From NCBI GenBank assembly GCA_017551865.1, contig JAFZKB010000012.1:1-64000 (forward strand): a DNA stretch of 64,000 bases. The letters are read 5' to 3'. Source of the DNA: Clostridiales bacterium (GTDB lineage: Bacteria; Bacillota; Clostridia; Saccharofermentanales; Saccharofermentanaceae). The position numbers were made by a program, and so were the translations under genes. The notes below the pieces were generated by a model that did no database searches, had not been told where the DNA came from, and worked only from the letters and a program-made list of their open reading frames with translations. This document shows positions 1 to 64,000 of this stretch, piece by piece; the stretch's first letter is position 1; every line of letters begins with the position of its first letter.

Positions 1-2880
1 CCGTACTGCTGTACATACTCGTACTTGTTGTTTACAACTACCGCAGAAGGTGTTGTCGAAATCGTGCCAGTACCATTCTCGATGCTGACCTTGCTGTATC
101 CAAGACCTGTCGGATCGGCTTCAGTTACAGTGTACTTCACATCCTCCGGAATATTGGAGATCACGATGGTATCTCCGGCCTTCACGGTGAACGCCTTGTC
201 CGTATTAGCAGCAAATGCTGTCGCAACTGCCGCAGCGCCGTTGATGGATACATCGTAGGAACCTGCCGTATCGAACTGAACATTTACTGTGTACACAGTA
301 TTCGCATTGTAGTTCTTCTCGGTTGCACCGGATACGAGGACTTTCTCGATCGAGAGTTCACCGTACTGCTGTACATACTCGTACTTGTTGTTTACAACTA
401 CCGCAGAAGGTGTTGTCGAAATCGTGCCAGTACCATTCTCGATGCTGACCTTGCTGTATCCAAGACCTGTCGGATCGGCTTCAGTGACGGTATACTTCAC
501 GCCATCCGGGATGTTGGAGATCACGATGGTATCTCCGGCCTTCACGGTGAACGCCTTATCCGTATTCGCAGCGAATGCTGTAGCTACTGCCGCACCACCA
601 TTGGTAGAAACGTTATAAGTTCCTGCTGTATCGAACTGCACATTTACTGTGTACACAGTATTCGCGTTGTAGTTCTTCTCATTAGAACCAGAAACGAGAA
701 CCTTCTCGATTGAGAGTTCGCCGTATTCCTGGATGTACTCATACTTGTTGTATACGGTCGAAGACTTCGTTGAAGTATCGATCGTGCCTGTCGGATTCAG
801 GATAGAGTACTTGCTGTATCCGGCAGCTGTCGGATCTGCCTCGGAAACTACATAGTTTGTATCTTCCGGAATATTGGAGATCACGATCTCCTGACCGGCT
901 TTAATAGTAAATGCAACATTTGTATCCTTTGCAAAGATCTTACCAGCAGATGTAGCACCATTGATGGATACATCGTACGTTCCGGCAACATCGAACTGGA
1001 CGTATACCGTGTACTCCATATTCGGATCGTACTTCTTCTCTGTGGTTCCGGACTGCATCTCCTTCTTGATCTTGAGGCTGCCGTACTGCTGTACGTATTC
1101 ATACTTGTTGTTTACAACTACCGCAGAAGGTGTTGTCGAAATCGTGCCAGTACCATTCTCGATGCTGACCTTGCTGTATCCAAGACCTGTCGGATCGGCT
1201 TCCGTTACGGTGTATTTCACATCCTCCGGAATATTGGAGATAACGATGGTATCTCCCGCCTTCACGGTGAACGCCTTGTCCGTATTCGCAGCGAATGCTG
1301 TCGCAACTGCCGCTGCACCATTAATGGATACATCGTATGTTCCTGCTGTATCGAACTGAACATTTACTGTGTACGCTGTATTCGCATCGTACTTCTTCTC
1401 ATTAGAACCGGATACGAGGACTTTCTCGATCGAGAGTTCGCCGTACTGCTGCACATATTCATACTTGTTGTTTACGACTACCGCAGAAGGTGTTGTCGAA
1501 ATCGTACCTGTACCATTCTCGATGCTGACCTTGCTGTAGCCGAGTCCTGTTGGATCTGCTTCCGTTACGGTATACTTCACATCCTCCGGGATATTGGAGA
1601 TCACGATGGTATCTCCGGCCTTCACGGTGAACGCCTTATCCGTATTTGCAGCAAATGCTGTCGCTACTGCTGCACCACCATTGGTAGAAACGTTATAAGT
1701 ACCAGCTGTATCGAACTGGACATTTACTGTGTATTCCGTATTCGGGTTGTAGTTCTTCTCATTAGAACCGGATACGAGGACTTTCTCAATGGAGAGTTCG
1801 CCGTATTCCTGAATGTACTCATACTTATTGTTTACGGTAACATGACGTACGTCCGTACCTGTCGCGCCTGTCTCATACATCACAGACATTTTGGAATAAC
1901 CCTTCTGAACCGGGTCATCCTCGGATACAGTGTATTTTGCCTCGACTGGAACGTTCGAGATCAGGATCTTATCGCCCGCTTTCATAGTAAACGATTTATC
2001 TGTATCTTTTTCGAAAGCCATAGATACTGCCGTTGCACCATTGATAGAAACGTCGTATGTGCCGGCAATATCAAACTGAACATGCACTGTGAATGCCGTA
2101 TCCGGATCGTACTTCTTCTCATTCGTTCCGGAAAGCATGACTTTCTCGATCTCAACACTCATGTACTGCTGAATAAATTCATACTTATTGTTTACCTTCA
2201 CTTCAGAAGGTGTTGTCGAAATCGTACCTGTACCATTCTCGATGCTGACCTTGCTGTAGCCAAGACCAGTCGGATCGGCTTCCGTTACGGTGTACTTCAC
2301 ATCCTCCGGAATGTTAGAGATCACGATGGTATCTCCCGCCTTCACAGTGAAGGCCTTGTCCGTATTCGCAGCGAATGCTGTAGCTACTGCTGCACCACCA
2401 TTGGTAGATACATTGTAAGTACCGGCTGTATCAAACTGAACATTTACAGTGTACTCGGTATTCGGATCATAGTTCTTTTCAGAATCACCGGATACGAGGA
2501 CCTTCTCGATCGAAAGTTCACCGTACTGCTGTACATACTCGTACTTGTTGTTGACGATGGCTGTTGAAGGTGTCGTCGTGATCGTGCCTGTACCATTCGT
2601 GATGCTTACTTTGCTGTAACCAAGTCCTGTCGGATCTTCTTCAGTTACGGTGTAGTTGACATCGACCGGAATATTCGAAATCACTAGTTCCTGTCCCGCC
2701 TTAAGATCGAAGGAAACAGGTGTATTTGCAGCAAATGTCGTCGCTACTGCCGCCGCTCCATTGATAGAAACATCGTAGGTGCCGGCTGTATCGAACTGTA
2801 CATTTACCGTATACAGCGTATCCGCATTGTACTTTTTCTCATTTGTACCGGAAGTGATGTTCTTGCGGACAGTCAGCTGG
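1..2880 (-). repeat. Eight tandem 360-bp units encoding 120-aa B-type domains
   Basis: Units begin at 1, 361, 721, 1081, 1441, 1801, 2161 and 2521 with exact 360-bp spacing and no indels, so the reading frame is kept. Units 1, 2, 4, 5 and 7 are nearly identical at nucleotide level over long stretches. Units 3 and 6 are clearly diverged and unit 8 is intermediate; a further diverged copy lies at 2881-3240. The array continues past the left edge, so its total number is unknown. Confidence 0.95.
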
Positions 2881-5800
2881 CCGTACTCCTGAACATAGTC
2901 GTACTGGTTATTTACGGTAACAAGATCCGTTACATCCTTCTGGATTTTCTTATTCGTATTTCCATATACGATGCCGGAAAGCGAGTAGTCAGAAGGTAGC
3001 GTGCTCTCCGATACGGAATATCCCGTACCTGCATAGATTCCGTTGATCTTAACGGATTCGCCGTCCTTCAGTGTGAACGTCTTTTCTTCGCCTGCTACAA
3101 AGTCTACATCGGCAGTCGTTCCATCCGGATATTCGACATTAAATGTAGCCGTTTTATCCAGCGTAACACCCACGTCAAACGATGTTCCGGCAGGTGCTTT
3201 TCCGAAAGGATCAGAAACTGCCTTAGTTACTTCAAGGGCACCCTTGTTCTTATAAGTGTAAGTGTTGTTGATCGAAACAGAAGCTTCTTTTGAACCTGGT
3301 CCGAACCTGCATGTTCCATTCTCCGTGCTGTATGTCGTCGCCAGAGTGAAGAGCGAGTTCTCCGGTTCAGTCGTTTTCTCAATGACCTGATAATCACCCG
3401 GACGCGCGATCGGGATCGAGATCGTCTCATTCGGCTTGATCTTAAAAACGTACTCCTTGGCATCCACATCTCCGTTTGCCTGGACATACTGATTCCCCTT
3501 CTTTACGACGAACTCATACTCCATGTCAAACTGGCTGTAATCGTATGGAAGATCTCCGAAGACTTTCTTACTTACTACCAGATTGAATTCACGATAGTGG
3601 TTTCTTACCTGGATCTGAGAATAGCTTTCGAGCTTGATATTCTGTGTCTTGCTACCGTCAACGGTATATTCCGGAACGACCTTTTTTCCGTTGATCGTGG
3701 CAAATGCCGCCGACGGGACTTCTTCGATCGTGTATTTGCCCAGAGGGATATTTCTGAATACACGGCTCACATAGTCACGGTTTGATCCAAAAGTGATCGT
3801 CGCATAAGACGGAGTATCCGATACTCCCGTGTACTGGCCGCTGGTATTAAAGACCAGGTACTGGCCGTTTTCATTCTTGATTGCGAAATCAACCGTCATG
3901 CCATTATTCGCATGCTCGCCGTCCATGTACTTTTCGATGGAGATGCTTCCGGTCGAAGAAGAGCTGGACGTGTTTTCGTACTGGTTATAGATCGTGATCG
4001 TCTGCGGATAGTCGGCCGATAAGGAATTTGTGCCATCCATGCCGCCATAGGTGTATTTCTTGAAAGTATATGTTCCCTTAGACGTTGCTTCGGCATTTTC
4101 TTCCTCGATGGTATAAAGGCCGACCGGAACATTATTGAGCACGTTATTTCCGCTTTGAATATCTGCCCAGGTAAGGGTCTTGGAATAGCCCTTCGGTCCG
4201 TAGATATGGAAAGTAAGGCCTGACAGATTCTGAAGATTGCTCTGGCTTACCGTTCCCTGACCATTTGTCTGATATTCATTGTAATTTGTGAACTGTTTAT
4301 TGATCGTCAGTCTTCCGGTGATGACATTATATCTGTTCGTCAGTTCGACTTCCCGGTTATCGGAAGACATCGTCACCGTCTTCGTCGTATCACTGCTGCT
4401 GGAAGCAAACGTGTATCCGGGAACTTTCACAAGAGCGTTATCACCACTGTTTTCATCGCGCAATTCCGATACCGTATACTGCGCATTCGGAGTAAGACCA
4501 TAGAACTCGATCGTATTCGCCTCCGGATCTGTGGATGTAGGATCGTAACGAATAGAGAATTCTTTCGGGCTTGATCCCAAAGTTCCGTTTCTATCCTGCA
4601 AGTACCGATTTCCAGTCCTTACAGTAAACTTATAGACCTTATCCTTGAAGTCAATGGACTGATCGGGCATACCCTGCGGGTAGTTTGCGATGACGTTCTT
4701 TGTGACCTTCATGGAGTACTTGCCATCTGTATTTACTCTCTTATAGTTATTGGTCAACGTAGCGGAAATATTCGCATCGTCTGCAAGCACGACCTTGCCA
4801 TCAGTCATAACGGAGCCGTTGACCCTGATCTGCTTGGAAACGAAGCTGTATCCTTCAACGTCGTCTTCGATCTCATCAATGATATATGTACCCGGGACAA
4901 GATTTTCGATAGAGAGCGTCTGGTTTCTCTTGATCTTGAAGCACTTGATGCCCTCACTCATCGTGCCGTCTTCATCCTGAACATACTGGGCATCTTTCTT
5001 GATGGCAACACTGAATTCGTGATCTGCCGGAAAAGCGTCTACTCCATCCACGTTCACTTCTTTTGTGATCGACAGCTTGGCCAGTTTCATATCATAGTAG
5101 TTATAGAAGCCTCCTAAGGAGAACTCGGTTCCGGCCATATCTACGCCAGGATTTTCTGCAATCAAACCGGTTTCGGAAATGTTATTCGAATCCGCGTATT
5201 TCCAAGAATAGATCTTATAATGGATGATGCCGTTGACATTTGTGATGTAAAGGTCGATACGGATCTCGCCATTCGACTTCGTGATATGGCTGTCTACACT
5301 GGATGCCATGGATTTTTCTGTGATAACGAAATAACGGTGTTTGCCGTTATATGGATCGACGTCACGTACAGTCTCTTTTATCGACTGGAAAACGACTTTT
5401 CCATCTTCGTCAGTAGATACATCCTGCGTGAATGTGCCCTTATCGTTCTGATATGTCTCATCCGTCTCACGGATCGTGAACGTATACTGGTTCTTGCCCG
5501 CATGGATATTCTTGATTTCTTTATCCTTGATCTGTGTCGCCGGCGTGCCGTCTGCAACAAAAGCTTTACGCATCGCAAAGTGCATCACGCTCTCGTCTGT
5601 GGTGTTTGCGTCCTGGGATCTTCCGTGATAGATATAGTGGAACTCACCGCCCTTAACGACAGTGGTACCTGCCGCGGCGATCCAGCCTGCACTGGATGTC
5701 GTTACCGTTCCGACCGTCTGCGGATTCGGAAGGATAAAAAGACCGGCTGTCGTGTCGTAGCTTACCGTCTTTGCATAAGGAATGTTCCAGATGATCTTTC

Positions 5801-6722
5801 TGGTGATGTACTCGTCGATATCCTTATTCTTCTGGGTATCGTTACCGGAGTGGTCGGTATAGGTATCCATCGTTTTTTCATCAGAGATAACAACGTATTT
5901 GGCAAGCTTGATGCTATCCGGATTCAGGATATTGAAAACAACGACCGTGCTCGGATCTTTCTTGATCTGGAGGTTTTCGGTCTCTTCGATACTTCTTTCG
6001 AGTTTGCTTCCGGGGAGAACGTTGATATAAACGGTCGCAGCCTTGTAGCTCTCATCTGTCAGATCGATAACGCCTTTTCCTGTAGAAAAATCAGCGATCT
6101 CATCACCGGGGACAGCTACGTGCTGGATCATTTTATTCGATTCATCGGTAATATGGTCGACCATACCCTGGACAGCATCTTCCAGTTCTGTCCTGCCAAA
6201 GGTACGGTAAAGCGCATCGCCCTTGAAGCTTCCATCATCGTATGTGAAAAGACCCGAATCTTTAAGAGCCGGTGTCGTATCGATCACGAACTGCATGGGG
6301 GTCGCATTGTTGTAGTTGTTCTTCGCACCATAGGTATAGCCGAATCTGGCCTTGCCGCCGGAGATCGAGGCAATGATGAACTGGGCTGGTTCAAGTCCTG
6401 CGAGGTCGACGTCGCAGTTATCATTTTTCTGGTTGAAGAAGTCAGACGTCGCATAGGTCGTCTCCATGTGATTTCTCTGTTCGAGGCGCGTGGAAACGAT
6501 ACCGTAATCGATAGCACGTCCTAAAACACTGGTATAATTGACCAGTCCTGCGGAGTCATAGCTCATAAGAGCGCCGTCATCTGCGTGCACTGTAGGAACA
6601 CCGACTGTGATCCCGCTGCCCTTTTTCGACTTCGAGACGGCGATCGTGCCCACAACGATGGACGCTGTCAGCAAGAGGCTGACAGAACCGATGAATTTCT
6701 TGCTTCGGAAAATCTTTTTCAT
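1..6722 (-). CDS. Giant secreted surface protein, choice-of-anchor A-like head plus at least 14 B-type Ig-like domains (C-terminus outside window)
   Basis: An open frame of at least 2240 codons starts at ATG 6722 and runs off the left edge. The N-terminus is a signal peptide (MKKIFRSKK, then a hydrophobic stretch to about residue 30). Residues about 60-440 resemble a choice-of-anchor A domain (pattern WNIPYA...G..ILPNP...GEFHY). From about residue 549, beta-sandwich domains of the DUF5979/DUF7601 or CnaB type begin at about 549, 671, 807, 926, 1047 and 1161, each opening with a 'L.I.K.V' strand and closing with a 'NNxY' strand. Residues about 1281 to the edge are eight 120-aa repeats. The protein is probably exported and used as an adhesin or stalk. 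The anchor (LPXTG or other) would lie outside the window. Function is inferred from architecture only. Confidence 0.85.
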   Translation of the reverse strand, partial: MKKIFRSKKFIGSVSLLLTASIVVGTIAVSKSKKGSGITVGVPTVHADDGALMSYDSAGLVNYTSVLGRAIDYGIVSTRLEQRNHMETTYATSDFFNQKNDNCDVDLAGLEPAQFIIASISGGKARFGYTYGAKNNYNNATPMQFVIDTTPALKDSGLFTYDDGSFKGDALYRTFGRTELEDAVQGMVDHITDESNKMIQHVAVPGDEIADFSTGKGVIDLTDESYKAATVYINVLPGSKLERSIEETENLQIKKDPSTVVVFNILNPDSIKLAKYVVISDEKTMDTYTDHSGNDTQKNKDIDEYITRKIIWNIPYAKTVSYDTTAGLFILPNPQTVGTVTTSSAGWIAAAGTTVVKGGEFHYIYHGRSQDANTTDESVMHFAMRKAFVADGTPATQIKDKEIKNIHAGKNQYTFTIRETDETYQNDKGTFTQDVSTDEDGKVVFQSIKETVRDVDPYNGKHRYFVITEKSMASSVDSHITKSNGEIRIDLYITNVNGIIHYKIYSWKYADSNNISETGLIAENPGVDMAGTEFSLGGFYNYYDMKLAKLSITKEVNVDGVDAFPADHEFSVAIKKDAQYVQDEDGTMSEGIKCFKIKRNQTLSIENLVPGTYIIDEIEDDVEGYSFVSKQIRVNGSVMTDGKVVLADDANISATLTNNYKRVNTDGKYSMKVTKNVIANYPQGMPDQSIDFKDKVYKFTVRTGNRYLQDRNGTLGSSPKEFSIRYDPTSTDPEANTIEFYGLTPNAQYTVSELRDENSGDNALVKVPGYTFASSSSDTTKTVTMSSDNREVELTNRYNVITGRLTINKQFTNYNEYQTNGQGTVSQSNLQNLSGLTFHIYGPKGYSKTLTWADIQSGNNVLNNVPVGLYTIEEENAEATSKGTYTFKKYTYGGMDGTNSLSADYPQTITIYNQYENTSSSSSTGSISIEKYMDGEHANNGMTVDFAIKNENGQYLVFNTSGQYTGVSDTPSYATITFGSNRDYVSRVFRNIPLGKYTIEEVPSAAFATINGKKVVPEYTVDGSKTQNIKLESYSQIQVRNHYREFNLVVSKKVFGDLPYDYSQFDMEYEFVVKKGNQYVQANGDVDAKEYVFKIKPNETISIPIARPGDYQVIEKTTEPENSLFTLATTYSTENGTCRFGPGSKEASVSINNTYTYKNKGALEVTKAVSDPFGKAPAGTSFDVGVTLDKTATFNVEYPDGTTADVDFVAGEEKTFTLKDGESVKINGIYAGTGYSVSESTLPSDYSLSGIVYGNTNKKIQKDVTDLVTVNNQYDYVQEYGQLTVRKNITSGTNEKKYNADTLYTVNVQFDTAGTYDVSINGAAAVATTFAANTPVSFDLKAGQELVISNIPVDVNYTVTEEDPTGLGYSKVSITNGTGTITTTPSTAIVNNKYEYVQQYGELSIEKVLVSGDSEKNYDPNTEYTVNVQFDTAGTYNVSTNGGAAVATAFAANTDKAFTVKAGDTIVISNIPEDVKYTVTEADPTGLGYSKVSIENGTGTISTTPSEVKVNNKYEFIQQYMSVEIEKVMLSGTNEKKYDPDTAFTVHVQFDIAGTYDVSINGATAVSMAFEKDTDKSFTMKAGDKILISNVPVEAKYTVSEDDPVQKGYSKMSVMYETGATGTDVRHVTVNNKYEYIQEYGELSIEKVLVSGSNEKNYNPNTEYTVNVQFDTAGTYNVSTNGGAAVATAFAANTDKAFTVKAGDTIVISNIPEDVKYTVTEADPTGLGYSKVSIENGTGTISTTPSAVVVNNKYEYVQQYGELSIEKVLVSGSNEKKYDANTAYTVNVQFDTAGTYDVSINGAAAVATAFAANTDKAFTVKAGDTIVISNIPEDVKYTVTEADPTGLGYSKVSIENGTGTISTTPSAVVVNNKYEYVQQYGSLKIKKEMQSGTTEKKYDPNMEYTVYVQFDVAGTYDVSINGATSAGKIFAKDTNVAFTIKAGQEIVISNIPEDTNYVVSEADPTAAGYSKYSILNPTGTIDTSTKSSTVYNKYEYIQEYGELSIEKVLVSGSNEKNYNANTVYTVNVQFDTAGTYNVSTNGGAAVATAFAANTDKAFTVKAGDTIVISNIPDGVKYTVTEADPTGLGYSKVSIENGTGTISTTPSAVVVNNKYEYVQQYGELSIEKVLVSGATEKNYNANTVYTVNVQFDTAGSYDVSINGAAAVATAFAANTDKAFTVKAGDTIVISNIPEDVKYTVTEADPTGLGYSKVSIENGTGTISTTPSAVVVNNKYEYVQQY

Positions 6723-6825
6723 ATTCTTCCCCTTCTGCCTTACCCGAGATGTCGAAAAATGTGTTTTTGAGTTTTTTGTTTGGCTTTGTGCACTTTAAGG
6801 CATTTTTAATACATCACTATAAATG

Positions 6826-6853
6826 AGTATAGATTTTAGGATATAAAAAACAA
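6826..6853 (-). promoter_or_regulatory. Candidate promoter of the giant surface protein gene
   Basis: On the minus strand TTGTTT (6848-6853) is followed after 16 bp by TATACT (6826-6831). It lies about 100 bp upstream of the ATG at 6722 and downstream of the rpsT terminator, in AT-rich DNA. This rests on consensus match only. Confidence 0.45.
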
Positions 6854-6940
6854 GCACAAGAAACCGAAAAAACCCGAAAAAACAATGTGATTTTAGGAAA
6901 TTTGAAACAGAATGTTAATACATGATCAAATAATCAGGAC

Positions 6941-6970
6941 AAAAAAATCCCGCTTCTTTCGAAACGGGAT
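6941..6970 (-). terminator. Rho-independent terminator of rpsT
   Basis: The minus strand shows a 10-bp stem (ATCCCGTTTC with GAAGCGGGAT, one G-T pair), a GAAA tetraloop and a run of seven T. It sits 28 bp after the rpsT stop codon. Confidence 0.9.
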
Positions 6971-6997
6971 CTTTGAAAAGCTCAAATCAATTGATAA

Positions 6998-7261
6998 TTA
7001 AGCCTTTGCAGCGTTCGCTGCCTTTGCCAGACGGGAATTCTTTCTAGCAGCTGCATTCTTGTGGATATAACCCTTAGCAGCAGCCTTGTCCAGCGCGGAC
7101 TGAGCGTCCTTAACGAGCGTTGCAGAATTATCATCAGATGCGGCGATAGAAGCCGTTGCCTTCTTGACAATGGTGCGCATCTCGCTCTTCTTCATCTTGT
7201 TCGCTAAAGTCTTCTTTTCTGTAACCTTAACGCGCTTACATGCGGACTTGATATTCGGCAT
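6998..7261 (-). CDS. rpsT: 30S ribosomal protein S20
   Basis: This 87-aa protein begins MPNIKSACKRVKV and is lysine/alanine rich throughout, typical of bacterial S20, which binds 16S rRNA early in 30S assembly. An in-frame ATG lies five codons upstream, but GGAGG sits 8 nt before the MPNIKS start and overlaps the codons after the upstream ATG, so 7261 is the better start. It has its own promoter and terminator and appears to be a single-gene unit. Length and sequence are ordinary for the family. Confidence 0.97.
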   Translation of the reverse strand: MPNIKSACKRVKVTEKKTLANKMKKSEMRTIVKKATASIAASDDNSATLVKDAQSALDKAAAKGYIHKNAAARKNSRLAKAANAAKA

Positions 7262-7306
7262 TTCCTTCACCTCCATCAGTATTTATCTTCATTCAGACAC
7301 CGAGAC

Positions 7307-7335
7307 ATTGTATCATGCCTTTTTCTGTGGTGCAA
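7307..7335 (-). promoter_or_regulatory. rpsT promoter
   Basis: On the minus strand TTGCAC (7330-7335), a 17-bp spacer and TACAAT (7307-7312) make a near-consensus housekeeping promoter about 45 bp before the S20 start. Confidence 0.75.
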
Positions 7336-7354
7336 GACTTTTTTTGCTTTTCTG

Positions 7355-8080
7355 TCAAAAATTCCCTTTCGTCGCCTCATAAAGCCCGATACTTGTGGCG
7401 ATCGGGAGATTTAAGCTGTCGATATTATCCGTGTGTTCGATCCGGACAGGATGCCCGACTTTCGCAAAAGAAGCAGGAAGACCCGTTGCTTCATTTCCCA
7501 TGATCAGGGAAAAGGGCTTCTCGATCTTCGTCTCGTGAAGAAGTGACGACCCGTCGAGCATAAAGGGATAAAAATGTCGCTTGCCGGTTCCGTCCGATGC
7601 TTCGTACTCCTCCCAGGAATCGTAGTATTTGAAGTTTACGCGGGAAAGCGCCCCCATCGACGCACGGATCACCTTCGGGTCGAAAAAGTCGACGCCCGGA
7701 CGGATGATCGCGATATTCTTCACGCCGAATCCTGCGCAGGAACGGATGATCGTGCCGGCATTTCCGGAGTTTCCCGGATTGACGAGGACTACGTGGGATC
7801 CGGTCTTATCCAGATCACAGGAGTACTTTTTGATCATGGCGATCACGAAACAGTTTTCTTTTTGCGAGAGGATCGAAAAGACCTTGTCATTGACCTCGCA
7901 GGGGATCCCTCTTTCCCGGCAGATCCGTTCGATCTTTTCCTTCGTTTCGGATTCGTAAAAAGCACTGTGCAGGTATACATGCGTGACTTTATCCGGGCGG
8001 ATATTCAGGTACTCCAAGCTGACCGTTGCCCCGAGGCAGTAGGTCATCAGGTCTTCTTTTTTATATCTTTTAATAGCCAT
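7355..8080 (-). CDS. SpoU/TrmH-family RNA 2'-O-methyltransferase
   Basis: This 241-aa protein has the three SPOUT motifs in order: NPGNSGNAG at residues 101-109 (motif 1), IMGNEATGLP at 193-202 (motif 2) and NLPIATSIGLYE at 224-235 (motif 3). These build the trefoil-knot SAM site and the methyl-accepting ribose pocket. Residues 1-95 form the substrate-binding N-terminal domain of rRNA-type enzymes. It should methylate a ribose 2'-OH on rRNA or tRNA; the exact nucleotide cannot be told from sequence. The start follows a GGGGAGAG ribosome site. It is 15 bp from the DsrE-like gene upstream, probably co-transcribed. Confidence 0.9.
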   Translation of the reverse strand: MAIKRYKKEDLMTYCLGATVSLEYLNIRPDKVTHVYLHSAFYESETKEKIERICRERGIPCEVNDKVFSILSQKENCFVIAMIKKYSCDLDKTGSHVVLVNPGNSGNAGTIIRSCAGFGVKNIAIIRPGVDFFDPKVIRASMGALSRVNFKYYDSWEEYEASDGTGKRHFYPFMLDGSSLLHETKIEKPFSLIMGNEATGLPASFAKVGHPVRIEHTDNIDSLNLPIATSIGLYEATKGNF

Positions 8081-8095
8081 CTTCTCTCCCCGCTC

Positions 8096-8527
8096 TTACA
8101 GCCTGATCACGCGGTCCGCTGTCAGAAGGCTCTGCAGGAGCTCGGACATATCTTCACAGATGATCCTTGGATCCTCCGGGATCTTTCCCAGATAAAAAAG
8201 CGTCTCATTACATGCTTTGACCACGATCTCACGGTCGAGGATATCTTTCCAGCAGGAAAAGCATACGCTTTCCGGAAGAAGCAGCTTCACACCATCGTGG
8301 ACCAGGATGATCTCGTCCGGCACAGCTTTTGCGGTCTTCAGGCTCGAAAGTGCATGAAGCATCAGGTCACTTCCGTGCTCTAAAGACGTCTCGTCACCCT
8401 TATTATCTCCGACGATCTCGCCCTCGATCAGGAGCACGACTCTCTTCGGCGCGCCGTCTCTGGCCGTCAGTGCGATCTGCGGGATCGTCTGCGTATTCTC
8501 TTCGTTAAAGATCTTCCCCATCTCCAT
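8096..8527 (-). CDS. DsrE-like (YedF C-terminal type) small protein
   Basis: This 143-aa protein resembles the C-terminal DsrE-like half of YedF-type sulfurtransferase-like proteins. The pattern includes a hydrophobic strand with an IEGE turn near residue 35, 'DEIILVHDGVKLLL' near the middle, and a C-terminal '...LLTADRVIRL' that closes many family members. The usual N-terminal TusA half is absent. Its role is unknown; family members are linked to sulfur or selenium transfer, which is not shown here. The start codon overlaps the stop of the upstream gene (TAATG), so the two are translationally coupled. Confidence 0.6.
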   Translation of the reverse strand: MEMGKIFNEENTQTIPQIALTARDGAPKRVVLLIEGEIVGDNKGDETSLEHGSDLMLHALSSLKTAKAVPDEIILVHDGVKLLLPESVCFSCWKDILDREIVVKACNETLFYLGKIPEDPRIICEDMSELLQSLLTADRVIRL

Positions 8528-9297
8528 TATTTCTCGCTCTCCTTTGCCGGGGCCGGAGCATCTGCCATCTGCCCGCCCAGCATGGCGATGGCGCGCGGAA
8601 CCGCATCCTTACTGTTGCCCCATGGCTTCTCTTTGTTACGGTAATCGAATTTCAAGGTAAACCATTCTACATCCTTGATGAGCTCATCAAGGCCCTCGTT
8701 ATGGGTCTTGGCCAGTGCCGCGACGAATTCTGCCGCCTGGTTCTGGTTGAGCTGGTCGGCTGCGGCGCGAAGGAGCATGGCCACATGCGGAAGACAGTGG
8801 TACGTCTTGGTCGCAAAAGTCTCCCGGAATGACGCATCTTCGAAATACAGCCACATGATAACCTCCATATAACGGTCCATGGTGGTATTGATCTTGTCAC
8901 AGATGATGCAGGATTCCAGTCTGGCATCGATTTTCTCGGCCAGCTGAGTAAGTCTCTTCTTATAATCGGCATCCTTTCCCGAAAGGAGCGAACGCTTCGC
9001 CGGAGCGGCCTTTTCCCAGAGCGGATCCGTCTCCTTCTTCACATCCTGAATATGCGTGTGGAGCATAAGTCCCATGCCGAGACGGTTGATCTCGCGGGCG
9101 AACATTTTGTTCAGATGGTCTCCGCAGAATCCGGACTTGTTCGTGAGGACACGGTTATCGGGCTCCATCAGGGACGGCCCGAGATAGTAATCGAGCGAAT
9201 CTGCTTCGACCTTGGCCCGAAGCGCACAGAGCGGACAGGCGCAGGAAGAGGAATAGGCGTCGTTTACGGGAATGGTATAGATCTTTTCGACTTTCAT
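8527..9297 (-). CDS. DUF6062-like protein with two CxxC...CxxH modules
   Basis: This 256-aa protein carries two copies of the same metal-ligand layout: C21-x2-C24 with C58-x2-H61, and C130-x2-C133 with C168-x2-H171. This suggests an internal duplication with two zinc sites. The rest is helical and charged, with no signal peptide or membrane segment. It matches my memory of the clostridial DUF6062 family, whose function is not known. It is coupled by TAATG to the DsrE-like gene and lies 25 bp from the P-loop/Asp23 gene, so an operon is likely. I assign no function. Confidence 0.7.
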   Translation of the reverse strand: MKVEKIYTIPVNDAYSSSCACPLCALRAKVEADSLDYYLGPSLMEPDNRVLTNKSGFCGDHLNKMFAREINRLGMGLMLHTHIQDVKKETDPLWEKAAPAKRSLLSGKDADYKKRLTQLAEKIDARLESCIICDKINTTMDRYMEVIMWLYFEDASFRETFATKTYHCLPHVAMLLRAAADQLNQNQAAEFVAALAKTHNEGLDELIKDVEWFTLKFDYRNKEKPWGNSKDAVPRAIAMLGGQMADAPAPAKESEK

Positions 9298-9322
9298 AAG
9301 TGTTTCCTTTCGATATAAAAGA

Positions 9323-10372
9323 TCAGGCGGGATCCTCGTGGATCAGTCGCTTGGCGCGAACGTCGACCGCGACCATGTTGATGGAGGAATACTCCTCGAT
9401 ATATCTTCCCAGGCGCTGCTGCACGTTAAGGAGCACCTCCTGGGCATTGAATCCGTAGTACAGTTCGAGATCGATACTCAGAACAACGCCGTACACGCGT
9501 TTTTCCGAAGAAAAGCCGACAACATCATGTACGCCCGGCACCTTTCGGAGGATGATCTTCACGAGGTCTAAAAGCGCATCGTCCGAAATAGAGTAGCTTC
9601 CGAGGCTCGAAAAGGTCGGTCTTACGACCGTCCGCTCCGTATCCGGGGCGATCGTCTGCACACCACGCTCCTTATCCCATCTTCTTCTCAGACGGTTGAG
9701 CGGGTCGGAAAAATATCCGGAGAATTCATGCTTGATCTCCATGCTCGGGACCGGGATCGTATGCATGCCTTCACGGATACGGGTATTTTTCGCCTGAGTG
9801 ATCTCTTCTTCCGAACTTACATCCTCGATGCGGATCAGCATCGCCGGCTGATTGAGCCAGAGGTTGTTACAGATCTTCGTAAGCATGGCATCGGAAGTGC
9901 CGAGGATCATGAGCGTTGACGGAAGATTCTCCGCGAGTGCTTTTCTCATAATGGAAGAACGGCTCGGATCCTCGAAAAGAGCCTGTCGCACCGACTCGAG
10001 CTTTGTCGGGGCTTTCTTGGCGGAGTTGCCGGCCACGATACGGCTTCCGTTGATCAGAAGACCGTCGTCGATTATGTAATTGATGGAATTCTGTTTCGCT
10101 ACGCGGATCGCACGGGTACTCTTACCTGTACCGGACGGTCCGACAAAAGCAACGACCGCGATGGAGGAAAGAAGTTCCCTCATCTCTTTTTCGTCATTGG
10201 CAGCGATATCGATATGACGTTCGGTACGCGCATGAGCACGCGTATCCACGTTCTTCTCGATACGGCGGAGCGTCGCACGAAGCTCAGGAATAAATACCCC
10301 CCGGCGTGAAGCGCCTTGCCGCTCTTCCGGGTGTTCAGTCTGTTCCTTGCCCTTTTGCTTCGGCAGATCCAT
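9323..10372 (-). CDS. P-loop NTPase fused to a C-terminal Asp23/Gls24-like domain
   Basis: This 349-aa protein starts with a basic, low-complexity region (residues 1-60), followed by a clear Walker A GPSGTGKST at 78-86. A second conserved block follows ('LMILGTSDAML', about 150-165). Residues about 262-345 look like an Asp23/Gls24 domain: 'YSISDDALLDLV', 'VPGVHDVVGF', then 'YYGFNAQEVLLNVQQRLGRYI' and a closing beta strand. Asp23 proteins are abundant envelope-stress proteins near the membrane. The fusion suggests an NTP-dependent role at the cell envelope, but that is inference. No signal peptide. It is the first gene of a probable operon with the DUF6062-like and DsrE-like genes. Confidence 0.7.
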   Translation of the reverse strand: MDLPKQKGKEQTEHPEERQGASRRGVFIPELRATLRRIEKNVDTRAHARTERHIDIAANDEKEMRELLSSIAVVAFVGPSGTGKSTRAIRVAKQNSINYIIDDGLLINGSRIVAGNSAKKAPTKLESVRQALFEDPSRSSIMRKALAENLPSTLMILGTSDAMLTKICNNLWLNQPAMLIRIEDVSSEEEITQAKNTRIREGMHTIPVPSMEIKHEFSGYFSDPLNRLRRRWDKERGVQTIAPDTERTVVRPTFSSLGSYSISDDALLDLVKIILRKVPGVHDVVGFSSEKRVYGVVLSIDLELYYGFNAQEVLLNVQQRLGRYIEEYSSINMVAVDVRAKRLIHEDPA

Positions 10373-10421
10373 TCCTACTATACCTCTTTAACTTATAAAG
10401 GTTTCTTCTTCCAAAATATCA

Positions 10422-10451
10422 GAAGACAGGACCACAAGTGGCCCCGTCTTC
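10422..10451 (-). terminator. Hairpin terminator after yebC
   Basis: A 14-bp stem with two G-T pairs (GAAGACGGGGCCAC pairing with GTGGTCCTGTCTTC) and a 2-nt loop lies 17 bp past the yebC stop. The following T-run is weak (TGATATTTT). Confidence 0.7.
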
Positions 10452-10468
10452 CTTCTGGTGTTCTTTTC

Positions 10469-11194
10469 TCAGTTGTCCCAGTTGTTGTAAACTTCCTGGA
10501 CGTCATCGTTCTCGTCGAACTTCTCGAGCATCGTCTCGAGTTTTCCGGCGATCTCTTCGTCTTCGACCTTCGACCAGTTGAGCGGTACCGGACCGAGAGA
10601 GGAATCTACGAATGTGTATCCCTTGGCTTCCAGCGCGTCCTTGACTTCGTAGTAAGAAGCCGGATCGGTCAGGATCTCATAGTAACCTTCTTCTGCGCTG
10701 AAATCTTCTGCGCCGCAGTCGAGGGCATCCATCATGACGGTCTCTTCATCATCGAACTCCTCGGAGTCAATAAGGATCGTTCCCTTGTCCTGGAACATAA
10801 AGGAAACGCTACCGGAAACGCCCATGTTGCCGTCGTATTTATCGAAGATATGACGGATATCAGCAGCAGTACGGTTACGGTTGTTCGTCAGGGTTCTGAC
10901 CATGATGGCGATTCCGCCCGGGCCGTAACCTTCGTAAACGATCTCTTCGTAATCATCACCTTCGCCGGCACCTGCCGCCTTCTTGATGGCTCGGTTGATA
11001 TTGTCGTTCGGCATATTTGCCGCTTTCGCCTTTGCGATAACGTCCTTGAGTTTTGAGTTATTATCCGGATCAGGCCCACCTGCCTTAACTGCTACCATAA
11101 TCTCCTTTGCGACCTTGGTAAACACTGCACCTTTTGCCGCATCGGATGCTTCTTTCTTTCTCTTAATGTTATTCCACTTGGAATGTCCGGACAT
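10469..11194 (-). CDS. yebC: YebC/TACO1-family protein (probable ribosome-associated factor or regulator)
   Basis: This 241-aa protein begins MSGHSKWNNIKRKKEASDAAKG, the family signature, and keeps the three-domain layout of the family at normal length. Other recognisable blocks are 'NMPNDNINRAIKKA', 'YEGYGPGGIAIMV' and 'NRNRTAADIRHIFDK'. Family members have been described as transcription regulators and, more recently, as factors that help translation through difficult stretches. The sequence does not decide between these. It seems to be a single-gene unit with its own hairpin terminator. Confidence 0.95.
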   Translation of the reverse strand: MSGHSKWNNIKRKKEASDAAKGAVFTKVAKEIMVAVKAGGPDPDNNSKLKDVIAKAKAANMPNDNINRAIKKAAGAGEGDDYEEIVYEGYGPGGIAIMVRTLTNNRNRTAADIRHIFDKYDGNMGVSGSVSFMFQDKGTILIDSEEFDDEETVMMDALDCGAEDFSAEEGYYEILTDPASYYEVKDALEAKGYTFVDSSLGPVPLNWSKVEDEEIAGKLETMLEKFDENDDVQEVYNNWDN

Positions 11195-11229
11195 AGGAAA
11201 ACCTCCACTTTGAAAAAATGTTCATAATA

Positions 11230-12081
11230 TTATAGCACTTGTATAAGGCAGTTTGCAAAGTATCCGACTGCCGCGCCGGCGGCCAGGATCGTCCCGAGAT
11301 ACTTCACATTCTTCCCGTTTCCGATCGCGATTCGTGCGATCATGTAAACGATTGCAGCCACTGCTGCCGGAAGAATACCGATGCATCCGCAAAGTACGAT
11401 CGCGAAAAGATCCGACGTGCGAATCGCTCTCATTTTCTTATCACTGAAATATTTGCCCAGCTCTTTCGGCTTGCTTGAGAAGATCACCGCGATGAATACG
11501 GCTACAACTCCGATTAGAAGGCCGGCCAGGATGTTTTCGATCCATGTGGCGACCGCCTCTTTTAAAGAAGCATCTGTGGTAACGACAGTCAGCACACGGC
11601 CGATGATCTGGACCAGGAAGTCGATCCCCAGCGCCGCGGAAAGGCGGTACATGGAAGATCCGGTATCTTTCATGATCATCATCTCGACGATCACGATATT
11701 GATCATGATAAAGAGTGCACAAAGCTCGATGAAAGGATAGAAACTTCCCGAAGGGTCCATCGGATCCGGGAACATCGAAAGGTGCGTCGCGGCCATCAGG
11801 ATGTACATCAGCGCTGTCAGGCTTTCGATCTTAATATATCTCGAAGAGATCGGAGTCTTGCAGTAACGGCATTTACCGCCAAGGCAGAGCCAACTGAAGA
11901 TCGGGACCAGATCCAGTGCTCCCAGCTCGTGCGAGCAGGTCATGCACATCGAATGTCCTTTTACGATCGTTCGTCCTTCCGGGATCCTGTAAATACATAC
12001 GTTGGTAAAACTTCCGATGACAGCACCGAACATGCCGGCCAGGATGACATTCATTATTGCAAAAACAACATTGGGGTCCAT
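11230..12081 (-). CDS. Divergent type IV prepilin peptidase (A24-like), one catalytic Asp apparently missing
   Basis: This 283-aa integral membrane protein has the N-terminal domain of prepilin peptidases: 'GSFTNVCIYRIP' at 23-34 and a four-cysteine zinc site C46-x2-C49, C71-x2-C74. The peptidase half is degenerate. Where A24 enzymes have the first aspartate (IDxxxxxIPD) this protein reads 'NIVIVEMMIMKD', with isoleucine at the aspartate position by my alignment. Where they have GxGD it reads RTSD (D224). It lies divergent to the pilus operon and should process the prepilins nearby, if active. Start supported by AGGAG 9 nt upstream. Family call is firm; activity is uncertain. Confidence 0.8.
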   Translation of the reverse strand: MDPNVVFAIMNVILAGMFGAVIGSFTNVCIYRIPEGRTIVKGHSMCMTCSHELGALDLVPIFSWLCLGGKCRYCKTPISSRYIKIESLTALMYILMAATHLSMFPDPMDPSGSFYPFIELCALFIMINIVIVEMMIMKDTGSSMYRLSAALGIDFLVQIIGRVLTVVTTDASLKEAVATWIENILAGLLIGVVAVFIAVIFSSKPKELGKYFSDKKMRAIRTSDLFAIVLCGCIGILPAAVAAIVYMIARIAIGNGKNVKYLGTILAAGAAVGYFANCLIQVL

Positions 12082-12242
12082 ACTTTCACACTCCTATTTC
12101 TTTCTACCTAACAATAGTATAAAAGGCGGTTCTTTGCAATTCAGAGTTTCAAATTCATTGGTTTTCTATCAAACTTTTTTGCATAATTTTCAGCAAAATA
12201 TTCAATTTGAGTTGCAAATTCGCGTATTTCCATGTATATTTA

Positions 12243-12271
12243 TTGAGAAAAAGACGATGGTTCTGTATCGT
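12243..12271 (+). promoter_or_regulatory. Candidate promoter of the type IV pilus operon
   Basis: TTGAGA (12243-12248), 17-bp spacer, TATCGT (12266-12271). It precedes the leader terminator by about 30 bp and pilB by about 195 bp. The -10 matches consensus at four of six positions. Confidence 0.4.
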
Positions 12272-12301
12272 ATCTAAACGGGTAAGGGTTACAAGATGAT
12301 A

Positions 12302-12340
12302 ACAGTTTCGCTTGGAAAATAAGCGAAATTGTAATTTTTT
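12302..12340 (+). terminator. Leader terminator (candidate attenuator) before pilB
   Basis: A 12-bp stem with one G-T pair (ACAGTTTCGCTT with AAGCGAAATTGT), a 7-nt loop and the tail AATTTTTTG. No plus-strand gene lies upstream, because the neighbouring gene is transcribed away. The hairpin can therefore only act on a leader transcript heading into pilB, which suggests regulated read-through. Confidence 0.55.
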
Positions 12341-12467
12341 GTTTACACCAGAGACTATACAAATACCGCTGTTTGGGTGTACATTACTATTATCGACATA
12401 TAGACGGGGGCGGGTATTCCCTGTCCTCGCAAAAATACTAAAACGTGCATCAATTTGGGAGGGTATG

Positions 12468-14144
12468 ATGAAACGATTAGGTGACATTCTCATCGACAGC
12501 GGCTTTCTGTCTCAGGCAGAATTACAGGAGGCTCTGGAAGCACAGCGTACTTCCACTACCAAGAAACGTCTTGGTGAAATTATTGTAGAAAAGGGCCTGC
12601 TTACTGAGCTCGATATTCTCCGTGCTATTTCCAGCCAGTATGATCTTCCTATCATTGACCTTCAGCAGGTCGATATCGATCAGGAAGCTACAAAAGTAGT
12701 TACCGAGCAGTACTGCGAAGAGAACCTGATCATTCCGGTAGCTTTTGATGAAGGCAAACTCGTAGTTGCTATCTACGACCCTCTGAACATCCTTGTTACT
12801 GATGACCTCCGTTTCCGTACAGGCAACGACATCGTAACGCTACTTGCGCCGAAGCAGCAGATCCTCACTGCCATCAAGATGAACTATGGTAAAGAAGTTG
12901 CTAAGAAAGCAGCGGATGACCTAGCAGCTGACCTTGATATCGAGGATATGAAGAAACTCGGCGACGAGATCACTGATGAAGTTAATAATGCACCGGTAGT
13001 TAAGCTCGTAAACTCCATGATCGAGTATGCTATCCGTGCAAACTCTTCCGATATTCACATCGAACCGATGGAAGATCGTGTTCGAGTCCGTATCCGTATC
13101 GATGGTGTCCTCTCTGAGATCATGAGCCCGCCGGTTGCGGCGAAAGACGCCATCATCACCCGTATTAAGATTCTTTCCGGCATGAACATCGCCGAAAAGC
13201 GTATCCCTCAGGACGGTCGTGTTCAGACCATCATCAACGGAAATCCGGTTGACATGCGTGTATCTGTCCTCCCAACTGTACACGGTGAGAAAACCGTTAT
13301 CCGTATCCTGGCCAAGAACGACGCCAACCTGAACCGTAAGTATCTCGGTATCAATGAGCACAACAACGAGATGATCGACAGGATCGTCAAAGTTCCGCAG
13401 GGCGTTTGCCTTATCTCCGGTCCTACCGGTTCCGGTAAGACGACCACGCTCTACACTCTCCTTTCCGAGAAGAACACACCGGAAACAAACATCGTAACCG
13501 TTGAGGACCCGGTCGAAATTCAGATCCCGGGCCTTAACCAGGTACAGGTTAACGCCAAAGCCGGTATGACCTTCGCCAGCGGTCTTCGTTCTATCCTCCG
13601 TCAGGACCCGGATATCATCCTCGTCGGTGAGATCCGTGACGGTGAGACAGCTGAGATCGCCATGCGAGCCGCTATCACCGGTCACTTGGTTTTCAGTACT
13701 ATCCATACCAACGATGCTGTTTCTTCCATCAACCGTCTGATCGATATGGGTATTGAGCCATTCATGGTCTCCACCGCCCTGATCGGTGTAGTTGCGCAGC
13801 GTCTCGTACGTCGTATCTGCACCAACTGCCGTGAGGAATATACACCTGGTCCGGACGAAGTCCAGCTTCTCAAGCTCAAGCCGGGACAGAAGCTGTATCA
13901 CGGTGTCGGTTGCTCCGAATGTAACGAGAAAGGCTATAAAGGCCGTATCGCTATCCACGAAGTAGTCATTATGACAAAAGCCATGAGAGCTCTGCTCGAG
14001 CGCCGCGCCGGTGAAGACGAGATGCGTGCTCTGGCGATCTCCGAAGGCACACTAATGCTTGCCGATTCTGCTGCTCAGTTGGTATTAGAGGGAATTACAA
14101 CTGTTGCAGAGATGAGTAAAGTAACATATTCCATTGACGGTTAA
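12468..14144 (+). CDS. pilB: Type IV pilus extension ATPase PilB (GspE family)
   Basis: This 558-aa protein has an N-terminal GspE/MshEN domain ('LGDILIDSGFLSQAEL', residues 3-18), then the ATPase core with Walker A GPTGSGKT near 318 and Walker B 'ILVGEIRD' near 384. A tetracysteine zinc motif follows (CTNC near 450, CSEC near 482). These features mark assembly ATPases rather than retraction ATPases. It is a cytoplasmic hexamer that powers pilin polymerisation. Two adjacent ATG codons (12465, 12468) are possible; GGGAGGG lies just upstream and gives better spacing to 12468. First gene of the pilB-T-C-M-N-O operon. Confidence 0.95.
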   Translation: MKRLGDILIDSGFLSQAELQEALEAQRTSTTKKRLGEIIVEKGLLTELDILRAISSQYDLPIIDLQQVDIDQEATKVVTEQYCEENLIIPVAFDEGKLVVAIYDPLNILVTDDLRFRTGNDIVTLLAPKQQILTAIKMNYGKEVAKKAADDLAADLDIEDMKKLGDEITDEVNNAPVVKLVNSMIEYAIRANSSDIHIEPMEDRVRVRIRIDGVLSEIMSPPVAAKDAIITRIKILSGMNIAEKRIPQDGRVQTIINGNPVDMRVSVLPTVHGEKTVIRILAKNDANLNRKYLGINEHNNEMIDRIVKVPQGVCLISGPTGSGKTTTLYTLLSEKNTPETNIVTVEDPVEIQIPGLNQVQVNAKAGMTFASGLRSILRQDPDIILVGEIRDGETAEIAMRAAITGHLVFSTIHTNDAVSSINRLIDMGIEPFMVSTALIGVVAQRLVRRICTNCREEYTPGPDEVQLLKLKPGQKLYHGVGCSECNEKGYKGRIAIHEVVIMTKAMRALLERRAGEDEMRALAISEGTLMLADSAAQLVLEGITTVAEMSKVTYSIDG

Positions 14145-14156
14145 GGAGGAAAGAAA

Positions 14157-15278
14157 GTGGAAGAATTTACATTAAGTATGGATGCCATTCTCACAGAGGC
14201 TGTTCGCCGCCAGGCGTCCGATACGCACATCACCGTTGGTCTGCCACCGATGATCCGCGTACACGGTGAACTCATGCCCTTGAATTCCAACATCCTGACA
14301 CAGAGCGATACAGAGTATCTGTGTAAGTCCATGTTGGACAAGTCCAGACAGCAGTACCTCAACGAACGTGGTGAGATCGACTTCTCATACGTGGTCAAGG
14401 ACTACAGCCGTTTCCGTTGCAACGTTTTTAAGCAGCGCGGAAGTTATACGCTGGCAGCCCGTACGATCACCACAGAGATCCCTACCTGCGAGCGCCTCGG
14501 TCTTCCGGAACTGTTTAAGGACCTTGCTCTCAAGCCGCGTGGACTTATCCTCGTTACCGGTCCGACGGGTTCCGGTAAATCTACTACACTGGCCGCCATG
14601 GTTGGTCATATCAACCAGAACCGCCGTTGCCACGTTCTCACTCTGGAAGAGCCGATCGAGTATCTCCACCGTCACGGTGAATCGATGATCAACCAGCGCG
14701 AAGTTCACGAAGACACACTCTCCTTTGCGAACGCCCTCCGTGCTGCTCTCCGTGAAGACCCGGACGTTATCATGGTAGGTGAGATGCGTGACCTTGACAC
14801 GATCAGTACCGCTATCACCGCTTCAGAAACAGGTCACTTGGTTATGTCCACACTCCATACCAGTGGTGCTGCTGATACCATCAACCGTATTATCGACGTA
14901 TTCCCGCCGCACCAGCAGGACCAGATCCGTGTTCAGCTTGGTACTGTGCTGGTTGCCGTTATTTCCCAGACCCTTCTGCCGCGTGCAGATGGTTCCGGAC
15001 GTGTAGCTGCATTTGAGATCCTCATTGCAAATGACGCCGTCCGTAACCTGATTCGTGAAGGTAAGACCTACCAGATCGACAACACGATCGCCACGAATCT
15101 TAAACTCGGCATGTGCTCGCTCGACTACTATCTGGCTGAGCTCACCAAGAAGGGCCTGATCACCCGTGAAACAGCGATCACTCGCTGTAAGGATCCGGAC
15201 GAGTATCGTCGTTATCTGGCTTCTGCCGGTACTGCGAACTCCGTATCCAGCGGTTTGTTTAGCACTCTTGAATATTGA
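14157..15278 (+). CDS. pilT: Type IV pilus retraction ATPase PilT
   Basis: This 373-aa protein matches PilT in length and motifs: Walker A GPTGSGKST from about 136, Asp-box 'LTLEEPIEYLH', Walker B 'IMVGEMRD' near 205, His-box 'HLVMSTLHT', and the PilT-type 'AVRNLIREGK' near 300. It should drive pilus depolymerisation and twitching-type movement. The start is GTG at 14157, chosen because AAGGAGG lies 8 nt upstream and the frame downstream is uninterrupted. It is 12 bp after pilB. Presence of PilT argues for dynamic, retractable pili. Confidence 0.95.
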   Translation: MEEFTLSMDAILTEAVRRQASDTHITVGLPPMIRVHGELMPLNSNILTQSDTEYLCKSMLDKSRQQYLNERGEIDFSYVVKDYSRFRCNVFKQRGSYTLAARTITTEIPTCERLGLPELFKDLALKPRGLILVTGPTGSGKSTTLAAMVGHINQNRRCHVLTLEEPIEYLHRHGESMINQREVHEDTLSFANALRAALREDPDVIMVGEMRDLDTISTAITASETGHLVMSTLHTSGAADTINRIIDVFPPHQQDQIRVQLGTVLVAVISQTLLPRADGSGRVAAFEILIANDAVRNLIREGKTYQIDNTIATNLKLGMCSLDYYLAELTKKGLITRETAITRCKDPDEYRRYLASAGTANSVSSGLFSTLEY

Positions 15279-15305
15279 TAATAAAGAAAGAAGGAGGTTC
15301 GCTTC

Positions 15306-16514
15306 ATGCCAAATTTCAAATATGAAGTAGTTGATGCAGCAGGGCGTTCAAGCAAAGGCGTAATTGAAGCCGCGACTATCGCGGATGCTTCAAAGATGCT
15401 TCGCGCGGACGGTCGTTTCATCGCTTCACTTGAGCAGGACACCGGTGCCGGTATCCTCTCGATGAATGTTGGAAGTCCGAAGCTGAAGACCAAAGATCTC
15501 ATGATCATTACGCGACAGCTTTCTTCTCTTCTGAGTGCAGGTATCACAGTAATCCGTTCATTGGATATGCTATATCAGCAGTTGGAAAGCAAGAAGGCCA
15601 AAGCAGTTATCGGTTCTGTTTATGAATCTATCCAGGCCGGTAAAACTTTGTCCGAGGCTTTCCGTGAACAGTCCAAAGCTCTGCCGACGATCATGGTCTC
15701 CATGATTTCCGCCGGTGAAGAATCTGGTCGTCTCGATGAGGTTATGGCCCGTCTGGCCGCCCACTTCGAGAAGGAACAGAAGTTGAAGAACAAAGTAGGT
15801 GCCGCTCTGGTATACCCGATCATCCTGGCCGTGGTTACCTTCGGTATCACAGTTGGTCTGATGACCCTGGTAGTTCCGAGATTCGCTACAACTCTTAACG
15901 AGTTGGGTGGTGACCTGCCAGGACTTACCAAGGCCGTTATGGCGTTCAGTGATAGTATCATTGATTTCTGGTATATCTACCTTGGTGTTATTATCGGAAT
16001 CGTCGTTGCCTTCAGACTCTTCGTCCACTCAGAGAAGGGTTCCATCAAGTGGTCCCGTTTCCTGCTCCGTATGCCGATCGTTGGTAAATCCCAGAAGGCT
16101 ACTGCAGCAGCTCGTTTCACAAGAACAATGTCCACACTTCTCCGAAGTGGTATCAGTGTTCTTGACTCGATGGAGATCACCAGCCACACTCTTGGAAACA
16201 AATATCTGGAACTTCAGCTTTATGATTCCAGAAACGAGATCCGTAAAGGTTCTTCTGTTTCCAGATCCATCCGTGGAATCAAGGAGTTCCCTCCTATGAT
16301 TTACGCTATGACAGCTATCGGTGAAGAATCCGGTACCTTGGACAGCATTCTGGACAAGGCTGCTGACTTCTTCGAAGATGAAGCTGATGCCGCAACGGCA
16401 AAGATGACAGCGGCTATGGAGCCGATCATGATCATCATCATGGCGGGTGTCGTTCTTCTTATCGTTGGTGCCTGCGGTCTGCCGGTACTTACAATGACCA
16501 AGAACATTATGTGA
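15306..16514 (+). CDS. pilC: Type IV pilus inner-membrane platform protein PilC
   Basis: This 402-aa protein has two GspF domains (about residues 60-190 and 265-395), each with the 'RQLSSLLSAGITVIRSLD' / 'RTMSTLLRSGISVLDSME' pattern followed by a 'SAGEESGRLDEV' / 'AIGEESGTLDSI' turn. Three membrane segments are visible, near 165-190, 215-235 and 375-395. PilC couples ATPase motion to pilin insertion. GGAGG lies about 8 nt before the ATG. Spacing to pilT is 27 bp, consistent with one transcript. Confidence 0.95.
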   Translation: MPNFKYEVVDAAGRSSKGVIEAATIADASKMLRADGRFIASLEQDTGAGILSMNVGSPKLKTKDLMIITRQLSSLLSAGITVIRSLDMLYQQLESKKAKAVIGSVYESIQAGKTLSEAFREQSKALPTIMVSMISAGEESGRLDEVMARLAAHFEKEQKLKNKVGAALVYPIILAVVTFGITVGLMTLVVPRFATTLNELGGDLPGLTKAVMAFSDSIIDFWYIYLGVIIGIVVAFRLFVHSEKGSIKWSRFLLRMPIVGKSQKATAAARFTRTMSTLLRSGISVLDSMEITSHTLGNKYLELQLYDSRNEIRKGSSVSRSIRGIKEFPPMIYAMTAIGEESGTLDSILDKAADFFEDEADAATAKMTAAMEPIMIIIMAGVVLLIVGACGLPVLTMTKNIM

Positions 16515-16538
16515 TGATAACTCGAAAGGAGATTAATT

Positions 16539-17657
16539 ATGGCTTTTGGAACTGGAAGCAGCAGAGAGATATCGATTGACGTCTCCAGCTCAAACATGAA
16601 AATGGTACTCGGTGGCTACAACCGCAAGACTGGTGTAGTATCGATCGACAAGTTCGGTCTTATCCCGCTCGAGTCCGACACAATCGCAGATGGCGTTATC
16701 GCAGACCAGTTTGGTGTGGTAATGGCTCTGAAAAATGCTCTTGCAAAGAGCAACATTCAGGACAAGCGCGCGATTTTAACTGTTGAGGGTAGTTATCTTC
16801 ACACAAGAGATCTTGAACTCCCGGCAGTTAAGGGCGATCAGCTCCGCGACATGGTCCGTTACGAAATTCTCGGTCAGGGCACGAACAACCGTGACATGAT
16901 CGTTGAATACATTATTTACGATAAGGTCTTAGACGAAGAGACAAAGCAGCAGAAGTACAAGGTTCGTGCTACAGCGATCCCGAAGGATGTTGCCAATGAT
17001 TTCCGTGAGCTCATGAAGACAAGTGCTCTTTCTCCGGTAGCTCTGGATGTTAACCCGAACGCGATCAGAAAGCTTTTCAGAAGCGGAACGATTAACGGTA
17101 CAACAAACATCAACTCCAACACACTTCTTCTCATTGAACTGTCTTCTAAGACAACGAACATCACTGTTCTCGACAAGGGATTCCCGGTACTCACCCGTCG
17201 TCTTCAGTTCGGTCACTCCAATATCCGTCAGGTTGCGGAGACCGTTAAGAAGGTTCAGGGCAATTCCGCGAACAAGTCTTCTATCCTTACCCGCCGTCTT
17301 CAGGTCGTTAAGGGCGAAGGCATCTCCACAGTGGATGTTTCCGATATCGATGTATGGCACGAGACCGTTAAGGACGAGCCTTCTCTGAACAGTGCTGTAT
17401 CGGCTTACTTCAAGAGCCTTACAGATGCTATCTCCAGAACAGCTCAGTTCTCGATCTCCAAGTACCACCTTGATGCGATCAGCACCTGCTTCCTCTATGG
17501 ATCCGGTGCAAGATACAGAAAGATGGATAAAGAACTCGCCCGTCAGCTGGGCACGCAGGTTGAAGTACTTGGCTCTCTGAATTCCGTTCAGGGTCCGAAG
17601 GACTTCCTGCTTAGCGATTACGTGAATGCGTGCGGCGCACTCATTCGTGAAAACTGA
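16539..17657 (+). CDS. pilM: Actin-like pilus assembly protein PilM
   Basis: This 372-aa cytoplasmic protein is of the PilM (ParM/FtsA-like) type. It shows the phosphate-binding 'IDVSSSNMKMVLGG' near residue 10, 'LLLIELSSKTTNITVLDKG' in the middle and 'CFLYGSGARYRKMDKELARQLG' near 320. PilM binds nucleotide and the PilN N-terminus, linking the cytoplasmic motor to the PilN-PilO ring. The start follows AAGGAGA. It lies between pilC (24 bp) and the pilN-like gene (14 bp). Confidence 0.9.
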   Translation: MAFGTGSSREISIDVSSSNMKMVLGGYNRKTGVVSIDKFGLIPLESDTIADGVIADQFGVVMALKNALAKSNIQDKRAILTVEGSYLHTRDLELPAVKGDQLRDMVRYEILGQGTNNRDMIVEYIIYDKVLDEETKQQKYKVRATAIPKDVANDFRELMKTSALSPVALDVNPNAIRKLFRSGTINGTTNINSNTLLLIELSSKTTNITVLDKGFPVLTRRLQFGHSNIRQVAETVKKVQGNSANKSSILTRRLQVVKGEGISTVDVSDIDVWHETVKDEPSLNSAVSAYFKSLTDAISRTAQFSISKYHLDAISTCFLYGSGARYRKMDKELARQLGTQVEVLGSLNSVQGPKDFLLSDYVNACGALIREN

Positions 17658-17671
17658 AAGGAGGCGAGATT

Positions 17672-18577
17672 ATGAGTTTTGCAAAATCAAAAAATGACTT
17701 TTCAAAAAAGGATATGAACTTCTTTTCTGAGTTCACATCAGCTGCATCTCAGCAAATTTCGTCAGCAATCCCGGTCTTCCTGCTTCTTACTGTGATCCTT
17801 CTTGTGTTCACATTGATCGTATGGATCTATTGTGGTGTACAGGTCATGAACAAGCAGAATAAGATCAATGATCTGCGTGCTATTATGGCTTCTGCAGATT
17901 ACCAGAACCGCCTGAAGGCGAAAGACCGTTCCCAAGCAGAGGTTGAAGAGCTTCGTCAGTATCAGTACGTACTCTCCACACTTGATTCCAAGGTTTCAAA
18001 CAAAGTTGCTGCTGCTTCTTCTACTATGGCCAAGTGCAGAGAAAACCTTACGGACGACATGTACCTGACTTACTATGATGATGCAGATGGAATCGTTGAG
18101 ATCAAAGGAAACTGCAAAGGACGTGAATCCGCTTACAACTACCTTGAGAAGCTCCGCGCAACTGAACTCTTCGAGTTTATGGAGACACAGATTGTTCCTC
18201 AGGATCCGATCGAGCTTGGTTACGACAAGGATTCTCTCATGTTTGGAAGCTTTAGCTACACATTTGATTTCAAGTGCTATCTCAAGGGTCACTATTCCCT
18301 GACTTGGGCTTCCTTCCTTGACGGAACTGTTCCGACAGCACTTACAGCTCTCAACAGACAGTCCTTCAGCGCCGGCTCCGATTATAAGATCCCGGATATT
18401 GATAAACTGACGGTTGATGGCGTTAACTACAAGCTTACAAATGTTAAGATCAATGGCACAGCGGTTTCTGCTTCCCAGCTCTCTGATATTCTCAAGAATA
18501 AAGAGTTGAGCGGTAAGATTACCAGCAATATGAATGTCGAATTAATGTATGCTGTTGACAATGGAGGTGAATCCTGA
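17672..18577 (+). CDS. pilN: PilN-like pilus assembly protein, long C-terminus
   Basis: This 301-aa bitopic protein has a cytoplasmic N-terminus of about 35 residues, one membrane segment at about 36-60, a coiled-coil stretch (about 62-115) and an extracytoplasmic domain. Gene order right after pilM and before a pilO-like gene identifies it. It is much longer than proteobacterial PilN (about 200 aa), with an extra C-terminal domain from about residue 205. The canonical N-terminal PilM-binding motif is not obvious. The call rests mainly on topology and synteny. Confidence 0.75.
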   Translation: MSFAKSKNDFSKKDMNFFSEFTSAASQQISSAIPVFLLLTVILLVFTLIVWIYCGVQVMNKQNKINDLRAIMASADYQNRLKAKDRSQAEVEELRQYQYVLSTLDSKVSNKVAAASSTMAKCRENLTDDMYLTYYDDADGIVEIKGNCKGRESAYNYLEKLRATELFEFMETQIVPQDPIELGYDKDSLMFGSFSYTFDFKCYLKGHYSLTWASFLDGTVPTALTALNRQSFSAGSDYKIPDIDKLTVDGVNYKLTNVKINGTAVSASQLSDILKNKELSGKITSNMNVELMYAVDNGGES

Positions 18578-19710
18578 TGAAAAGTTCTGGCGGAAGAGAT
18601 ACTTTCCTTTTGTTCTTATTTATTCTCGTTGTTGTCAGCACGGCATGCTATTTGTTGGTAATTAAGCCGAATTTTGACAAACTCAGCGATGTAAAGCTCG
18701 AGCTTGAGCAAGTAGAACAGACAAAAGCAAAGAATGACGCAATTATTAAGCAGGCAGAAGAACTCGATGCTGAACGTGAAAAGCTGAAAGATCAGCTTCA
18801 GACACTCGAAGTGAAGCTTCTCCCGAATCTCACAACAAGTGCAATTCAGAGAAAGCTTTATCAGCACTTTGCTGATGCTCATATTCCGTTCATCGCAGAA
18901 GTAAAAAACACACCACTCGAGTATGAACTGGTTACTTTGACAGATGGTACAGTGAGCCCGAACCGTGTTAAATCTTCCCGTTATACGATCAAAGTTTCCG
19001 GTACTGACGGATGGTTGCTGACACATGACGAAGGCGACATTGTCCCTTATCAGGTTTTCTACACACAGCTTGGTATCGCTCCTGGCGACTTAAAGACCGA
19101 GAACAAGGCAGCCAAGGAATATGGTATTGATAATGTTAGCTCTTATACATCCAAAACCTATGTTGGTTACGATGAATTCCTCGCTGCTCTGAAGAGTATC
19201 GAATCTGAGAATCTCTCTTATGTGAAGATCCACGATATTCACATTGAAGATGCAGGTCAGGGTTTCTGCTACTACACTGCACAGGTTGATGTATTTGCAT
19301 ATGAGCTCGTTAACCGTATTTCTGCGGTTCCGGAACATATGACTTACATGGATTGGGTCGGCTCTAATCAAATCAAAACAGGCGGTCTCGTTGGTATTCC
19401 GAGCTACTTTGTTCTCCATTCAGATAACTACAAGGTAGATGAGAATTCCCCGCTCTACGGTCATTACCTTTCCTTCGTATCTTATGACTTCAAGGTAAAC
19501 CGTCCGTTCGCAGCATGGAATCACTGGGCATATGAGTGGAATGTTCTTGACGCTCTGATGAACGATATCGCAACATTGCCGCCGAACCTTCTCGAGCTCA
19601 ATGTTCTGTACCGTACCGGTGCTATCTCTCAGGAAGATTTCGACAAGAAAATGACTGAATTAACAAAAGTTGATGGAGATACCACTACCACAGATGATAC
19701 AAATGCTTAA
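18577..19710 (+). CDS. pilO: PilO-like pilus assembly protein, enlarged
   Basis: This 377-aa protein has a short cytoplasmic tail, one membrane segment at about 9-28, a coiled coil at about 33-75 and a large extracytoplasmic region, the PilO layout. It is about twice the usual length, with insertions and an acidic, threonine-rich tail. The start codon overlaps the pilN stop (TGATG), so translation is coupled and stoichiometry likely matched. PilN and PilO normally form a heterodimeric alignment ring. It is the last gene before a strong terminator. Confidence 0.7.
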   Translation: MKSSGGRDTFLLFLFILVVVSTACYLLVIKPNFDKLSDVKLELEQVEQTKAKNDAIIKQAEELDAEREKLKDQLQTLEVKLLPNLTTSAIQRKLYQHFADAHIPFIAEVKNTPLEYELVTLTDGTVSPNRVKSSRYTIKVSGTDGWLLTHDEGDIVPYQVFYTQLGIAPGDLKTENKAAKEYGIDNVSSYTSKTYVGYDEFLAALKSIESENLSYVKIHDIHIEDAGQGFCYYTAQVDVFAYELVNRISAVPEHMTYMDWVGSNQIKTGGLVGIPSYFVLHSDNYKVDENSPLYGHYLSFVSYDFKVNRPFAAWNHWAYEWNVLDALMNDIATLPPNLLELNVLYRTGAISQEDFDKKMTELTKVDGDTTTTDDTNA

Positions 19711-20197
19711 GTGAGTAACGTTCTCAAACAGAATTTCGATCGTTGATCAAAGAGGAGCCATCCAATAGGGTGGCTCCTCTTCTTATATCCTTTATAAATT
19801 CATATGAGTAAAGGTGAGTAATAAACTCGTTGATCGACATTAAATGTATAGATCGAAAAGAGAAACAGTTATTGATCCGTTTGATCATTTATATACAAAA
19901 AACCTCGCTGAACAGAAAACTCAGATCCGGTTCTGTGTTTTTTCTGTTCGCTCTTCACATTTTGTCACAATTGAAGCAGGTCAAGACAATTTATCTTCTT
20001 CAAAGCATATTCTTGCTTTCAGAATGTCGTTAAAACGCCACATATTCAACAATGCCAGCCATTTTGAGCTTTTCTACACTAATCTGGATTTATCAAAATT
20101 AAACTCAAACAGCCCTGGATCGGAGTGCCAGAAAGGGTGTAAAATGATGTCATAAACAATTTTTTCACAAAAATGTGAAGAAATTTCAAAATTGCTA
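19711..20197 (+). other. Intergenic region between the pilus operon and the first prepilin gene
   Basis: After the operon terminator there are about 400 AT-rich bases without a convincing gene. A 103-codon frame at 19844-20155 has no ribosome site and no recognisable motif, so I do not annotate it. Confidence 0.6.
19751..19785 (+). terminator. Terminator of the pilB-O operon
   Basis: A 13-bp stem with one G-T pair (AGAGGAGCCATCC with GGGTGGCTCCTCT), loop AATA, then a T-rich tail (TCTTATATCC). It lies 40 bp past the pilO stop. Confidence 0.85.
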
Positions 20198-20225
20198 TTG
20201 CATTTTCAGAATCACCTGCTATAAT
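20198..20225 (+). promoter_or_regulatory. Prepilin gene promoter
   Basis: TTGCAT (20198-20203), 16-bp spacer, perfect TATAAT (20220-20225). It lies 40 bp upstream of the miniature prepilin start. The same hexamers and spacing recur before the next prepilin gene. Confidence 0.8.
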
Positions 20226-20265
20226 GTAATTACAAACTCAATAAAACTTTTAGGAGGAACTTATT

Positions 20266-20466
20266 ATGAAGAAGATTCAGAAGAACAAAAAAGGTTTTAC
20301 GCTCGTTGAAATGGTACTCGTTATTGCTATCATCGTTATCCTGGCAGCAGTCGTATTCTTCTCTGTTAGCAGCTACCTCGCAAAGGCTCGTTCCGCTACA
20401 GCTAAGATCGAATCCCACAACGATGCTATCATCGACGTAACCGCAGCTATCGACGCTGAGCTCTAA
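20266..20466 (+). CDS. Miniature type IV prepilin (66 aa), candidate major pilin
   Basis: The protein has a class III prepilin signal: a lysine-rich leader ending KKG, then the cleaved-site residue F and 'TLVEMVLVIAIIVILAAVV' with Glu at mature position 5. The mature protein would be only about 57 residues: the N-terminal helix and a short polar tail with no globular domain. It has a near-consensus promoter, AGGAGG ribosome site and its own strong terminator, so it is probably highly expressed alone. This expression logic, not homology, suggests a major subunit. It is far shorter than usual pilins (130-180 aa). Confidence 0.85.
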   Translation: MKKIQKNKKGFTLVEMVLVIAIIVILAAVVFFSVSSYLAKARSATAKIESHNDAIIDVTAAIDAEL

Positions 20467-20487
20467 TATTTATTAGTTAGCTAAATT

Positions 20488-20519
20488 GAGGGGGGGCTGA
20501 ATAAGCCCCCTCTTTTTTT
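20488..20519 (+). terminator. Terminator of the 66-aa prepilin gene
   Basis: A G-rich/C-rich hairpin (GAGGGGGGCT with AGCCCCCTC) is followed by seven T. It separates this gene from the next prepilin unit. Confidence 0.9.
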
Positions 20520-20543
20520 ACGATTTGTTAACAATTTGGGTAT

Positions 20544-20571
20544 TTGCATATCACCTTTCGCGTGATATAAT
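20544..20571 (+). promoter_or_regulatory. Promoter of the second prepilin cluster
   Basis: TTGCAT (20544-20549), 16-bp spacer, TATAAT (20566-20571): identical hexamers and spacing to the promoter at 20198-20225. Confidence 0.8.
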
Positions 20572-20597
20572 GAGTTCGGTTATACTTGGAGGAAATT

Positions 20598-20813
20598 ATG
20601 AACAGAATCTATAAGTCGAAGCGTGGCTTCACTCTCGTAGAGATGATGATCGTCATTGCCATTATAGTTATGTTAGCTGCAGTTGTTGGCATTTCCATTC
20701 ATGGGTATCTGGCCAAAGGTAACAATGCATCTGCGAGTATCCATAGCAGACGGGAAAACTTCCAATCTAATAACTCAGCGAAGAATGCATCATTTGTCGC
20801 AATGGGATTTTAA
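20598..20813 (+). CDS. Miniature type IV prepilin-like protein (71 aa)
   Basis: The signal is of class III type: leader with KSKRG, then 'FTLVEMMIVIAIIVMLAAVV' with Glu at +5. After the helix only about 30 polar residues remain. An upstream in-frame TTG exists (20586), but GGAGG sits 9 nt before ATG 20598, which fixes the start. It is the first gene of a three-gene prepilin operon (15 bp to the next). The helix is close in sequence to the 66-aa prepilin, suggesting a recent paralogue or a tip/initiator subunit. The split of roles is not known. Confidence 0.8.
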   Translation: MNRIYKSKRGFTLVEMMIVIAIIVMLAAVVGISIHGYLAKGNNASASIHSRRENFQSNNSAKNASFVAMGF

Positions 20814-20827
20814 GGAGGGTTCGCAAG

Positions 20828-21337
20828 ATGTTACGTTTAAAAAAGGCGTCCAGGCGCGGTTTTACGTTGCTTGAGACTATGTTATCTGTCGCACTTCTGT
20901 TGATCGTTACCCTTATTGCTTACGAAGGTTTTATGACTACTCTCAACTATGCCGGTGATACCGCTTTAGCTGACAGAGTAAGTAATACAAATGCCGGTAA
21001 TATCTACAAAGAAATGGGCAAGCAAACAGCATCCATATCTGGAGGAGAAACTTCAACAGCTATCTTAATTGAAGGCACTGGTTATAAGAATGCTATTCAG
21101 GTTCATGCTCTTCATGAAAATGGCGGCATGTCTGTATTCTCTGCCGGTTCCGAGCTTACTGATGACTCGAATTTCTCTCATACTACAAACCGTAGCGGTT
21201 TCTATTATGTAGCTAGAAAGTGTCCTTATGACAACACAGTACTCAAATTCTTTGATGCTACTGATGATGCCGGAAACCATTATGTTGAAGGCCGTTGCAC
21301 AAAGTCTGGCTGCACATACAAGAAGAGATTTTATTAA
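20828..21337 (+). CDS. Minor prepilin-like protein with C-terminal cysteines
   Basis: This 169-aa protein has a prepilin signal (RRG, then 'FTLLETMLSVALLLIVTLIAYEG') with Glu at +5 and a globular C-terminal domain. Near the end it has three cysteines ('KCPYDN', then 'CTKSGC'), resembling part of a zinc ribbon or a disulfide. Second gene of the prepilin operon, with a GGAGG site just inside the end of the previous unit. It is likely a minor pilin or pseudopilin. No closer family was recognised. Confidence 0.75.
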   Translation: MLRLKKASRRGFTLLETMLSVALLLIVTLIAYEGFMTTLNYAGDTALADRVSNTNAGNIYKEMGKQTASISGGETSTAILIEGTGYKNAIQVHALHENGGMSVFSAGSELTDDSNFSHTTNRSGFYYVARKCPYDNTVLKFFDATDDAGNHYVEGRCTKSGCTYKKRFY

Positions 21338-21352
21338 GGAGGTGGGATCTTT

Positions 21353-21898
21353 ATGAAGAAAGTATTTAAGTCTAACAAGATCCTCCGTAGAGGTTTTACA
21401 CTCCTTGAAATGGTTCTTGTTATCGCTATCATGTTGATTATGAGTACTTACCTTTACTCCTCATTTAAGGTAGTCAACTATAGTCATCTTAAAGTTGCCG
21501 TTGTCAATGATATGCACGATTATGCTTCTCTCACATTGCATGCTATTGAGAATCACCTTTTAAATGCCACAAGTATCGGCGAGGGCCAATCTATCAAGCT
21601 TAGTGGTGACTCCTCTAAAGTCTTGATCAACGAAGTTGATGCTCTTCCGGGATTCCAGCAGTATCATGTTGGCGGAACTACAGCAAAGTGGTTTTTAACG
21701 ATGAGTTTTACGTGCGACAAGGAAAGCAAAACTGTAACTGTCGTGCTGACAATGAAGGATAATGCAGAGCCTGATTCCGGTGTGGCTTACACCGATCAGA
21801 TCACAGTTTACTGTGCTTGCTGCCGTCCTGATACATTTGACGATTATTCGGGTTCGGAGCTTGGTTTTACTACAGATCCTATCCCGTTAACGGTTTGA
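21353..21898 (+). CDS. Minor prepilin-like protein, 181 aa
   Basis: The prepilin signal is LRRG, then 'FTLLEMVLVIAIMLIMSTYLYSS' with Glu at +5; the leader is about 14 residues. A beta-rich C-terminal domain follows, with a CxCC cluster near residue 160. It is the third gene of the prepilin operon, 15 bp after the previous one, preceded by AAGGAGG. A terminator follows within 25 bp. It is probably a minor pilin that helps initiate or cap the fibre; this is inferred from context. Confidence 0.75.
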   Translation: MKKVFKSNKILRRGFTLLEMVLVIAIMLIMSTYLYSSFKVVNYSHLKVAVVNDMHDYASLTLHAIENHLLNATSIGEGQSIKLSGDSSKVLINEVDALPGFQQYHVGGTTAKWFLTMSFTCDKESKTVTVVLTMKDNAEPDSGVAYTDQITVYCACCRPDTFDDYSGSELGFTTDPIPLTV

Positions 21899-21922
21899 TC
21901 ATTTGAATTGAGTGAAACACGA

Positions 21923-21952
21923 AGAGCTGTCTGAAAAGGCAGCTCTTTTTTT
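21923..21952 (+). terminator. Terminator of the prepilin operon
   Basis: AGAGCTG (21923-21929) pairs with CAGCTCT (21940-21946), followed by a run of T to 21952. It lies 25 bp after the last prepilin stop. Confidence 0.85.
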
Positions 21953-22394
21953 GCGTTTAAACTACAGTCGATTATTTTTGGTATAAATACGTCTACCCAA
22001 GTCACAATTATATCATGTCCTCAGATTGCCCCTTATTCCGCTGTGCTTGGCTCTGGATATATCCGTTATCATTTTTACCCTCATCGCTCGCTTTGCCCCC
22101 TTCTCGCCCGAAATTTACGCACAAGGCTTTTTCATGGTTTTGATGTTATGATTATTGATCCGATGGAGATTTCTGATTGATTAATCAGATTCTTCAATTC
22201 TCCACGACAATTCAAGCAAGTGAATGTATCCTTCATAAGACGTCTCTGTGATGAATAAGATCTTTCTGCTAATTATCTCCCTTACCCATCGTATATCATT
22301 CGCTTGTACACGCTCATATATCATTGTCTTAAATGCCCTTAGAGCGCACTTCTTCGCTCGAGCGCCTAATTCTATGTATTCGGATATATAAGAA

Positions 22395-22432
22395 CCCCGG
22401 ATCATCCCTATTCGGGTGATCCAGGGCTTTTT
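22395..22432 (+). terminator. Terminator-like hairpin in the intergenic region
   Basis: CCC-x-GGATCATCC pairs with GGGTGATCC-x-GGG (one mismatch, one G-T pair), then CTTTTTG. No plus-strand gene is recognised directly upstream, since the prepilin operon is already terminated at 21952. Confidence 0.6.
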
Positions 22433-22447
22433 GATCCGCTCTGTTTT

Positions 22448-22493
22448 GTACGGATATATTTTCTGTCTTGCTGTTAATATCCGTACTCTTTTT
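22448..22493 (+). terminator. Second terminator-like hairpin
   Basis: GTACGGATAT (22448-22457) pairs perfectly with ATATCCGTAC (22477-22486) across a 19-nt loop, followed by TCTTTTT. Confidence 0.5.
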
Positions 22494-22506
22494 CGGATAA
22501 TAATTT

Positions 22507-22528
22507 GGGGGGCTCTTTCGAGCCCCCC
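22507..22528 (-). terminator. GC-rich hairpin downstream of the PilX-like gene
   Basis: A perfect 9-bp stem GGGGGGCTC/GAGCCCCCC with a 4-nt loop (GAAA on the minus strand), 34 bp after the minus-strand gene's stop. The T-run is weak on both sides, so it may be bidirectional. Confidence 0.6.
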
Positions 22529-22561
22529 TCGTTTGCTTTTCGTTCGTACACAGATTACAGA

Positions 22562-24466
22562 TTACTCATAGAAATATCTGTATGTCTCTGGAGAGTACTT
22601 TGTGATCAACGGTGTCGGCGAACCATCGTCCTCATCCATGCCCGGGCAGTAAGTCATCTTACTCGGGTCACCACCGGTGTACTTGTACTTAGCAGCTTCC
22701 CAACGTCCATAGTAGTGCGGACCATTCTCAAATACAACGGTACTTGCATCAGCGCCCTTACCTGCAAGAGAGATATAAGCATCTACTACGCTGGCCTGAA
22801 CTGCCTTAAACTGATTCTTACCAAGACCTACGATAACACATGCCGGTTTCTGTCCGGATGTCGCCTCGAGAGGTGCGGAGTAAGCCTGGTTCCAAGCTGT
22901 ACTGTTACGTGTGTCGCAGGAAAGAATACCTGTTACTTTGTTCTCCCAGTGCTTAATGGAACCCATTGTGAAGTTCGTGCCGTAACCCATTACGATAACG
23001 AGCGAGTTGCCGGAAGAATTGGATACATTGATGTGGAAAGCGTTAAATACAACACTTCCGGAGATGTAGATGCTTGTTACACCCTGAGAAAGGTCAATCG
23101 ACAAGCTACCATCATGATATTCACCATACATCTCATACTTACGGCCACCCTGAACGGTAAAGTTACCAGATCTGGTGTTGATAAGCGTTGTGCCATGAGT
23201 GTAAGCACCATAATCAGATGTCATCTGAGCACTGGTCGGAATGGTTCTTGCAGCTGCCGTTTTAAGAGCAGGATCGTTGAGATAATCACGAGCCTTGTTG
23301 TGCAGACGGGTGTAAGCTGTAAGGTCAGCACCATTAAGGGAACCACTTTCAAGAACAGTTGTAGATACAGAGTTGTTGTTTACACTACCACCATCCTTGA
23401 TGATGACGTTATTAACACCGTCGTACTGTGTTGTACGGGAAACTGTAGCTCCACTACCGGATACCAGATACTTAGTATCGTTGTGTGTGAAGGTGTAGTT
23501 CGGTGTAGACATTCTGGATCTGTAGAAGTAAGCACCACCATTATTCTGGTTGTGGGATCTCATATTGATACCACCCGGGATCTTCTCATTTCCGTTGCTG
23601 TCAACAAACGCATACTGGATGTTGTTGTTACCGTCTACCGGTACACCAAGGAAGTAGAAGTCACCGTCGCCCTTGATCCAGAAACCGTTACCGGCAGAAT
23701 CAACGTTAACACCGGCCTTCGGACCATAGAAAATAACGTCGTTGTAGTAGTATGTACCACTACCACCGGCTGCAGGACCTGTAAATACAGTCTTGTTATG
23801 GATCAATGTTTCACCGGCTCTTGTAACATATACATTACCGTGGAATACAGTATAAGATCTATCGGTTTCAACCCACAGTCTCTGAACATCAACTTCATCC
23901 GGAACAGTTTCGTCACCACATGTTACCATGTTGGCGCAAAGAGGAGTAACTGTTTCAGGCTCTTCGTAATGAAGTCTGACTTCCAGATTCTCTGTCTTTC
24001 CGTCCTGATTCGTTACGTTGATCAATGTTGAGAACTTCAGGTAGATATCCTGAGTACCGTCGTCAGCGGGTCTAACGGTCATGTACGTATAGCTCTGGCC
24101 AGTCTTTGCGAGACCAGGAGCAATCGTCTTACCGTCAGTAGCACTGGCACCATCAGCAACCTTCGTTCCGGAAGCACCTGTAATATAGTACTTGGAAGTC
24201 GGGTTACCGGCCATGTACTCAAGTCTTTCGTCCGTAAGTTCCTGAGTTTCAATGGCGTCAATAACTGCTTCAGCCGCACAGGTGAGAGTCAGTCTTTCCT
24301 GGCTTCTTTCTGTGTCCACGTAATAACGGGAACGGCTGGAGAGCGTGATCGTCATTGCAGATGAAATAAGGATAAGCGATACAGCAAAGATCATCAGAAC
24401 GAGGACAAGCATGCCGCCCTTTCTGTTGTTCATGTGATGACGCTTACCTGTATGTAAGAACTTCAT
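22562..24466 (-). CDS. Large PilX-like pilus-associated protein (634 aa)
   Basis: The N-terminus has the PilX/minor-pilin layout without a classical prepilin cleavage motif: a basic leader with RKGG, a hydrophobic helix at about 19-42 ('MLVLVLMIFAVSLILISSAM'), then 'SQERLTLTCAAEAVIDAIE', which resembles the conserved AAE segment of PilX. Residues about 150-634 form a long beta-rich extracellular region with many G/N/Y residues. Glu at +5 is absent. It is transcribed towards the prepilin genes. A role as a pilus tip or surface subunit is inferred from the N-terminus and position. Start supported by GGAGG 10 nt upstream. Confidence 0.65.
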   Translation of the reverse strand: MKFLHTGKRHHMNNRKGGMLVLVLMIFAVSLILISSAMTITLSSRSRYYVDTERSQERLTLTCAAEAVIDAIETQELTDERLEYMAGNPTSKYYITGASGTKVADGASATDGKTIAPGLAKTGQSYTYMTVRPADDGTQDIYLKFSTLINVTNQDGKTENLEVRLHYEEPETVTPLCANMVTCGDETVPDEVDVQRLWVETDRSYTVFHGNVYVTRAGETLIHNKTVFTGPAAGGSGTYYYNDVIFYGPKAGVNVDSAGNGFWIKGDGDFYFLGVPVDGNNNIQYAFVDSNGNEKIPGGINMRSHNQNNGGAYFYRSRMSTPNYTFTHNDTKYLVSGSGATVSRTTQYDGVNNVIIKDGGSVNNNSVSTTVLESGSLNGADLTAYTRLHNKARDYLNDPALKTAAARTIPTSAQMTSDYGAYTHGTTLINTRSGNFTVQGGRKYEMYGEYHDGSLSIDLSQGVTSIYISGSVVFNAFHINVSNSSGNSLVIVMGYGTNFTMGSIKHWENKVTGILSCDTRNSTAWNQAYSAPLEATSGQKPACVIVGLGKNQFKAVQASVVDAYISLAGKGADASTVVFENGPHYYGRWEAAKYKYTGGDPSKMTYCPGMDEDDGSPTPLITKYSPETYRYFYE

Positions 24467-24587
24467 CTCGTGTTGCCTCCATTTTCTGTCTAATGAATCA
24501 ATTCTTCTAAGTTACATGGTTATTGGTTATACTTAATTATCATTATATAAAGATAATTTCAAAAAGGAATACTTTTCACTGGAAAGT

Positions 24588-25619
24588 TCACATTTGTTCA
24601 CATTTCGTTTCGTTTTCACTGTCAATTTCTGGCGATTCTGCCTCCTTTTTCACTCCTTCGACTTTTTCCTGCCACTTTTCTCTTACATATCTCGCGGCAT
24701 TCCCGTTTACGAATCGGAGCTGGCCGGATCCGTAAAATTCCTGTTTCGGTGTCTTTTTTGCACGGATCTTCCCTGACATTGTACTATGTTGCGGGCATTG
24801 CCACAAGGACAAATATGTTCTTCCGGAAGAAAACCATGGAATTTCTGTCTGAAGTTTCTCATCACAGATCGGACAGCAGAGGATCTCGCCGAGTGTGGCC
24901 CGGATCGCATCCTTCTCTGATGGAAAAGCTTCGCTTCTCCATTTCTTCTGTGTCGTCAGGTTTGGATTCGAGATATATGTGCGAAGACTCGGGAACGCCT
25001 GCTCATCATCCGGGTTCTTTTCCTTAATGGAAAAATAATCGATCAGCGACTCCTGGAGGATACGCGTCTCATACCAGGCGTCTTTATCGGCGCTATGGAA
25101 ATCATCTGTCTGCGGGATCTTATAGAAGTCGACGGCATAGGCGACACTTCTCTGCTGCGATGTGTTTTCCGCCACTCTTCCGAAAAGCGGCTGGATATCT
25201 AAGAATCTTTCGTTGATCTCCGAAGTCAGTCCATGGATCTTCAGGTTGGATTTCAAAATCGAGATGTCTGAATCGCCCCAGGCGCAGAGTACGTAGTCTT
25301 CACCGCACCATTCCTGGAAAAGACTGTAAGCCTCCGGGAACGGCATGCCGCACTTAAGATCATCCGTACTCTTGTTGATGACACGGGAGACCTGGCGGTT
25401 CATGATGCGGTAATACTGTGGCCGCACTGTGATCGAAAAAGGCCGGGAAAGGACATAGTCCTTTTCGGAAAGCATCTGAAGTTTTACGGCACCGATCTCG
25501 ATGATCTCTCCAGGGAGGATCTTCGGGTCGACCGGTGACGGCATGTAAGGGATCGGCTGATTCCACTCCATGTCAAAAACGACAAACGTCATGGGGAAAA
25601 GATTGTCCTCACGGATCAT
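24588..25619 (-). CDS. DEDDh-type 3'-5' exonuclease with C-terminal zinc finger
   Basis: This 343-aa protein has a DnaQ-like exonuclease fold in residues 10-200. Motif I is 'FDMEWN' (D16, E18), motif II lies around 'CAWGDSDISIL', and motif III is 'HSADKDAWYE', the H...D pair of the DEDDh class. Residues about 248-285 carry CPIC and CPQH, a probable zinc site, followed by an acidic tail. It should degrade DNA or RNA from the 3' end; the substrate is unknown. Its ATG overlaps the stop of the upstream YfhO gene by 4 nt (ATGA), so it is the last gene of that operon. Confidence 0.8.
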   Translation of the reverse strand: MIREDNLFPMTFVVFDMEWNQPIPYMPSPVDPKILPGEIIEIGAVKLQMLSEKDYVLSRPFSITVRPQYYRIMNRQVSRVINKSTDDLKCGMPFPEAYSLFQEWCGEDYVLCAWGDSDISILKSNLKIHGLTSEINERFLDIQPLFGRVAENTSQQRSVAYAVDFYKIPQTDDFHSADKDAWYETRILQESLIDYFSIKEKNPDDEQAFPSLRTYISNPNLTTQKKWRSEAFPSEKDAIRATLGEILCCPICDEKLQTEIPWFSSGRTYLSLWQCPQHSTMSGKIRAKKTPKQEFYGSGQLRFVNGNAARYVREKWQEKVEGVKKEAESPEIDSENETKCEQM

Positions 25620-28369
25620 TGCTTCTGCTCCTTCACTTCTTCTTCTTTCACACTTTCTTCTTTCGGCTCTTTTTTCTTCTTCGGAAAGGACACGTTAAAA
25701 CTGAGGAACAGGATCAGTGCCAGTGAGCCGATCGAGGCATAAGCTCCCGTTTTCATTCCATACGGCATGTAGGAAAGCTTCACTTCATGCGTTCCTTCCG
25801 GAACATGTACACCAAGGAAATTACTGAATGCGGAGAATGTCGCTGTCTCCTCTCCGTCGATCGTCGCGGTCCACCCCTTGTCCGCAGAGACACTCCAGAC
25901 GATATTGCCTGCTGATGGCGCATTTACTGTTCCGGACATGGAACCGGAAGAGATCGAATCCATCTTAAAGGACAGATCTTTCATAGAAGACGTAAATCTC
26001 TCCAGTTTCTCCTGATCGAGAATGGCAACATTCACACGGAAAGAGACACGGTCCGGAGAATAGAATGTCATGTGGATACGCAGTTTTCTTCCTTCCGCGC
26101 GATCCAGTTTTGTGCAAAGACACTCACCGGTAACACTTTCGTGGCGATCAAGAAGGATATCATTTCCGTTTTCGTCGATAACATATACTTCGACGGTCGC
26201 CGTCATCTCACTTGTGCTGTATATATATAAAGGATTATTAGACGACGGGAGAAGCATCTCGGATTCCAAAGTGACTTCCGCACGGGAGTCTCTGGATTCG
26301 ACTTTCAGGTATCCGTCGTCATCAACAGTCATATTTTCTAATTCCACAGCTTCCATCGAGATGACGTCAAAGGGAGTTACGCCCGCGAACTGGAAGGCCA
26401 GCATATTCTGGTTATCAAACGGAGAATCTGAATTCAGAACATCTGTATAGATATCTTCCGTCGAGACGAAGAAACCGTTGGAACCAAAGATATGCTCTTT
26501 ATCGATGACCCCAAAGCTATTTTCCGACGAGTCAATAACTGTCTGCTGGAAGAAGATGTCCGAAACCGGAGTTCCCTCCACAGGAAGGATCTTCGATCCG
26601 TCCGCACAGCGGTTCAGGCCGAGAGCACGAAGGATCTTGGAAAAGCGCTTAGATGTGAGGTAGTCGTCACTGGCGATCGTCGGCAGATCATAAAGGAGTC
26701 CGTAGTTCTTCCAGGAAGGATCCTTTAGAAGAACACGTTCTGAAGGAAGAAGTCCGGTTTTTCTTTCAGCAACGAAAGAAGCTTCTTTCGTATCCGGCTC
26801 ATCATACCGGACCGTGCTGTCGAGCTCATAGACCTTCTTCCCTTTCTGGGACATAAGAGCGTCAGGGTCGAGTACGAGTTTTTCAGAAGAACTCTTATCT
26901 ATGACCGGACGGCGGATCACCGAATGAAGATACTTTTCCTTAATGGGACGATAGAAGGAAATGCCGGCCTCGAGAACCAGGAAGGCTGCAAGAACACTCA
27001 TATAATAGGTCTTATTCTTCCCTGTCGAACCATGGACCTGGATCGTCAGAACAAAGTAGAGGATGATCAGCGCGATCGCAATATAGACTTCGTAGTCATC
27101 ATAAGAGACGGTTTTAGAAATGGCGGACCGGATCACCATAAATGTAGCGATGATGGCGCCGGCAGTGTAAAGATGAGACCGGTCTTCGATCCAGATTTCT
27201 TTTCCCAGAAGTCTTCCTGCCGCATACACAACAAGGAAAGAGATCAGGATCGCCTGCGGGTACATTCCCGTGATTGGGTTGTGGAAACCGTTGATCAGGA
27301 ATCTTCCGACTTTGCTGCTCATCGTGATATAGAAAAAGATCATGGTCGTAAAAACATAGATCTTCTCAGAGAAGCGGATCTTCGAAGAGAATGCGTAAAG
27401 GAAGACCATGATCACCGGGAAGAGACCACAGTAGATGGACGGGAACTGGATCGTATCCGCCGGGAATACCAGCGATGCGTCAAATCCTGCTCTTTCCAGG
27501 AAATCCCACGCGATCAGATTTGACTCGAGATCCTTCGGGAACTTAAGGACCTGGGTGCCGGGAACTGTCTTCCAGATCGACTGCAGGGCCGGATACCAGA
27601 CAAAGGCGGAAAGGCCGATGCCGAGGAAGAAAAAGAGACAGAAATCCAGAATGATACTGCGGAGTTTGCGCAGTTCTTTTCCATCATGACGGGCTTCGAG
27701 ATAAAGAAGCGGGAACATGATCAGAATGAATATGCCGATATAGATCCCCGCCTTACAGCAGGTGATCCCTGTAAGTGCGCAGACCAGTGAAAAGGCCCAG
27801 TTCTTTTTCCCGAGGATCAGACCGTTCAGCGTCAGGATCAGAAGCGGAAGCAGGATGACGGTATCGAGCATCCAGGGTTCCTGCGTATATGTAAGGACAT
27901 ATGCGCAGAGACTGTAAGCCACAGAAATACCTACGGTTACGGGAGATGCGGCATTCTCCTTTTTCCAGAGGAGGATAAAGAAGCTTAAAGAGGCAAACGC
28001 GACTTTGAGCGCGAAGATGATCTCGGTGAGCTTCGGGATGTCCTTTTCAGGGAAAATAACATAGATGAGTACAAACGGACTTGCAGCAAAGGAAGCTATT
28101 CTCGCCCAGAAATCGCTTCCGCCGCCCGCGTTCCATGTGTATAAGAGCGACTCGCGGCTCAGGATCTTCCTTCTAAGCTCAGTAACGACCGGGATGTATG
28201 TCGCCTGTGTGGAATCCGACATGAAGATATTGCTGCTGAACGGAAAGATATTGAGCTTATATGCCACCAGAAGCAGCACCAGGATCGGAAGAATGAAGGA
28301 CGCAATAAGGCAGACCTTCGTCATCGGTTCAGCGAGTGTTATGCGGTTATCTTTGCGAAGATATCTCAT
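25616..28369 (-). CDS. YfhO-family polytopic membrane protein (second copy)
   Basis: This 917-aa protein has about a dozen membrane segments in residues 15-470 and a large extracytoplasmic C-terminal region that returns to the membrane near 885-905. Family features include 'SDSTQATYIPVVTELRRKILSRES' near residue 52, 'YTWNAGGGSDFW' and the late 'WTATIDGEETATFSAFSNFLGVHVPEGTH' block. YfhO proteins are GT-C-like membrane proteins implicated in sugar decoration of lipoteichoic acid or other envelope polymers. It is coupled by ATGA overlaps to both neighbours. The paralogue upstream has the same architecture. Confidence 0.85.
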   Translation of the reverse strand: MRYLRKDNRITLAEPMTKVCLIASFILPILVLLLVAYKLNIFPFSSNIFMSDSTQATYIPVVTELRRKILSRESLLYTWNAGGGSDFWARIASFAASPFVLIYVIFPEKDIPKLTEIIFALKVAFASLSFFILLWKKENAASPVTVGISVAYSLCAYVLTYTQEPWMLDTVILLPLLILTLNGLILGKKNWAFSLVCALTGITCCKAGIYIGIFILIMFPLLYLEARHDGKELRKLRSIILDFCLFFFLGIGLSAFVWYPALQSIWKTVPGTQVLKFPKDLESNLIAWDFLERAGFDASLVFPADTIQFPSIYCGLFPVIMVFLYAFSSKIRFSEKIYVFTTMIFFYITMSSKVGRFLINGFHNPITGMYPQAILISFLVVYAAGRLLGKEIWIEDRSHLYTAGAIIATFMVIRSAISKTVSYDDYEVYIAIALIILYFVLTIQVHGSTGKNKTYYMSVLAAFLVLEAGISFYRPIKEKYLHSVIRRPVIDKSSSEKLVLDPDALMSQKGKKVYELDSTVRYDEPDTKEASFVAERKTGLLPSERVLLKDPSWKNYGLLYDLPTIASDDYLTSKRFSKILRALGLNRCADGSKILPVEGTPVSDIFFQQTVIDSSENSFGVIDKEHIFGSNGFFVSTEDIYTDVLNSDSPFDNQNMLAFQFAGVTPFDVISMEAVELENMTVDDDGYLKVESRDSRAEVTLESEMLLPSSNNPLYIYSTSEMTATVEVYVIDENGNDILLDRHESVTGECLCTKLDRAEGRKLRIHMTFYSPDRVSFRVNVAILDQEKLERFTSSMKDLSFKMDSISSGSMSGTVNAPSAGNIVWSVSADKGWTATIDGEETATFSAFSNFLGVHVPEGTHEVKLSYMPYGMKTGAYASIGSLALILFLSFNVSFPKKKKEPKEESVKEEEVKEQKQ

Positions 28370-31209
28370 GCATCCTCCTGATCGGCAGAAGGAGTTTCCT
28401 CAGTATTTCCCTGATCCGGAGAAACTGTTTCCGCAGAAGGCCCGGACGGTGATGTTTCTTTTTCGATCAGTTCGGGTTCGTCTGAAGGATTCTGTTCCGG
28501 AGCATTCTGTTTCAGGGTATTCTCTTCCGAATCTTCTGCCATATTGATCTTCTCTGCTGCCAGACGTTTTTTCACATCGAGAGACTCACGGATCTTCCGG
28601 ATGATCGTGAGGAGGACGAGAATAAAGAGGCAGACCAGCGAGATCATCACGCAGAGCTCGAACTTCGCCGGGTGGTATTTCATCAGGATGGTATGCGTTC
28701 CGGCATCCAGTTTCAGCGCCATGAAAGCATCGTCGATCGGGAAGATCTCCGCTTCTTTTCCATCTACGGTCGCCGTCCAGTTCTCATCGTACGGGATCGT
28801 CAGGAAGAGAGCGCCATCTTCTTTGGCCGTGACCACGCCTTCCATATGCGTCGAATCGTAGGAGACGACCTTCATCTGCTCATCGCTGAGTTTCTCAACC
28901 ATCTCGTCATAGACAGGCTCGACAACTTTTGCACACTGTACCCAGATGTTTCCGGAAAGATTAGAATCGTTAAACTTCAGAGTTACGACTTTCGAATAGT
29001 CCTTGTCGTAGTAACCGAGGTCCATGATCTGATATGTCTTCGCGGTATATTTCGTCTCCTTCATATCAAACGGGAGTTGGCGCTGCTCGTTGATCGTTAC
29101 GCTCGGCGCCTTGGTGGATACGAGATAAAGATACAGGTGGTCACCCGTATTTGCTTCCTTCGGAGTCAAGATGATCTGTGCCGACTTGGCATCGTCTTCG
29201 AATGTGAACTTATATCCTGTTCTGGCTACACCGCCGGCCTCTTCGAGCTCGTCATAGCCGTTGAAATTCAGTTCGACAGGCTCATAGATATCCCCCTCGA
29301 TACCCATGCTCTTTAAGAAAGCATTGTTGGAAAGGAACGGTACGGAAGTCTGCGTCATGTGGTAGTCAATAATCTGGGAATCGACCATATAACCAAGTGA
29401 CAGAGAATCCGGATTGACGAAGGAACGCAACTCCGTGTCATTCTCCACTTCCTCGAAACACTTCGGAATCGGAGAATTCTTGTTGATATCGTACATATTG
29501 CGGACACCGAAGAGTGTACCGGTGACCTCGGTCATACCGAAGTTACGCATGCTGTTGATGCCGTTGTGGTGGAAGCCGAGGTTCTTGATGAAGGTAACGA
29601 AGCTTTCTCTGGCTGTGGAGGTAAAGATCGAAATACCTTTCATGTTATAAAGGGCCGGCTGGTTGCAGATGAACGCCGGGTAGATCTCAGATCTCTCGAA
29701 ACCATATTCATTCTTCGCTTCGGAAGCCTCCATCAGTTCCTGCACTTCATCGTAGTGGGAACCGTAGAAATCCCAGCCGGTGAAACTCTCGTGCGCAGCC
29801 ACGAGGCTGACCGTTGCAAAGGTGGAAGCCGTAAGTTCGGAAACGAGTACACAGAACAGCAGGATCTGCTGGAACATCGCGCTTCTTTTCGAATCGGAAA
29901 TGGCGCGGATCACTGCGGTATAGATGATCAGGAACAGAAGCGAAAGGCCGATGGCGAGATACCCCTCCTGCCCTTCACCGATCTTTTCGTAAAGGATCAG
30001 GTAAGCGATCATCGAAAGACACGGGATCATCAGCTCCTTCTTGCTGAAGGTCTTAAGATTGCGGAGCACCTTATAGCCCATGATGACGATGAGGAAGGAG
30101 ATCAGGAATGCCTGACGGTACGGGATCTGGTTCGGGAAATGGAAGCCGTGCCAGATATAGGTCATCATACGGCTGCTCAAACTGATGTACATGATCGCAA
30201 GTCCGATACCGTACGCCACCTTCTCGCGAAGACGGATCTTTTTGCAGAGGAAAAAGAGCGGGATCAGCATGGCCACGAAGATGCCGCAGTAGACATTGGC
30301 CATACCGTCACGGATGTTCGGGTTCGGCGCCACGAGGAAGCGGCTGATGAAATCAAACAGATCGTTCATGACCTGGAAGTCTTTCGGGAAAGTACCGCTG
30401 GTGGCGGAGGATTTCTGAAGTGTGATATACGTCGATAACGTAAGGAATGCGGAAAGGCCGCCGGCCAGACCGGAGTAGACGCCGAAGCGCCAGACGGCGG
30501 ACCAGAAATTCTTCAGCGTGACTTTCTCCGTGATGGTAACATAGAGGATCGGCGCATAGAATACGAGGAACAGGCAGACGAAATAGCCGGAATAGAAATT
30601 CGAGATCAGGCAGATCGTCAGCGAGCAGCAGTAAAGAAGCGGCTTTTTGTCACGGAACATCTTGAGAAGGCCGAGAACGATCAGCGGAAGCAGAACGACT
30701 GCGTCATGCCACATGATGTTCCAGAAATAGGAGATCGCCCATCCGCAGAGTGCGTAAAACGAGGCAAATGCCGTCAGGAAAAGGTCTTTTCTTTTCTTAT
30801 CGAATTCCGGAAGCAGATACGACATGAAAAGACCCGTAAGTCCGCAGCGGATGATGGCCAGGAATGCGATGCAGTCACTGATGTATTTCGCCGGGAAGAA
30901 GACGCAGAGGATGTTCAGCGGGCTGGCGCTGTAGTTGGCGAACACCGCCCAGAAGTTCGTACCCATGCCGACGTGCCAGGAAAAGAACAGGCTCTCTCCG
31001 GAGAGGATCTTGTTTCGAAGTTCCACCAGGAACGGTGCGTACTGGTGATAGCAGTCCACAGTCAGGATCATGTTCTTACCGGTGGCAAACGGGTGCACCT
31101 GTAAGATCGCGAAGATCACTGTCATGATCAGGGACGGGATAAGAAATGCATATATGTGAAACTGTCGTTCCGAAAGCCTGCGCAGGAACCGTTTATTCGA
31201 TGGTCGCAT
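28366..31209 (-). CDS. YfhO-family polytopic membrane protein (first copy)
   Basis: This 947-aa protein has many membrane segments in the N-terminal half, 'DCYHQYAPFLVELRNKILSGESLFFSW' near the start and 'NWTATVDGKEAEIFPIDDAFMALKLDAGTH' near the end, matching the family and its paralogue. After the last membrane helix comes an acidic cytoplasmic tail of about 75 residues (E/P/S/D rich) not seen in the paralogue. An upstream in-frame ATG (31296) would add 29 residues. I prefer 31209, although GAGGAG lies about 15 nt away, further than usual. The stop overlaps the next gene's start. Confidence 0.85.
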   Translation of the reverse strand: MRPSNKRFLRRLSERQFHIYAFLIPSLIMTVIFAILQVHPFATGKNMILTVDCYHQYAPFLVELRNKILSGESLFFSWHVGMGTNFWAVFANYSASPLNILCVFFPAKYISDCIAFLAIIRCGLTGLFMSYLLPEFDKKRKDLFLTAFASFYALCGWAISYFWNIMWHDAVVLLPLIVLGLLKMFRDKKPLLYCCSLTICLISNFYSGYFVCLFLVFYAPILYVTITEKVTLKNFWSAVWRFGVYSGLAGGLSAFLTLSTYITLQKSSATSGTFPKDFQVMNDLFDFISRFLVAPNPNIRDGMANVYCGIFVAMLIPLFFLCKKIRLREKVAYGIGLAIMYISLSSRMMTYIWHGFHFPNQIPYRQAFLISFLIVIMGYKVLRNLKTFSKKELMIPCLSMIAYLILYEKIGEGQEGYLAIGLSLLFLIIYTAVIRAISDSKRSAMFQQILLFCVLVSELTASTFATVSLVAAHESFTGWDFYGSHYDEVQELMEASEAKNEYGFERSEIYPAFICNQPALYNMKGISIFTSTARESFVTFIKNLGFHHNGINSMRNFGMTEVTGTLFGVRNMYDINKNSPIPKCFEEVENDTELRSFVNPDSLSLGYMVDSQIIDYHMTQTSVPFLSNNAFLKSMGIEGDIYEPVELNFNGYDELEEAGGVARTGYKFTFEDDAKSAQIILTPKEANTGDHLYLYLVSTKAPSVTINEQRQLPFDMKETKYTAKTYQIMDLGYYDKDYSKVVTLKFNDSNLSGNIWVQCAKVVEPVYDEMVEKLSDEQMKVVSYDSTHMEGVVTAKEDGALFLTIPYDENWTATVDGKEAEIFPIDDAFMALKLDAGTHTILMKYHPAKFELCVMISLVCLFILVLLTIIRKIRESLDVKKRLAAEKINMAEDSEENTLKQNAPEQNPSDEPELIEKETSPSGPSAETVSPDQGNTEETPSADQEDA

Positions 31210-31254
31210 GGGTGATACTATGTTCTCCTCAATTTGTTTAAATAAGAATATAAA

Positions 31255-31374
31255 TTCCGTAAGGATAATTGTACCATATAGGTCAACACTTGGCATTAAA
31301 AAGAAAAAGCGCCGCGGGAACGGATCTTTTGCCGCTGAAGAATAATTACGTGAAAGTTCTGTAACCTTACGGAA
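31255..31374. promoter_or_regulatory. Widely spaced inverted repeat in a divergent promoter region
   Basis: TTCCGTAAGG (31255-31264) and CCTTACGGAA (31365-31374) are perfect 10-bp inverted copies 100 bp apart. One lies near the yfhO operon start, the other near the foldase gene promoter. On the minus strand an extended -10 (TGGTACAAT) lies between them. They could be paired operator sites. Confidence 0.4.
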
Positions 31375-31480
31375 ATGGTATTTGCAAAGGTTTTATGCTA
31401 GAGTAGATATTGAGTATTTATAGTGCTTCGGAAAAGTTCTGTTTCAGGCACTTTCTGATATTCGAAAGGTGTTTACTGCT

Positions 31481-33328
31481 ATGAAGAAAAATAAGCACAA
31501 TCAAGAGAATCTCGACGCAGCGGAAGCGGTAAATAACGCCGCCACACCCGAAGCGGATGTTTCTTCGAACGCAGATCCGGACGTTCTTTCGGACCCGGAT
31601 ATGCCATCGGAGACTGTGCCCGAGATCATCGAGGGAAATATAGGAGATCTTCTGAGCGATGACGAAGAGCCGGAAGACGTTCCTTCCGAACTGACACCGG
31701 AGACCGCAGATGCTGCAGACGAAGACCCGGATATCCGGATCGAGCCGTATGAACCTGCTCCGGTCAAAGAACCCGCGCCCTGGGAAACCGATGAGCCTGT
31801 TCCGATGGAGCTCGGCACACATGAGATTGCTAACGTGGTTTCGGAAGATGACCCGGACTCGCCGATCTTCGTAGAGACTTCCACCCGCCCTTCGGATGCG
31901 GCGGTCTCCTCTAAGGCGAAGAAAATGAATCTGCGTCCGAGGATGTTCCTGATCGTGATGGCAGTAGTCGCTGTCCTGGTCCTGATCTGGTCCGTGATCT
32001 CCCTCGGAAATCTCAACGAGCGCATGACCAGTCCCCTCACCGTCGGTAACAGAGATGTCTCCAATGCCGAGTTCAGTTTCATGTACCACTATGTGCTTCT
32101 GGAAAACGGCGTGGATATTTTCAAGGCGAACACAAAAGAAATGCTGGCAGCGCCCGGAGAAAACGGATTTGCCACCTATCGCGACTACTTCCTGGATGTT
32201 ACCGCCAAGGAGATCCAGGCGACATATATGCTCTATGACGATGCCGTCGCGCACGGACTTTCCGTCACACAGGACCACAAGGACCGTGCCCAGGCCTATG
32301 TCGACTGGCTGAAGACGAAGGCCGAAGCGATCCATGTGGATCTCGACACCTACATCAAGGGTACTTTCGGTCCGTACGTCAACAAGAGTCTGATCCTCTC
32401 GGTACTTCCGAAGGTGTATTTTGCAGAAGACTACGCCGGACACCAGAAGCTCGAAGAGCTCAAAGCGACACAGGAACAGGCAGAACAGGCCTATCAGGAT
32501 GCCAGAAACTCCTACGATCTGGTCTCCTACCGGGTTATCCGAATCGCTACGGAAGCCCGTGAAGAAAGCTATGTAAAGACCGCGAACATCCGCGCCGAGA
32601 AGATCGTGGCGGAGACCGACCATGACCAGAGCAAGTTCGAGTCCGTGGCGGCGAAGTATTTCAGTGGGGACATGCAGCAGAAGCTCCTCATCCCGGATTC
32701 GACGCTCCATAAGCGTGTCCGCTATTCAGAGGTCGAAGAGTCTACTTGGAGAAACTGGCTCTTCGATACAGAAAGACAGTCCGGCGACTGCGTGATCTTC
32801 CAGGATGATTACGGATTCCCGATCATCTTTTGTTTCGTCGACCGTGTGCGTCAGGATGAGCCTCTTCGCAATGTGCGCTTCTTCTACATCAATATGGAGA
32901 ATGAAGAGACCGGAACACCGGGCATCCCCGTAAGCGAGATCATTCCGTTGTCGCAGACGATCTTCGACAGCATCACCGATGAGACGAGCATGATCACGCT
33001 CGACACCACCTATGCCGACTACCTTCTCGACGGCTCCATGCGTTCCGTCCAGCAGGCCTCCCTCTACCCCGGAAACAACACTGCCGAGATCGACGACTGG
33101 ATCTTCGATCCTGCAAGAAAGAGCGGCGACAAAATCCTGATCGAGGGCGATACACAGATGCTGATCCTTTTCTATGTGGAAGCCTCTCCGAACCCGGAAT
33201 GGTATGACCGCGTCAACAGCTTTATCCGCATGGATAACTACCAGGCTTTCGTCAGCGAGAAGCTGAAAGACTACGCCTACACCTTCCATGAAGATGGCCT
33301 GAAGTATATCGAAGATATCCCGTCGTAA
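31481..33328 (+). CDS. Membrane-anchored foldase-like protein (SurA/PrsA-type, parvulin core not clear)
   Basis: This 615-aa protein has a long acidic cytoplasmic N-terminus (residues 1-145, rich in D/E/P), one membrane segment at about 154-172, then an extracytoplasmic region. Residues about 180-320 resemble the SurA/PrsA N-terminal chaperone domain ('VGNRDVSNAEFSFMYHYVL', helical 'EIQATYMLYDDAVAHGLSVTQ'). Two later segments sit where parvulin domains occur, but the usual histidines are not evident. It probably assists folding of exported proteins. The start at 31481 follows AAAGGTG; GTG 31469 is an alternative. Confidence 0.65.
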   Translation: MKKNKHNQENLDAAEAVNNAATPEADVSSNADPDVLSDPDMPSETVPEIIEGNIGDLLSDDEEPEDVPSELTPETADAADEDPDIRIEPYEPAPVKEPAPWETDEPVPMELGTHEIANVVSEDDPDSPIFVETSTRPSDAAVSSKAKKMNLRPRMFLIVMAVVAVLVLIWSVISLGNLNERMTSPLTVGNRDVSNAEFSFMYHYVLLENGVDIFKANTKEMLAAPGENGFATYRDYFLDVTAKEIQATYMLYDDAVAHGLSVTQDHKDRAQAYVDWLKTKAEAIHVDLDTYIKGTFGPYVNKSLILSVLPKVYFAEDYAGHQKLEELKATQEQAEQAYQDARNSYDLVSYRVIRIATEAREESYVKTANIRAEKIVAETDHDQSKFESVAAKYFSGDMQQKLLIPDSTLHKRVRYSEVEESTWRNWLFDTERQSGDCVIFQDDYGFPIIFCFVDRVRQDEPLRNVRFFYINMENEETGTPGIPVSEIIPLSQTIFDSITDETSMITLDTTYADYLLDGSMRSVQQASLYPGNNTAEIDDWIFDPARKSGDKILIEGDTQMLILFYVEASPNPEWYDRVNSFIRMDNYQAFVSEKLKDYAYTFHEDGLKYIEDIPS

Positions 33329-33360
33329 GGGATCTTTTTGATCAGAAAAATGGAACAAAA

Positions 33361-33397
33361 ACCGCTGCCGGAAAATCTTCCTGACAGCGGTATTTTT
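33361..33397. terminator. Bidirectional terminator between the foldase-like gene and the 40-aa gene
   Basis: ACCGCTG (33361-33367) pairs with CAGCGGT (33385-33391), with an inner GGAA/TTCC pairing. A T-run follows on the plus strand (33393-33397) and an A-run precedes it (33356-33360), so it can serve both converging genes. Confidence 0.8.
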
Positions 33398-33420
33398 CTT
33401 CTTGAAAAGGACCTTTCCGG

Positions 33421-33543
33421 TCAGCCCATACGGATCGCCATGACGATCAGAAAGAGGATCGAGGAAAGCATCATGATAGAAAGAACGATAGCGAGGAGTC
33501 TGGTTCCGGCGCCATAGCGTGATGTTCTCGTGTTTTTAGCCAT
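33421..33543 (-). CDS. Small membrane protein, 40 aa
   Basis: This short frame encodes a basic N-terminus (MAKNTRTSRYGAGTR) followed by one hydrophobic helix (residues about 16-36) and ends RMG. AAAGGAGG lies 8 nt upstream of the ATG and the shared terminator lies 24 bp beyond the stop. The ribosome site, terminator and typical bitopic composition support a real gene. It resembles small DUF4044-like Firmicutes membrane proteins in layout, but I cannot assign the family. Function unknown. Confidence 0.75.
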   Translation of the reverse strand: MAKNTRTSRYGAGTRLLAIVLSIMMLSSILFLIVMAIRMG

Positions 33544-33629
33544 TATTCTGCCTCCTTTGATCGGAAAATGCTTTGCAAGTGATAGTGTAACACGAAGCGG
33601 AGTTTTGTCAAACCCCGCACCTCCCCGAA

Positions 33630-34658
33630 TCAGAGATAGCGCAGGAGTTCCTCACGGACAGAGTCCATGCGCGCATCCGAGATGCCGAAATCCATGACCT
33701 TATAGTTCCAGGCCGAACGGCCGATCCCGTACTTCACGAAGACTTCGTTGATCTTCTGATACCACTTCAGCACATCCTCCGGAGCAACGCGGTCGATGAC
33801 ACCATACTCACCGCAGTAAAGCGCGACATCCCGCTCCTGCGCGACTGCGATCGCCTCGGCGAAGATCTTCTCGAAATACTCGGAGGTCAGCGTCTGCTCT
33901 GGTGCAAATCCCTTAAATCCGGTGGTCACCTGCTGGAGATATTTCGCACCCGCTTCGTCCATTTCCTTATACGGCGCATCGATCGAGATACGGAAGGAAG
34001 TGTCCATGGTCGGGATCCACGGCGCGCCCTGATGCGTGAAGATCAGCGGCTCGTAGCAGTGGAAGTTGTAGATGATGTTCTCGTCGTATGGTGCGGCCAG
34101 ATCTTTTACCGAATCTACACTGTTATTCCAGTATCCGCCGACAAGGATCTTAATGGTCGGAGCTATTGCACGGATACGGCGGATGCACTCGTAGGAGATC
34201 TTGTTCCAAAGGTCGCAGTATTCCTTATCGGTGACTTCATTTAACATCTCAAAGGCCAGACGGTCTTCGTATTGTCCGAATCTTTCGGCGACTCTTTCCC
34301 AGAGCGTATAGAAGCGCTCCTGTAGTCTTTCACTGTCGAAGAATCCTTCTTCGCCGAATGCAGGATCGAAGGAATATCCCATGGTCTTGTGAAGATCGAG
34401 GATCATATTGAGGCCGTACTTGCCGCACCAGTCGATCGCATCCTGAATGTGGCCGTAGCCGCTTTCTACAGGATTTCCTTCCTTATCCTCGATCAGTTCA
34501 TAGTCGAACGGAAGACGGACATGGTCCATGCCCCATTCCTTAATGGTTCTGATGTCTCCTTCCTTGATAAAAGAACTGTATGTCTCTTCGGTATCGTCAC
34601 ACTGCGACAGCCAGCCGCCTAAGTTAACGCCTTTCTGATATCCTTCCCAGGTCTTCAT
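33630..34658 (-). CDS. Glycoside hydrolase family 5 (cellulase-like), cytoplasmic
   Basis: This 342-aa protein is a GH5-type TIM barrel. The sequence shows 'GVNLGGWLSQ' at 10-19, 'HVRLPFDYEL' near 46-55, 'LDLHK' at 88-91, the acid/base 'FEMLNE' (E141), 'NFHCYEPLIFTHQG' near 198-211 and the nucleophile 'CGEYGV' (E284). It should cleave beta-1,4 or beta-1,3 glucosidic or mannosidic bonds. There is no signal peptide, so it probably acts on imported oligosaccharides in the cytoplasm. No sugar transporter gene is adjacent. Confidence 0.88.
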   Translation of the reverse strand: MKTWEGYQKGVNLGGWLSQCDDTEETYSSFIKEGDIRTIKEWGMDHVRLPFDYELIEDKEGNPVESGYGHIQDAIDWCGKYGLNMILDLHKTMGYSFDPAFGEEGFFDSERLQERFYTLWERVAERFGQYEDRLAFEMLNEVTDKEYCDLWNKISYECIRRIRAIAPTIKILVGGYWNNSVDSVKDLAAPYDENIIYNFHCYEPLIFTHQGAPWIPTMDTSFRISIDAPYKEMDEAGAKYLQQVTTGFKGFAPEQTLTSEYFEKIFAEAIAVAQERDVALYCGEYGVIDRVAPEDVLKWYQKINEVFVKYGIGRSAWNYKVMDFGISDARMDSVREELLRYL

Positions 34659-35270
34659 GAGTTCCTTCTCCTAACATGTACATGATGGATTCATTATATC
34701 AGATAGATGATGCTTGGAATAGAAAGAAGATCTTATTCGGAGATCCGTTCGTAGGCGGATTTCCGCTTGATCCCGTCGGACATCACGTAGGTCAGAACCG
34801 TTATAGGCTTTTGAATATTGTATATGCAGTACGTATTGTTGGTTCGTTTATTGACGGATCAGTTGTGATCAAACAGGATAACCTGAAAAAAAACGGAATA
34901 ATGACCTGATGATTTAGCCGGGTTAGCAGGGCAAATTTGTTAATTGCGGTCAGACAGCCTGCTTTTTTCCTTCTCATGCAGGATAAAACCGCATGTTCTT
35001 TTCTTACAGCCTGAATGAAAAGCCTCTATCACTCAAGGAAGCAGGCTATTCTCGAAAAGTTTGTAGTTTTATCCTGATAGATATATGGAATCATCAGGGT
35101 GTTTTTTACGCTCTTCACAATTCACCCTGTCCCCTGTCCTCCTCGCAGAAAAGTTACGCGATTATTTACAGATTTTGGGATATATCATATTGCTTTCATT
35201 GCGGCTTCACCGTTCAATATAGAGAAAGTGAATCGTCATTAGCTGAAAAACCCGAAACGGAGGATGCATC
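34659..35270 (+). other. Intergenic region between GH5 and the nuclease gene
   Basis: About 600 bp with no convincing gene. A 77-codon frame (34676-34909) lacks a ribosome site. Two terminator-like hairpins are present on the plus strand: AGCAGG/CCTGCT with six T (34925-34968) and CCTGAT/ATCAGG followed by GTGTTTTTT (35073-35107). They may be remnants or a leader of the nuclease gene. Confidence 0.5.
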
Positions 35271-36071
35271 ATGGATAAATATGTACAAGAATTACTGGAA
35301 AGAAAAGCAGTTCTCGTGAAAGGAATCTCCTCTGTCAAGAAAACACTTATCAATTCTCCCCAAGGTTCCTTAAGGATAAGCAGCTGTCGCGGGAGAACAT
35401 GCTATTATCACGTAATTGAAGGCGGTGATCCGCATGGTCGTTATATCCCCGTCGAGAATTCTGATCTTGTCACCGATCTCGCCAAGAAAGGTTATGCAAA
35501 GAAGGTCTTCAGCGAGGCGGAATGTGAATTGAAGGCGGTTGAAAGACTCCTTCAGACCATTGAAAAACATGATGCAGAATCCGTCTATTCGAAACTGAGT
35601 CCTGCTCGAAAAGAACTGGTCATGCCCATTCTCCGCGATGAACAGGAGCGGATCCGTTATTGGAGCAGCCAGCCATTCAATGCTTCGACCGACTTTCCCG
35701 AAGAAAAGATCTACGAGACCCGTCGCGGCGAAATGGTCCGTTCTAAATCGGAAGTCATGATCGCCGACATGTATAACGACCTTGGGATCCCCTACCGATA
35801 CGAGTGTGAAGTCAAACTGAAAAACGGCATCGTGAAATATCCTGACTTCACACTGTACCACGCTTCGCGCAGGACCGTATTCTACCATGAACATCTCGGT
35901 CGGCTCGATAAAGAGGACTACCGCGAACGGAATATGAAGAAATTCCGTCTGTACGAAGCAAGTGGTATCTTCATCGGCAAAAATCTCCTGGTCACTTGGG
36001 AATCAGAGAAGTATCCATTTAACATCCAGTCTTTCCGGGAACAGATCAAAGAGCTTTACGGCCTGACTTGA
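35271..36071 (+). CDS. Putative PD-(D/E)XK-superfamily nuclease
   Basis: This 266-aa protein has a helical N-terminal part (residues 1-145) and a C-terminal region with the pattern 'RSKSEVMIADMYNDLGIPYRYECEVKL', 'KYPDFTLYH', 'FYHEHLGRLDKEDYRERNMKKFRLYEASGI'. The glutamate of SE, the PD, and E/K further on fit the core of restriction-like nucleases. I recall similar solo proteins in clostridial genomes without a known role. A GGAGG site precedes the ATG. No methyltransferase or specificity gene is nearby, so a classical restriction system is unlikely. Confidence 0.55.
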   Translation: MDKYVQELLERKAVLVKGISSVKKTLINSPQGSLRISSCRGRTCYYHVIEGGDPHGRYIPVENSDLVTDLAKKGYAKKVFSEAECELKAVERLLQTIEKHDAESVYSKLSPARKELVMPILRDEQERIRYWSSQPFNASTDFPEEKIYETRRGEMVRSKSEVMIADMYNDLGIPYRYECEVKLKNGIVKYPDFTLYHASRRTVFYHEHLGRLDKEDYRERNMKKFRLYEASGIFIGKNLLVTWESEKYPFNIQSFREQIKELYGLT

Positions 36072-36218
36072 TTGCAGAAACATCCTCCCGTTCACTTCGC
36101 GCAGGAGCGAAGTTCTGCTCGAAAAGCACTTTCCACGACAATAAAAGCATAGGAAGCCGAAGGACGACTACAAGACCCCCGTCTTGATTATCTACCGTGA
36201 ACTCACTGCTGTCGACGT

Positions 36219-38681
36219 TTAATTGCCCTGTTTTTTCAGTTCCTCGTCGATCTCTTCGGCGTAACGCACGGTCTCCATCGCATCTCTACAGTACTTGTCC
36301 GCGCCAATGGCGTCCGCATATTCCTGTGTCAGTACCGCGCCTCCGACACAGACCTTCGCCCAGGGCGCCTGTTCACGCAGAAGCTTGATGGTCTCTTCCA
36401 TTGCGGGAACGGTCGTCGTCATGAGGGCCGAAAGGCCGACGATCGGGGCGTGCAGGCGGATGACCTCGTCGACCACCGTCTGTTCCGGCACGTCTTTTCC
36501 GAGGTCGGAAACCGCGAATCCGTAGTTCTCCAAAATGAGTTTGACGATATTCTTTCCGATATCATGGATGTCGCCATGCACGGTCGCAATGACGAACGCG
36601 CAGCGCGAAGATCCTCCGGAAGTCCCGTCGTCACTTGCCGCCATTGCCACCTTTACTTCTTCAAAAGCACTTTTCGCTGCTTCTGCCGCCATAAGGAGCT
36701 GCGGCAGATACACTTTCTTCTTTTCGAAATCCGCACCGACGATATTGAGGGCCGGGATAACTTCCGACTGGATGATCTCAAGCGGCTTTTTGTCCGCGAG
36801 CATCGCCTTGGTCAGTGATCCGGTCTTTTCCTTAAGTCCTCTTACGATCGCTTTCTGAAGCTCTGTGGAAGGACCTTCGCCGGAACCCGAAGAAGCGCTT
36901 TCCGCGCCTGCGGCCGGCGCAGTTCCCGCCGCCGGGGCAACCATCGTCGGCGCCGGCAGATTCTGCGCGTAAGTAATATAGTCCATGCAGTTTTCATCCA
37001 TGTTGTGAAGCGCACGGAAGGCATGGTAGACATTCATCATCTCCTGGGAATACGGGTTCATGATCGCCGCCGAAAGTCCGTCCTGAAGGCACAGGGCGAA
37101 GAAGGTCGACGTGATGATGTTTCTGCTCGGTAGTCCGAAAGAGACATTCGAAATACCCAGTGAAGTATTTACCTTCAGTTCGTGACGGATGCGGTGCACC
37201 GCCTGCATTGTGGCCAGCGCCGCCGTCGTATCTGCGGAGATCGTCATCGCGAGGGGGTCGAAGATAAGATCTTTCTTATCGATGCCATAATCCGCGGCTC
37301 TCTTAATGATCTTCTCGGCGATCGCGACACGCTCCTCGGCCGTATCCGGGATACCGCCCTCGTCGAGCGTCAGGGCGACGACGAAACCGCCATATTTCGC
37401 AACGAGCGGGAAGATCACGCTCATGACTTCTTCTTTTCCGTTGACGGAATTGACCATCGCTTTACCGTTATATGCGCGAAGGCCTGCCTCCATGGCGACC
37501 GGATCGGTCGTATCGAGCTGCAGCGGAAGATCCGTAACTGCCTGAAGCTCACGGACCGCACGAAGCAGGAAAGCCGGCTCGTCGATCTCGGGAAGTCCGA
37601 CATTGACGTCGAGGAGCTGGACTCCCGCGTCCTGCTGTTTCAGGGCTTCGCCGAGGATATAGTCGATATCGTTTTCACGAAGAGCCTGCTGGAAACGCTT
37701 CTTTCCCGTCGGGTTGATGCGCTCGCCGATCAGGATCGGGCTTTCACCGAACTTGACCGCATGCGTGTAGGACGAAACCAGAGACAGGTTCTTTTCCGTA
37801 ACCGGCACCGGCGTAATGGCCTTCGATTTTTCGACCACCGCACGGATATAATCCGGAGTCGTACCGCAGCAGCCGCCGGCGATACGCACGCCCTTTTCCA
37901 GAAGTTTTCCGACAGATTCGGAGAACTCCGGCGGGAATACGTCATAGACGGTCTTTCCGTTTTCGGATCTCGGAAGACCCGCGTTCGGCTTCAAAAGAAC
38001 CGGGACGGAAGCATATTCGAGATATTCTTCCACAACGCCGACGAGCTGGTCCGGTCCGAGCGAGCAGTTCGCGCCGATCGCGTCGGCATGCATGCCCTCG
38101 AGCATCGCGACCATCGCGGCCGGGGACGCGCCCGTCATGAGCTTGCCATCGGCACCGTAGGCATTCGAAACGAACACCGGAAGGTCCGTATTTTCTTTTA
38201 CCGCAAGGAGCGCGGCCTTCGTATCGTAGCTGTCGTTCATGGTCTCGATGAATACGAGATCGACTCCTGCGGCCACGCCGTATTTCACGGTCTTAGTGTA
38301 CATCGCGACCGCATCTTCAAATTCATAATCGCCGTAAGGTTTCAGGAGTTTTCCTAAGGGACCGATGTCGAGCGCGACATACTTTTCCTGCGTGCCGGTG
38401 CTCTGGCGAGCCGCTTCGCGTGCGTTCTTTACCGCCGCCGTAATGAGCTGTTCAAGTTCTTCGTCGTCGAACTTTAAGCCGTTCGCGCCAAACGTATTAC
38501 TTAAGACGACATTCGAACCAGCGTCATAGTAGGACTTCTGGATCCGGATGATCTCCTCCGGATGAGATACGTTCCATCTTTCCGGAAGTTCTCCCGGCTG
38601 AAGGCCCGCCTCCTGCAAAAGCGTACCCATACCACCATCCAGGAACAGGAAATGGTCTTTCATATAGTCGAGAATATGCAT
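36219..38681 (-). CDS. metH: Cobalamin-dependent methionine synthase without reactivation domain
   Basis: This 820-aa protein has three MetH modules. Residues 1-290 bind homocysteine, with zinc ligands in 'GANC' near 205 and 'GGCCGT' near 266. Residues about 310-560 are the pterin-binding barrel ('ERINPTGKKRFQQAL', 'DVNVGLPEIDEPAFLL'). Residues about 600-820 are the cobalamin domain, with 'HGDIHDIGKNI' near 700 supplying the cobalt-ligating histidine. The SAM-binding reactivation domain is absent, which is usual in Clostridia, and is encoded separately at 39658-40326. The enzyme makes methionine from homocysteine and methyl-THF. Confidence 0.95.
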   Translation of the reverse strand: MHILDYMKDHFLFLDGGMGTLLQEAGLQPGELPERWNVSHPEEIIRIQKSYYDAGSNVVLSNTFGANGLKFDDEELEQLITAAVKNAREAARQSTGTQEKYVALDIGPLGKLLKPYGDYEFEDAVAMYTKTVKYGVAAGVDLVFIETMNDSYDTKAALLAVKENTDLPVFVSNAYGADGKLMTGASPAAMVAMLEGMHADAIGANCSLGPDQLVGVVEEYLEYASVPVLLKPNAGLPRSENGKTVYDVFPPEFSESVGKLLEKGVRIAGGCCGTTPDYIRAVVEKSKAITPVPVTEKNLSLVSSYTHAVKFGESPILIGERINPTGKKRFQQALRENDIDYILGEALKQQDAGVQLLDVNVGLPEIDEPAFLLRAVRELQAVTDLPLQLDTTDPVAMEAGLRAYNGKAMVNSVNGKEEVMSVIFPLVAKYGGFVVALTLDEGGIPDTAEERVAIAEKIIKRAADYGIDKKDLIFDPLAMTISADTTAALATMQAVHRIRHELKVNTSLGISNVSFGLPSRNIITSTFFALCLQDGLSAAIMNPYSQEMMNVYHAFRALHNMDENCMDYITYAQNLPAPTMVAPAAGTAPAAGAESASSGSGEGPSTELQKAIVRGLKEKTGSLTKAMLADKKPLEIIQSEVIPALNIVGADFEKKKVYLPQLLMAAEAAKSAFEEVKVAMAASDDGTSGGSSRCAFVIATVHGDIHDIGKNIVKLILENYGFAVSDLGKDVPEQTVVDEVIRLHAPIVGLSALMTTTVPAMEETIKLLREQAPWAKVCVGGAVLTQEYADAIGADKYCRDAMETVRYAEEIDEELKKQGN

Positions 38682-38690
38682 ATCGGATCC

Positions 38691-38715
38691 CCTCGTAAGA
38701 CTAGTCTATGCGAGG
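38691..38715 (-). promoter_or_regulatory. Hairpin overlapping the metH ribosome-binding site
   Basis: On the minus strand CCTCG pairs with CGAGG across a loop that itself contains the palindrome AGACTAGTCT. The 3' arm is part of the metH Shine-Dalgarno stretch (CGAGGGG, ending 10 nt before the ATG), so the hairpin could limit translation initiation. Confidence 0.4.
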
Positions 38716-38854
38716 ATTGTATCACATTTTCCGAAGACGCGCCTATCTTCCCGTCCGGAACACTTTGTATAAAGAAACAGTAAAGTTTTTCTTTCAGTGC
38801 TTTTCGCGCATCCCTCACGCATGCTACTATGACCTTGAGATCGGGGTGGATCGT

Positions 38855-39634
38855 ATGAAGAATTCTAAGTTAAAAGAACTGTTGATCATCATTCCGGCGT
38901 TCCTTATATGGATCGCGGATCTGATCTTTTGTTATTCTCTTTTTGCAGAAGGATACAAATACAGTCTGGGGTACGGCGTGATGCTGACGCCAACGATCAC
39001 CGATGAAGCCGGGACCTCCTTTTCGATACATTATACCTACGAAGGCATCTCTGTTCATGAATACGGTGTCGGAGATCAGATCTCGTTCTGCTCTTTCGGT
39101 CATGGTTATGTGTACATCGGAGATCACGATCTTAAAGTCGATCTGGACAACACGCATATCTTCCATAATGTAAATGGTGCCCGCACGGAAGTCACCCGGC
39201 AGGAGCTTTTCGAGATCATCCGAAATCTTGAAAACGGGGCCCCCGAAAATACCGAGATGATCATGGGCATCGACGACAATGAGTATACTTTAGAACCGCT
39301 GAAGAGCCTCCGTTTCGAAGGCGAGTACGAAGGCGAATTCAGTCTATCGCAGAAATCCCCCGGTATCCCGAAGGAGTATACGAATTACGACGAGTTTGTC
39401 GGAAATATAGAAAGTGATCATCAAAGGAAACTCATTGTGGCATCGATCTTTGTCATTGCCATATATCTCGGTCTTTCAGTACCGATGGTCATTTTCGCCA
39501 TAAAGAAAAAGTACATCGCCCTCTATATCTACCTCGCCTGCGTGCTGGTGTCGGTCTGGGCGATCACATATGGATACAATGATTATTCACATCGTGCCAT
39601 CGGAATTAACTGGTACAACAAAGCTGGCCGATGA
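38855..39634 (+). CDS. Membrane protein of unknown function, 259 aa
   Basis: The protein has one hydrophobic segment at about 9-30, an extracytoplasmic region of about 160 residues with many beta-strand patterns and acidic residues, and two closely spaced membrane helices near 192-212 and 219-240. I recognise no family. The start at 38855 follows GGGGTGG; longer in-frame starts upstream overlap the metH promoter region and are unlikely. It lies alone on the plus strand between metH and the reactivation-domain gene and converges on the latter. Its stop codon lies inside a 23-bp tandem duplication. Confidence 0.65.
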   Translation: MKNSKLKELLIIIPAFLIWIADLIFCYSLFAEGYKYSLGYGVMLTPTITDEAGTSFSIHYTYEGISVHEYGVGDQISFCSFGHGYVYIGDHDLKVDLDNTHIFHNVNGARTEVTRQELFEIIRNLENGAPENTEMIMGIDDNEYTLEPLKSLRFEGEYEGEFSLSQKSPGIPKEYTNYDEFVGNIESDHQRKLIVASIFVIAIYLGLSVPMVIFAIKKKYIALYIYLACVLVSVWAITYGYNDYSHRAIGINWYNKAGR

Positions 39635-39675
39635 TCACTTCGCCGCGATACCGATGATCACTTCGCCGCGATACC
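39630..39675. repeat. 23-bp tandem duplication at a convergent gene junction
   Basis: Two identical 23-bp units (39630-39652 and 39653-39675) carry the 3' end of the MetH-activation gene. The functional minus-strand stop is in the second unit; the plus-strand gene ends in the first. Confidence 0.9.
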
Positions 39676-40326
39676 GATGATCGCCGTGACGCTCTTACTC
39701 GGCGCCATCAGACACGATTCGGAAAGCGTGATGCCGAGTCTTCTTTCGGCATCAAGAAGCGGCAGGAAAACCTTCTGTACTTCGATCGGAAGATCGCCAT
39801 ATCCCGGCGAATAGCGCATGCGGGTCGCACGTCCGATTTCTTCGCAGATCTCCTTGACCTCATCGTTAAAAGCATCGCACAGCGATTCCACTCTCTCGGC
39901 CCCTAATCCCTGGAGCAGAAGCCCCAGCTTCGGGTCCGCCTTTTCATACCGTCTTATCAGGCGGTCGATCCCCGAGCCGATCGTCGCCGCGAAAAGCACC
40001 GCCCTATCGCAGCCTTGAAGATTCTTCCTAAGTTTTTCCGACCTCTGTTCAAAAGGAAAGACCGGAAATCCTTCCTCGTCCCAAGTAAGCGGTACGACCA
40101 CAAAACCCACGCGAAAAGAAAGCGCGCCGTTGATCAGGGACAGTGCTTTTTCCATGGAAGAAGCGAGCTCCGGATCCTTCGCGGCGTTCTCCTGTTCGTA
40201 AACGGGAATGCAGGAATAGCGAAGCCACTCGGTCACATTGAGCGAGGGAGTTTCGTAGTCAAGATACTGCGGGATCGTCTGTTTATCGGAGGCCAGCGCC
40301 TCCCCGATCAGTGCTTTACGGTCCAT
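39658..40326 (-). CDS. Stand-alone MetH reactivation (activation-domain) protein
   Basis: This 222-aa protein corresponds to the C-terminal SAM-binding domain of MetH. The conserved block 'RMRYSPGYGDLPIEVQKVFLPLLD' near 168-192 and 'IGITLSESCLMAPSKSVTAIIGIA' at the end are the family hallmarks. It should reload inactive cob(II)alamin MetH by reductive methylation with SAM. It lies 1 nt after the metF stop, so the two are co-transcribed. It complements the truncated metH at 36219-38681, which is 1 kb away on the same strand but separated by an opposing gene. Confidence 0.88.
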   Translation of the reverse strand: MDRKALIGEALASDKQTIPQYLDYETPSLNVTEWLRYSCIPVYEQENAAKDPELASSMEKALSLINGALSFRVGFVVVPLTWDEEGFPVFPFEQRSEKLRKNLQGCDRAVLFAATIGSGIDRLIRRYEKADPKLGLLLQGLGAERVESLCDAFNDEVKEICEEIGRATRMRYSPGYGDLPIEVQKVFLPLLDAERRLGITLSESCLMAPSKSVTAIIGIAAK

Positions 40327-40327
40327 A

Positions 40328-41221
40328 TTACTGCACGCCGTAGTCTTTCCAGAGAATGTTGGAAAGGTTGTTCATGATGGCCTCGGCCACGTCCGGTTTA
40401 TTCATGGAATACACGTGCACGTTCGTCACGCCGTTGGCATAAAGATCGATGATCTGGTCGGTCGCATAGGCGATGCCGGCCTGCTTCATAGACTCCGGAT
40501 CGGATCCGAAATAATCCACGATTGCCTTAAAGCGCTGCGGCATGAAAGAGCCGCTTAACTTGATCGCCTTTTCGACCTGGATCGCATTCGTGATCGGCAT
40601 GATGCCCGGAACGACCGGGACTGTGATTCCGGCTTCTCTGATCTTGTAGAGGAAGTTATAGAAAAGGTTGTTGTCGAATACCATCTGACTTACAAGGAAG
40701 TCCGCACCGGCATCTACTTTTTCCTTCAGGTGCTTGATATCTTCGTGCTGATTTACGCTCTCGGGATGGATCTCCGGATAGCATGCGCCGCCGATACAGA
40801 AATCGTAACCGCTCTCCTTGATCTCACGGATAAGTTCGACCGCGTGTCGGTAATCCCACTTGCTGCGGTCCGTATTTTCGAGTTCGGGCGTCAGGTCACC
40901 GCGAAGCGCCATGATGTTCTGAAGGCCCATGCTGTGGATCTCTTCGATCTTACTGTGGATCATGTCCTTCGAGCTACTGACGCAGGTCAGGTGCGCCATG
41001 GTCGGCACGCCGTGCTTCTCCTCGATCGTCTTGGCGATGTCGAGTGTAAAACGGCTCGTTCCGCCGCCGGCGCCATATGTCACGCTCATGAAAGCAGGCT
41101 TGTTCTCCGCGATCTTTTCGGTCGTTTCCTTAACGCTCTCGAAAGAAGTTTCCTTCTTCGGCGGGAAAACTTCAAACGACAGAGACATGCTCTTTTTATT
41201 CAGAATATCGATGATCTTCAT
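40328..41221 (-). CDS. metF: 5,10-methylenetetrahydrofolate reductase
   Basis: This 297-aa protein is a typical MetF TIM-barrel flavoprotein: 'LSFEVFPPKKE' at 14-24 including the catalytic glutamate, 'SVTYGAGGGTSRFTLD' near 46, 'HLTCVSSSKD', 'NIMALRGDLT', and 'PGIMPITN' near 206. It reduces methylene-THF to methyl-THF, the methyl donor for MetH. An extended -10 promoter lies just upstream (41257-41262). Immediately upstream of that is the 53-bp-period motif array, which makes metF a candidate for control through it. Confidence 0.95.
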   Translation of the reverse strand: MKIIDILNKKSMSLSFEVFPPKKETSFESVKETTEKIAENKPAFMSVTYGAGGGTSRFTLDIAKTIEEKHGVPTMAHLTCVSSSKDMIHSKIEEIHSMGLQNIMALRGDLTPELENTDRSKWDYRHAVELIREIKESGYDFCIGGACYPEIHPESVNQHEDIKHLKEKVDAGADFLVSQMVFDNNLFYNFLYKIREAGITVPVVPGIMPITNAIQVEKAIKLSGSFMPQRFKAIVDYFGSDPESMKQAGIAYATDQIIDLYANGVTNVHVYSMNKPDVAEAIMNNLSNILWKDYGVQ

Positions 41222-41256
41222 TTCTGACCTCTTCCCCCTCTAATTCATGCGCGCTC

Positions 41257-41262
41257 ATTATA
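41257..41262 (-). promoter_or_regulatory. Extended -10 element of the metF promoter
   Basis: The minus strand reads TGATATAAT, a perfect extended -10, about 36 bp before the metF ATG. No strong -35 is seen. Confidence 0.55.
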
Positions 41263-41312
41263 TCATAGAACAAGTGCCATCTTCACAGGTTTCCACACCA
41301 GGAACCATTTCT

Positions 41313-41577
41313 TTTGTATAAGGATGAAGAAACAACATTTCTTATACAAACAAAATCGAGATCTTTTTGTATAAGACAATTAAAAATGTCCATCTTATAA
41401 CAAAAATCGGCATACCCATTGTTATAAGAGCAGCATTATCGCCATTCTTATAACACATTGGGCTCGAATTATTTGTATAAGATTCTTTCTGTAGCCATTC
41501 TTATAACAAAATGTACTTGGATTGTTGTAATAAGATTCTTCTTTTGCGCAGTTTTATAACAAACTGGAAATTCCATC
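41313..41577. repeat. 53-bp-period array of ten CTTATA(A)CAAA motifs in alternating orientation
   Basis: Left arms (reading TTTGTATAAG or a variant) start at 41313, 41366, 41419, 41472 and 41525. Right arms (CTTATAACAAA or a variant) start at 41341, 41394, 41447, 41500 and 41553. Both series have an exact 53-bp period. Each left/right pair encloses exactly 18 variable bases; about 14 variable bases separate pairs. The enclosed and separating sequences are largely unrelated, so only the motif and the spacing are kept. The array fills the gap between the ABC-F stop (41581) and the metF promoter. No known element matches. Confidence 0.95.
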
Positions 41578-41580
41578 GCT

Positions 41581-43140
41581 TCACAGTTCCACGACCTTCG
41601 TTGCCATCTTCTCCCGGAATCGCACATCGTGCTCCACGATCAGCATCGTCGGCTGATACTCCGTGATGAGCTTTTCGAGCTGAATGCGCGAAAAGACGTC
41701 AACATAGTTCAGCGGTTCGTCCCAGATATACAGGTGCGCCGGCGTCAGCAGGCTCGTCGCGATCAGGACTTTCTTCTTCTGTCCCTCGGAAAAATCCTCG
41801 ATGTTCTTTTCAAACTGCACCTGCTCGAGCGCGAGTTGCCTTAGCACCGCGAGGAAGAGGCTGTAGTCCACCCCGTTTTCAAACGCATGCGTCCGAAGGT
41901 CGCCGTGAAGGTGCGAGGTATCCTGGTTAATGTAGGAGATCTTGAGGTGCGGCGCGGTAAGAAGCGTGCCTCCGATCGAAAAGATCTGTTCCTCATCTTC
42001 TCTGCTCTCTCCCGTTTCAGTTTCTCCGCTCCGATAGCCTGCATCACGGAGGATCGCCTTGATGAGGCTCGTTTTCCCGCAACCGTTTTTCCCCTGCAGG
42101 AAAACCCTCTCGCCATTTCGGATCTCGAAGGTAAGCCCCGTGAATACCGGTCTTTCCGCATCTTTATACTGAAACGACAGATTCCTCGTCTCGACGAGTC
42201 TGTCCTTATAATGCGTCATCGGAGAAAGCCGGAGATCTCGGATCTGTTCGACGTCATTGAGAAGCCCTTCTTTTTCCGCGATCTGTTTTCCCATACGCTG
42301 CTCGAAGACCTTCACACGCGCTTCCATTTTCTTCGTCTTCGAACTAATATACGTGCGCGCGTTTTTCGTTCTGTCATGCTCCTTGATGGGATCATATCCG
42401 ATCTTCGTATTCTCACCCTTCGTCGCCCAGCCCTGGCTCTGCTGCATCGCGCCCTTCAGTCGTCCGATCTCCTTCAAGTGCTTCTCATTTTCCGCCCGGG
42501 CGAATGCATCCGCGCGCTCCTTATTGTCCCACCAGGAGCTGAAATTTCCGCTCTGCACATCGATCGAAGTTTTTTGAATGACAAGCACATGATCGACACA
42601 GGCATCGAGAAGATCTCTGTCGTGCGACACGAGAATGAATCCCTTCTTTTTCGCAAGATAGGATTTCACGAGCTCCCGAGCCTCCTGATCGAGGTGGTTC
42701 GTCGGCTCGTCGATGAGAAGAAAATCATTCTCCCCGGCGAAAAGAACCGCCAGCATGACTTTCGTTTTCTCGCCGAAGCTCAGCGTCCGAAGCGGCCGGT
42801 AAAGAAGCTCCGCGTCCACAGAAAGATCTGCGATCTCACACATGACGCGCCAGTTCTCCACGCCCGGTTTCCATTGTTCCATCAGTTCATCCGCCGTCCG
42901 GCCGAGATCCTCGGCATCGATCCTGTACGGGAAATAGTCGCACCGTACATCGCAGCTGATGGATCCGCTATATTCATATTTTCCTAAAAGGAGATTCAGA
43001 AATGTCGTCTTTCCTTTTCCGTTTCTCCCGATAAACCCCAGTTTCCAGGAAGTGTCGAGCGTAAACGAAACGTGTTCGAAGATCGGGTCGAAGCTGCTTT
43101 CGTAGGAGAAAGACAGATCATTTACTTTCAATTGTGCCAT
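41581..43140 (-). CDS. ABC-F ATPase, Lsa-like (probable ribosomal antibiotic-protection protein)
   Basis: This 519-aa protein has two ABC domains and no membrane segments. Domain 1 has Walker A GRNGKGKTT at about 38-46, signature LSFGEK near 120 and Walker B 'FLLIDEPTNHLD'. Domain 2 has GKNGCGKTS near 343, signature FSEGQKKK near 452 and 'WDEPLNYVD'. The inter-domain linker (about 205-290) is long and charged, as in antibiotic-resistance ABC-F proteins. 'LDTSWKLGFIGRNGKGKTTFLNLL' and the linker resemble the Lsa group, which confers lincosamide, streptogramin A or pleuromutilin resistance. The leader peptide and terminator upstream support drug-induced expression. The precise drug range cannot be read from sequence. 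Confidence 0.82.
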   Translation of the reverse strand: MAQLKVNDLSFSYESSFDPIFEHVSFTLDTSWKLGFIGRNGKGKTTFLNLLLGKYEYSGSISCDVRCDYFPYRIDAEDLGRTADELMEQWKPGVENWRVMCEIADLSVDAELLYRPLRTLSFGEKTKVMLAVLFAGENDFLLIDEPTNHLDQEARELVKSYLAKKKGFILVSHDRDLLDACVDHVLVIQKTSIDVQSGNFSSWWDNKERADAFARAENEKHLKEIGRLKGAMQQSQGWATKGENTKIGYDPIKEHDRTKNARTYISSKTKKMEARVKVFEQRMGKQIAEKEGLLNDVEQIRDLRLSPMTHYKDRLVETRNLSFQYKDAERPVFTGLTFEIRNGERVFLQGKNGCGKTSLIKAILRDAGYRSGETETGESREDEEQIFSIGGTLLTAPHLKISYINQDTSHLHGDLRTHAFENGVDYSLFLAVLRQLALEQVQFEKNIEDFSEGQKKKVLIATSLLTPAHLYIWDEPLNYVDVFSRIQLEKLITEYQPTMLIVEHDVRFREKMATKVVEL

Positions 43141-43161
43141 AGTAGTCCTCTTTCTGCCCGA

Positions 43162-43196
43162 AACAAAAAGTCCGTTCCCGCATACGCAAAAACAGA
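43162..43196 (-). terminator. Attenuator terminator in the ABC-F leader
   Basis: On the minus strand a 14-bp stem with several G-T pairs (AGTCTGTTTTTGCG with TGCGGGAACGGACT) is followed by TTTTTGTTT. It sits 22 nt before the ABC-F start and directly after a short upstream frame, so it must stop transcripts before the gene unless read through. Confidence 0.75.
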
Positions 43197-43207
43197 CTCA
43201 CACGATC

Positions 43208-43321
43208 CTACAATTCTTTTCGAAAGAGAATAGGCGTAACGACGCGATGATTCCATGAAAGCGCACAAGGGACGACCTCTGCCGGGTCTTTTCCATAAAT
43301 TGTGTATCCTTCAACGATCAT
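43208..43321 (-). CDS. Candidate 37-aa leader peptide of the ABC-F gene
   Basis: ATG at 43321 opens a 37-codon frame (MIVEGYTIYGKDPAEV..., ending LFRKEL) that stops 12 nt before the attenuator stem. A weak purine-rich ribosome site (GAGAAAG) precedes it. The position, immediately upstream of a terminator and an ABC-F gene, is that of leader peptides on which drug-stalled ribosomes control read-through. Composition is plausible for a real peptide, but no homologue is known to me. Confidence 0.45.
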   Translation of the reverse strand: MIVEGYTIYGKDPAEVVPCALSWNHRVVTPILFRKEL

Positions 43322-43623
43322 CACTTTCTCATCGGTCTACCTAAATCGCGGACTCCGCGCTCCTTCTTTAAAACTTGAAGATTTCTGCGGCAAAAGATCC
43401 GCACGCGCTCTTCTTTTCTGATACTAACATGCCGGAGTTCTCTTGGCAAGGCGTGTATACTATGAGGCTTATCCGGTGAAAAATGATTTAATCTGTCCGT
43501 AACCTGACCCTCACGCTTATGAAATCCCGGCTCCCTATAATGGTAAATGAGGGAGAAGCCGCTTTTACCTGAGATGGTCGAAATTACATCCATCTCCGAG
43601 CACCGCCTATGGAGAGAAAAATT
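43322..43623. other. Intergenic region between divergent ABC-F and lipoprotein genes
   Basis: The region should hold promoters for both genes. On the plus strand a TATAAT (43536-43541) and an extended TGTATACT (43454-43461) are visible without good -35 elements. A 90-codon minus-strand frame (43321-43593) has no ribosome site and I do not annotate it. Confidence 0.4.
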
Positions 43624-46008
43624 ATGGATCGAAGAAATACCCTGAAACGCATTTTTGCAATCGTGCTTTGTGCAGCTATGCTTTCCGCCTCATCCTGCAA
43701 AAGCAAGAAGAAAGGAGATAAGCAGGATCGCAAGAGCGACGTTGTCCTGGAGACTGACCCGTTTTTTCAAGTCGAAGAGCATGAACTTCTTATCCCTTCC
43801 CCCGCGGACAAAGAGATCCTGTCGTGTAGTCTGGAAAGCCCGGTCGTGACCGGGAAAACGATCTCCGTCACATATTTCATCGAATATAAAATGCCGCCGG
43901 AACTTCAAAACAGTACGGATTATGACACGGTCATGGCATATCGGGAAGACGGCCGGGCCGTCTTCGATCTAAACGGCAATTTTCTCCGAAAGACCCCACG
44001 CGTCATGCATGTAGAACCCGGCGAACGAACGCCCGTATCGGAGTATATCCTGCAGGTCACCGAGGGTCCAAATGGCGAGGGATATGCCATCGTTATGCGC
44101 GATCAGGAGGAAGAAGGGTTTTATTTCTGCAAGATCTCTGATACCGGAGAGCTCGACAAAGGAATCCGCTTAAACGGAGAATTCACGGATCTTTCCGATT
44201 CGCAGGTCCTCTTCACGGAAGATGGTCACATCGTCATCGGAAGCTGGGAATATATCGCCATCTACGATAAAAACGGGAACCTGCAGAACGGTTTTTTCTG
44301 CGAAGGATTTCAGGGACATCTTCTTCAGCAGGACGGAAAATACTACGCCGCACTTAACAACGTCACCGGTACGACGTTTGAGGAGCGATATGCATATATT
44401 CAGCAGATCGATATCGAAAAAGGTGTGTTGACTGGAGAGAAGATCAAAAATCCTCAGGCCATGCTCATGGTGCGCGGAAAAGACGGCAGTTATCTTCAGA
44501 ATACCAACGGCATCGTCAAGGTCGATCTTCTTTCTTCCCAGAAAACGCAGGTCATGGAATGGAGCCAGTGCGATTACTATTTCTCTTCCGCAAATGCAAG
44601 ATCTTTCAAGATCCTTTCCGACGACGAGATCGTCTTTTTCCTGGAAAAGATCAATGCCTATTCTGATGGCGGAGATAATTCCATGCACATCACTGCAGCC
44701 CATTTTTCTCGCATGGAAAAGAATCCGTACGCTGGCAAGCCGATCATCCGTGTCGCGGAGAACGACTCTGCGCAATTCAGCGCCGTCGTCTCCGGTATCA
44801 TGCCTGACGTGATCTCCTACAATACGTCTGCTGACGCGAAGTCCCGCATCGTCGTTCACGACTATTCCGCTGACATGGACAGTGCACTTTCAAGACTTCA
44901 GCAGCAGGCATCGATCTCTGATATCGTTTATCAGGAACTGATCTCCGGGAACGGTCCGGACATTCTCGTAAACTTCTCCGAATACCCGAAGTTCAATACC
45001 GGCGAGTGTCTTCTTGATCTGAATACGCTAATCGATGATAAAGAGAACGGACTTGACCGAAGCCTCTATTTTGACGCGATCCTTCGGGCCGGAGAGCAAA
45101 ACGGGAAACTCTATCACATACCCATCTGCTACGGGATCATGGGGATCCTGGGGAATACTGATCTTCTTGGCGATCCGAAGCCATGGACATATGACGAGTT
45201 CTTCTCTGCGATCGACAAGCTACCTGACGATGTCGAGGTGCTCGATGAATTCCTCCAGCCGATCGAAAACATGTATCCCCGATTCTTCGCCTGTCTGGGA
45301 AGAGATCTTATCGATTATGACAAAAAAGAAGTGCATCTGACCGACGACAGTTTTAAGAAGCTTCTGGAGTTTTCGAAAAGATATGGTACCGAGAAGACGG
45401 AGTCGGAGTTGTGGAATATTCGTCTTACGCAGGGAACTGTCGATGCCTGGACAAAATTCGATGAAGGCCTTCTGGCTTTCCTGGGTGCTGATACTGCGGA
45501 TATTCGTTACTATGCCCAGCTCATCACGAAAAACAACGGACATGCAGCACTCTATCCGATCCCCTCGGTAGGTGCCAAGGGGCTTTATGCAAATCCAATT
45601 GTCTCGATCGGCATCTCGAAGACATCCTCTCACACAAGCGAGGCCTGGGATTTTATACGATTCCTGATGAGCGATGATGTGCAGTTCGAAAAATGCAAAA
45701 ACACCGGATTCCCGATCAACCGCAAGGCGCTGGATGACGTCCTTTCCTACTACAACAAGATGTACGAAGAAGCGCTGACCAAACAAAAAGAGACCGACGA
45801 GATCTACTTACCTATGAAACTCGATAAGAGCGTCACCGATCGGCTGAAAAAAGATATCGAGAGCATCGGCGGACTCTGCGGTTCGGATCCGAATATCCTG
45901 ATGATCATGTTAGAAGAAGCGCCGGCATGTATCCTCGGTCAGAAGAGCGTCGACGATGTCGCTTCGATCATTGAAAACCGCGCCAGAACATTCGTCAGAG
46001 AGCAATAG
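43624..46008 (+). CDS. Extracellular solute-binding lipoprotein (family 1) with long N-terminal domain
   Basis: This 794-aa protein has a lipoprotein signal (basic MDRRNTLKR, hydrophobic core, lipobox SASSC with C25). Residues about 40-385 form a beta-rich region that may be a propeller-like sensor ('YAIVMRDQEEEGFYFC', 'IVIGSWEYIAIYDKNGN'). Residues about 400-794 resemble family 1 sugar-binding proteins ('GNGPDILVNFSEYPKF', 'KLYHIPICYGIMGILGNTDLLG', 'TSSHTSEAWDFIRFLMS'). It is about twice the normal size. No permease or ATPase gene is adjacent, so it may serve a distant transporter. The start at 43624 is preceded by GGAGAG; ATG 43609 lacks a site. Confidence 0.75.
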   Translation: MDRRNTLKRIFAIVLCAAMLSASSCKSKKKGDKQDRKSDVVLETDPFFQVEEHELLIPSPADKEILSCSLESPVVTGKTISVTYFIEYKMPPELQNSTDYDTVMAYREDGRAVFDLNGNFLRKTPRVMHVEPGERTPVSEYILQVTEGPNGEGYAIVMRDQEEEGFYFCKISDTGELDKGIRLNGEFTDLSDSQVLFTEDGHIVIGSWEYIAIYDKNGNLQNGFFCEGFQGHLLQQDGKYYAALNNVTGTTFEERYAYIQQIDIEKGVLTGEKIKNPQAMLMVRGKDGSYLQNTNGIVKVDLLSSQKTQVMEWSQCDYYFSSANARSFKILSDDEIVFFLEKINAYSDGGDNSMHITAAHFSRMEKNPYAGKPIIRVAENDSAQFSAVVSGIMPDVISYNTSADAKSRIVVHDYSADMDSALSRLQQQASISDIVYQELISGNGPDILVNFSEYPKFNTGECLLDLNTLIDDKENGLDRSLYFDAILRAGEQNGKLYHIPICYGIMGILGNTDLLGDPKPWTYDEFFSAIDKLPDDVEVLDEFLQPIENMYPRFFACLGRDLIDYDKKEVHLTDDSFKKLLEFSKRYGTEKTESELWNIRLTQGTVDAWTKFDEGLLAFLGADTADIRYYAQLITKNNGHAALYPIPSVGAKGLYANPIVSIGISKTSSHTSEAWDFIRFLMSDDVQFEKCKNTGFPINRKALDDVLSYYNKMYEEALTKQKETDEIYLPMKLDKSVTDRLKKDIESIGGLCGSDPNILMIMLEEAPACILGQKSVDDVASIIENRARTFVREQ

Positions 46009-46030
46009 CAAATGAAGAAGGAAGGCCCCT

Positions 46031-46885
46031 TCAGCCTTTCTTTCGGATCACGACTTCTCCGCTGCAGGGCATGACCTCATCGCCTCGGATGATCTCGCCG
46101 ACTTCATCACAGACGATCTTTCCGGATCTCGGATTCTTCACAGAATTGATCCGCCCGGTGATCTCGGCTTCAACGTCGGAATATTCGAAAGACAAGTCGC
46201 ACTCTTCCATCGTGCAGTTGATCAGTTTCAGATTCTTACAGTAGCAAAGCGGCTGGGTCCCGATGATGCGGCAGTTTTTAAGCGTCAGGCCGTCGGAATA
46301 CCATCCGAGATACTCGCCTTTGATCGTGCAGTTTTTGATCGTCAGGTCCTTGCAGTGCCAGAATGCATCCTTCGTATCGAAGTCGCAGTTTTTCATATAT
46401 CCGCCTTCGACGTATTGAAAAGAATACTTCCCTTTCATCGTCACGTTTTCAAGATGCAGGTGACGGCTTTCGAAGAAGATATATTCTGAATTCAATGTCA
46501 CGTTTTCGAGACGGAGACCTTCGCATTTCCATCCGAATTCCGGGGAATCGATCGTGCAGTTACTGATCTTTATATCTTTGCACTCACGGATCGCTTTTAC
46601 TCCTTTGATCTCACAGTTGGAAAGTGTGCCTTCCTTTGCATACCAGATCGGCGCCCGGCATGTCTCATTCATCGTGATCCGGTCTATGGAGAACCTTGTG
46701 ACATGCCAGAATGGATACCGCAGGGAAAATGTGCAGTCCCTGACAACGATATCGCTGGATTCCTTAAGCGCGGATTCTCCGTCCTGCGGACCTTCGAAAT
46801 TGCATTCCACAACATCCATATCCACCGCGTGATAGAGCGCACGCTCTTCATCAAACGTCTTACCTCTGACCGTCTTTCTTTCCAT
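46031..46885 (-). CDS. DUF3737-like right-handed beta-helix protein
   Basis: This 284-aa protein consists of short repeats of the type 'xxxIxxCxIxG' with regular I/L, C and N positions (for example 'DIKISNCTIDS', 'DLTIKNCTIKG', 'GLTLKNCRIIG', 'NLKLINCTMEE'), which stack as a right-handed parallel beta helix. It begins MERKTVRGKTFDEERALYHA, as DUF3737 proteins do in my memory. No signal peptide, so probably cytoplasmic. The biochemical role is unknown. It ends 22 bp from the converging lipoprotein gene and has a GGAGA ribosome site. Confidence 0.75.
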   Translation of the reverse strand: MERKTVRGKTFDEERALYHAVDMDVVECNFEGPQDGESALKESSDIVVRDCTFSLRYPFWHVTRFSIDRITMNETCRAPIWYAKEGTLSNCEIKGVKAIRECKDIKISNCTIDSPEFGWKCEGLRLENVTLNSEYIFFESRHLHLENVTMKGKYSFQYVEGGYMKNCDFDTKDAFWHCKDLTIKNCTIKGEYLGWYSDGLTLKNCRIIGTQPLCYCKNLKLINCTMEECDLSFEYSDVEAEITGRINSVKNPRSGKIVCDEVGEIIRGDEVMPCSGEVVIRKKG

Positions 46886-46948
46886 GCCGGATCTCCATTT
46901 CTTCTCTTATGCACTAATCTTTCGCATTTTCTTATCTTCACATGCTGA

Positions 46949-47725
46949 TTATAGCACCTGCGGGATATCGGAAACTTCAACATTCTGCTCACTTGTTTCA
47001 GGATTTTTCCTTTTCTTATTCTTTCGGATAAGAATGATCAGCACGACCACAAGCACGATAATGATCAGGAGAGCGCCTCCCGAGAAGGCAAGTACGATCG
47101 GCAGATTCAGGTAACTTACCGTCATGGTGATTCTTTTCTGTCCGAAAGAATCGACTTTCTTCATGCTCCAGGAAGCTGTGTTCGATTCGCCCTTCACCTT
47201 TTTCCCGTTCGTGCCGAGCAGCTTATAGGGCACCTTGATCGTAAAATCATTCTGGGTCGCCTTGGCCAGAGCCGAGCTGAAGTCACCCATGTCATCGATG
47301 TTTTTGTCATAGGCAGGACCGGTCCTTTCCAGTTCAAAAGTCACTTCCTTAACGAAGAATCCGGAGATTGAGTAAGAAACTTCGTAGTCCTTAAAGACCT
47401 TATTGAGGGACTCCTCCACATCGGAAGAATCGATATCGTAGATCGCACGGCCCCCGCGCCACTCTACGCCGTTTTCCTTCTTTTCCAGTTTTTCAAAAGA
47501 TTCGAGCGACAGTTCCTCGTCGATCGATTCCATCATGGCATCGTAAAACTCTTCCGGTGTTTCATATAACTCTTTGATGGCACTTTCCTGCATGAGCACA
47601 CACGAGACGACTTTCAGATCCCCGTTGGGACGGATCTCTATGCCTCTTTCGATCTTTACACATCCGGAAAACATCGCCAGAACGAGCGACAAAGCGGCGA
47701 TCAGCGCCAGATATTTCTTCTTCAT
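46949..47725 (-). CDS. LppM-like membrane-anchored lipoprotein
   Basis: This 258-aa protein has a lipoprotein signal with lipobox FSGC (C22), an extracellular domain of about 185 residues and a C-terminal membrane helix (about 209-233) followed by a basic cytoplasmic tail. 'CVKIERGIEIRPNGDLKVVSCVLM' after the cysteine resembles the start of the LppM domain. Such proteins are found in actinobacteria and Firmicutes with unclear function. It is 63 bp upstream of the beta-helix gene on the same strand; co-transcription is possible. Confidence 0.65.
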   Translation of the reverse strand: MKKKYLALIAALSLVLAMFSGCVKIERGIEIRPNGDLKVVSCVLMQESAIKELYETPEEFYDAMMESIDEELSLESFEKLEKKENGVEWRGGRAIYDIDSSDVEESLNKVFKDYEVSYSISGFFVKEVTFELERTGPAYDKNIDDMGDFSSALAKATQNDFTIKVPYKLLGTNGKKVKGESNTASWSMKKVDSFGQKRITMTVSYLNLPIVLAFSGGALLIIIVLVVVLIILIRKNKKRKNPETSEQNVEVSDIPQVL

Positions 47726-47829
47726 CTTCTTTTCTCCTCAGTACTTTTTCCCTCTTAGGTCTCTATTATAGCAAATAACTCCCTTCCGAAAAATCGCCGA
47801 AGGATCTTGCTTCCTTCGTTCTATTTCCG

Positions 47830-47867
47830 AAAAAAAATGACGAGCGGCATCTCTGCCGCTCGCCATT
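47830..47867 (-). terminator. Terminator of the DUF4838-like gene
   Basis: A long GC-rich stem (CGAGCGGCA with TGCCGCTCG, extended by AATG/CATT) with a GAGA loop on the minus strand is followed by eight T. Confidence 0.9.
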
Positions 47868-47922
47868 TAATTCTTTTCTCGTTACTTAAGCCCTCCTCAT
47901 AAGTAACGTGAACATGAATTTC

Positions 47923-50900
47923 TCATTCATCTGTCAAAACCTCGGACCAGTGTCCCGGGTTTTGCTTCATATAGCTGTCCGTAGGAGATACGATCTTCCT
48001 TAAGAACAGGCTGAATACCGCACAGCCGTATTTGTTTTTCAGGTCGTTATAGAGAGCCTTGTTCGTGGCGATCAATGTAGAATCACTCTTGAACTCATAT
48101 ACTCTAAGCGCTGACTTGATGATCCTCCAGCTGACGAATGTTCTTTCTGTCGTAAACTTGTGACGTTCGGACTCACCTGCCACCGCCGCCATCGCCCGGT
48201 TATAGAGTTCTTCGCATTTTGCGATCTCCGTATCCGGCATGCGGTTATGCGCATCCATATCCCTGGTATCCGAACCGTAATCGTTACAGTACGTGAACTC
48301 CAGCGAAGAGTCGTACATATAGACCTTGTCACGATAATAGTATCCATTATGTATACAGTTCGGGCCCACCTGATGGTTCTGTGCCTGTTTCGTTAGGATC
48401 TTGAGATACTCTTTCACATACGGACCACCGGCTCCATAGTATTCATTGAGGAAGAAGTCCATCTCTTTTTCGATATCCGCATTCGGATCCTGCAGGAGCG
48501 TCGCACCGAGATACAGTCTCAGATCGCCGAATTCCGTATTGCAGTCGATCGCACGGTCATTGCTCTGCAAGTAGATACCCTTTACACCCAGAGATTTGTA
48601 GTACTTGATATCGGATATCTGAGAATAGATATTCAGGTACGGAGCGATCGTGACTCTCCAGTTGGCGTTATAGTCCCAGATCCAGAGCTGGGCATTACCG
48701 GACTTGCAGAGTTCCGCCCACTTCTTCAGGTGGAAGTTATACTCGACCGCACGTTCACACTCGGTCGAATTGCAGTCATGAGCGTAGCAGCGCATGATCG
48801 GTGCATAACGTACGATGACGTGATCATCGATCGAAAGACCTGTCGGCGGCTTTCTGTTCCATGTATAAGCGAGCATATCGATATATACATTGGTGTAACC
48901 GGCCTTCTTTACTTCTTTCGAGATCCTGTTGCAAAGATCGAGATAGAGTCCGGCATCACCAAGACCGTCCTTCTGGCCCTTTACATCCACTGTATCGTAC
49001 TTGTTGCGGAAAGCCTGACAATTACTGCACTGGCAGTAGACATCATTATCCGCCTGGCAAAGGGAGATGATCTGCATCGGTGCATTCGGATCGTAATTCC
49101 CGTGTTCTAGGATCTCGAAAACATGCTTCTTGATGCGTGCATACACCTGGGAGTTGGTAAGGCACAGCTGCTTAAACTGTCTCTCCCCTTTCCACAGGGA
49201 GAACCACTCCGGATGAACCTTGAAATCGTCTTCACTAAAATACTCAAAAAGCAGAGTATGTACCTGACCCGGGATAATACCCTTATAATTTGCTGCTTTC
49301 GCCGGATCATAAAGATACCAGTTCTGATATCCTGCCGTCGAAGAACTCAGCGCATAATTGGCGAAGAATCCGTTCAGGCCGTTGGCGAGATCGAACATGC
49401 GGTACTGTTCCTCATCTATTTTTCCGAAAGCAGCATCGATATCCGTAAATACGAAGGCTCTTTCGAAATCCAGATTGATGTTGGTCGCATATTTGAAATG
49501 CGTCTGATTCGTCTTATATCCATCATCGAAAGAAAGGTAATAGTATCCGCCGCAAAGCGAGAGGAATTTCGCCGCGCCGTCGATGACGCCGCGCTTACCG
49601 ACACCGGTGATCGAGATACCCGAATCATAGGAATAGATCTTATAGGAACCATCACTGGAATACTTCGGTGTTCCATGGGCACGGTTCTTCGTGTTACCGA
49701 CAGAGATCTCAAATCCCTGGCTGCCCTTGGCTACCGTATCTTTCATGATGGACGGTGTGTACTTATCTTCCTTGGAAATATAGGTACGGAGAAGCTGCGC
49801 CGCATAGGTCTCTTCCGCTGTAGCCTTTTCCGGAATAACGATCACGCAGCGCGGCATGTCTGTCGTGTATTTACTGTTCTTATACGTCCTGATGCTCTGA
49901 TCGATCGGTGTAACTTCTACCGTTCCCGAACTGCTGCCGGAGCCGGCTACCGCCTGATAGGCCTTCGCCGCATTACCATAAGTAAGCATGTACTTTACGA
50001 GATTCTTCATCGCTGTCGGATAAGATCCCGAAAGGATCGTGCTCGCATAGCTTTCGTAGCTGTATGTCGTTGTCGCACTGATTGCTTTGCCTCCATCCTT
50101 TATGACGATCTTCAGAGGCGTCTTAAAATAGAGAGCGGAGAGATTTTTGAAAGCGACACGGAAAAGATTGTTCGACTGCTGATACGAAAAATCCTTCAGA
50201 TAGACTTTATCCGATACGGAAGTACCCTTGACATTGGTGTACGTTAATTCCGCATAGGCATTGTCCGAGGGAGCGGCCATAAAAGCCACATATGCGACCA
50301 GATCCACAGAGTTGTCAAAGGACAGGGCGATCTGCTGAATCGATGCGGTCGCTGAGGAAAGCGCCTGTTGAGAGAAACAGGAAGAAGCCGATGTGACCGT
50401 CTTCGAAGCCAGTTGCTTCTGCGCCGAAGTCAGGCTTCCGTTCGCGAGGTTTCCGGTATTGATACCGAAGTAGGTCTGTGCCGCTGCACCATAGTTGAGC
50501 ATGTCGACCATCAGTGTGCACAGTTTCTTATCTTCGTCTTTGGTGCTGGAAGCTTTTGTCGAAAGGATATTCGCCGCATAGCTCTTGATACTGAAATCCA
50601 GATTTGAGCTCTCATATGCCTGACTTCCGATCTTCGCGGTAAGCTTTGTGCGGACGGTATTTCCCATCTCCGGAGCGCCGATCCCCGAGAATACGAAACG
50701 GTACTGCTTCGTTGTGGAATCGTAGGTATAGTTCGTGATCGTCTTTGTCTCCCATGTGGCGGAAGTTCCGGAACCGCTGAACTTCTGGAACTGCACATTA
50801 AGAGCCAGATTCGTAAACGAACCGGATGTGTTGATCTTATAGTAATACACTAAGGAAAAATCGTTCTGGAATGCGCAGGCGACCTGTGTAGTAACATCCA

Positions 50901-51012
50901 GTGTCTTTACGTCTGCAGCCATGACAAATGTGCTGCCATAGCTCGTAACGAGCATTACCATCGCGAGAATAAGACCGGTAATTTTGCGGCCAAGCTTGGT
51001 TGTTCTGTTCAC
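47923..51012 (-). CDS. Secreted DUF4838-like protein (1029 aa), putative glycan-active enzyme
   Basis: The protein has a signal peptide (MNRTTKLGRK, hydrophobic core, cleavage near AMA/ADV at about 32). Residues about 35-365 contain two related segments, each ending in a helix of the type 'YAANILSTKAS...LCTLMVDMLNYGAAAQTYFG' and 'YASTILSGSYP...LVKYMLTYGNAAKAYQ'. Residues about 385-470 look like a GH-associated alpha/beta domain ('PRCVIVIPEKATAEETYAAQLLRTYI'). From about 500 a TIM-barrel-like DUF4838 region follows ('EDDFKVHPEWFSLWKGER', 'QADNDVYCQCSNCQAF', 'IDMLAYTWNRKPP'). The family is thought to act on polysaccharides; substrate unknown. No anchor motif is visible at the C-terminus. Confidence 0.75.
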   Translation of the reverse strand: MNRTTKLGRKITGLILAMVMLVTSYGSTFVMAADVKTLDVTTQVACAFQNDFSLVYYYKINTSGSFTNLALNVQFQKFSGSGTSATWETKTITNYTYDSTTKQYRFVFSGIGAPEMGNTVRTKLTAKIGSQAYESSNLDFSIKSYAANILSTKASSTKDEDKKLCTLMVDMLNYGAAAQTYFGINTGNLANGSLTSAQKQLASKTVTSASSCFSQQALSSATASIQQIALSFDNSVDLVAYVAFMAAPSDNAYAELTYTNVKGTSVSDKVYLKDFSYQQSNNLFRVAFKNLSALYFKTPLKIVIKDGGKAISATTTYSYESYASTILSGSYPTAMKNLVKYMLTYGNAAKAYQAVAGSGSSSGTVEVTPIDQSIRTYKNSKYTTDMPRCVIVIPEKATAEETYAAQLLRTYISKEDKYTPSIMKDTVAKGSQGFEISVGNTKNRAHGTPKYSSDGSYKIYSYDSGISITGVGKRGVIDGAAKFLSLCGGYYYLSFDDGYKTNQTHFKYATNINLDFERAFVFTDIDAAFGKIDEEQYRMFDLANGLNGFFANYALSSSTAGYQNWYLYDPAKAANYKGIIPGQVHTLLFEYFSEDDFKVHPEWFSLWKGERQFKQLCLTNSQVYARIKKHVFEILEHGNYDPNAPMQIISLCQADNDVYCQCSNCQAFRNKYDTVDVKGQKDGLGDAGLYLDLCNRISKEVKKAGYTNVYIDMLAYTWNRKPPTGLSIDDHVIVRYAPIMRCYAHDCNSTECERAVEYNFHLKKWAELCKSGNAQLWIWDYNANWRVTIAPYLNIYSQISDIKYYKSLGVKGIYLQSNDRAIDCNTEFGDLRLYLGATLLQDPNADIEKEMDFFLNEYYGAGGPYVKEYLKILTKQAQNHQVGPNCIHNGYYYRDKVYMYDSSLEFTYCNDYGSDTRDMDAHNRMPDTEIAKCEELYNRAMAAVAGESERHKFTTERTFVSWRIIKSALRVYEFKSDSTLIATNKALYNDLKNKYGCAVFSLFLRKIVSPTDSYMKQNPGHWSEVLTDE

Positions 51013-51186
51013 AGGAGAACACCTCCATACAAGATTTCACTCGTGCTCTCCCCAAAACACGAACTATTACCTCGCTCGCGAAAAATATACCATGCTGTTC
51101 ATAGAAAAGCAATAGATTTTGTCAAGTTCGTCCACAATTTTGTCACATTTCACGGCAAATATAAATGAATATTATATAAAATGACA

Positions 51187-51227
51187 AGAAAAAACCGGTA
51201 AGAGAACATTTTTTGTCCCCTTACCGG
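51187..51227 (-). terminator. Terminator of the amino-acid ABC transporter operon
   Basis: A 14-bp stem with two G-T pairs (CCGGTAAGGGGACA with TGTTCTCTTACCGG), loop AAAAA, then TTTTTTCTT on the minus strand, 24 bp past the ATPase stop. Confidence 0.9.
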
Positions 51228-51250
51228 ATGACATTGTGAAGTTCGATCAC

Positions 51251-52015
51251 TTACAGAACTTTGGCGAGGAAAGTCTTCAGCCTTTCGTTCTGCGGATTAT
51301 CGAAGATCTCTTCCGGAGTACCTTCTTCCACGATCTTTCCTGCATCCATGAAGATCACGCGGGAGGCCACTTCCTTCGCAAATCCCATTTCGTGAGTCAC
51401 GACGGCCATGGTCATTCCGGTCTTGGCCAGATCTTTCATAACATCCAGAACTTCGCCGACCATCTCCGGGTCGAGAGCCGAAGTCGGCTCATCGAAAAGA
51501 AGTACGTCCGGGGACATGCAGAGGGCGCGGACGATGGCGATACGCTGTTTCTGACCGCCGGAGAGCTGGCTCGGATACGTATCGGCACGGTCCTGAAGGC
51601 CGACTCTTTCGAGAAGCTGCAAAGCCTTCTTCTCAGCTTCTTCCTGGCTCATCTTCAGAAGTTTTTTCGGTGCCAGTGTCATGTTATCCATGATCGTCAG
51701 ATGCGGGAAAAGATTAAAGTGCTGGAACACCATGCCCATCTTCTGACGGAGTTTGTTGATGTCATTCTTCGGAGACATGACGTCCTGACCTTCAAAGGTG
51801 ATGGTACCGCCGGTCGGGCGCTCCAGAAGATTGAGGGATCGGAGGAATGTGGACTTACCGGAACCGGAAGGTCCGATGATGACCAGTACCTCTCCCTTTT
51901 TGATATCAGTGGTGATCCCGTCGAGTGCGTGGATCTCCCCGGCTTTATTCTTATAGTGCTTTGCCAGATCTTTTACCGAGATAAGGACTTCACCTGTTTT
52001 GATTTCAGCGCTCAC
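51251..52015 (-). CDS. Polar amino-acid ABC transporter ATPase (GlnQ type)
   Basis: This 254-aa protein has Walker [10 protein letters not shown] near 51, Q-loop 'QHFNLFPH', signature LSGGQKQR near 150, Walker B '[12 protein letters not shown]' and H-loop 'VVTHEMGFA'. The '[13 protein letters not shown]' and '[16 protein letters not shown]' segments are typical of the PAAT family that imports glutamine, glutamate, arginine or similar. Its start overlaps the permease stop by 11 nt, indicating translational coupling. Last gene of the operon. Confidence 0.93.
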
Positions 52016-52772
52016 TGTTTCTCATCCTCCTTTCAAGCATCGATACCAGCTTCGTAAAGAAGACTACGATGATCAGGTAGATAATGGCGACCGCCAGAAG
52101 CGGCGGGAATGCGTCAAAGGTACGGCTGCGGATCACGTCGCCGCCACGGGTCAGTTCCATGATACCGACATAACCCGAGATGGATGTTTCCTTGATAAGG
52201 ACGATGAACTCGTTCGCCAGAGCCGGCAGGATATTCTTGATGGCCTGCGGGATGATAATGTAGATCATGGTCTGGATATAGTTGAAACCAAGGGAGCGGC
52301 CTGCCTCAAACTGACCGGCGTCGATACTCATGATACCCGAGCGGATGATCTCCGCGACATAGGCACCGGAGTTGATACCGAAGGCCAGGATCGCGACCAT
52401 CATGGCATTCGTCGACGAGGCGAATATGACGTAGTACATGATCATGAGCTGGACGACCACAGGGGTGCCGCGGATGATCGTCAGATAGAGCTTTACGATC
52501 AGATTGAAGAACCGAAGCAGGAACTTGCCGAAACCCGGACGGATCTCTTCGATGATCTTATCGTGCGTAGAGCGGATGATCGCCGCGACCACACCCAGTG
52601 CAATACCCAGAAGCACCGCAAAGAAGGTGATACGTAAAGTCATCCAAAGGCCACGGACAAGATACTTATATCTTCCGCTGGCCACAAAGTTCAAATACAA
52701 GCGGTCTTTCCACTTGTTGAGCCAATCCGAGAAACTCAGAAGCACCCGGTAATCTACTTTACAGTAAAACAT
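52005..52772 (-). CDS. Polar amino-acid ABC transporter permease
   Basis: This 255-aa protein has five or six membrane segments and the EAA loop '[35 protein letters not shown]' typical of HisM/GlnP permeases, plus '[18 protein letters not shown]' before it. One permease gene is present, so it probably works as a homodimer. Start 52772 is chosen because GGAGGGGAG lies 5 nt upstream; a longer frame to 52799 lacks a site. A hairpin lies between it and the upstream binding-protein gene. Confidence 0.92.
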
Positions 52773-52823
52773 GAAAACTCCCCTCCAGGCTTTTTTCATT
52801 TGAAATTCTATTATATAAGCAAA

Positions 52824-52858
52824 GAAGGCGGAAATAAAGTTTTTCCGCCTTCCTTTTT
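52824..52858. terminator. Hairpin between binding-protein and permease genes
   Basis: GAAGGCGGAAA (52824-52834) pairs with TTTCCGCCTTC (52842-52852). On the minus strand the tail is TTTGCTTATAT, a weak terminator. It may lower expression of permease and ATPase relative to the binding protein. Confidence 0.55.
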
Positions 52859-52881
52859 CGTTTTTCTTATAAAACAGCTGA

Positions 52882-53753
52882 TCAGCCCTTGCTCGGAATG
52901 TACTTTTCGATGATGGCCGGGATCGTACCGTCTTCTGTGAGTTCCTTAAGTGCCTGGTTGATCTTGTCGAGAAGAACTGTGTTGTCCTTGTTTACGCACA
53001 TTGCATAATCTTCTACGGCAAACGGAGTCTCGAGGATCACAAGACCCGGATTTGCAGCTACATAAGACTTCGCCGGCTCGTTATCGATAACGACGGCATC
53101 GATCTTGCCTGTAGAAAGAGCAAGGACCGCATCGTTACCCTTGGAGTAACGAACGACTCTGTCTTCACCTACACCGCCCTCTTCCGGCGGGAAAGACATG
53201 TACATATCACCGGTTGTACCTGTCTGTACGCCTACCTTGTAGCTTCCGGAAAGAAGTGTATCAATGTCCTTGATCTCGGAACCTTCCTTAACGATGATGG
53301 ACTGGATACCGGTAGCATATGTGGAAGTGAAGTTAACTGCCTGCTTACGCTCATCAGTTACTGTCATACCGCCATACCGATATCGTATTTCTTCATCTGC
53401 ACGCCGGCGATGATGGAGTCAAACTCGGTATCCTCGATCACGAGCTCAAGGCCCAGTTTCTTGGCAACTGCTTCAGCGATCTCTACATCGATACCCATGA
53501 TGGCATCTGTTGCCTCGTCGTGATATTCATACGGCGGGAAGAACGCATTTGTCGCCATAACAAGTTTGCCGGCCTGATTTGTAAAAGCAGCATCAGAAGA
53601 TTCCGCCGAAGCAGACTCTGAGTTTGCCTGTGTTTCAGTTTCAGAAGCTTTCGTTGTAGATTCTGTCGTGGATTTTGTGGAACATGCAGCCATAGCCCCT
53701 GCCATGCAAAGGATCAGGCCAAATGAAACGATTCTTGTAAGTAACTTTTTCAT
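52882..53753 (-). pseudogene. Polar amino-acid-binding lipoprotein gene with a one-base frameshift
   Basis: Two frames together make one family 3 binding protein. Frame A (53364-53753, 129 aa) has the lipoprotein signal (lipobox MAAC, C24), an S/T/E-rich linker and 'FFPPYEYHDEATDAIMGIDVEIAEAVAKKLG', ending KKYDIGMAV. Frame B (52882-53367, 161 aa) continues MTVTDERKQAVNFTSTY to the normal C-terminus. Homologues read ...IGMAGMTVTDERK, so one base is missing near 53367-53371. The break leaves ATGA (stop and restart overlapping). This could be a real mutation, an assembly error or coupled synthesis of two pieces. First gene of the transporter operon, behind a good promoter. Confidence 0.8.
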
Positions 53754-53794
53754 ATTACCCTCCTAATGTTTTTACGCATACTGTCTACGCTATA

Positions 53795-53823
53795 AGTATA
53801 ATGCGTCATCGAATCAGTGTCAT
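53795..53823 (-). promoter_or_regulatory. Promoter of the amino-acid transporter operon
   Basis: Minus strand ATGACA (53818-53823), 17-bp spacer, TATACT (53795-53800), about 40 bp before the binding-protein start. Confidence 0.65.
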
Positions 53824-53933
53824 TCCGATATGAGACGAAAAATCAAAGGTAAAACCCCGACGGGTTAGGCATTTCGGACAAAAAGAAACAAGGATTCTTG
53901 TGATGTTCATGCCTCCGCACGCTTTTGCGACGG

Positions 53934-53956
53934 CATGCCCTTTGGCATGGTATAAT
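53934..53956 (+). promoter_or_regulatory. MFS gene promoter with overlapping palindrome
   Basis: An extended -10 (TGGTATAAT, ending 53956) is directly preceded by the inverted repeat CATGCC-CTTT-GGCATG (53934-53949). A TTGCGA at 53925-53930 is 20 bp from the -10. The palindrome is placed where a repressor or activator could act. Confidence 0.45.
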
Positions 53957-53986
53957 CAACAAAAAACCAGCAAGGAGCAGAAGATC

Positions 53987-55210
53987 ATGACTTCCGACAC
54001 CCCCGTTTCCAGGAAGAATACCGTCCTTTGGACGATCCGCTATACGCTCATCAATGCGACATATTTCGCCGCGTTCTGTACGATCCATGCCTGCGCGGCC
54101 GTTTTTCTTCTCGGGAATGGCTTTTCTAATACTGAAGTCGGTGTGCTCCTTGCGATCGCCAACATCCTTTCGGCCATCGCTCAGCCCTTGATCGCCGGCA
54201 TCATCGACAAACAGGGGCGTCTTACCAACAGAAGGTTCATCCTCTTTTCCGTCATCGTGATCCTTTTGGGCTCGACCATCCTTCTTTTTTCCGAAAACAA
54301 CAAGCTCGTGATATTCCCGGTCTTCGCCCTGATCTACATGATCCAGTTCGCCTACCAGCCCGTGATGACAGCCCTTTGTTTTGAATACCAGAAGGTCGGG
54401 TGCCCGATCGTGTACGGTCTTGCCAGAGGCCTCGGTTCGGCAAGCTTTGCTGTCACTTCCGCCTTCATCGGTGGTCTGATCGAAAGTAACGGCATCCGGA
54501 TCCTTCTTTACATCAATATCGCCGTGATGATCCTTTCCGCGATCCTGATCTTCACCTTTAAAAAGCCGGCAAAACCAGTTTCAAACGCCGGCGCAGAAGA
54601 TACGAAAAGCAGCACCGGGAGCCGTTCTCTCGGATCCTTCATCAAAGCCTATCCGGCCTTTTCGCTTTTCCTGATCGGAGTCATCTGTTTCTTCTTCGCC
54701 CACAACATGATCAACGATTTCATGATCCAGATCATAAGAAATCTCGGCGGCGCAGAAAAAGAACTGGGCTATGCCAATTTCCTGCAGGCGATACTGGAGC
54801 TTCCGGTCATGGCTATGATCGGCCTGATCCTCAAAAAGCTCTCCTCCAAGCGCCTTCTTCTTATCTCGGGCGTCGCATTTCTTGTTAAGATCGTGATACT
54901 CATCTTTGCCACCAATATGGGGCATATGTACTTAAGCCAGTGCTGTCAGCTCTTCGCCTATGCGGTCTTTATCCCCGCGGCGGCATACTATGTCAGTAAG
55001 ACTATGACGGATCACGACCAGGTAAAAGGTCAGGCATTCGTCACCTCCGCCATCACCATCGGCGGAGTCTTTTCCAATCTTATCAGTGGCGTGATCCTCG
55101 ACCACCTCGGCATCCGTCCCATGCTCATCACGGGAACCGCTGTATGTGCTGTCGGTGTGCTGATCGGATTCTTCGCGATGCTGAAACTTCCCGCCAGACG
55201 AGATGCGTAA
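53987..55210 (+). CDS. Major facilitator superfamily transporter
   Basis: This 407-aa protein has twelve predicted membrane segments, a short central loop with 'SNAGAEDTKSSTGSRSLGSF' and the family's 'GIIDKQGRLTNRR' loop between helices 2 and 3. It resembles the MFS_1-like/LacY-type group that includes sugar or aromatic-acid permeases. The substrate cannot be told. Start 53987 is chosen for AGGAG 9 nt upstream. It converges on the radical SAM gene and stands alone on the plus strand. Confidence 0.8.
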   Translation: MTSDTPVSRKNTVLWTIRYTLINATYFAAFCTIHACAAVFLLGNGFSNTEVGVLLAIANILSAIAQPLIAGIIDKQGRLTNRRFILFSVIVILLGSTILLFSENNKLVIFPVFALIYMIQFAYQPVMTALCFEYQKVGCPIVYGLARGLGSASFAVTSAFIGGLIESNGIRILLYINIAVMILSAILIFTFKKPAKPVSNAGAEDTKSSTGSRSLGSFIKAYPAFSLFLIGVICFFFAHNMINDFMIQIIRNLGGAEKELGYANFLQAILELPVMAMIGLILKKLSSKRLLLISGVAFLVKIVILIFATNMGHMYLSQCCQLFAYAVFIPAAAYYVSKTMTDHDQVKGQAFVTSAITIGGVFSNLISGVILDHLGIRPMLITGTAVCAVGVLIGFFAMLKLPARRDA

Positions 55211-55264
55211 ACACCATTCAAGTGTGCCTCGTCTGATCCGAAATCAGCGATCTTTCGAGGATCT

Positions 55265-56125
55265 TCAGCAGTTTCCCGTGTATACGAACTTGAGGTTTTC
55301 TCTGGCAATTTCGGCAAGATCATAAACCGTCTCGACCGGCGTGGCGTTTCTGTCGGTCATGTGAAATCTCGGGAAGAATCTCGAGATATGAAGCGGGATG
55401 TCCTGCCCGATAATATTTCCATCTTTATCCGTAAGCTTAGATATCCATTTCGTCATCTCCCGGATCTCCTCCGGAGAATCGTTCTCCCCCGGCACGATCA
55501 GAGTCGTAAGCTCGACATGGCAGATCTTCACGGCTTTCTCGATGAAGCGCTTCGTCATCTCAAAGCTCCCGCCCAGGACTTCGTTATAGTAATGCTCTGT
55601 GAACCCCTTAAGGTCGATATTCATGGCATCGATATAAGGACCGATCTCCTCCAGGACAGAAAGCTCGGCTGTGCCGTTGGTCACGAGGACGTTCTTTAAT
55701 CCGCGTTCGTGCGCAAGCTTTCCTGTATCTCTAATAAACTCATAGCCGATCAGGGGTTCATTGTAGGTAAAGGCGATCCCGATATTTTTCTCTTCCCGAT
55801 ACTTCTCCGCGATCCGCACCAGCTGTTCCGGCGTGATCGTTTCCGCATCGGAAGCTTCAGAAAGCGCTTCCTTCCCCCAGGAGATCGAATAGTTCTGGCA
55901 GAACGGACAGCGGAGGTTACATCCGTAACTTCCGACGGAGATGATGTTCGTACCGGGGAAGAACCGCCGCAGCGGTTTTTTCTCGATCGGGTCGAGCGCA
56001 AGCGAAGTGATCCGGCCGTAATTTGACGCGACCACTTTATCGGAAAGACAGATCCTTCCACCGCAAAAGCCGGTCTGCCCTTCTCTTAAGTCGCAATGTC
56101 GGAAACACACATGGCATCTGGTCAT
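55265..56125 (-). CDS. amrS: AmmeMemoRadiSam-system radical SAM enzyme
   Basis: This 286-aa protein has the radical SAM cluster motif C69-x3-C73-x2-C76 in 'GCNLRCPFCQN', plus N-terminal cysteines (C4, C7, C11, C21) that could hold a second metal. 'FTYNEPLIGYEF' and 'MNIDLKGFTEHYYNEVLGG' are typical of the pyruvate formate-lyase-activating-like AmrS group. These enzymes occur next to Memo and AMMECR1 genes; the reaction of the system is not established. It lies 11 bp after the fusion gene, on the same strand, as expected for the system. Confidence 0.88.
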   Translation of the reverse strand: MTRCHVCFRHCDLREGQTGFCGGRICLSDKVVASNYGRITSLALDPIEKKPLRRFFPGTNIISVGSYGCNLRCPFCQNYSISWGKEALSEASDAETITPEQLVRIAEKYREEKNIGIAFTYNEPLIGYEFIRDTGKLAHERGLKNVLVTNGTAELSVLEEIGPYIDAMNIDLKGFTEHYYNEVLGGSFEMTKRFIEKAVKICHVELTTLIVPGENDSPEEIREMTKWISKLTDKDGNIIGQDIPLHISRFFPRFHMTDRNATPVETVYDLAEIARENLKFVYTGNC

Positions 56126-56136
56126 AAGATCCTCCG

Positions 56137-57558
56137 TCAGATGTGCCGTACCACTTCAAAGCGCTGAAGGAAATACTTCTCGTGCTTTTGGATGCCGCCT
56201 TTTCTCATGGCGATACTGACCTGTTCTTCCGGCGTATCCACCCCGTCGAGATCCGGAAGCAGAAGTCCTCTCCTTCCGTCTTTCGTCGACACGATGACCC
56301 CATATCTCTTCACGTCGAGCTGATCCATAGAGTCGATATCCTCGGCTTCCCCGAGCACATCCACATTGATCTCAAGCCAGGAAAGTTCACTTTCACGGAT
56401 GGGGTCGAAGCGCGGGTCCCGGGTACTTGCACTGATGGCATTATTCACGATCTCCTGCGCGAGATTTTTCGCCGTCGGCCCGATCGTTCCGATACAGCCG
56501 CGGAGCATCCCCTGCTTATGGATCGATACAAAAGCACCGGCCTGCGTATGCAGAAGCGCATCCGGGATCTCCTCACCGTCTCCTGTCAGCAGGAACAGAT
56601 CTTCAGGGACGCGGATCTTCTTGCCGCTTCGGATATAAGTTTCGATGGTAAGGCGCGCCAGACGCACATAGATGTCCGCATCCTCGCGCTTCTTCTGAAG
56701 TTCCTTTTCTTTTTTCTCCAGATGGATCCTGAGGAATTTTCTTTCCGGGTCCTCGCCCTCTTCCGGATAAAAAGAGCAGATGCCGTAGCCGACGCCGGTC
56801 ACATCCTCATGCGAAAAGGTCGCAACGCGGACTTTCTTTCCGTCCCAGGCGCCCGCCATGATGACGAAAGACCGATGCCCGCACTCGGCCGCCTTGTCGC
56901 AGAAAGCCTCATCGAAATCGAAAAGCTCGCCGAAAGCCCCTCTGCCCATGACGTCCATGATGCGGGAATCATACTCCGGTCCCTCCGGAGAAAATCCGTA
57001 AGGTCCGTAGTCCTGAAGCCTATGTGAAAGATCTCCGCTACTGACGATCACGACTTTTCTTCCAAGCGCATTGACCGCCCGCTGAAGGATCGTGCCGAAC
57101 TTATAGTGGTCAGTTAAAGGAAGTCCGGAAAGACCGATCCGCACGATCTTTCCGCCTTTGTATTTATTCCGGATAAACCAAAGCGGCACCATCGTGCCGT
57201 GGTCAAGTTCCTTCTCCTGCTCGCCGAGCGTTCCGCAGGGGAAGTCTTCTTTCTTGCCGATCTCGCTGATCTTCCCGACGAGTTCTTCGTCGTATTCTTC
57301 TGAGAATCTCACCTGCGGGGCGCGGAAATTCGCAAAGGATCCCTTCGCACCTTTCCCGGGCGAGATATGAAAATAGTCGGAATAAAGCGTCGCATGCGGG
57401 CTTGTGATCACGATGGTCTCAGGCGCAAGAAAGGCGATCTCGTCCGCCACTTTCTCGTAAGACCGGATCGTCGTTTCCACCTGTTTTTCTCCCCCGCGCC
57501 CGACATCGGGCACGATCAGAGGCGGGTGGGGAACCATAAAGGATGCAAGGATCGACAT
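56137..57558 (-). CDS. Memo-like (LigB-type) and AMMECR1 domain fusion
   Basis: This 473-aa protein has two parts. Residues 1-270 resemble class III extradiol dioxygenase/Memo proteins ('MVPHPPLIVPDVG', 'ITSPHATLYSDYF', 'DHGTMVPLWFI', 'VIVSSGDLSHRLQ', 'CGHRSFVIMAGAWDG'), with histidines placed as metal ligands. Residues about 300-473 are an AMMECR1 domain ('GAFVSIHKQGMLRGCIGTIGP', 'AISASTRDPRFDPI'), including the LRGCIG motif. Together with the neighbouring radical SAM enzyme this is a complete AmmeMemoRadiSam set with A and B in one chain. Function remains unknown in the literature I know. Confidence 0.88.
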   Translation of the reverse strand: MSILASFMVPHPPLIVPDVGRGGEKQVETTIRSYEKVADEIAFLAPETIVITSPHATLYSDYFHISPGKGAKGSFANFRAPQVRFSEEYDEELVGKISEIGKKEDFPCGTLGEQEKELDHGTMVPLWFIRNKYKGGKIVRIGLSGLPLTDHYKFGTILQRAVNALGRKVVIVSSGDLSHRLQDYGPYGFSPEGPEYDSRIMDVMGRGAFGELFDFDEAFCDKAAECGHRSFVIMAGAWDGKKVRVATFSHEDVTGVGYGICSFYPEEGEDPERKFLRIHLEKKEKELQKKREDADIYVRLARLTIETYIRSGKKIRVPEDLFLLTGDGEEIPDALLHTQAGAFVSIHKQGMLRGCIGTIGPTAKNLAQEIVNNAISASTRDPRFDPIRESELSWLEINVDVLGEAEDIDSMDQLDVKRYGVIVSTKDGRRGLLLPDLDGVDTPEEQVSIAMRKGGIQKHEKYFLQRFEVVRHI

Positions 57559-57609
57559 GCTATCACCTTCCTTCCGACTCGATTCGAAAAGATCTGCTAT
57601 AACTCCCGG

Positions 57610-58173
57610 TTACTCTCCGAGAGGTTCTCCTTTACCGTTGAAGAGCGGGATTGTGCCCAGGAACTTGATGTCATCTCTCTTTGCGGCATCGCCTTCGGCG
57701 AGGACGCAGACGCGGCCGGTCACGGTACCGCCGCAGAGCTTGACCATCTCTTCCATCGCACGGAGAGATCCGCCGGTGGAGATCACGTCATCAACGATCA
57801 GGATACGCTTGCCTTTGATCATGTCGGCATCGTCTTTTCCGAGGAAAAGCTTCTGCTTGCCTCTCGTCGTGATGGATTCATCCTCGACACTTATCGGATC
57901 CGGCATATAGTTCTTCGGGCCTTTTCTTGCTACGAAATACTTGTCCGCACGGCTCTGGCGCGCCATCTCGTGCGCCAGCGGGATGCCCTTGGCTTCTGCG
58001 GTGAAGATGTAATCATAGTCTTCTCTCGGAATCAGTTTCAGAAGTTCCGTCGCACAGGCCGTGGAGATCTCGGCATCGCCGAAACAGATAAATGCGGCGA
58101 TATAGAGGTCGTCTGCGATAGGGCAAAGCGGAAGATCACGCTGTAATCCTGCGATGGTCATTGTGTATTTCAT
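57610..58173 (-). CDS. Phosphoribosyltransferase (adenine/xanthine type)
   Basis: This 187-aa protein has the PRPP-binding motif 'RILIVDDVISTGGSL' (about residues 123-137) and an upstream 'YIFTAEAKGIPLAHEMARQ' that fits the purine phosphoribosyltransferase fold. The layout resembles adenine or xanthine phosphoribosyltransferases that salvage free bases with PRPP. It differs from standard Apt in several segments ('GPKNYMPDPISVEDESITT'), so base specificity is open. It lies 24 bp downstream of the esterase-like gene and may be co-transcribed with it. Confidence 0.82.
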   Translation of the reverse strand: MKYTMTIAGLQRDLPLCPIADDLYIAAFICFGDAEISTACATELLKLIPREDYDYIFTAEAKGIPLAHEMARQSRADKYFVARKGPKNYMPDPISVEDESITTRGKQKLFLGKDDADMIKGKRILIVDDVISTGGSLRAMEEMVKLCGGTVTGRVCVLAEGDAAKRDDIKFLGTIPLFNGKGEPLGE

Positions 58174-58197
58174 GGATGTATCCTCCCTTTTGAAATC

Positions 58198-59805
58198 TTA
58201 TGTCTTCTCTTTTTTGAACTGTGAAATGAACTTCCATGCGGTCTCCACACTGTGCTGTCGGCACTCGTGGATCTGGTTGTCCACACTGGCAAAGGCGGTG
58301 CGGCAGACGCCGTCTTCGCTGTCGTAGTAATGGACGGTCAGGACCGCATCTCTGGTCTCGTCAGTAAACTTCTCGATCCGGTCACCGGGAATACCCCAGA
58401 TCGGATCTTCCCAGTTGTCCTTATCTTCGAAGGAAACACCGTCGAATTTCTTCTTCAGCTTATTGACCTCAGCGACATACTTCACGCGCTCGAGCGAAGA
58501 ATCCGCCTGGAACGGCAGTTCCGGAAGATGCGATTTTTCGCCGCCCGAATAGAACACCGGAACGGACACGGTCTTGTTGAGTTTTTCTTCCGGGACCGGC
58601 TTTCCGAAGAAAGTGGTATAGACCGGAAACAGCGCACTGCACGGCATAATGCCCGCGAACACGTCCGGATACTCCTGGAAAAGATCCCACGTCTTGCCGG
58701 AGCCCATCGAAAATCCCGTCGCGTAGATCCTGGACTCATCAATGTCATAGCGCTTCTTCAAGCCCTCGATGACCGCGACGGCTTCGGTCGCCGGAACGAA
58801 CTGATGGTTCTCGATCGAAACGAAAAGGAAGCTATACTTCCTGGCGAGCTCCCACCAGCCGGCAACGAATGTCAGGTACATAGAGGAGTCCCCGCCACCA
58901 TGGCAGCCGAATACGAGCGGCACCGGACCGTTATCGAAAAGTCCGTTGTTGTAGTAGGCGAAATATCCGACCTTGTGCTCCTTCGGATGATCCGGGATAA
59001 ATGTGTTGTCCTCTGAGGTCTGAACCAGTACGGACCCGACATCTTCGGTCATGCCAAGCGCCGGGAAATCGGGTTCGATCTCGATTTTTCCGCACCACAT
59101 CTTAAACTTTTTCACGAAGGCATCGAAGTCACCGATATAGTCGGCAGTCTCCTTGATGAGAAGATTCTCACAGCCCGAAAATGCTTTGTTGATCTCTTCG
59201 GAGTTTCCGACACTTAAGATCGCGATATCTTTTCTCTGTACATCCGGAACGACACTTAAGTTCTCCATGGAGCACATCGCCGGCGTGATCTCACCCGGGC
59301 CCCAGAGGTACTGACCCTGAAGGGTCTTCAGAAGATTCTTCGCGACATAGTCGGCCGACTTTCCGTAACTGTAGATATCGGCACGGAAGATGGCGCCTCT
59401 TGCGAAGAAACCTTCGAATGTCTGTGTAAAGAAATTGAAGTTCTCGACGATGCCGTCCTTATAGACCTGGATCATCTTGATCTCGGAGATCAGCTCGGCA
59501 TAAAGAGATGCATCCGCGCTCTCCCATCCGCCTTCCGCTGTCGGGTAAACGAAAAGCACAGTCGAATCGACACGGGCGGCGATCTGCGCAAGCCCGGTTC
59601 TTTTTGCAAATTCAACTGCGCTTTCCTTATCCATTTTCTCCTCCTCGAAAACGAGAAGGAGGGGTGCACGGAATCCGTAATTATTTGTCTGTCCGTCAAT
59701 ATCGTTATCCGGAACGAATACTTTTAATTCAAATGTCTGATACCTGTGTTCCCAGAACTTACCGCCATTAACATCCGTAACGGCCGGTCTTTCCATCATC
59801 GGCAT
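58198..59805 (-). CDS. Alpha/beta hydrolase, PHB-depolymerase/esterase-like, 535 aa
   Basis: The catalytic part lies in residues about 290-530: 'VFGCHGGGDSSMYL' (oxyanion region), 'YDIDESRIYATGFSMGSGKTWDL' with nucleophile serine in GFSMG, and a late H in 'VHYYDSEDG'. Residues 1-285 form a separate N-terminal region of unknown fold. No signal peptide is seen, so it is probably cytoplasmic. It resembles feruloyl-esterase/PHB-depolymerase-type proteins; the ester substrate is unknown. Start 59805 is chosen because GTGGAGGA lies 7 nt upstream. Confidence 0.7.
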   Translation of the reverse strand: MPMMERPAVTDVNGGKFWEHRYQTFELKVFVPDNDIDGQTNNYGFRAPLLLVFEEEKMDKESAVEFAKRTGLAQIAARVDSTVLFVYPTAEGGWESADASLYAELISEIKMIQVYKDGIVENFNFFTQTFEGFFARGAIFRADIYSYGKSADYVAKNLLKTLQGQYLWGPGEITPAMCSMENLSVVPDVQRKDIAILSVGNSEEINKAFSGCENLLIKETADYIGDFDAFVKKFKMWCGKIEIEPDFPALGMTEDVGSVLVQTSEDNTFIPDHPKEHKVGYFAYYNNGLFDNGPVPLVFGCHGGGDSSMYLTFVAGWWELARKYSFLFVSIENHQFVPATEAVAVIEGLKKRYDIDESRIYATGFSMGSGKTWDLFQEYPDVFAGIMPCSALFPVYTTFFGKPVPEEKLNKTVSVPVFYSGGEKSHLPELPFQADSSLERVKYVAEVNKLKKKFDGVSFEDKDNWEDPIWGIPGDRIEKFTDETRDAVLTVHYYDSEDGVCRTAFASVDNQIHECRQHSVETAWKFISQFKKEKT

Positions 59806-59895
59806 AGATATATCCTCCACCAAAAAATGTCACAGATATACTATACCATTTTTCGCCGTCAATGTGTGCCGGATATGGAAGTTCCGCGTTCTTGT

Positions 59896-61566
59896 TTAAA
59901 GAAGGATATTCGCCGTGAACCATCCCTCATCCAGTTCCAGACCAAGTCTGTATCCCAGGATCTTCAGATTGTTATCCACGATCGCAAGTCCGAGGCCCGT
60001 TCCACCTTCTCCGCGGGAAGATTCTCCCTTCACGAAGGGCTTCTTCAGCTCCTCAACACTTATTCCGGAAAGAGAGGTCCGGTTTTTGAACTGAAGTTTA
60101 CTGTGCTTAACAGACACACAGACTTCACTTTCTTTCTCCGCATAAATGGCACAGTTCGAAAGCAGATTCTCGACCGTCTGACGCATCAGATCTTCGTCCG
60201 TTTCGATCACGCAGTCTTCCTCTTTTGAGACTTTCACTTCGATCTGTTTCTTCTCGAAAAGATCCGCATACTTGGAGATAGTCTCCTGAATCAGCTTCTC
60301 CATGTCCACTTCCGTTTTGGAGATCGTGTTCTCCCCGCCTTCACTCTTGGAAAAGCTCAGGATCTTCTCGAGCATCTGATTCATCTCGTTAACATTCTCG
60401 CGGATCCTGCCGGTGTATTCAGATGACTTCTCCGGCTGTTCCTCCATGCACTCGGCATACATCGAGATCGCCGCAAGAGGAGTCTTTAAGTCGTGCGCCA
60501 TCGCCTCGGTCGTGGATTTTCTATACTCGAAGATTCTCCAGATATATTTCTTTCTCAAGTACCAGATCGCACTGATCACAAGTGCACATAGAACGGCTGC
60601 GAGCGTATCCTGGATCCACATGACACGTGAGGTGATGGGAAGAAGTTCATAGACGGACTGATCCCCGTAAGATGTCTCTGTCGTCCGGAAACTCCACGCC
60701 GGCCAGATCGTCTCCATGACCTCGTCTCCACCGGCTTTTGCGCTTTTGGTGATCATTGTTTCAAGTGGTTCTTCCGCCTTTTTCGGATCCAGATATCCAT
60801 GAAGTATCAACTGGTAATCCCCACCTACTTCCACATAGGTGTATCCCTTTGTATCTTGCGGCGTAAGGTCGATTTCATCGATGACCTCTTCTCTGAAATA
60901 GTCCCTGATCGTTGCTTTTCCCGGAAGGAAGTGATGAGTTTCTTCATTGATGTAGATGCTTTCCCACCAAAGGTAATAGGTCTTCGGAGTCCATCCTAAG
61001 CGGGCATAATTATTGAAAGACTCACTTTCTCCACGATAACTCTGGATACGCTTTAAGTTCTCGACCGCATCATATTTTCCACCTTTATAGGTCGCAAGTG
61101 GCGCAATATACGATGCATCTTCCAGAAGAAAAACGCCCTGCGGTTTGTCGCTGCTCTTGCTGAAAGAAATCAAAGAATAGTATCCGGTCGGCGTCTCCAT
61201 CACTTTTTCACGTTCAAAATACGCCGCACCATATTCTCCGCTGATCATACCGAAACAGTACACAGCCGTTTCCAGATCCATTCTGTAGTCTTCAATGGTA
61301 CGATCCGGATCCTTTATATAGCCGGGACCGGTCTTCCCGGACACATCCGCATATGCACGAAGATTCGTGCGTACATTTTCAAGATTTGAAGAATACTCTT
61401 CATAGAGTATATCGATCGCAGATTCTTTTCTTTTTTCCAGGTATTTATTCGTCAGCACAGAACTTGCGATCAGGCAGATCGCCAGACACACAGCCAGTTC
61501 CAGGATAAACTTTGGTTTTTTGATGGTCTTTTTCCCCGGGACGACCGTCCCTTTTTTCTTTAACAT
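59896..61566 (-). CDS. Sensor histidine kinase
   Basis: This 556-aa protein has a membrane helix at about 24-44, an extracytoplasmic sensor region of about 260 residues and a second helix near 305-330. A HisKA domain follows with 'AMAHDLKTPLAAI' (phosphoacceptor His near 359). The HATPase domain has 'QTVENLLSNCAIYAE' (N box) and 'GEGGTGLGLAIVDNN' (G box). The sensor domain matches no family I know. It pairs with the response regulator 45 bp upstream on the same strand. The last residues follow the kinase domain directly, with no receiver or extra output. Confidence 0.92.
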   Translation of the reverse strand: MLKKKGTVVPGKKTIKKPKFILELAVCLAICLIASSVLTNKYLEKRKESAIDILYEEYSSNLENVRTNLRAYADVSGKTGPGYIKDPDRTIEDYRMDLETAVYCFGMISGEYGAAYFEREKVMETPTGYYSLISFSKSSDKPQGVFLLEDASYIAPLATYKGGKYDAVENLKRIQSYRGESESFNNYARLGWTPKTYYLWWESIYINEETHHFLPGKATIRDYFREEVIDEIDLTPQDTKGYTYVEVGGDYQLILHGYLDPKKAEEPLETMITKSAKAGGDEVMETIWPAWSFRTTETSYGDQSVYELLPITSRVMWIQDTLAAVLCALVISAIWYLRKKYIWRIFEYRKSTTEAMAHDLKTPLAAISMYAECMEEQPEKSSEYTGRIRENVNEMNQMLEKILSFSKSEGGENTISKTEVDMEKLIQETISKYADLFEKKQIEVKVSKEEDCVIETDEDLMRQTVENLLSNCAIYAEKESEVCVSVKHSKLQFKNRTSLSGISVEELKKPFVKGESSRGEGGTGLGLAIVDNNLKILGYRLGLELDEGWFTANILL

Positions 61567-61611
61567 AAGAGCCTCCTTATTCTGGCGATCACGGAAAAGA
61601 TCTTTTCCCGC

Positions 61612-62283
61612 TTACGGCATGACTTTATATCCGCCGCCGATCACCGTCCTGATGATCTCCCCGAAAGTACCCAGACGCTTTCTCAGTTTCTTGATGTGGC
61701 TGTCGACTACGCGCTCGGATCCGTCAAAATCCGCGCCCCACACCAGATCCAGGAGTCTGTCTCTTCCGAGGACATGTCCCTGGTTCTCCAGGAGAACCTT
61801 AAGGAGGAAATATTCTTTCGGTGGAAGTTCCACTTCCTGATCTCCCGCGCGCACTTCCATACGCGAAGGATATATGCGGATCTCCCCGCACGACAGGACC
61901 TTCTCTTCGCTTTTTTCTTCCGCGCTTCTGGCCAAAAGCGCGAGGCACTTGGCATACAGGACTTTAATAGAAAAGGGCTTGACCATGTACTCGTCCGCGC
62001 CGAGCGCATAGCCTTTGAGGATGTTGTCCTCGGTCCCGAGCGCCGTCAGGAACACGATCGGACAGTTGCTCTTTCTTCTTAAGATCCGGCAGATGTCAAA
62101 TCCGGAAAGGCCCGGAAGCATGATGTCCAGTATCGCAATATCGTATGTATTCTTCGACACGAGAGCGACACCTTCCGTGCCGTCTTTGGCCGAATCCACA
62201 ACAAAAGCACCGGTATCCCGGAAATACTCCGAGACCAGTTGCCGAAGCTGTGTGGAATCTTCTACGATAAGCATTCTGGGCAT
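61612..62283 (-). CDS. OmpR/PhoB-family response regulator
   Basis: This 223-aa protein has a receiver domain with phosphoacceptor D53 ('ILDIMLPG'), an acidic pocket near residues 8-9, and the conserved T ('VFLTALG') and K ('VKPFS'). A winged-helix output domain follows at about 128-222, with 'LPPKEYFLLKVLLENQG' and 'RVVDSHIKKLRKRLG'. It partners the downstream kinase. ATG 62283 is the preferred start: GGAGG is 8 nt upstream, while the ATG at 62298 lies before that site. Confidence 0.93.
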   Translation of the reverse strand: MPRMLIVEDSTQLRQLVSEYFRDTGAFVVDSAKDGTEGVALVSKNTYDIAILDIMLPGLSGFDICRILRRKSNCPIVFLTALGTEDNILKGYALGADEYMVKPFSIKVLYAKCLALLARSAEEKSEEKVLSCGEIRIYPSRMEVRAGDQEVELPPKEYFLLKVLLENQGHVLGRDRLLDLVWGADFDGSERVVDSHIKKLRKRLGTFGEIIRTVIGGGYKVMP

Positions 62284-62382
62284 GTTCATTTCCTCCATGA
62301 CCTCATGTTAAACTACCCATGTGTCCTTCCTGTGCCCTTACGAGAACTTTTTTCTCACATGATTGAAGCCGGTTCCGAAAGT

Positions 62383-62958
62383 TCAGCCGAAGATCAGTTT
62401 CAGAAGAATGAAGATACCTAAAGCCAGGGCGCCGGAGCCGAACGCCAGAAGGATTTTCTGGTACGGACGCTTCGCCTTTTCTGCGATCTTATCGTCCTTT
62501 GTCAGTTCTTTTCCCTCGGTAAAAGCAACGATCTCCTTATAGGTCTGTATATCGTTTTCTTTCTTTAGCGCTTCCACCTTAAAGGCGACGGCCAGAAGCG
62601 CAGCCCAGAAAAGAAGGAACACCAGAAGTCCCCACCACTTGAAAAAGTGCACCAGCGGGTACGGGATCAGGATCCCGATCAGAAAACCCACGGCCAGGAT
62701 ATTCGACCACTTATTAAACTCACGGATGGATTCATTACTGATTTCTTTTTTCATCTCGACAACATCTCCTTTGATCAGGTCATCGAGGCTCACTTCGAAA
62801 AGCTCACTCATCAGAAGAAGGCTCTTGATGTCCGGGTAACTTTTATCGTTCTCCCAGGAACTTATGGTCTGGCGGGACACATAGGTCTTCTCGGCGAAGA
62901 CTTCCTGGTTCCAGCCTTTTTCATTGCGAAGCTCTTTGATGCGCTTTCCAATCTCCAT
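62383..62958 (-). CDS. XRE-family regulator with membrane helices
   Basis: This 191-aa protein has an N-terminal helix-turn-helix (residues 5-60; 'WNQEVFAEKTYVSRQTISSWENDKSYPDI') and a C-terminal region with two hydrophobic helices near 88-125 and one at about 170-190. It is thus a membrane-tethered DNA-binding protein. Genes of this type often control a neighbouring envelope or transporter gene. Its promoter contains a perfect palindrome between -35 and -10, suggesting autoregulation. It lies 85 bp upstream of the response-regulator gene on the same strand. Confidence 0.85.
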   Translation of the reverse strand: MEIGKRIKELRNEKGWNQEVFAEKTYVSRQTISSWENDKSYPDIKSLLLMSELFEVSLDDLIKGDVVEMKKEISNESIREFNKWSNILAVGFLIGILIPYPLVHFFKWWGLLVFLLFWAALLAVAFKVEALKKENDIQTYKEIVAFTEGKELTKDDKIAEKAKRPYQKILLAFGSGALALGIFILLKLIFG

Positions 62959-62970
62959 TTCTTACCTCGA

Positions 62971-63000
62971 TATATAAGACTTGTCAGATGACAAGTCCAA
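62971..63000 (-). promoter_or_regulatory. XRE-gene promoter with palindromic operator in the spacer
   Basis: Minus strand TTGGAC (62995-63000), 17-18 bp spacer, TTATAT or TATATA (62971-62977). The spacer is a perfect inverted repeat: GACTTGTCA (62978-62986), 2 bp, TGACAAGTC (62989-62997). Binding there would block polymerase. Confidence 0.65.
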
Positions 63001-63008
63001 TGTATCAC

Positions 63009-63212
63009 TTATCTCTCGTTTTTGGCAATCTGGCGCTTCTTTTCATCTTCTTCCATCATGCGCTCGACCATGAGCTCTTCTTCCGTTTTTTCTCCGGTGA
63101 TCTCATAGTGTGCTTCGAGGATCGCATTCTTTACTGCCCATTTGATCACGAAGTATCCCATAGCCAGACATGCAATCAGTGTTCCGCCATGAATTCCTAA
63201 ATCTTTTAACAT
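63009..63212 (-). CDS. Small membrane protein, 67 aa
   Basis: The protein has a hydrophobic helix at about 8-30 and a highly charged C-terminus (E/K/R rich). GGAGGAAAAGAAA precedes the ATG. It lies just upstream of the XRE regulator's promoter on the same strand, so it may be a partner or target of that regulator. No family recognised and no function assigned. Confidence 0.65.
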   Translation of the reverse strand: MLKDLGIHGGTLIACLAMGYFVIKWAVKNAILEAHYEITGEKTEEELMVERMMEEDEKKRQIAKNER

Positions 63213-63459
63213 TTTCTTTTCCTCCTCGGATGACTTTTTTTATTTTTCTACGCAGCCGCATCTTTCAAAAATGATCTTTTTTCAGTATCCCGTATGAGCG
63301 GCTGCCTTACGATTCGGATTATGCCCCGCCCCGGACCGGGCGTCTATCAAACGTTCTTTACATGACACAAAAAAGCGATGTAAAGATGACTTTACATCGC
63401 TGGTATCACTTTGTTTTCAGGGTTCGGCCCGCCGGTCCTTTTCCCGTATAAAAACGAGT
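63213..63459 (-). other. Intergenic region before the DNA repair gene end
   Basis: It contains the repair-gene terminator and should contain the promoter of the 67-aa gene. Nothing else recognisable. Confidence 0.4.
63367..63401 (-). terminator. Terminator of the AlkD-like gene
   Basis: A perfect 12-bp stem (AGCGATGTAAAG with CTTTACATCGCT), 4-nt loop and six T on the minus strand. Confidence 0.9.
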
Positions 63460-64000
63460 CTATTTCTTCGAGGTCTTGACCTTCAGGGTCTTAAGATATG
63501 CTTTCTGCTCATCGGTGATCCGGTAGCTCTCGACCGATTTCTGGATCGCTTTATTATGGGTCCAGTCCGAAAGTTTTTTCTTCTCGATATAGGGAAGGAT
63601 GCTGTCGTACTGTTTGGCGAGCGCGGTGGCAAAATACCAGGCGATCATCATGTTGACATAGTATTCTTCCGAGCGGACTTTACTGACCATTTTCGGATAG
63701 GCGGAATCAAAATCCTCGTCGAGGAAATGCTCCATCAGCATGCCGATCGCAAAGCGGACCGTATAGGTCTCCTTCGAACTGATCCAGGTATCGATCCAGG
63801 AAAGGAGTTCCTCCTTATGTTTTTTAAAGATCTTCGGCGACATCTGGTCGCAGGTCGCCCAGTTGTCCACATACGGCAGGAAAGCATCGACATATCGGAT
63901 GCATGATTCAAAATCCTTCATCTCGGAAAGGATGAAAGCATGGAGCTGGTTCTCCTCAAAATATCTGTGCGGTAGATCCGAGAGAAAATCGGAAACATCG
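63460..64000 (-). CDS. AlkD-like DNA alkylation repair protein (N-terminus outside window)
   Basis: About 180 C-terminal residues are visible. 'LPHRYFEENQLHAFIL', 'FLPYVDNWATCDQMSPKIF', 'TYTVRFAIGMLMEHFLDE' and 'YYVNMMIAWYFATALAKQ' match the HEAT-repeat-like AlkD family of DNA glycosylases, which remove N3- and N7-alkylated purines. 'DNWATCD' contains the tryptophan/aspartate region important in the family. The frame is open to the right edge, so the start is outside. It is followed by a strong terminator, so it ends its transcription unit. Confidence 0.85.
   Translation of the reverse strand, partial: DVSDFLSDLPHRYFEENQLHAFILSEMKDFESCIRYVDAFLPYVDNWATCDQMSPKIFKKHKEELLSWIDTWISSKETYTVRFAIGMLMEHFLDEDFDSAYPKMVSKVRSEEYYVNMMIAWYFATALAKQYDSILPYIEKKKLSDWTHNKAIQKSVESYRITDEQKAYLKTLKVKTSKK

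What the first reader, a model, noticed from the sequence alone, without database searches (positions are those of the whole stretch)
41313..41577. A strictly 53-bp-periodic array of ten short motifs in alternating orientation, with unique spacers
Five left arms and five right arms each repeat at exactly 53 bp, about five helical turns of DNA. Each pair encloses exactly 18 variable bases. Only the 10-11 bp motif CTTATA(A)CAAA and the spacing are conserved; the filler is not. In unit 3 both arms carry the extra A, so arm-to-arm pairing is kept, while units 2, 4 and 5 have a bulge or mismatch. This is not a CRISPR array (repeats too short, alternating), not a simple tandem duplication (filler differs) and not a type III antitoxin array. 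Options are a multi-site operator for metF, a centromere-like or nucleoprotein assembly site, a recombinase target, or an RNA with five hairpins each showing a different 18-nt loop.
Basis: seen in the sequence. Interest (0 to 1): 0.88.

Follow-up and report, generated by a model that had tools for sequence, protein, structure and literature searches.

The report
DNA repeat array paired with nuclease
A run of ten short DNA motifs in alternating orientation, repeating every 53 letters, turns out to belong to an apparently undescribed kind of bacterial system in which members of a family of nuclease-like genes have their own matching array beside them and copies of an array are scattered around the genome.

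Summary
It is not a one-off. The genome holds about a dozen such arrays; all fully assembled ones have five units. The metF array is a gain private to this genome. In relatives, genomes of the genus carry copies of a gene for a ~266-aa protein with a PD-(D/E)XK-like nuclease domain. Most copies have an array of the same architecture beside them (28 of 45 loci against 1 of 44 controls), with an arm motif peculiar to that gene; that one control is itself a scattered array bearing a nuclease-linked motif. At the speE locus six genomes keep gene and array while the arm motif differs. In three genomes scattered arrays carry the motif of that genome's gene-linked array. Arm letters do not covary within units, the centre is an A- or T-tract on either strand, and periods fall at 50-55 or 61-64 bp: helically phased double-stranded DNA sites, not RNA hairpins. 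Best reading: satellite arrays of sites for a cognate nuclease, working like REPIN-RAYT pairs with another enzyme. Binding, cleavage and mobility are inferred. The cognate gene in this genome was not identified; a sister-clade copy lies at 35271-36071.

The parts
41312..41563 (.). Five-unit array, period 53 bp, ten arms in alternating orientation
41312..41350 (.). Unit 1: TTTTGTATAAG -N18- CTTATACAAA (A-type/A-type arms)
41365..41404 (.). Unit 2: TTTTGTATAAG -N18- CTTATAACAAA (A/B arms)
41418..41457 (.). Unit 3: ATTGTTATAAG -N18- CTTATAACACA (B/B arms)
41471..41510 (.). Unit 4: ATTTGTATAAG -N18- CTTATAACAAA (A/B arms)
41524..41563 (.). Unit 5: GTTGTAATAAG -N18- TTTATAACAAA
40328..41221 (-). 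metF, downstream neighbour; array inserted upstream of its promoter in this genome only
41257..41262 (-). metF -10 TATAAT, conserved in relatives that lack the array
41581..43140 (-). ABC-F ATPase gene whose stop codon lies 18 bp from the array; metF/ABC-F synteny kept in 15 of 20 relatives, without array
35271..36071 (+). Copy of the array-linked PD-(D/E)XK-like nuclease family (266 aa) in the window; no array beside it; sister clade of the ATAAG-linked speE-locus genes; candidate, unproven partner

Best explanation
The array is a dispersed, non-coding satellite of a gene-linked repeat system. Genomes of this genus carry paralogues of a ~266-aa protein (N-terminal helical pair with a beta-hairpin, C-terminal PD-(D/E)XK/EDxHD-like nuclease domain). 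Most paralogues sit beside their own array of 8-10 bp arms in alternating orientation, with consecutive arms about 2.5 helical turns apart (26-27 bp, unit 51-55 bp), and each has its own arm motif. The arms are best read as half-sites on double-stranded DNA for the cognate protein, whose subunits would line up along the helix across a central A/T tract. Arrays with the same motif are copied to other intergenic places, as here between ABC-F and metF. Shown: geometry, gene-array linkage, motif matching within genomes, motif turnover at a fixed locus, private gain at metF. Inferred: that the linked protein binds the arms, and that its nuclease activity drives the spread.
For: Own genome: 23 TATAAG-N-CTTATA sites against 1 in the reversed control, in ~12 arrays; fully assembled ones all have 5 units. 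Nuclease genes: 28/45 loci have a noncoding 49-65-bp array against 1/44 controls, that one (L063) being a scattered array with the CCACGCC/GGCGTGG arms of the same genome's gene-linked array L176. speE locus: gene and array kept in G020, G018, G013, G021, G009, G002 with arms TTGATATAAG, GTTCTATAAG, GTTCTATAAG, TTTGTATAAG, GTTGCATAAG, CTGATATAAA. G020, G018, G013: scattered arrays carry the motif of their speE-locus array. Relative G021 has this window's motif beside its speE-locus nuclease. Protein similarity tracks arm similarity: Mantel r 0.47, 0/5000; with one speE representative r 0.20, 25/3000. dsDNA: G000 arm letters at two positions match less than chance (8 vs 20.5, 0/1000); central AAA/TTT in 30/30 G013+G018 units, on both strands. 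Periods 50-55 or 61-64; in three of the longer arrays one gap is about +10 bp. Nuclease: invariant E161, PD192F, E207H; PADLOC and PHROG nuclease hits; model pLDDT 91.5; I-Bth0305I Z 8.3. metF empty site.
Against: No cognate gene for the TTTGTATAAG arms was identified in this genome: four family members were found, two have other arrays (CCCATG; GCCGTAAA), one has irregular GGCCGTAAA arms, and the window copy has none; the assembly is 94% complete. G019 and Jeotgalicoccus have ATAAG arrays without a matching family member. Some nuclease copies show no clear array. No general target-site duplication. In other genera, hits in G025 and G120 show no arrays. The Mantel signal comes partly from orthologous speE loci, and the permutations ignore relatedness. 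No binding, cleavage or transcript data exist.
Confidence: 0.62

Rival explanations
1. Same gene-array pairs, but the array is a control or decoy element: the nuclease is held on its own and scattered arrays, which titrates or autoregulates a defence-type nuclease. Spread is then by ordinary recombination, not by the nuclease.
For: C-terminal domain resembles candidate defence protein PDC-S68; a nuclease-holding array would explain conserved geometry with free filler.
Against: Arrays on the 3' side in many loci argue against a simple promoter operator; no promoter overlap was shown; about twelve scattered copies is much for an operator.
Confidence: 0.25
2. RNA with five hairpins: the array is transcribed and arms pair to show 18-nt loops, perhaps as a guide or structural RNA for the nuclease.
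For: Arms are near-complementary; terminator-like hairpins flank several G000 copies; arm types change together between blocks of the mosaic array L039.
Against: In G000 arm letters at positions 2 and 3 match less often than chance (0/1000), so pairing is not maintained; the central tract is A or T on either strand; loops are repeated rather than unique in many arrays; periods differ by a helical turn; no Rfam family reached its gathering score.
Confidence: 0.06
3. Member of the REP/BIME class moved by a RAYT (Y1) transposase.
For: Alternating palindromic units, intergenic, multicopy, as in BIMEs (PMC2817692); different clusters beside different enzyme genes, as REPINs beside RAYTs (PMC3116915).
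Against: Y1_Tnp occurs in 4 of 23 genomes of the genus, was not found in three array-bearing genomes (G018, G019, G020), and its G000 copy has no array beside it; no GTAG or CGTC tag in the arms.
Confidence: 0.03
4. Operator or nucleoid/partition site for an unrelated DNA-binding protein (for example a Fic-wHTH regulator or a ParB-like protein); the nuclease linkage is incidental.
For: Fic_N genes of the same group carry a similar two-unit ATAAG-N17-CTTAT layout over their promoter; helically phased dsDNA sites fit many proteins.
Against: No Fic domain was found in G019 or in the two Jeotgalicoccus genomes tested, which have arrays; Fic spacing is N17, arrays N18; the nuclease linkage is strong and motif-specific.
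Confidence: 0.06

Closest known systems
REPIN-RAYT pairs / BIMEs (PMC3116915, PMC2817692)
   Same: Enzyme gene with its own repeat cluster beside it, several types per genome, satellite repeats dispersed in intergenic DNA, alternating orientation in BIMEs
   Different: Enzyme is a PD-(D/E)XK-like nuclease, not a Y1 transposase; arms are short half-sites in helically phased arrays with free filler; no GTAG/CGTC tag
EDxHD homing endonuclease I-Bth0305I and Vsr-like nucleases (PMC3943268)
   Same: Catalytic-domain fold (VIA Z 8.3, 92 aligned, rmsd 3.1); I-Bth0305I is reported to dimerise on a DNA target of nearly 60 bp, the scale of one unit here
   Different: Family here has an N-terminal helical pair plus beta-hairpin, is multicopy and linked to repeat arrays; no intron or intein was seen; homing not shown
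PADLOC PDC-S68 candidate defence proteins
   Same: C-terminal nuclease domain (E 4e-29 for the window copy)
   Different: PDC-S68 models are ~1200 aa; this is a 266-aa stand-alone protein with arrays
CRISPR arrays
   Same: Regular spacing with non-identical filler
   Different: Repeats too short and alternating; fillers often shared between copies and units

Membership tests
REP/BIME-RAYT | linked Y1 (RAYT) transposase | tested here: not met
   PF01797 in 4/23 genomes, not found in three array-bearing ones; G000 copy without array nearby
REP/BIME-RAYT | GTAG or CGTC tag at repeat end | tested here: not met
   Window arms TTTGTATAAG/TTGTTATAAG; tag definition from PMC3733652
REP/BIME-RAYT | dispersed intergenic units in alternating orientation | tested here: met
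CRISPR | direct repeats of constant orientation with unique acquired spacers | tested here: not met
   arms alternate; fillers shared between copies and units
IS-derived MITE | target-site duplication and terminal inverted repeats | tested here: inconclusive
   weak direct repeat at the window edges (p 0.02) and at L041 (p 0.008), not at the other arrays tested
PD-(D/E)XK nuclease superfamily | E ... PD ... (D/E)xK catalytic signature | tested here: inconclusive
   E161, D192, E207 invariant in 25 proteins, but ExK reads EHL/EHF/EHM; K159 and K224 invariant
PD-(D/E)XK nuclease superfamily | core nuclease fold and profile similarity to known nucleases | tested here: met
   PADLOC PDC-S68 and HEAT_CxxC_PDDEXK, PHROG Holliday resolvase; model pLDDT 91.5; I-Bth0305I, Bax1 and Vsr among nuclease matches, at middling Z
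EDxHD homing endonucleases | E, D, H, D active-site set and self-homing into an empty allele | not tested
   only the fold match was obtained; residues not superposed, homing not assayed
Fic-wHTH operator | adjacent Fic gene and N17 spacing | tested here: not met
   no Fic found in G019, G188, G189; array spacing N18
parS-type partition site | cognate ParB or other partition protein | not tested
   no partition-protein search was made

The most novel reading that the evidence does not exclude
A new class of bacterial repeat system: a diversifying family of nuclease-like proteins in which each paralogue recognises its own helically phased half-site array and spreads satellite arrays through the genome, with fast turnover of specificity at conserved loci; an analogous pairing with NERD-domain nucleases may exist in Jeotgalicoccus.
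Probability: 0.45. Interest if true: 0.9.

Novelty: categorically new. Interest (0 to 1): 0.83.

Why it matters
If the paralogues bind their linked arrays, each genome supplies several natural protein-motif pairs that diverged at known loci, so the code between a compact nuclease and a 10-bp half-site becomes directly readable and testable. It would also add a second enzyme class, beside Y1 transposases, that drives or maintains dispersed bacterial repeats, and give a first lead on the role of a multicopy protein family that no Pfam or NCBIfam model covers.

Tried and rejected
RAYT/Y1 link. Fic_N/Fic link: similar promoter layout but Fic not found in array-bearing G019 and Jeotgalicoccus. metF operator. 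RNA family: no Rfam family reached its gathering score. tRNA association: none in the window. Phage origin: the 4-arm pattern found one chance match in 2.9 million viral contigs. Target-site duplication as a general feature. AGTGCTTTT as an element end: about as frequent near arrays (0.54/kb) as in metF control loci (34 in 77 kb). Members of the family in Jeotgalicoccus: none at E 0.001. NERD homologues in plasmids: none. Literature searches gave nothing on such arrays or on this protein with repeats (open-access library only). One search used a mistyped pattern and is ignored; searches failed. Chance-like hits: Halorubrum L047 (GC-rich 26-bp repeat), viral L048. Solved structures by sequence: only coiled-coil matches at E 0.26 or worse.

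Full report
1. The observation. Left arms begin at 41312, 41365, 41418, 41471 and 41524 and right arms at 41341, 41394, 41447, 41500 and 41553; both series step by 53 bp and every pair encloses 18 bp. It is the strongest 49-65-bp periodicity in the window (0.613 self-match over 160 bp; maximum 0.438 in 20 Markov-simulated 64-kb sequences). The array lies between the stop of an ABC-F gene (41581) and metF (start 41221), both on the minus strand. No Rfam family reached its gathering score there, and the window has no tRNA.

2. It is a dispersed family. In the 2.73-Mb genome the pattern TATAAG-N14..22-CTTATA occurs 23 times against once for the reversed control, in about twelve arrays. Every fully assembled array has five units of 52-53 bp. 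Most copies belong to one family, about 79-98% alike in pairwise alignments, with unit-specific fillers, and several are followed by a terminator-like hairpin; this window's array and L007 are diverged relatives with the same geometry. Four contigs end inside an array, as expected if near-identical copies break the assembly.

3. The copy at metF is a private gain. metF was recovered from the other genomes of the genus. No ATAAG array lies at metF in the 20 genomes with the orthologous gene; in the 15 that keep ABC-F upstream the gap between aligned ABC-F and metF is 45-203 bp, against about 360 bp here, and metF's TATAAT is conserved. So this copy was gained in this lineage and is not a conserved metF operator. 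Imperfect direct repeats at its edges (p 0.02) hint at a target duplication, but most other copies tested do not show it.

4. Relatives keep the geometry and change the motif. In the genus the same layout appears with other outer arms: TTGATATAAG, TTGCATAAG and GTGGCATAAG in G020, GTTCTATAAG/GTGCTATAAG in G013 and G018, TTGCATAAG and TGGGATAAG in G019. One 19-unit array (L039) passes through three arm types without losing the 53-bp register. Among 397 other genomes sampled from the phylum none had the four-arm pattern, but 3 of 33 genomes of the Jeotgalicoccus family did, with arms such as GGTGATAAG and GTCTATAAG, the same N18 and a 51-bp period. Named records with the pattern are Clostridiales MAGs, two of them from ruminants.

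5. The partner. Two arrays with different motifs turned out to lie at the same place, between speE and a gene for a 266-aa protein. That protein has matches in all 23 genus genomes, mostly several per genome, and the array at the speE locus is present in G020, G018, G013, G021, G009 and G002 with motif differences. Looking at 45 loci of this family, 28 have a noncoding 49-65-bp array (self-match at least 0.5) against 1 of 44 control loci. That single control, L063 in G013, is a scattered array with CCACGCC/GGCGTGG arms, the motif of the same genome's gene-linked array L176. Several loci below the cut-off also show inverted arms on inspection, which is a judgement by eye. Arrays lie on the 5' side of some genes and the 3' side of others.

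6. Specificity. Most gene groups have their own arm motif, and related proteins tend to have related arms (Mantel r 0.47, 0/5000; r 0.20, 25/3000 when the speE clade is reduced to one member). These permutations ignore relatedness, and gene and array are co-inherited, so this is support, not proof, for binding. In G020, G018 and G013 scattered arrays share the motif of the genome's own speE-locus array. Relative G021 has the TTTGTATAAG motif beside its speE-locus nuclease. In this genome four family members were found; none has a TTTGTATAAG array beside it, and the one in the window (35271-36071) belongs to the sister clade (62-64% to L123 and L125). The partner here is therefore unresolved.

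7. The protein. Twenty-five members share invariant R157, K159, E161, D192, F193, E207, H208, G210 and K224. No Pfam or NCBIfam family matched above its cut-off; PADLOC finds the C-terminal domain of PDC-S68 (4e-29 for the window copy) and PHROG a Holliday-junction resolvase (9e-5). The AlphaFold model (pLDDT 91.5, pTM 0.63) has an N-terminal helical pair with a beta-hairpin and a C-terminal nuclease fold; Foldseek gave nothing below E 0.001, and the best nuclease alignment is the I-Bth0305I catalytic domain (Z 8.3, 92 residues, rmsd 3.1), a middling score. I-Bth0305I is reported to dimerise on a target of nearly 60 bp (PMC3943268).

8. DNA or RNA. In G000 the two variable arm letters match within units less often than chance (8 against 20.5 of 45; 0 of 1000 permutations as low), and G013/G018 show the same tendency. 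In G020 and Jeotgalicoccus they match more often than chance; there the units come in blocks of one arm type, which would produce this without pairing, but the test cannot separate the two. The middle of N18 is an AAA or TTT tract in 30 of 30 G013/G018 units, 23 of 25 Jeotgalicoccus units, 20 of 33 G020 units and 33 of 45 G000 units, on both strands. Arm-to-arm gaps are mostly near 26 and 27 bp; periods fall at 50-55 or 61-64 bp, and in three of the longer arrays one gap is about 10 bp longer (28/36, 37/26, 35/29; the value 59 listed there for L175 is a short-motif artefact, its fold is 53). This points to helically phased sites on double-stranded DNA.

9. Mechanism and comparison. Most likely each protein binds its own half-sites, one subunit per arm, and satellite arrays spread through DNA breaks and copying. 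Linkage and geometry are shown; binding and mobility are inferred. A decoy or self-control role for a defence-type nuclease is the main rival and shares most of the evidence. The closest working analogy is REPIN-RAYT, where a different repeat cluster lies beside each RAYT (PMC3116915), but RAYT linkage and the GTAG/CGTC tag were tested and not met.

10. Limits. The genomes are mostly draft assemblies; loci came from homology hits and are not independent; control loci are gene loci from the same searches; only open-access papers were searched, so 'undescribed' means not found there. Jeotgalicoccus arrays have no member of this family, though one lies about 30 bp from a NERD-domain gene.

Noticed in passing
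L112 1495-1899 and 1929-2807 (G189, Jeotgalicoccus marinus): A 51-bp GGTGATAAG array lies about 30 bp from a NERD-domain gene, another nuclease family; may be a parallel gene-array pair in Bacilli.
   Followed up: partly
L073 3640-3760; L076; L077; L086; L087: Fic_N-Fic genes carry a two-unit ATAAG-N17-CTTAT layout with ~51-bp period over their promoter; in G025 the same repeat flanks the gene on both sides.
   Followed up: partly
L039 3016-4022 (G020): One 19-unit array runs through three arm types (TTGATATAAG, GTGGCATAAG, TTGCATAAG) in unbroken 53-bp register.
   Followed up: partly
L136 2318-2625 (G012): Six-unit array with arms GATAAGATC/GATCTTATC directly upstream of a nuclease copy; arm spacing 31/22 at the same 53-bp period.
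   Followed up: partly
L168 and L170 (G000 C22 and C35): Two further nuclease genes of this genome have their own arrays, CCCATG and GCCGTAAA, shared with orthologues in G021.
   Followed up: yes
window 7958, 9936, 36122, 36663, 38796, 40142: AGTGCTTTT is far commoner in this genus than composition suggests (34 in 77 kb of metF loci); not tied to arrays; meaning unknown.
   Followed up: partly
window 46214-46520: A 57-bp periodic stretch (self-match 0.53); not examined further.
   Followed up: no
L203 and L204 (MT837260.1, MT839528.1): Two unannotated faecal phage scaffolds encode near full-length relatives of the nuclease family (28-31% identity).
   Followed up: no
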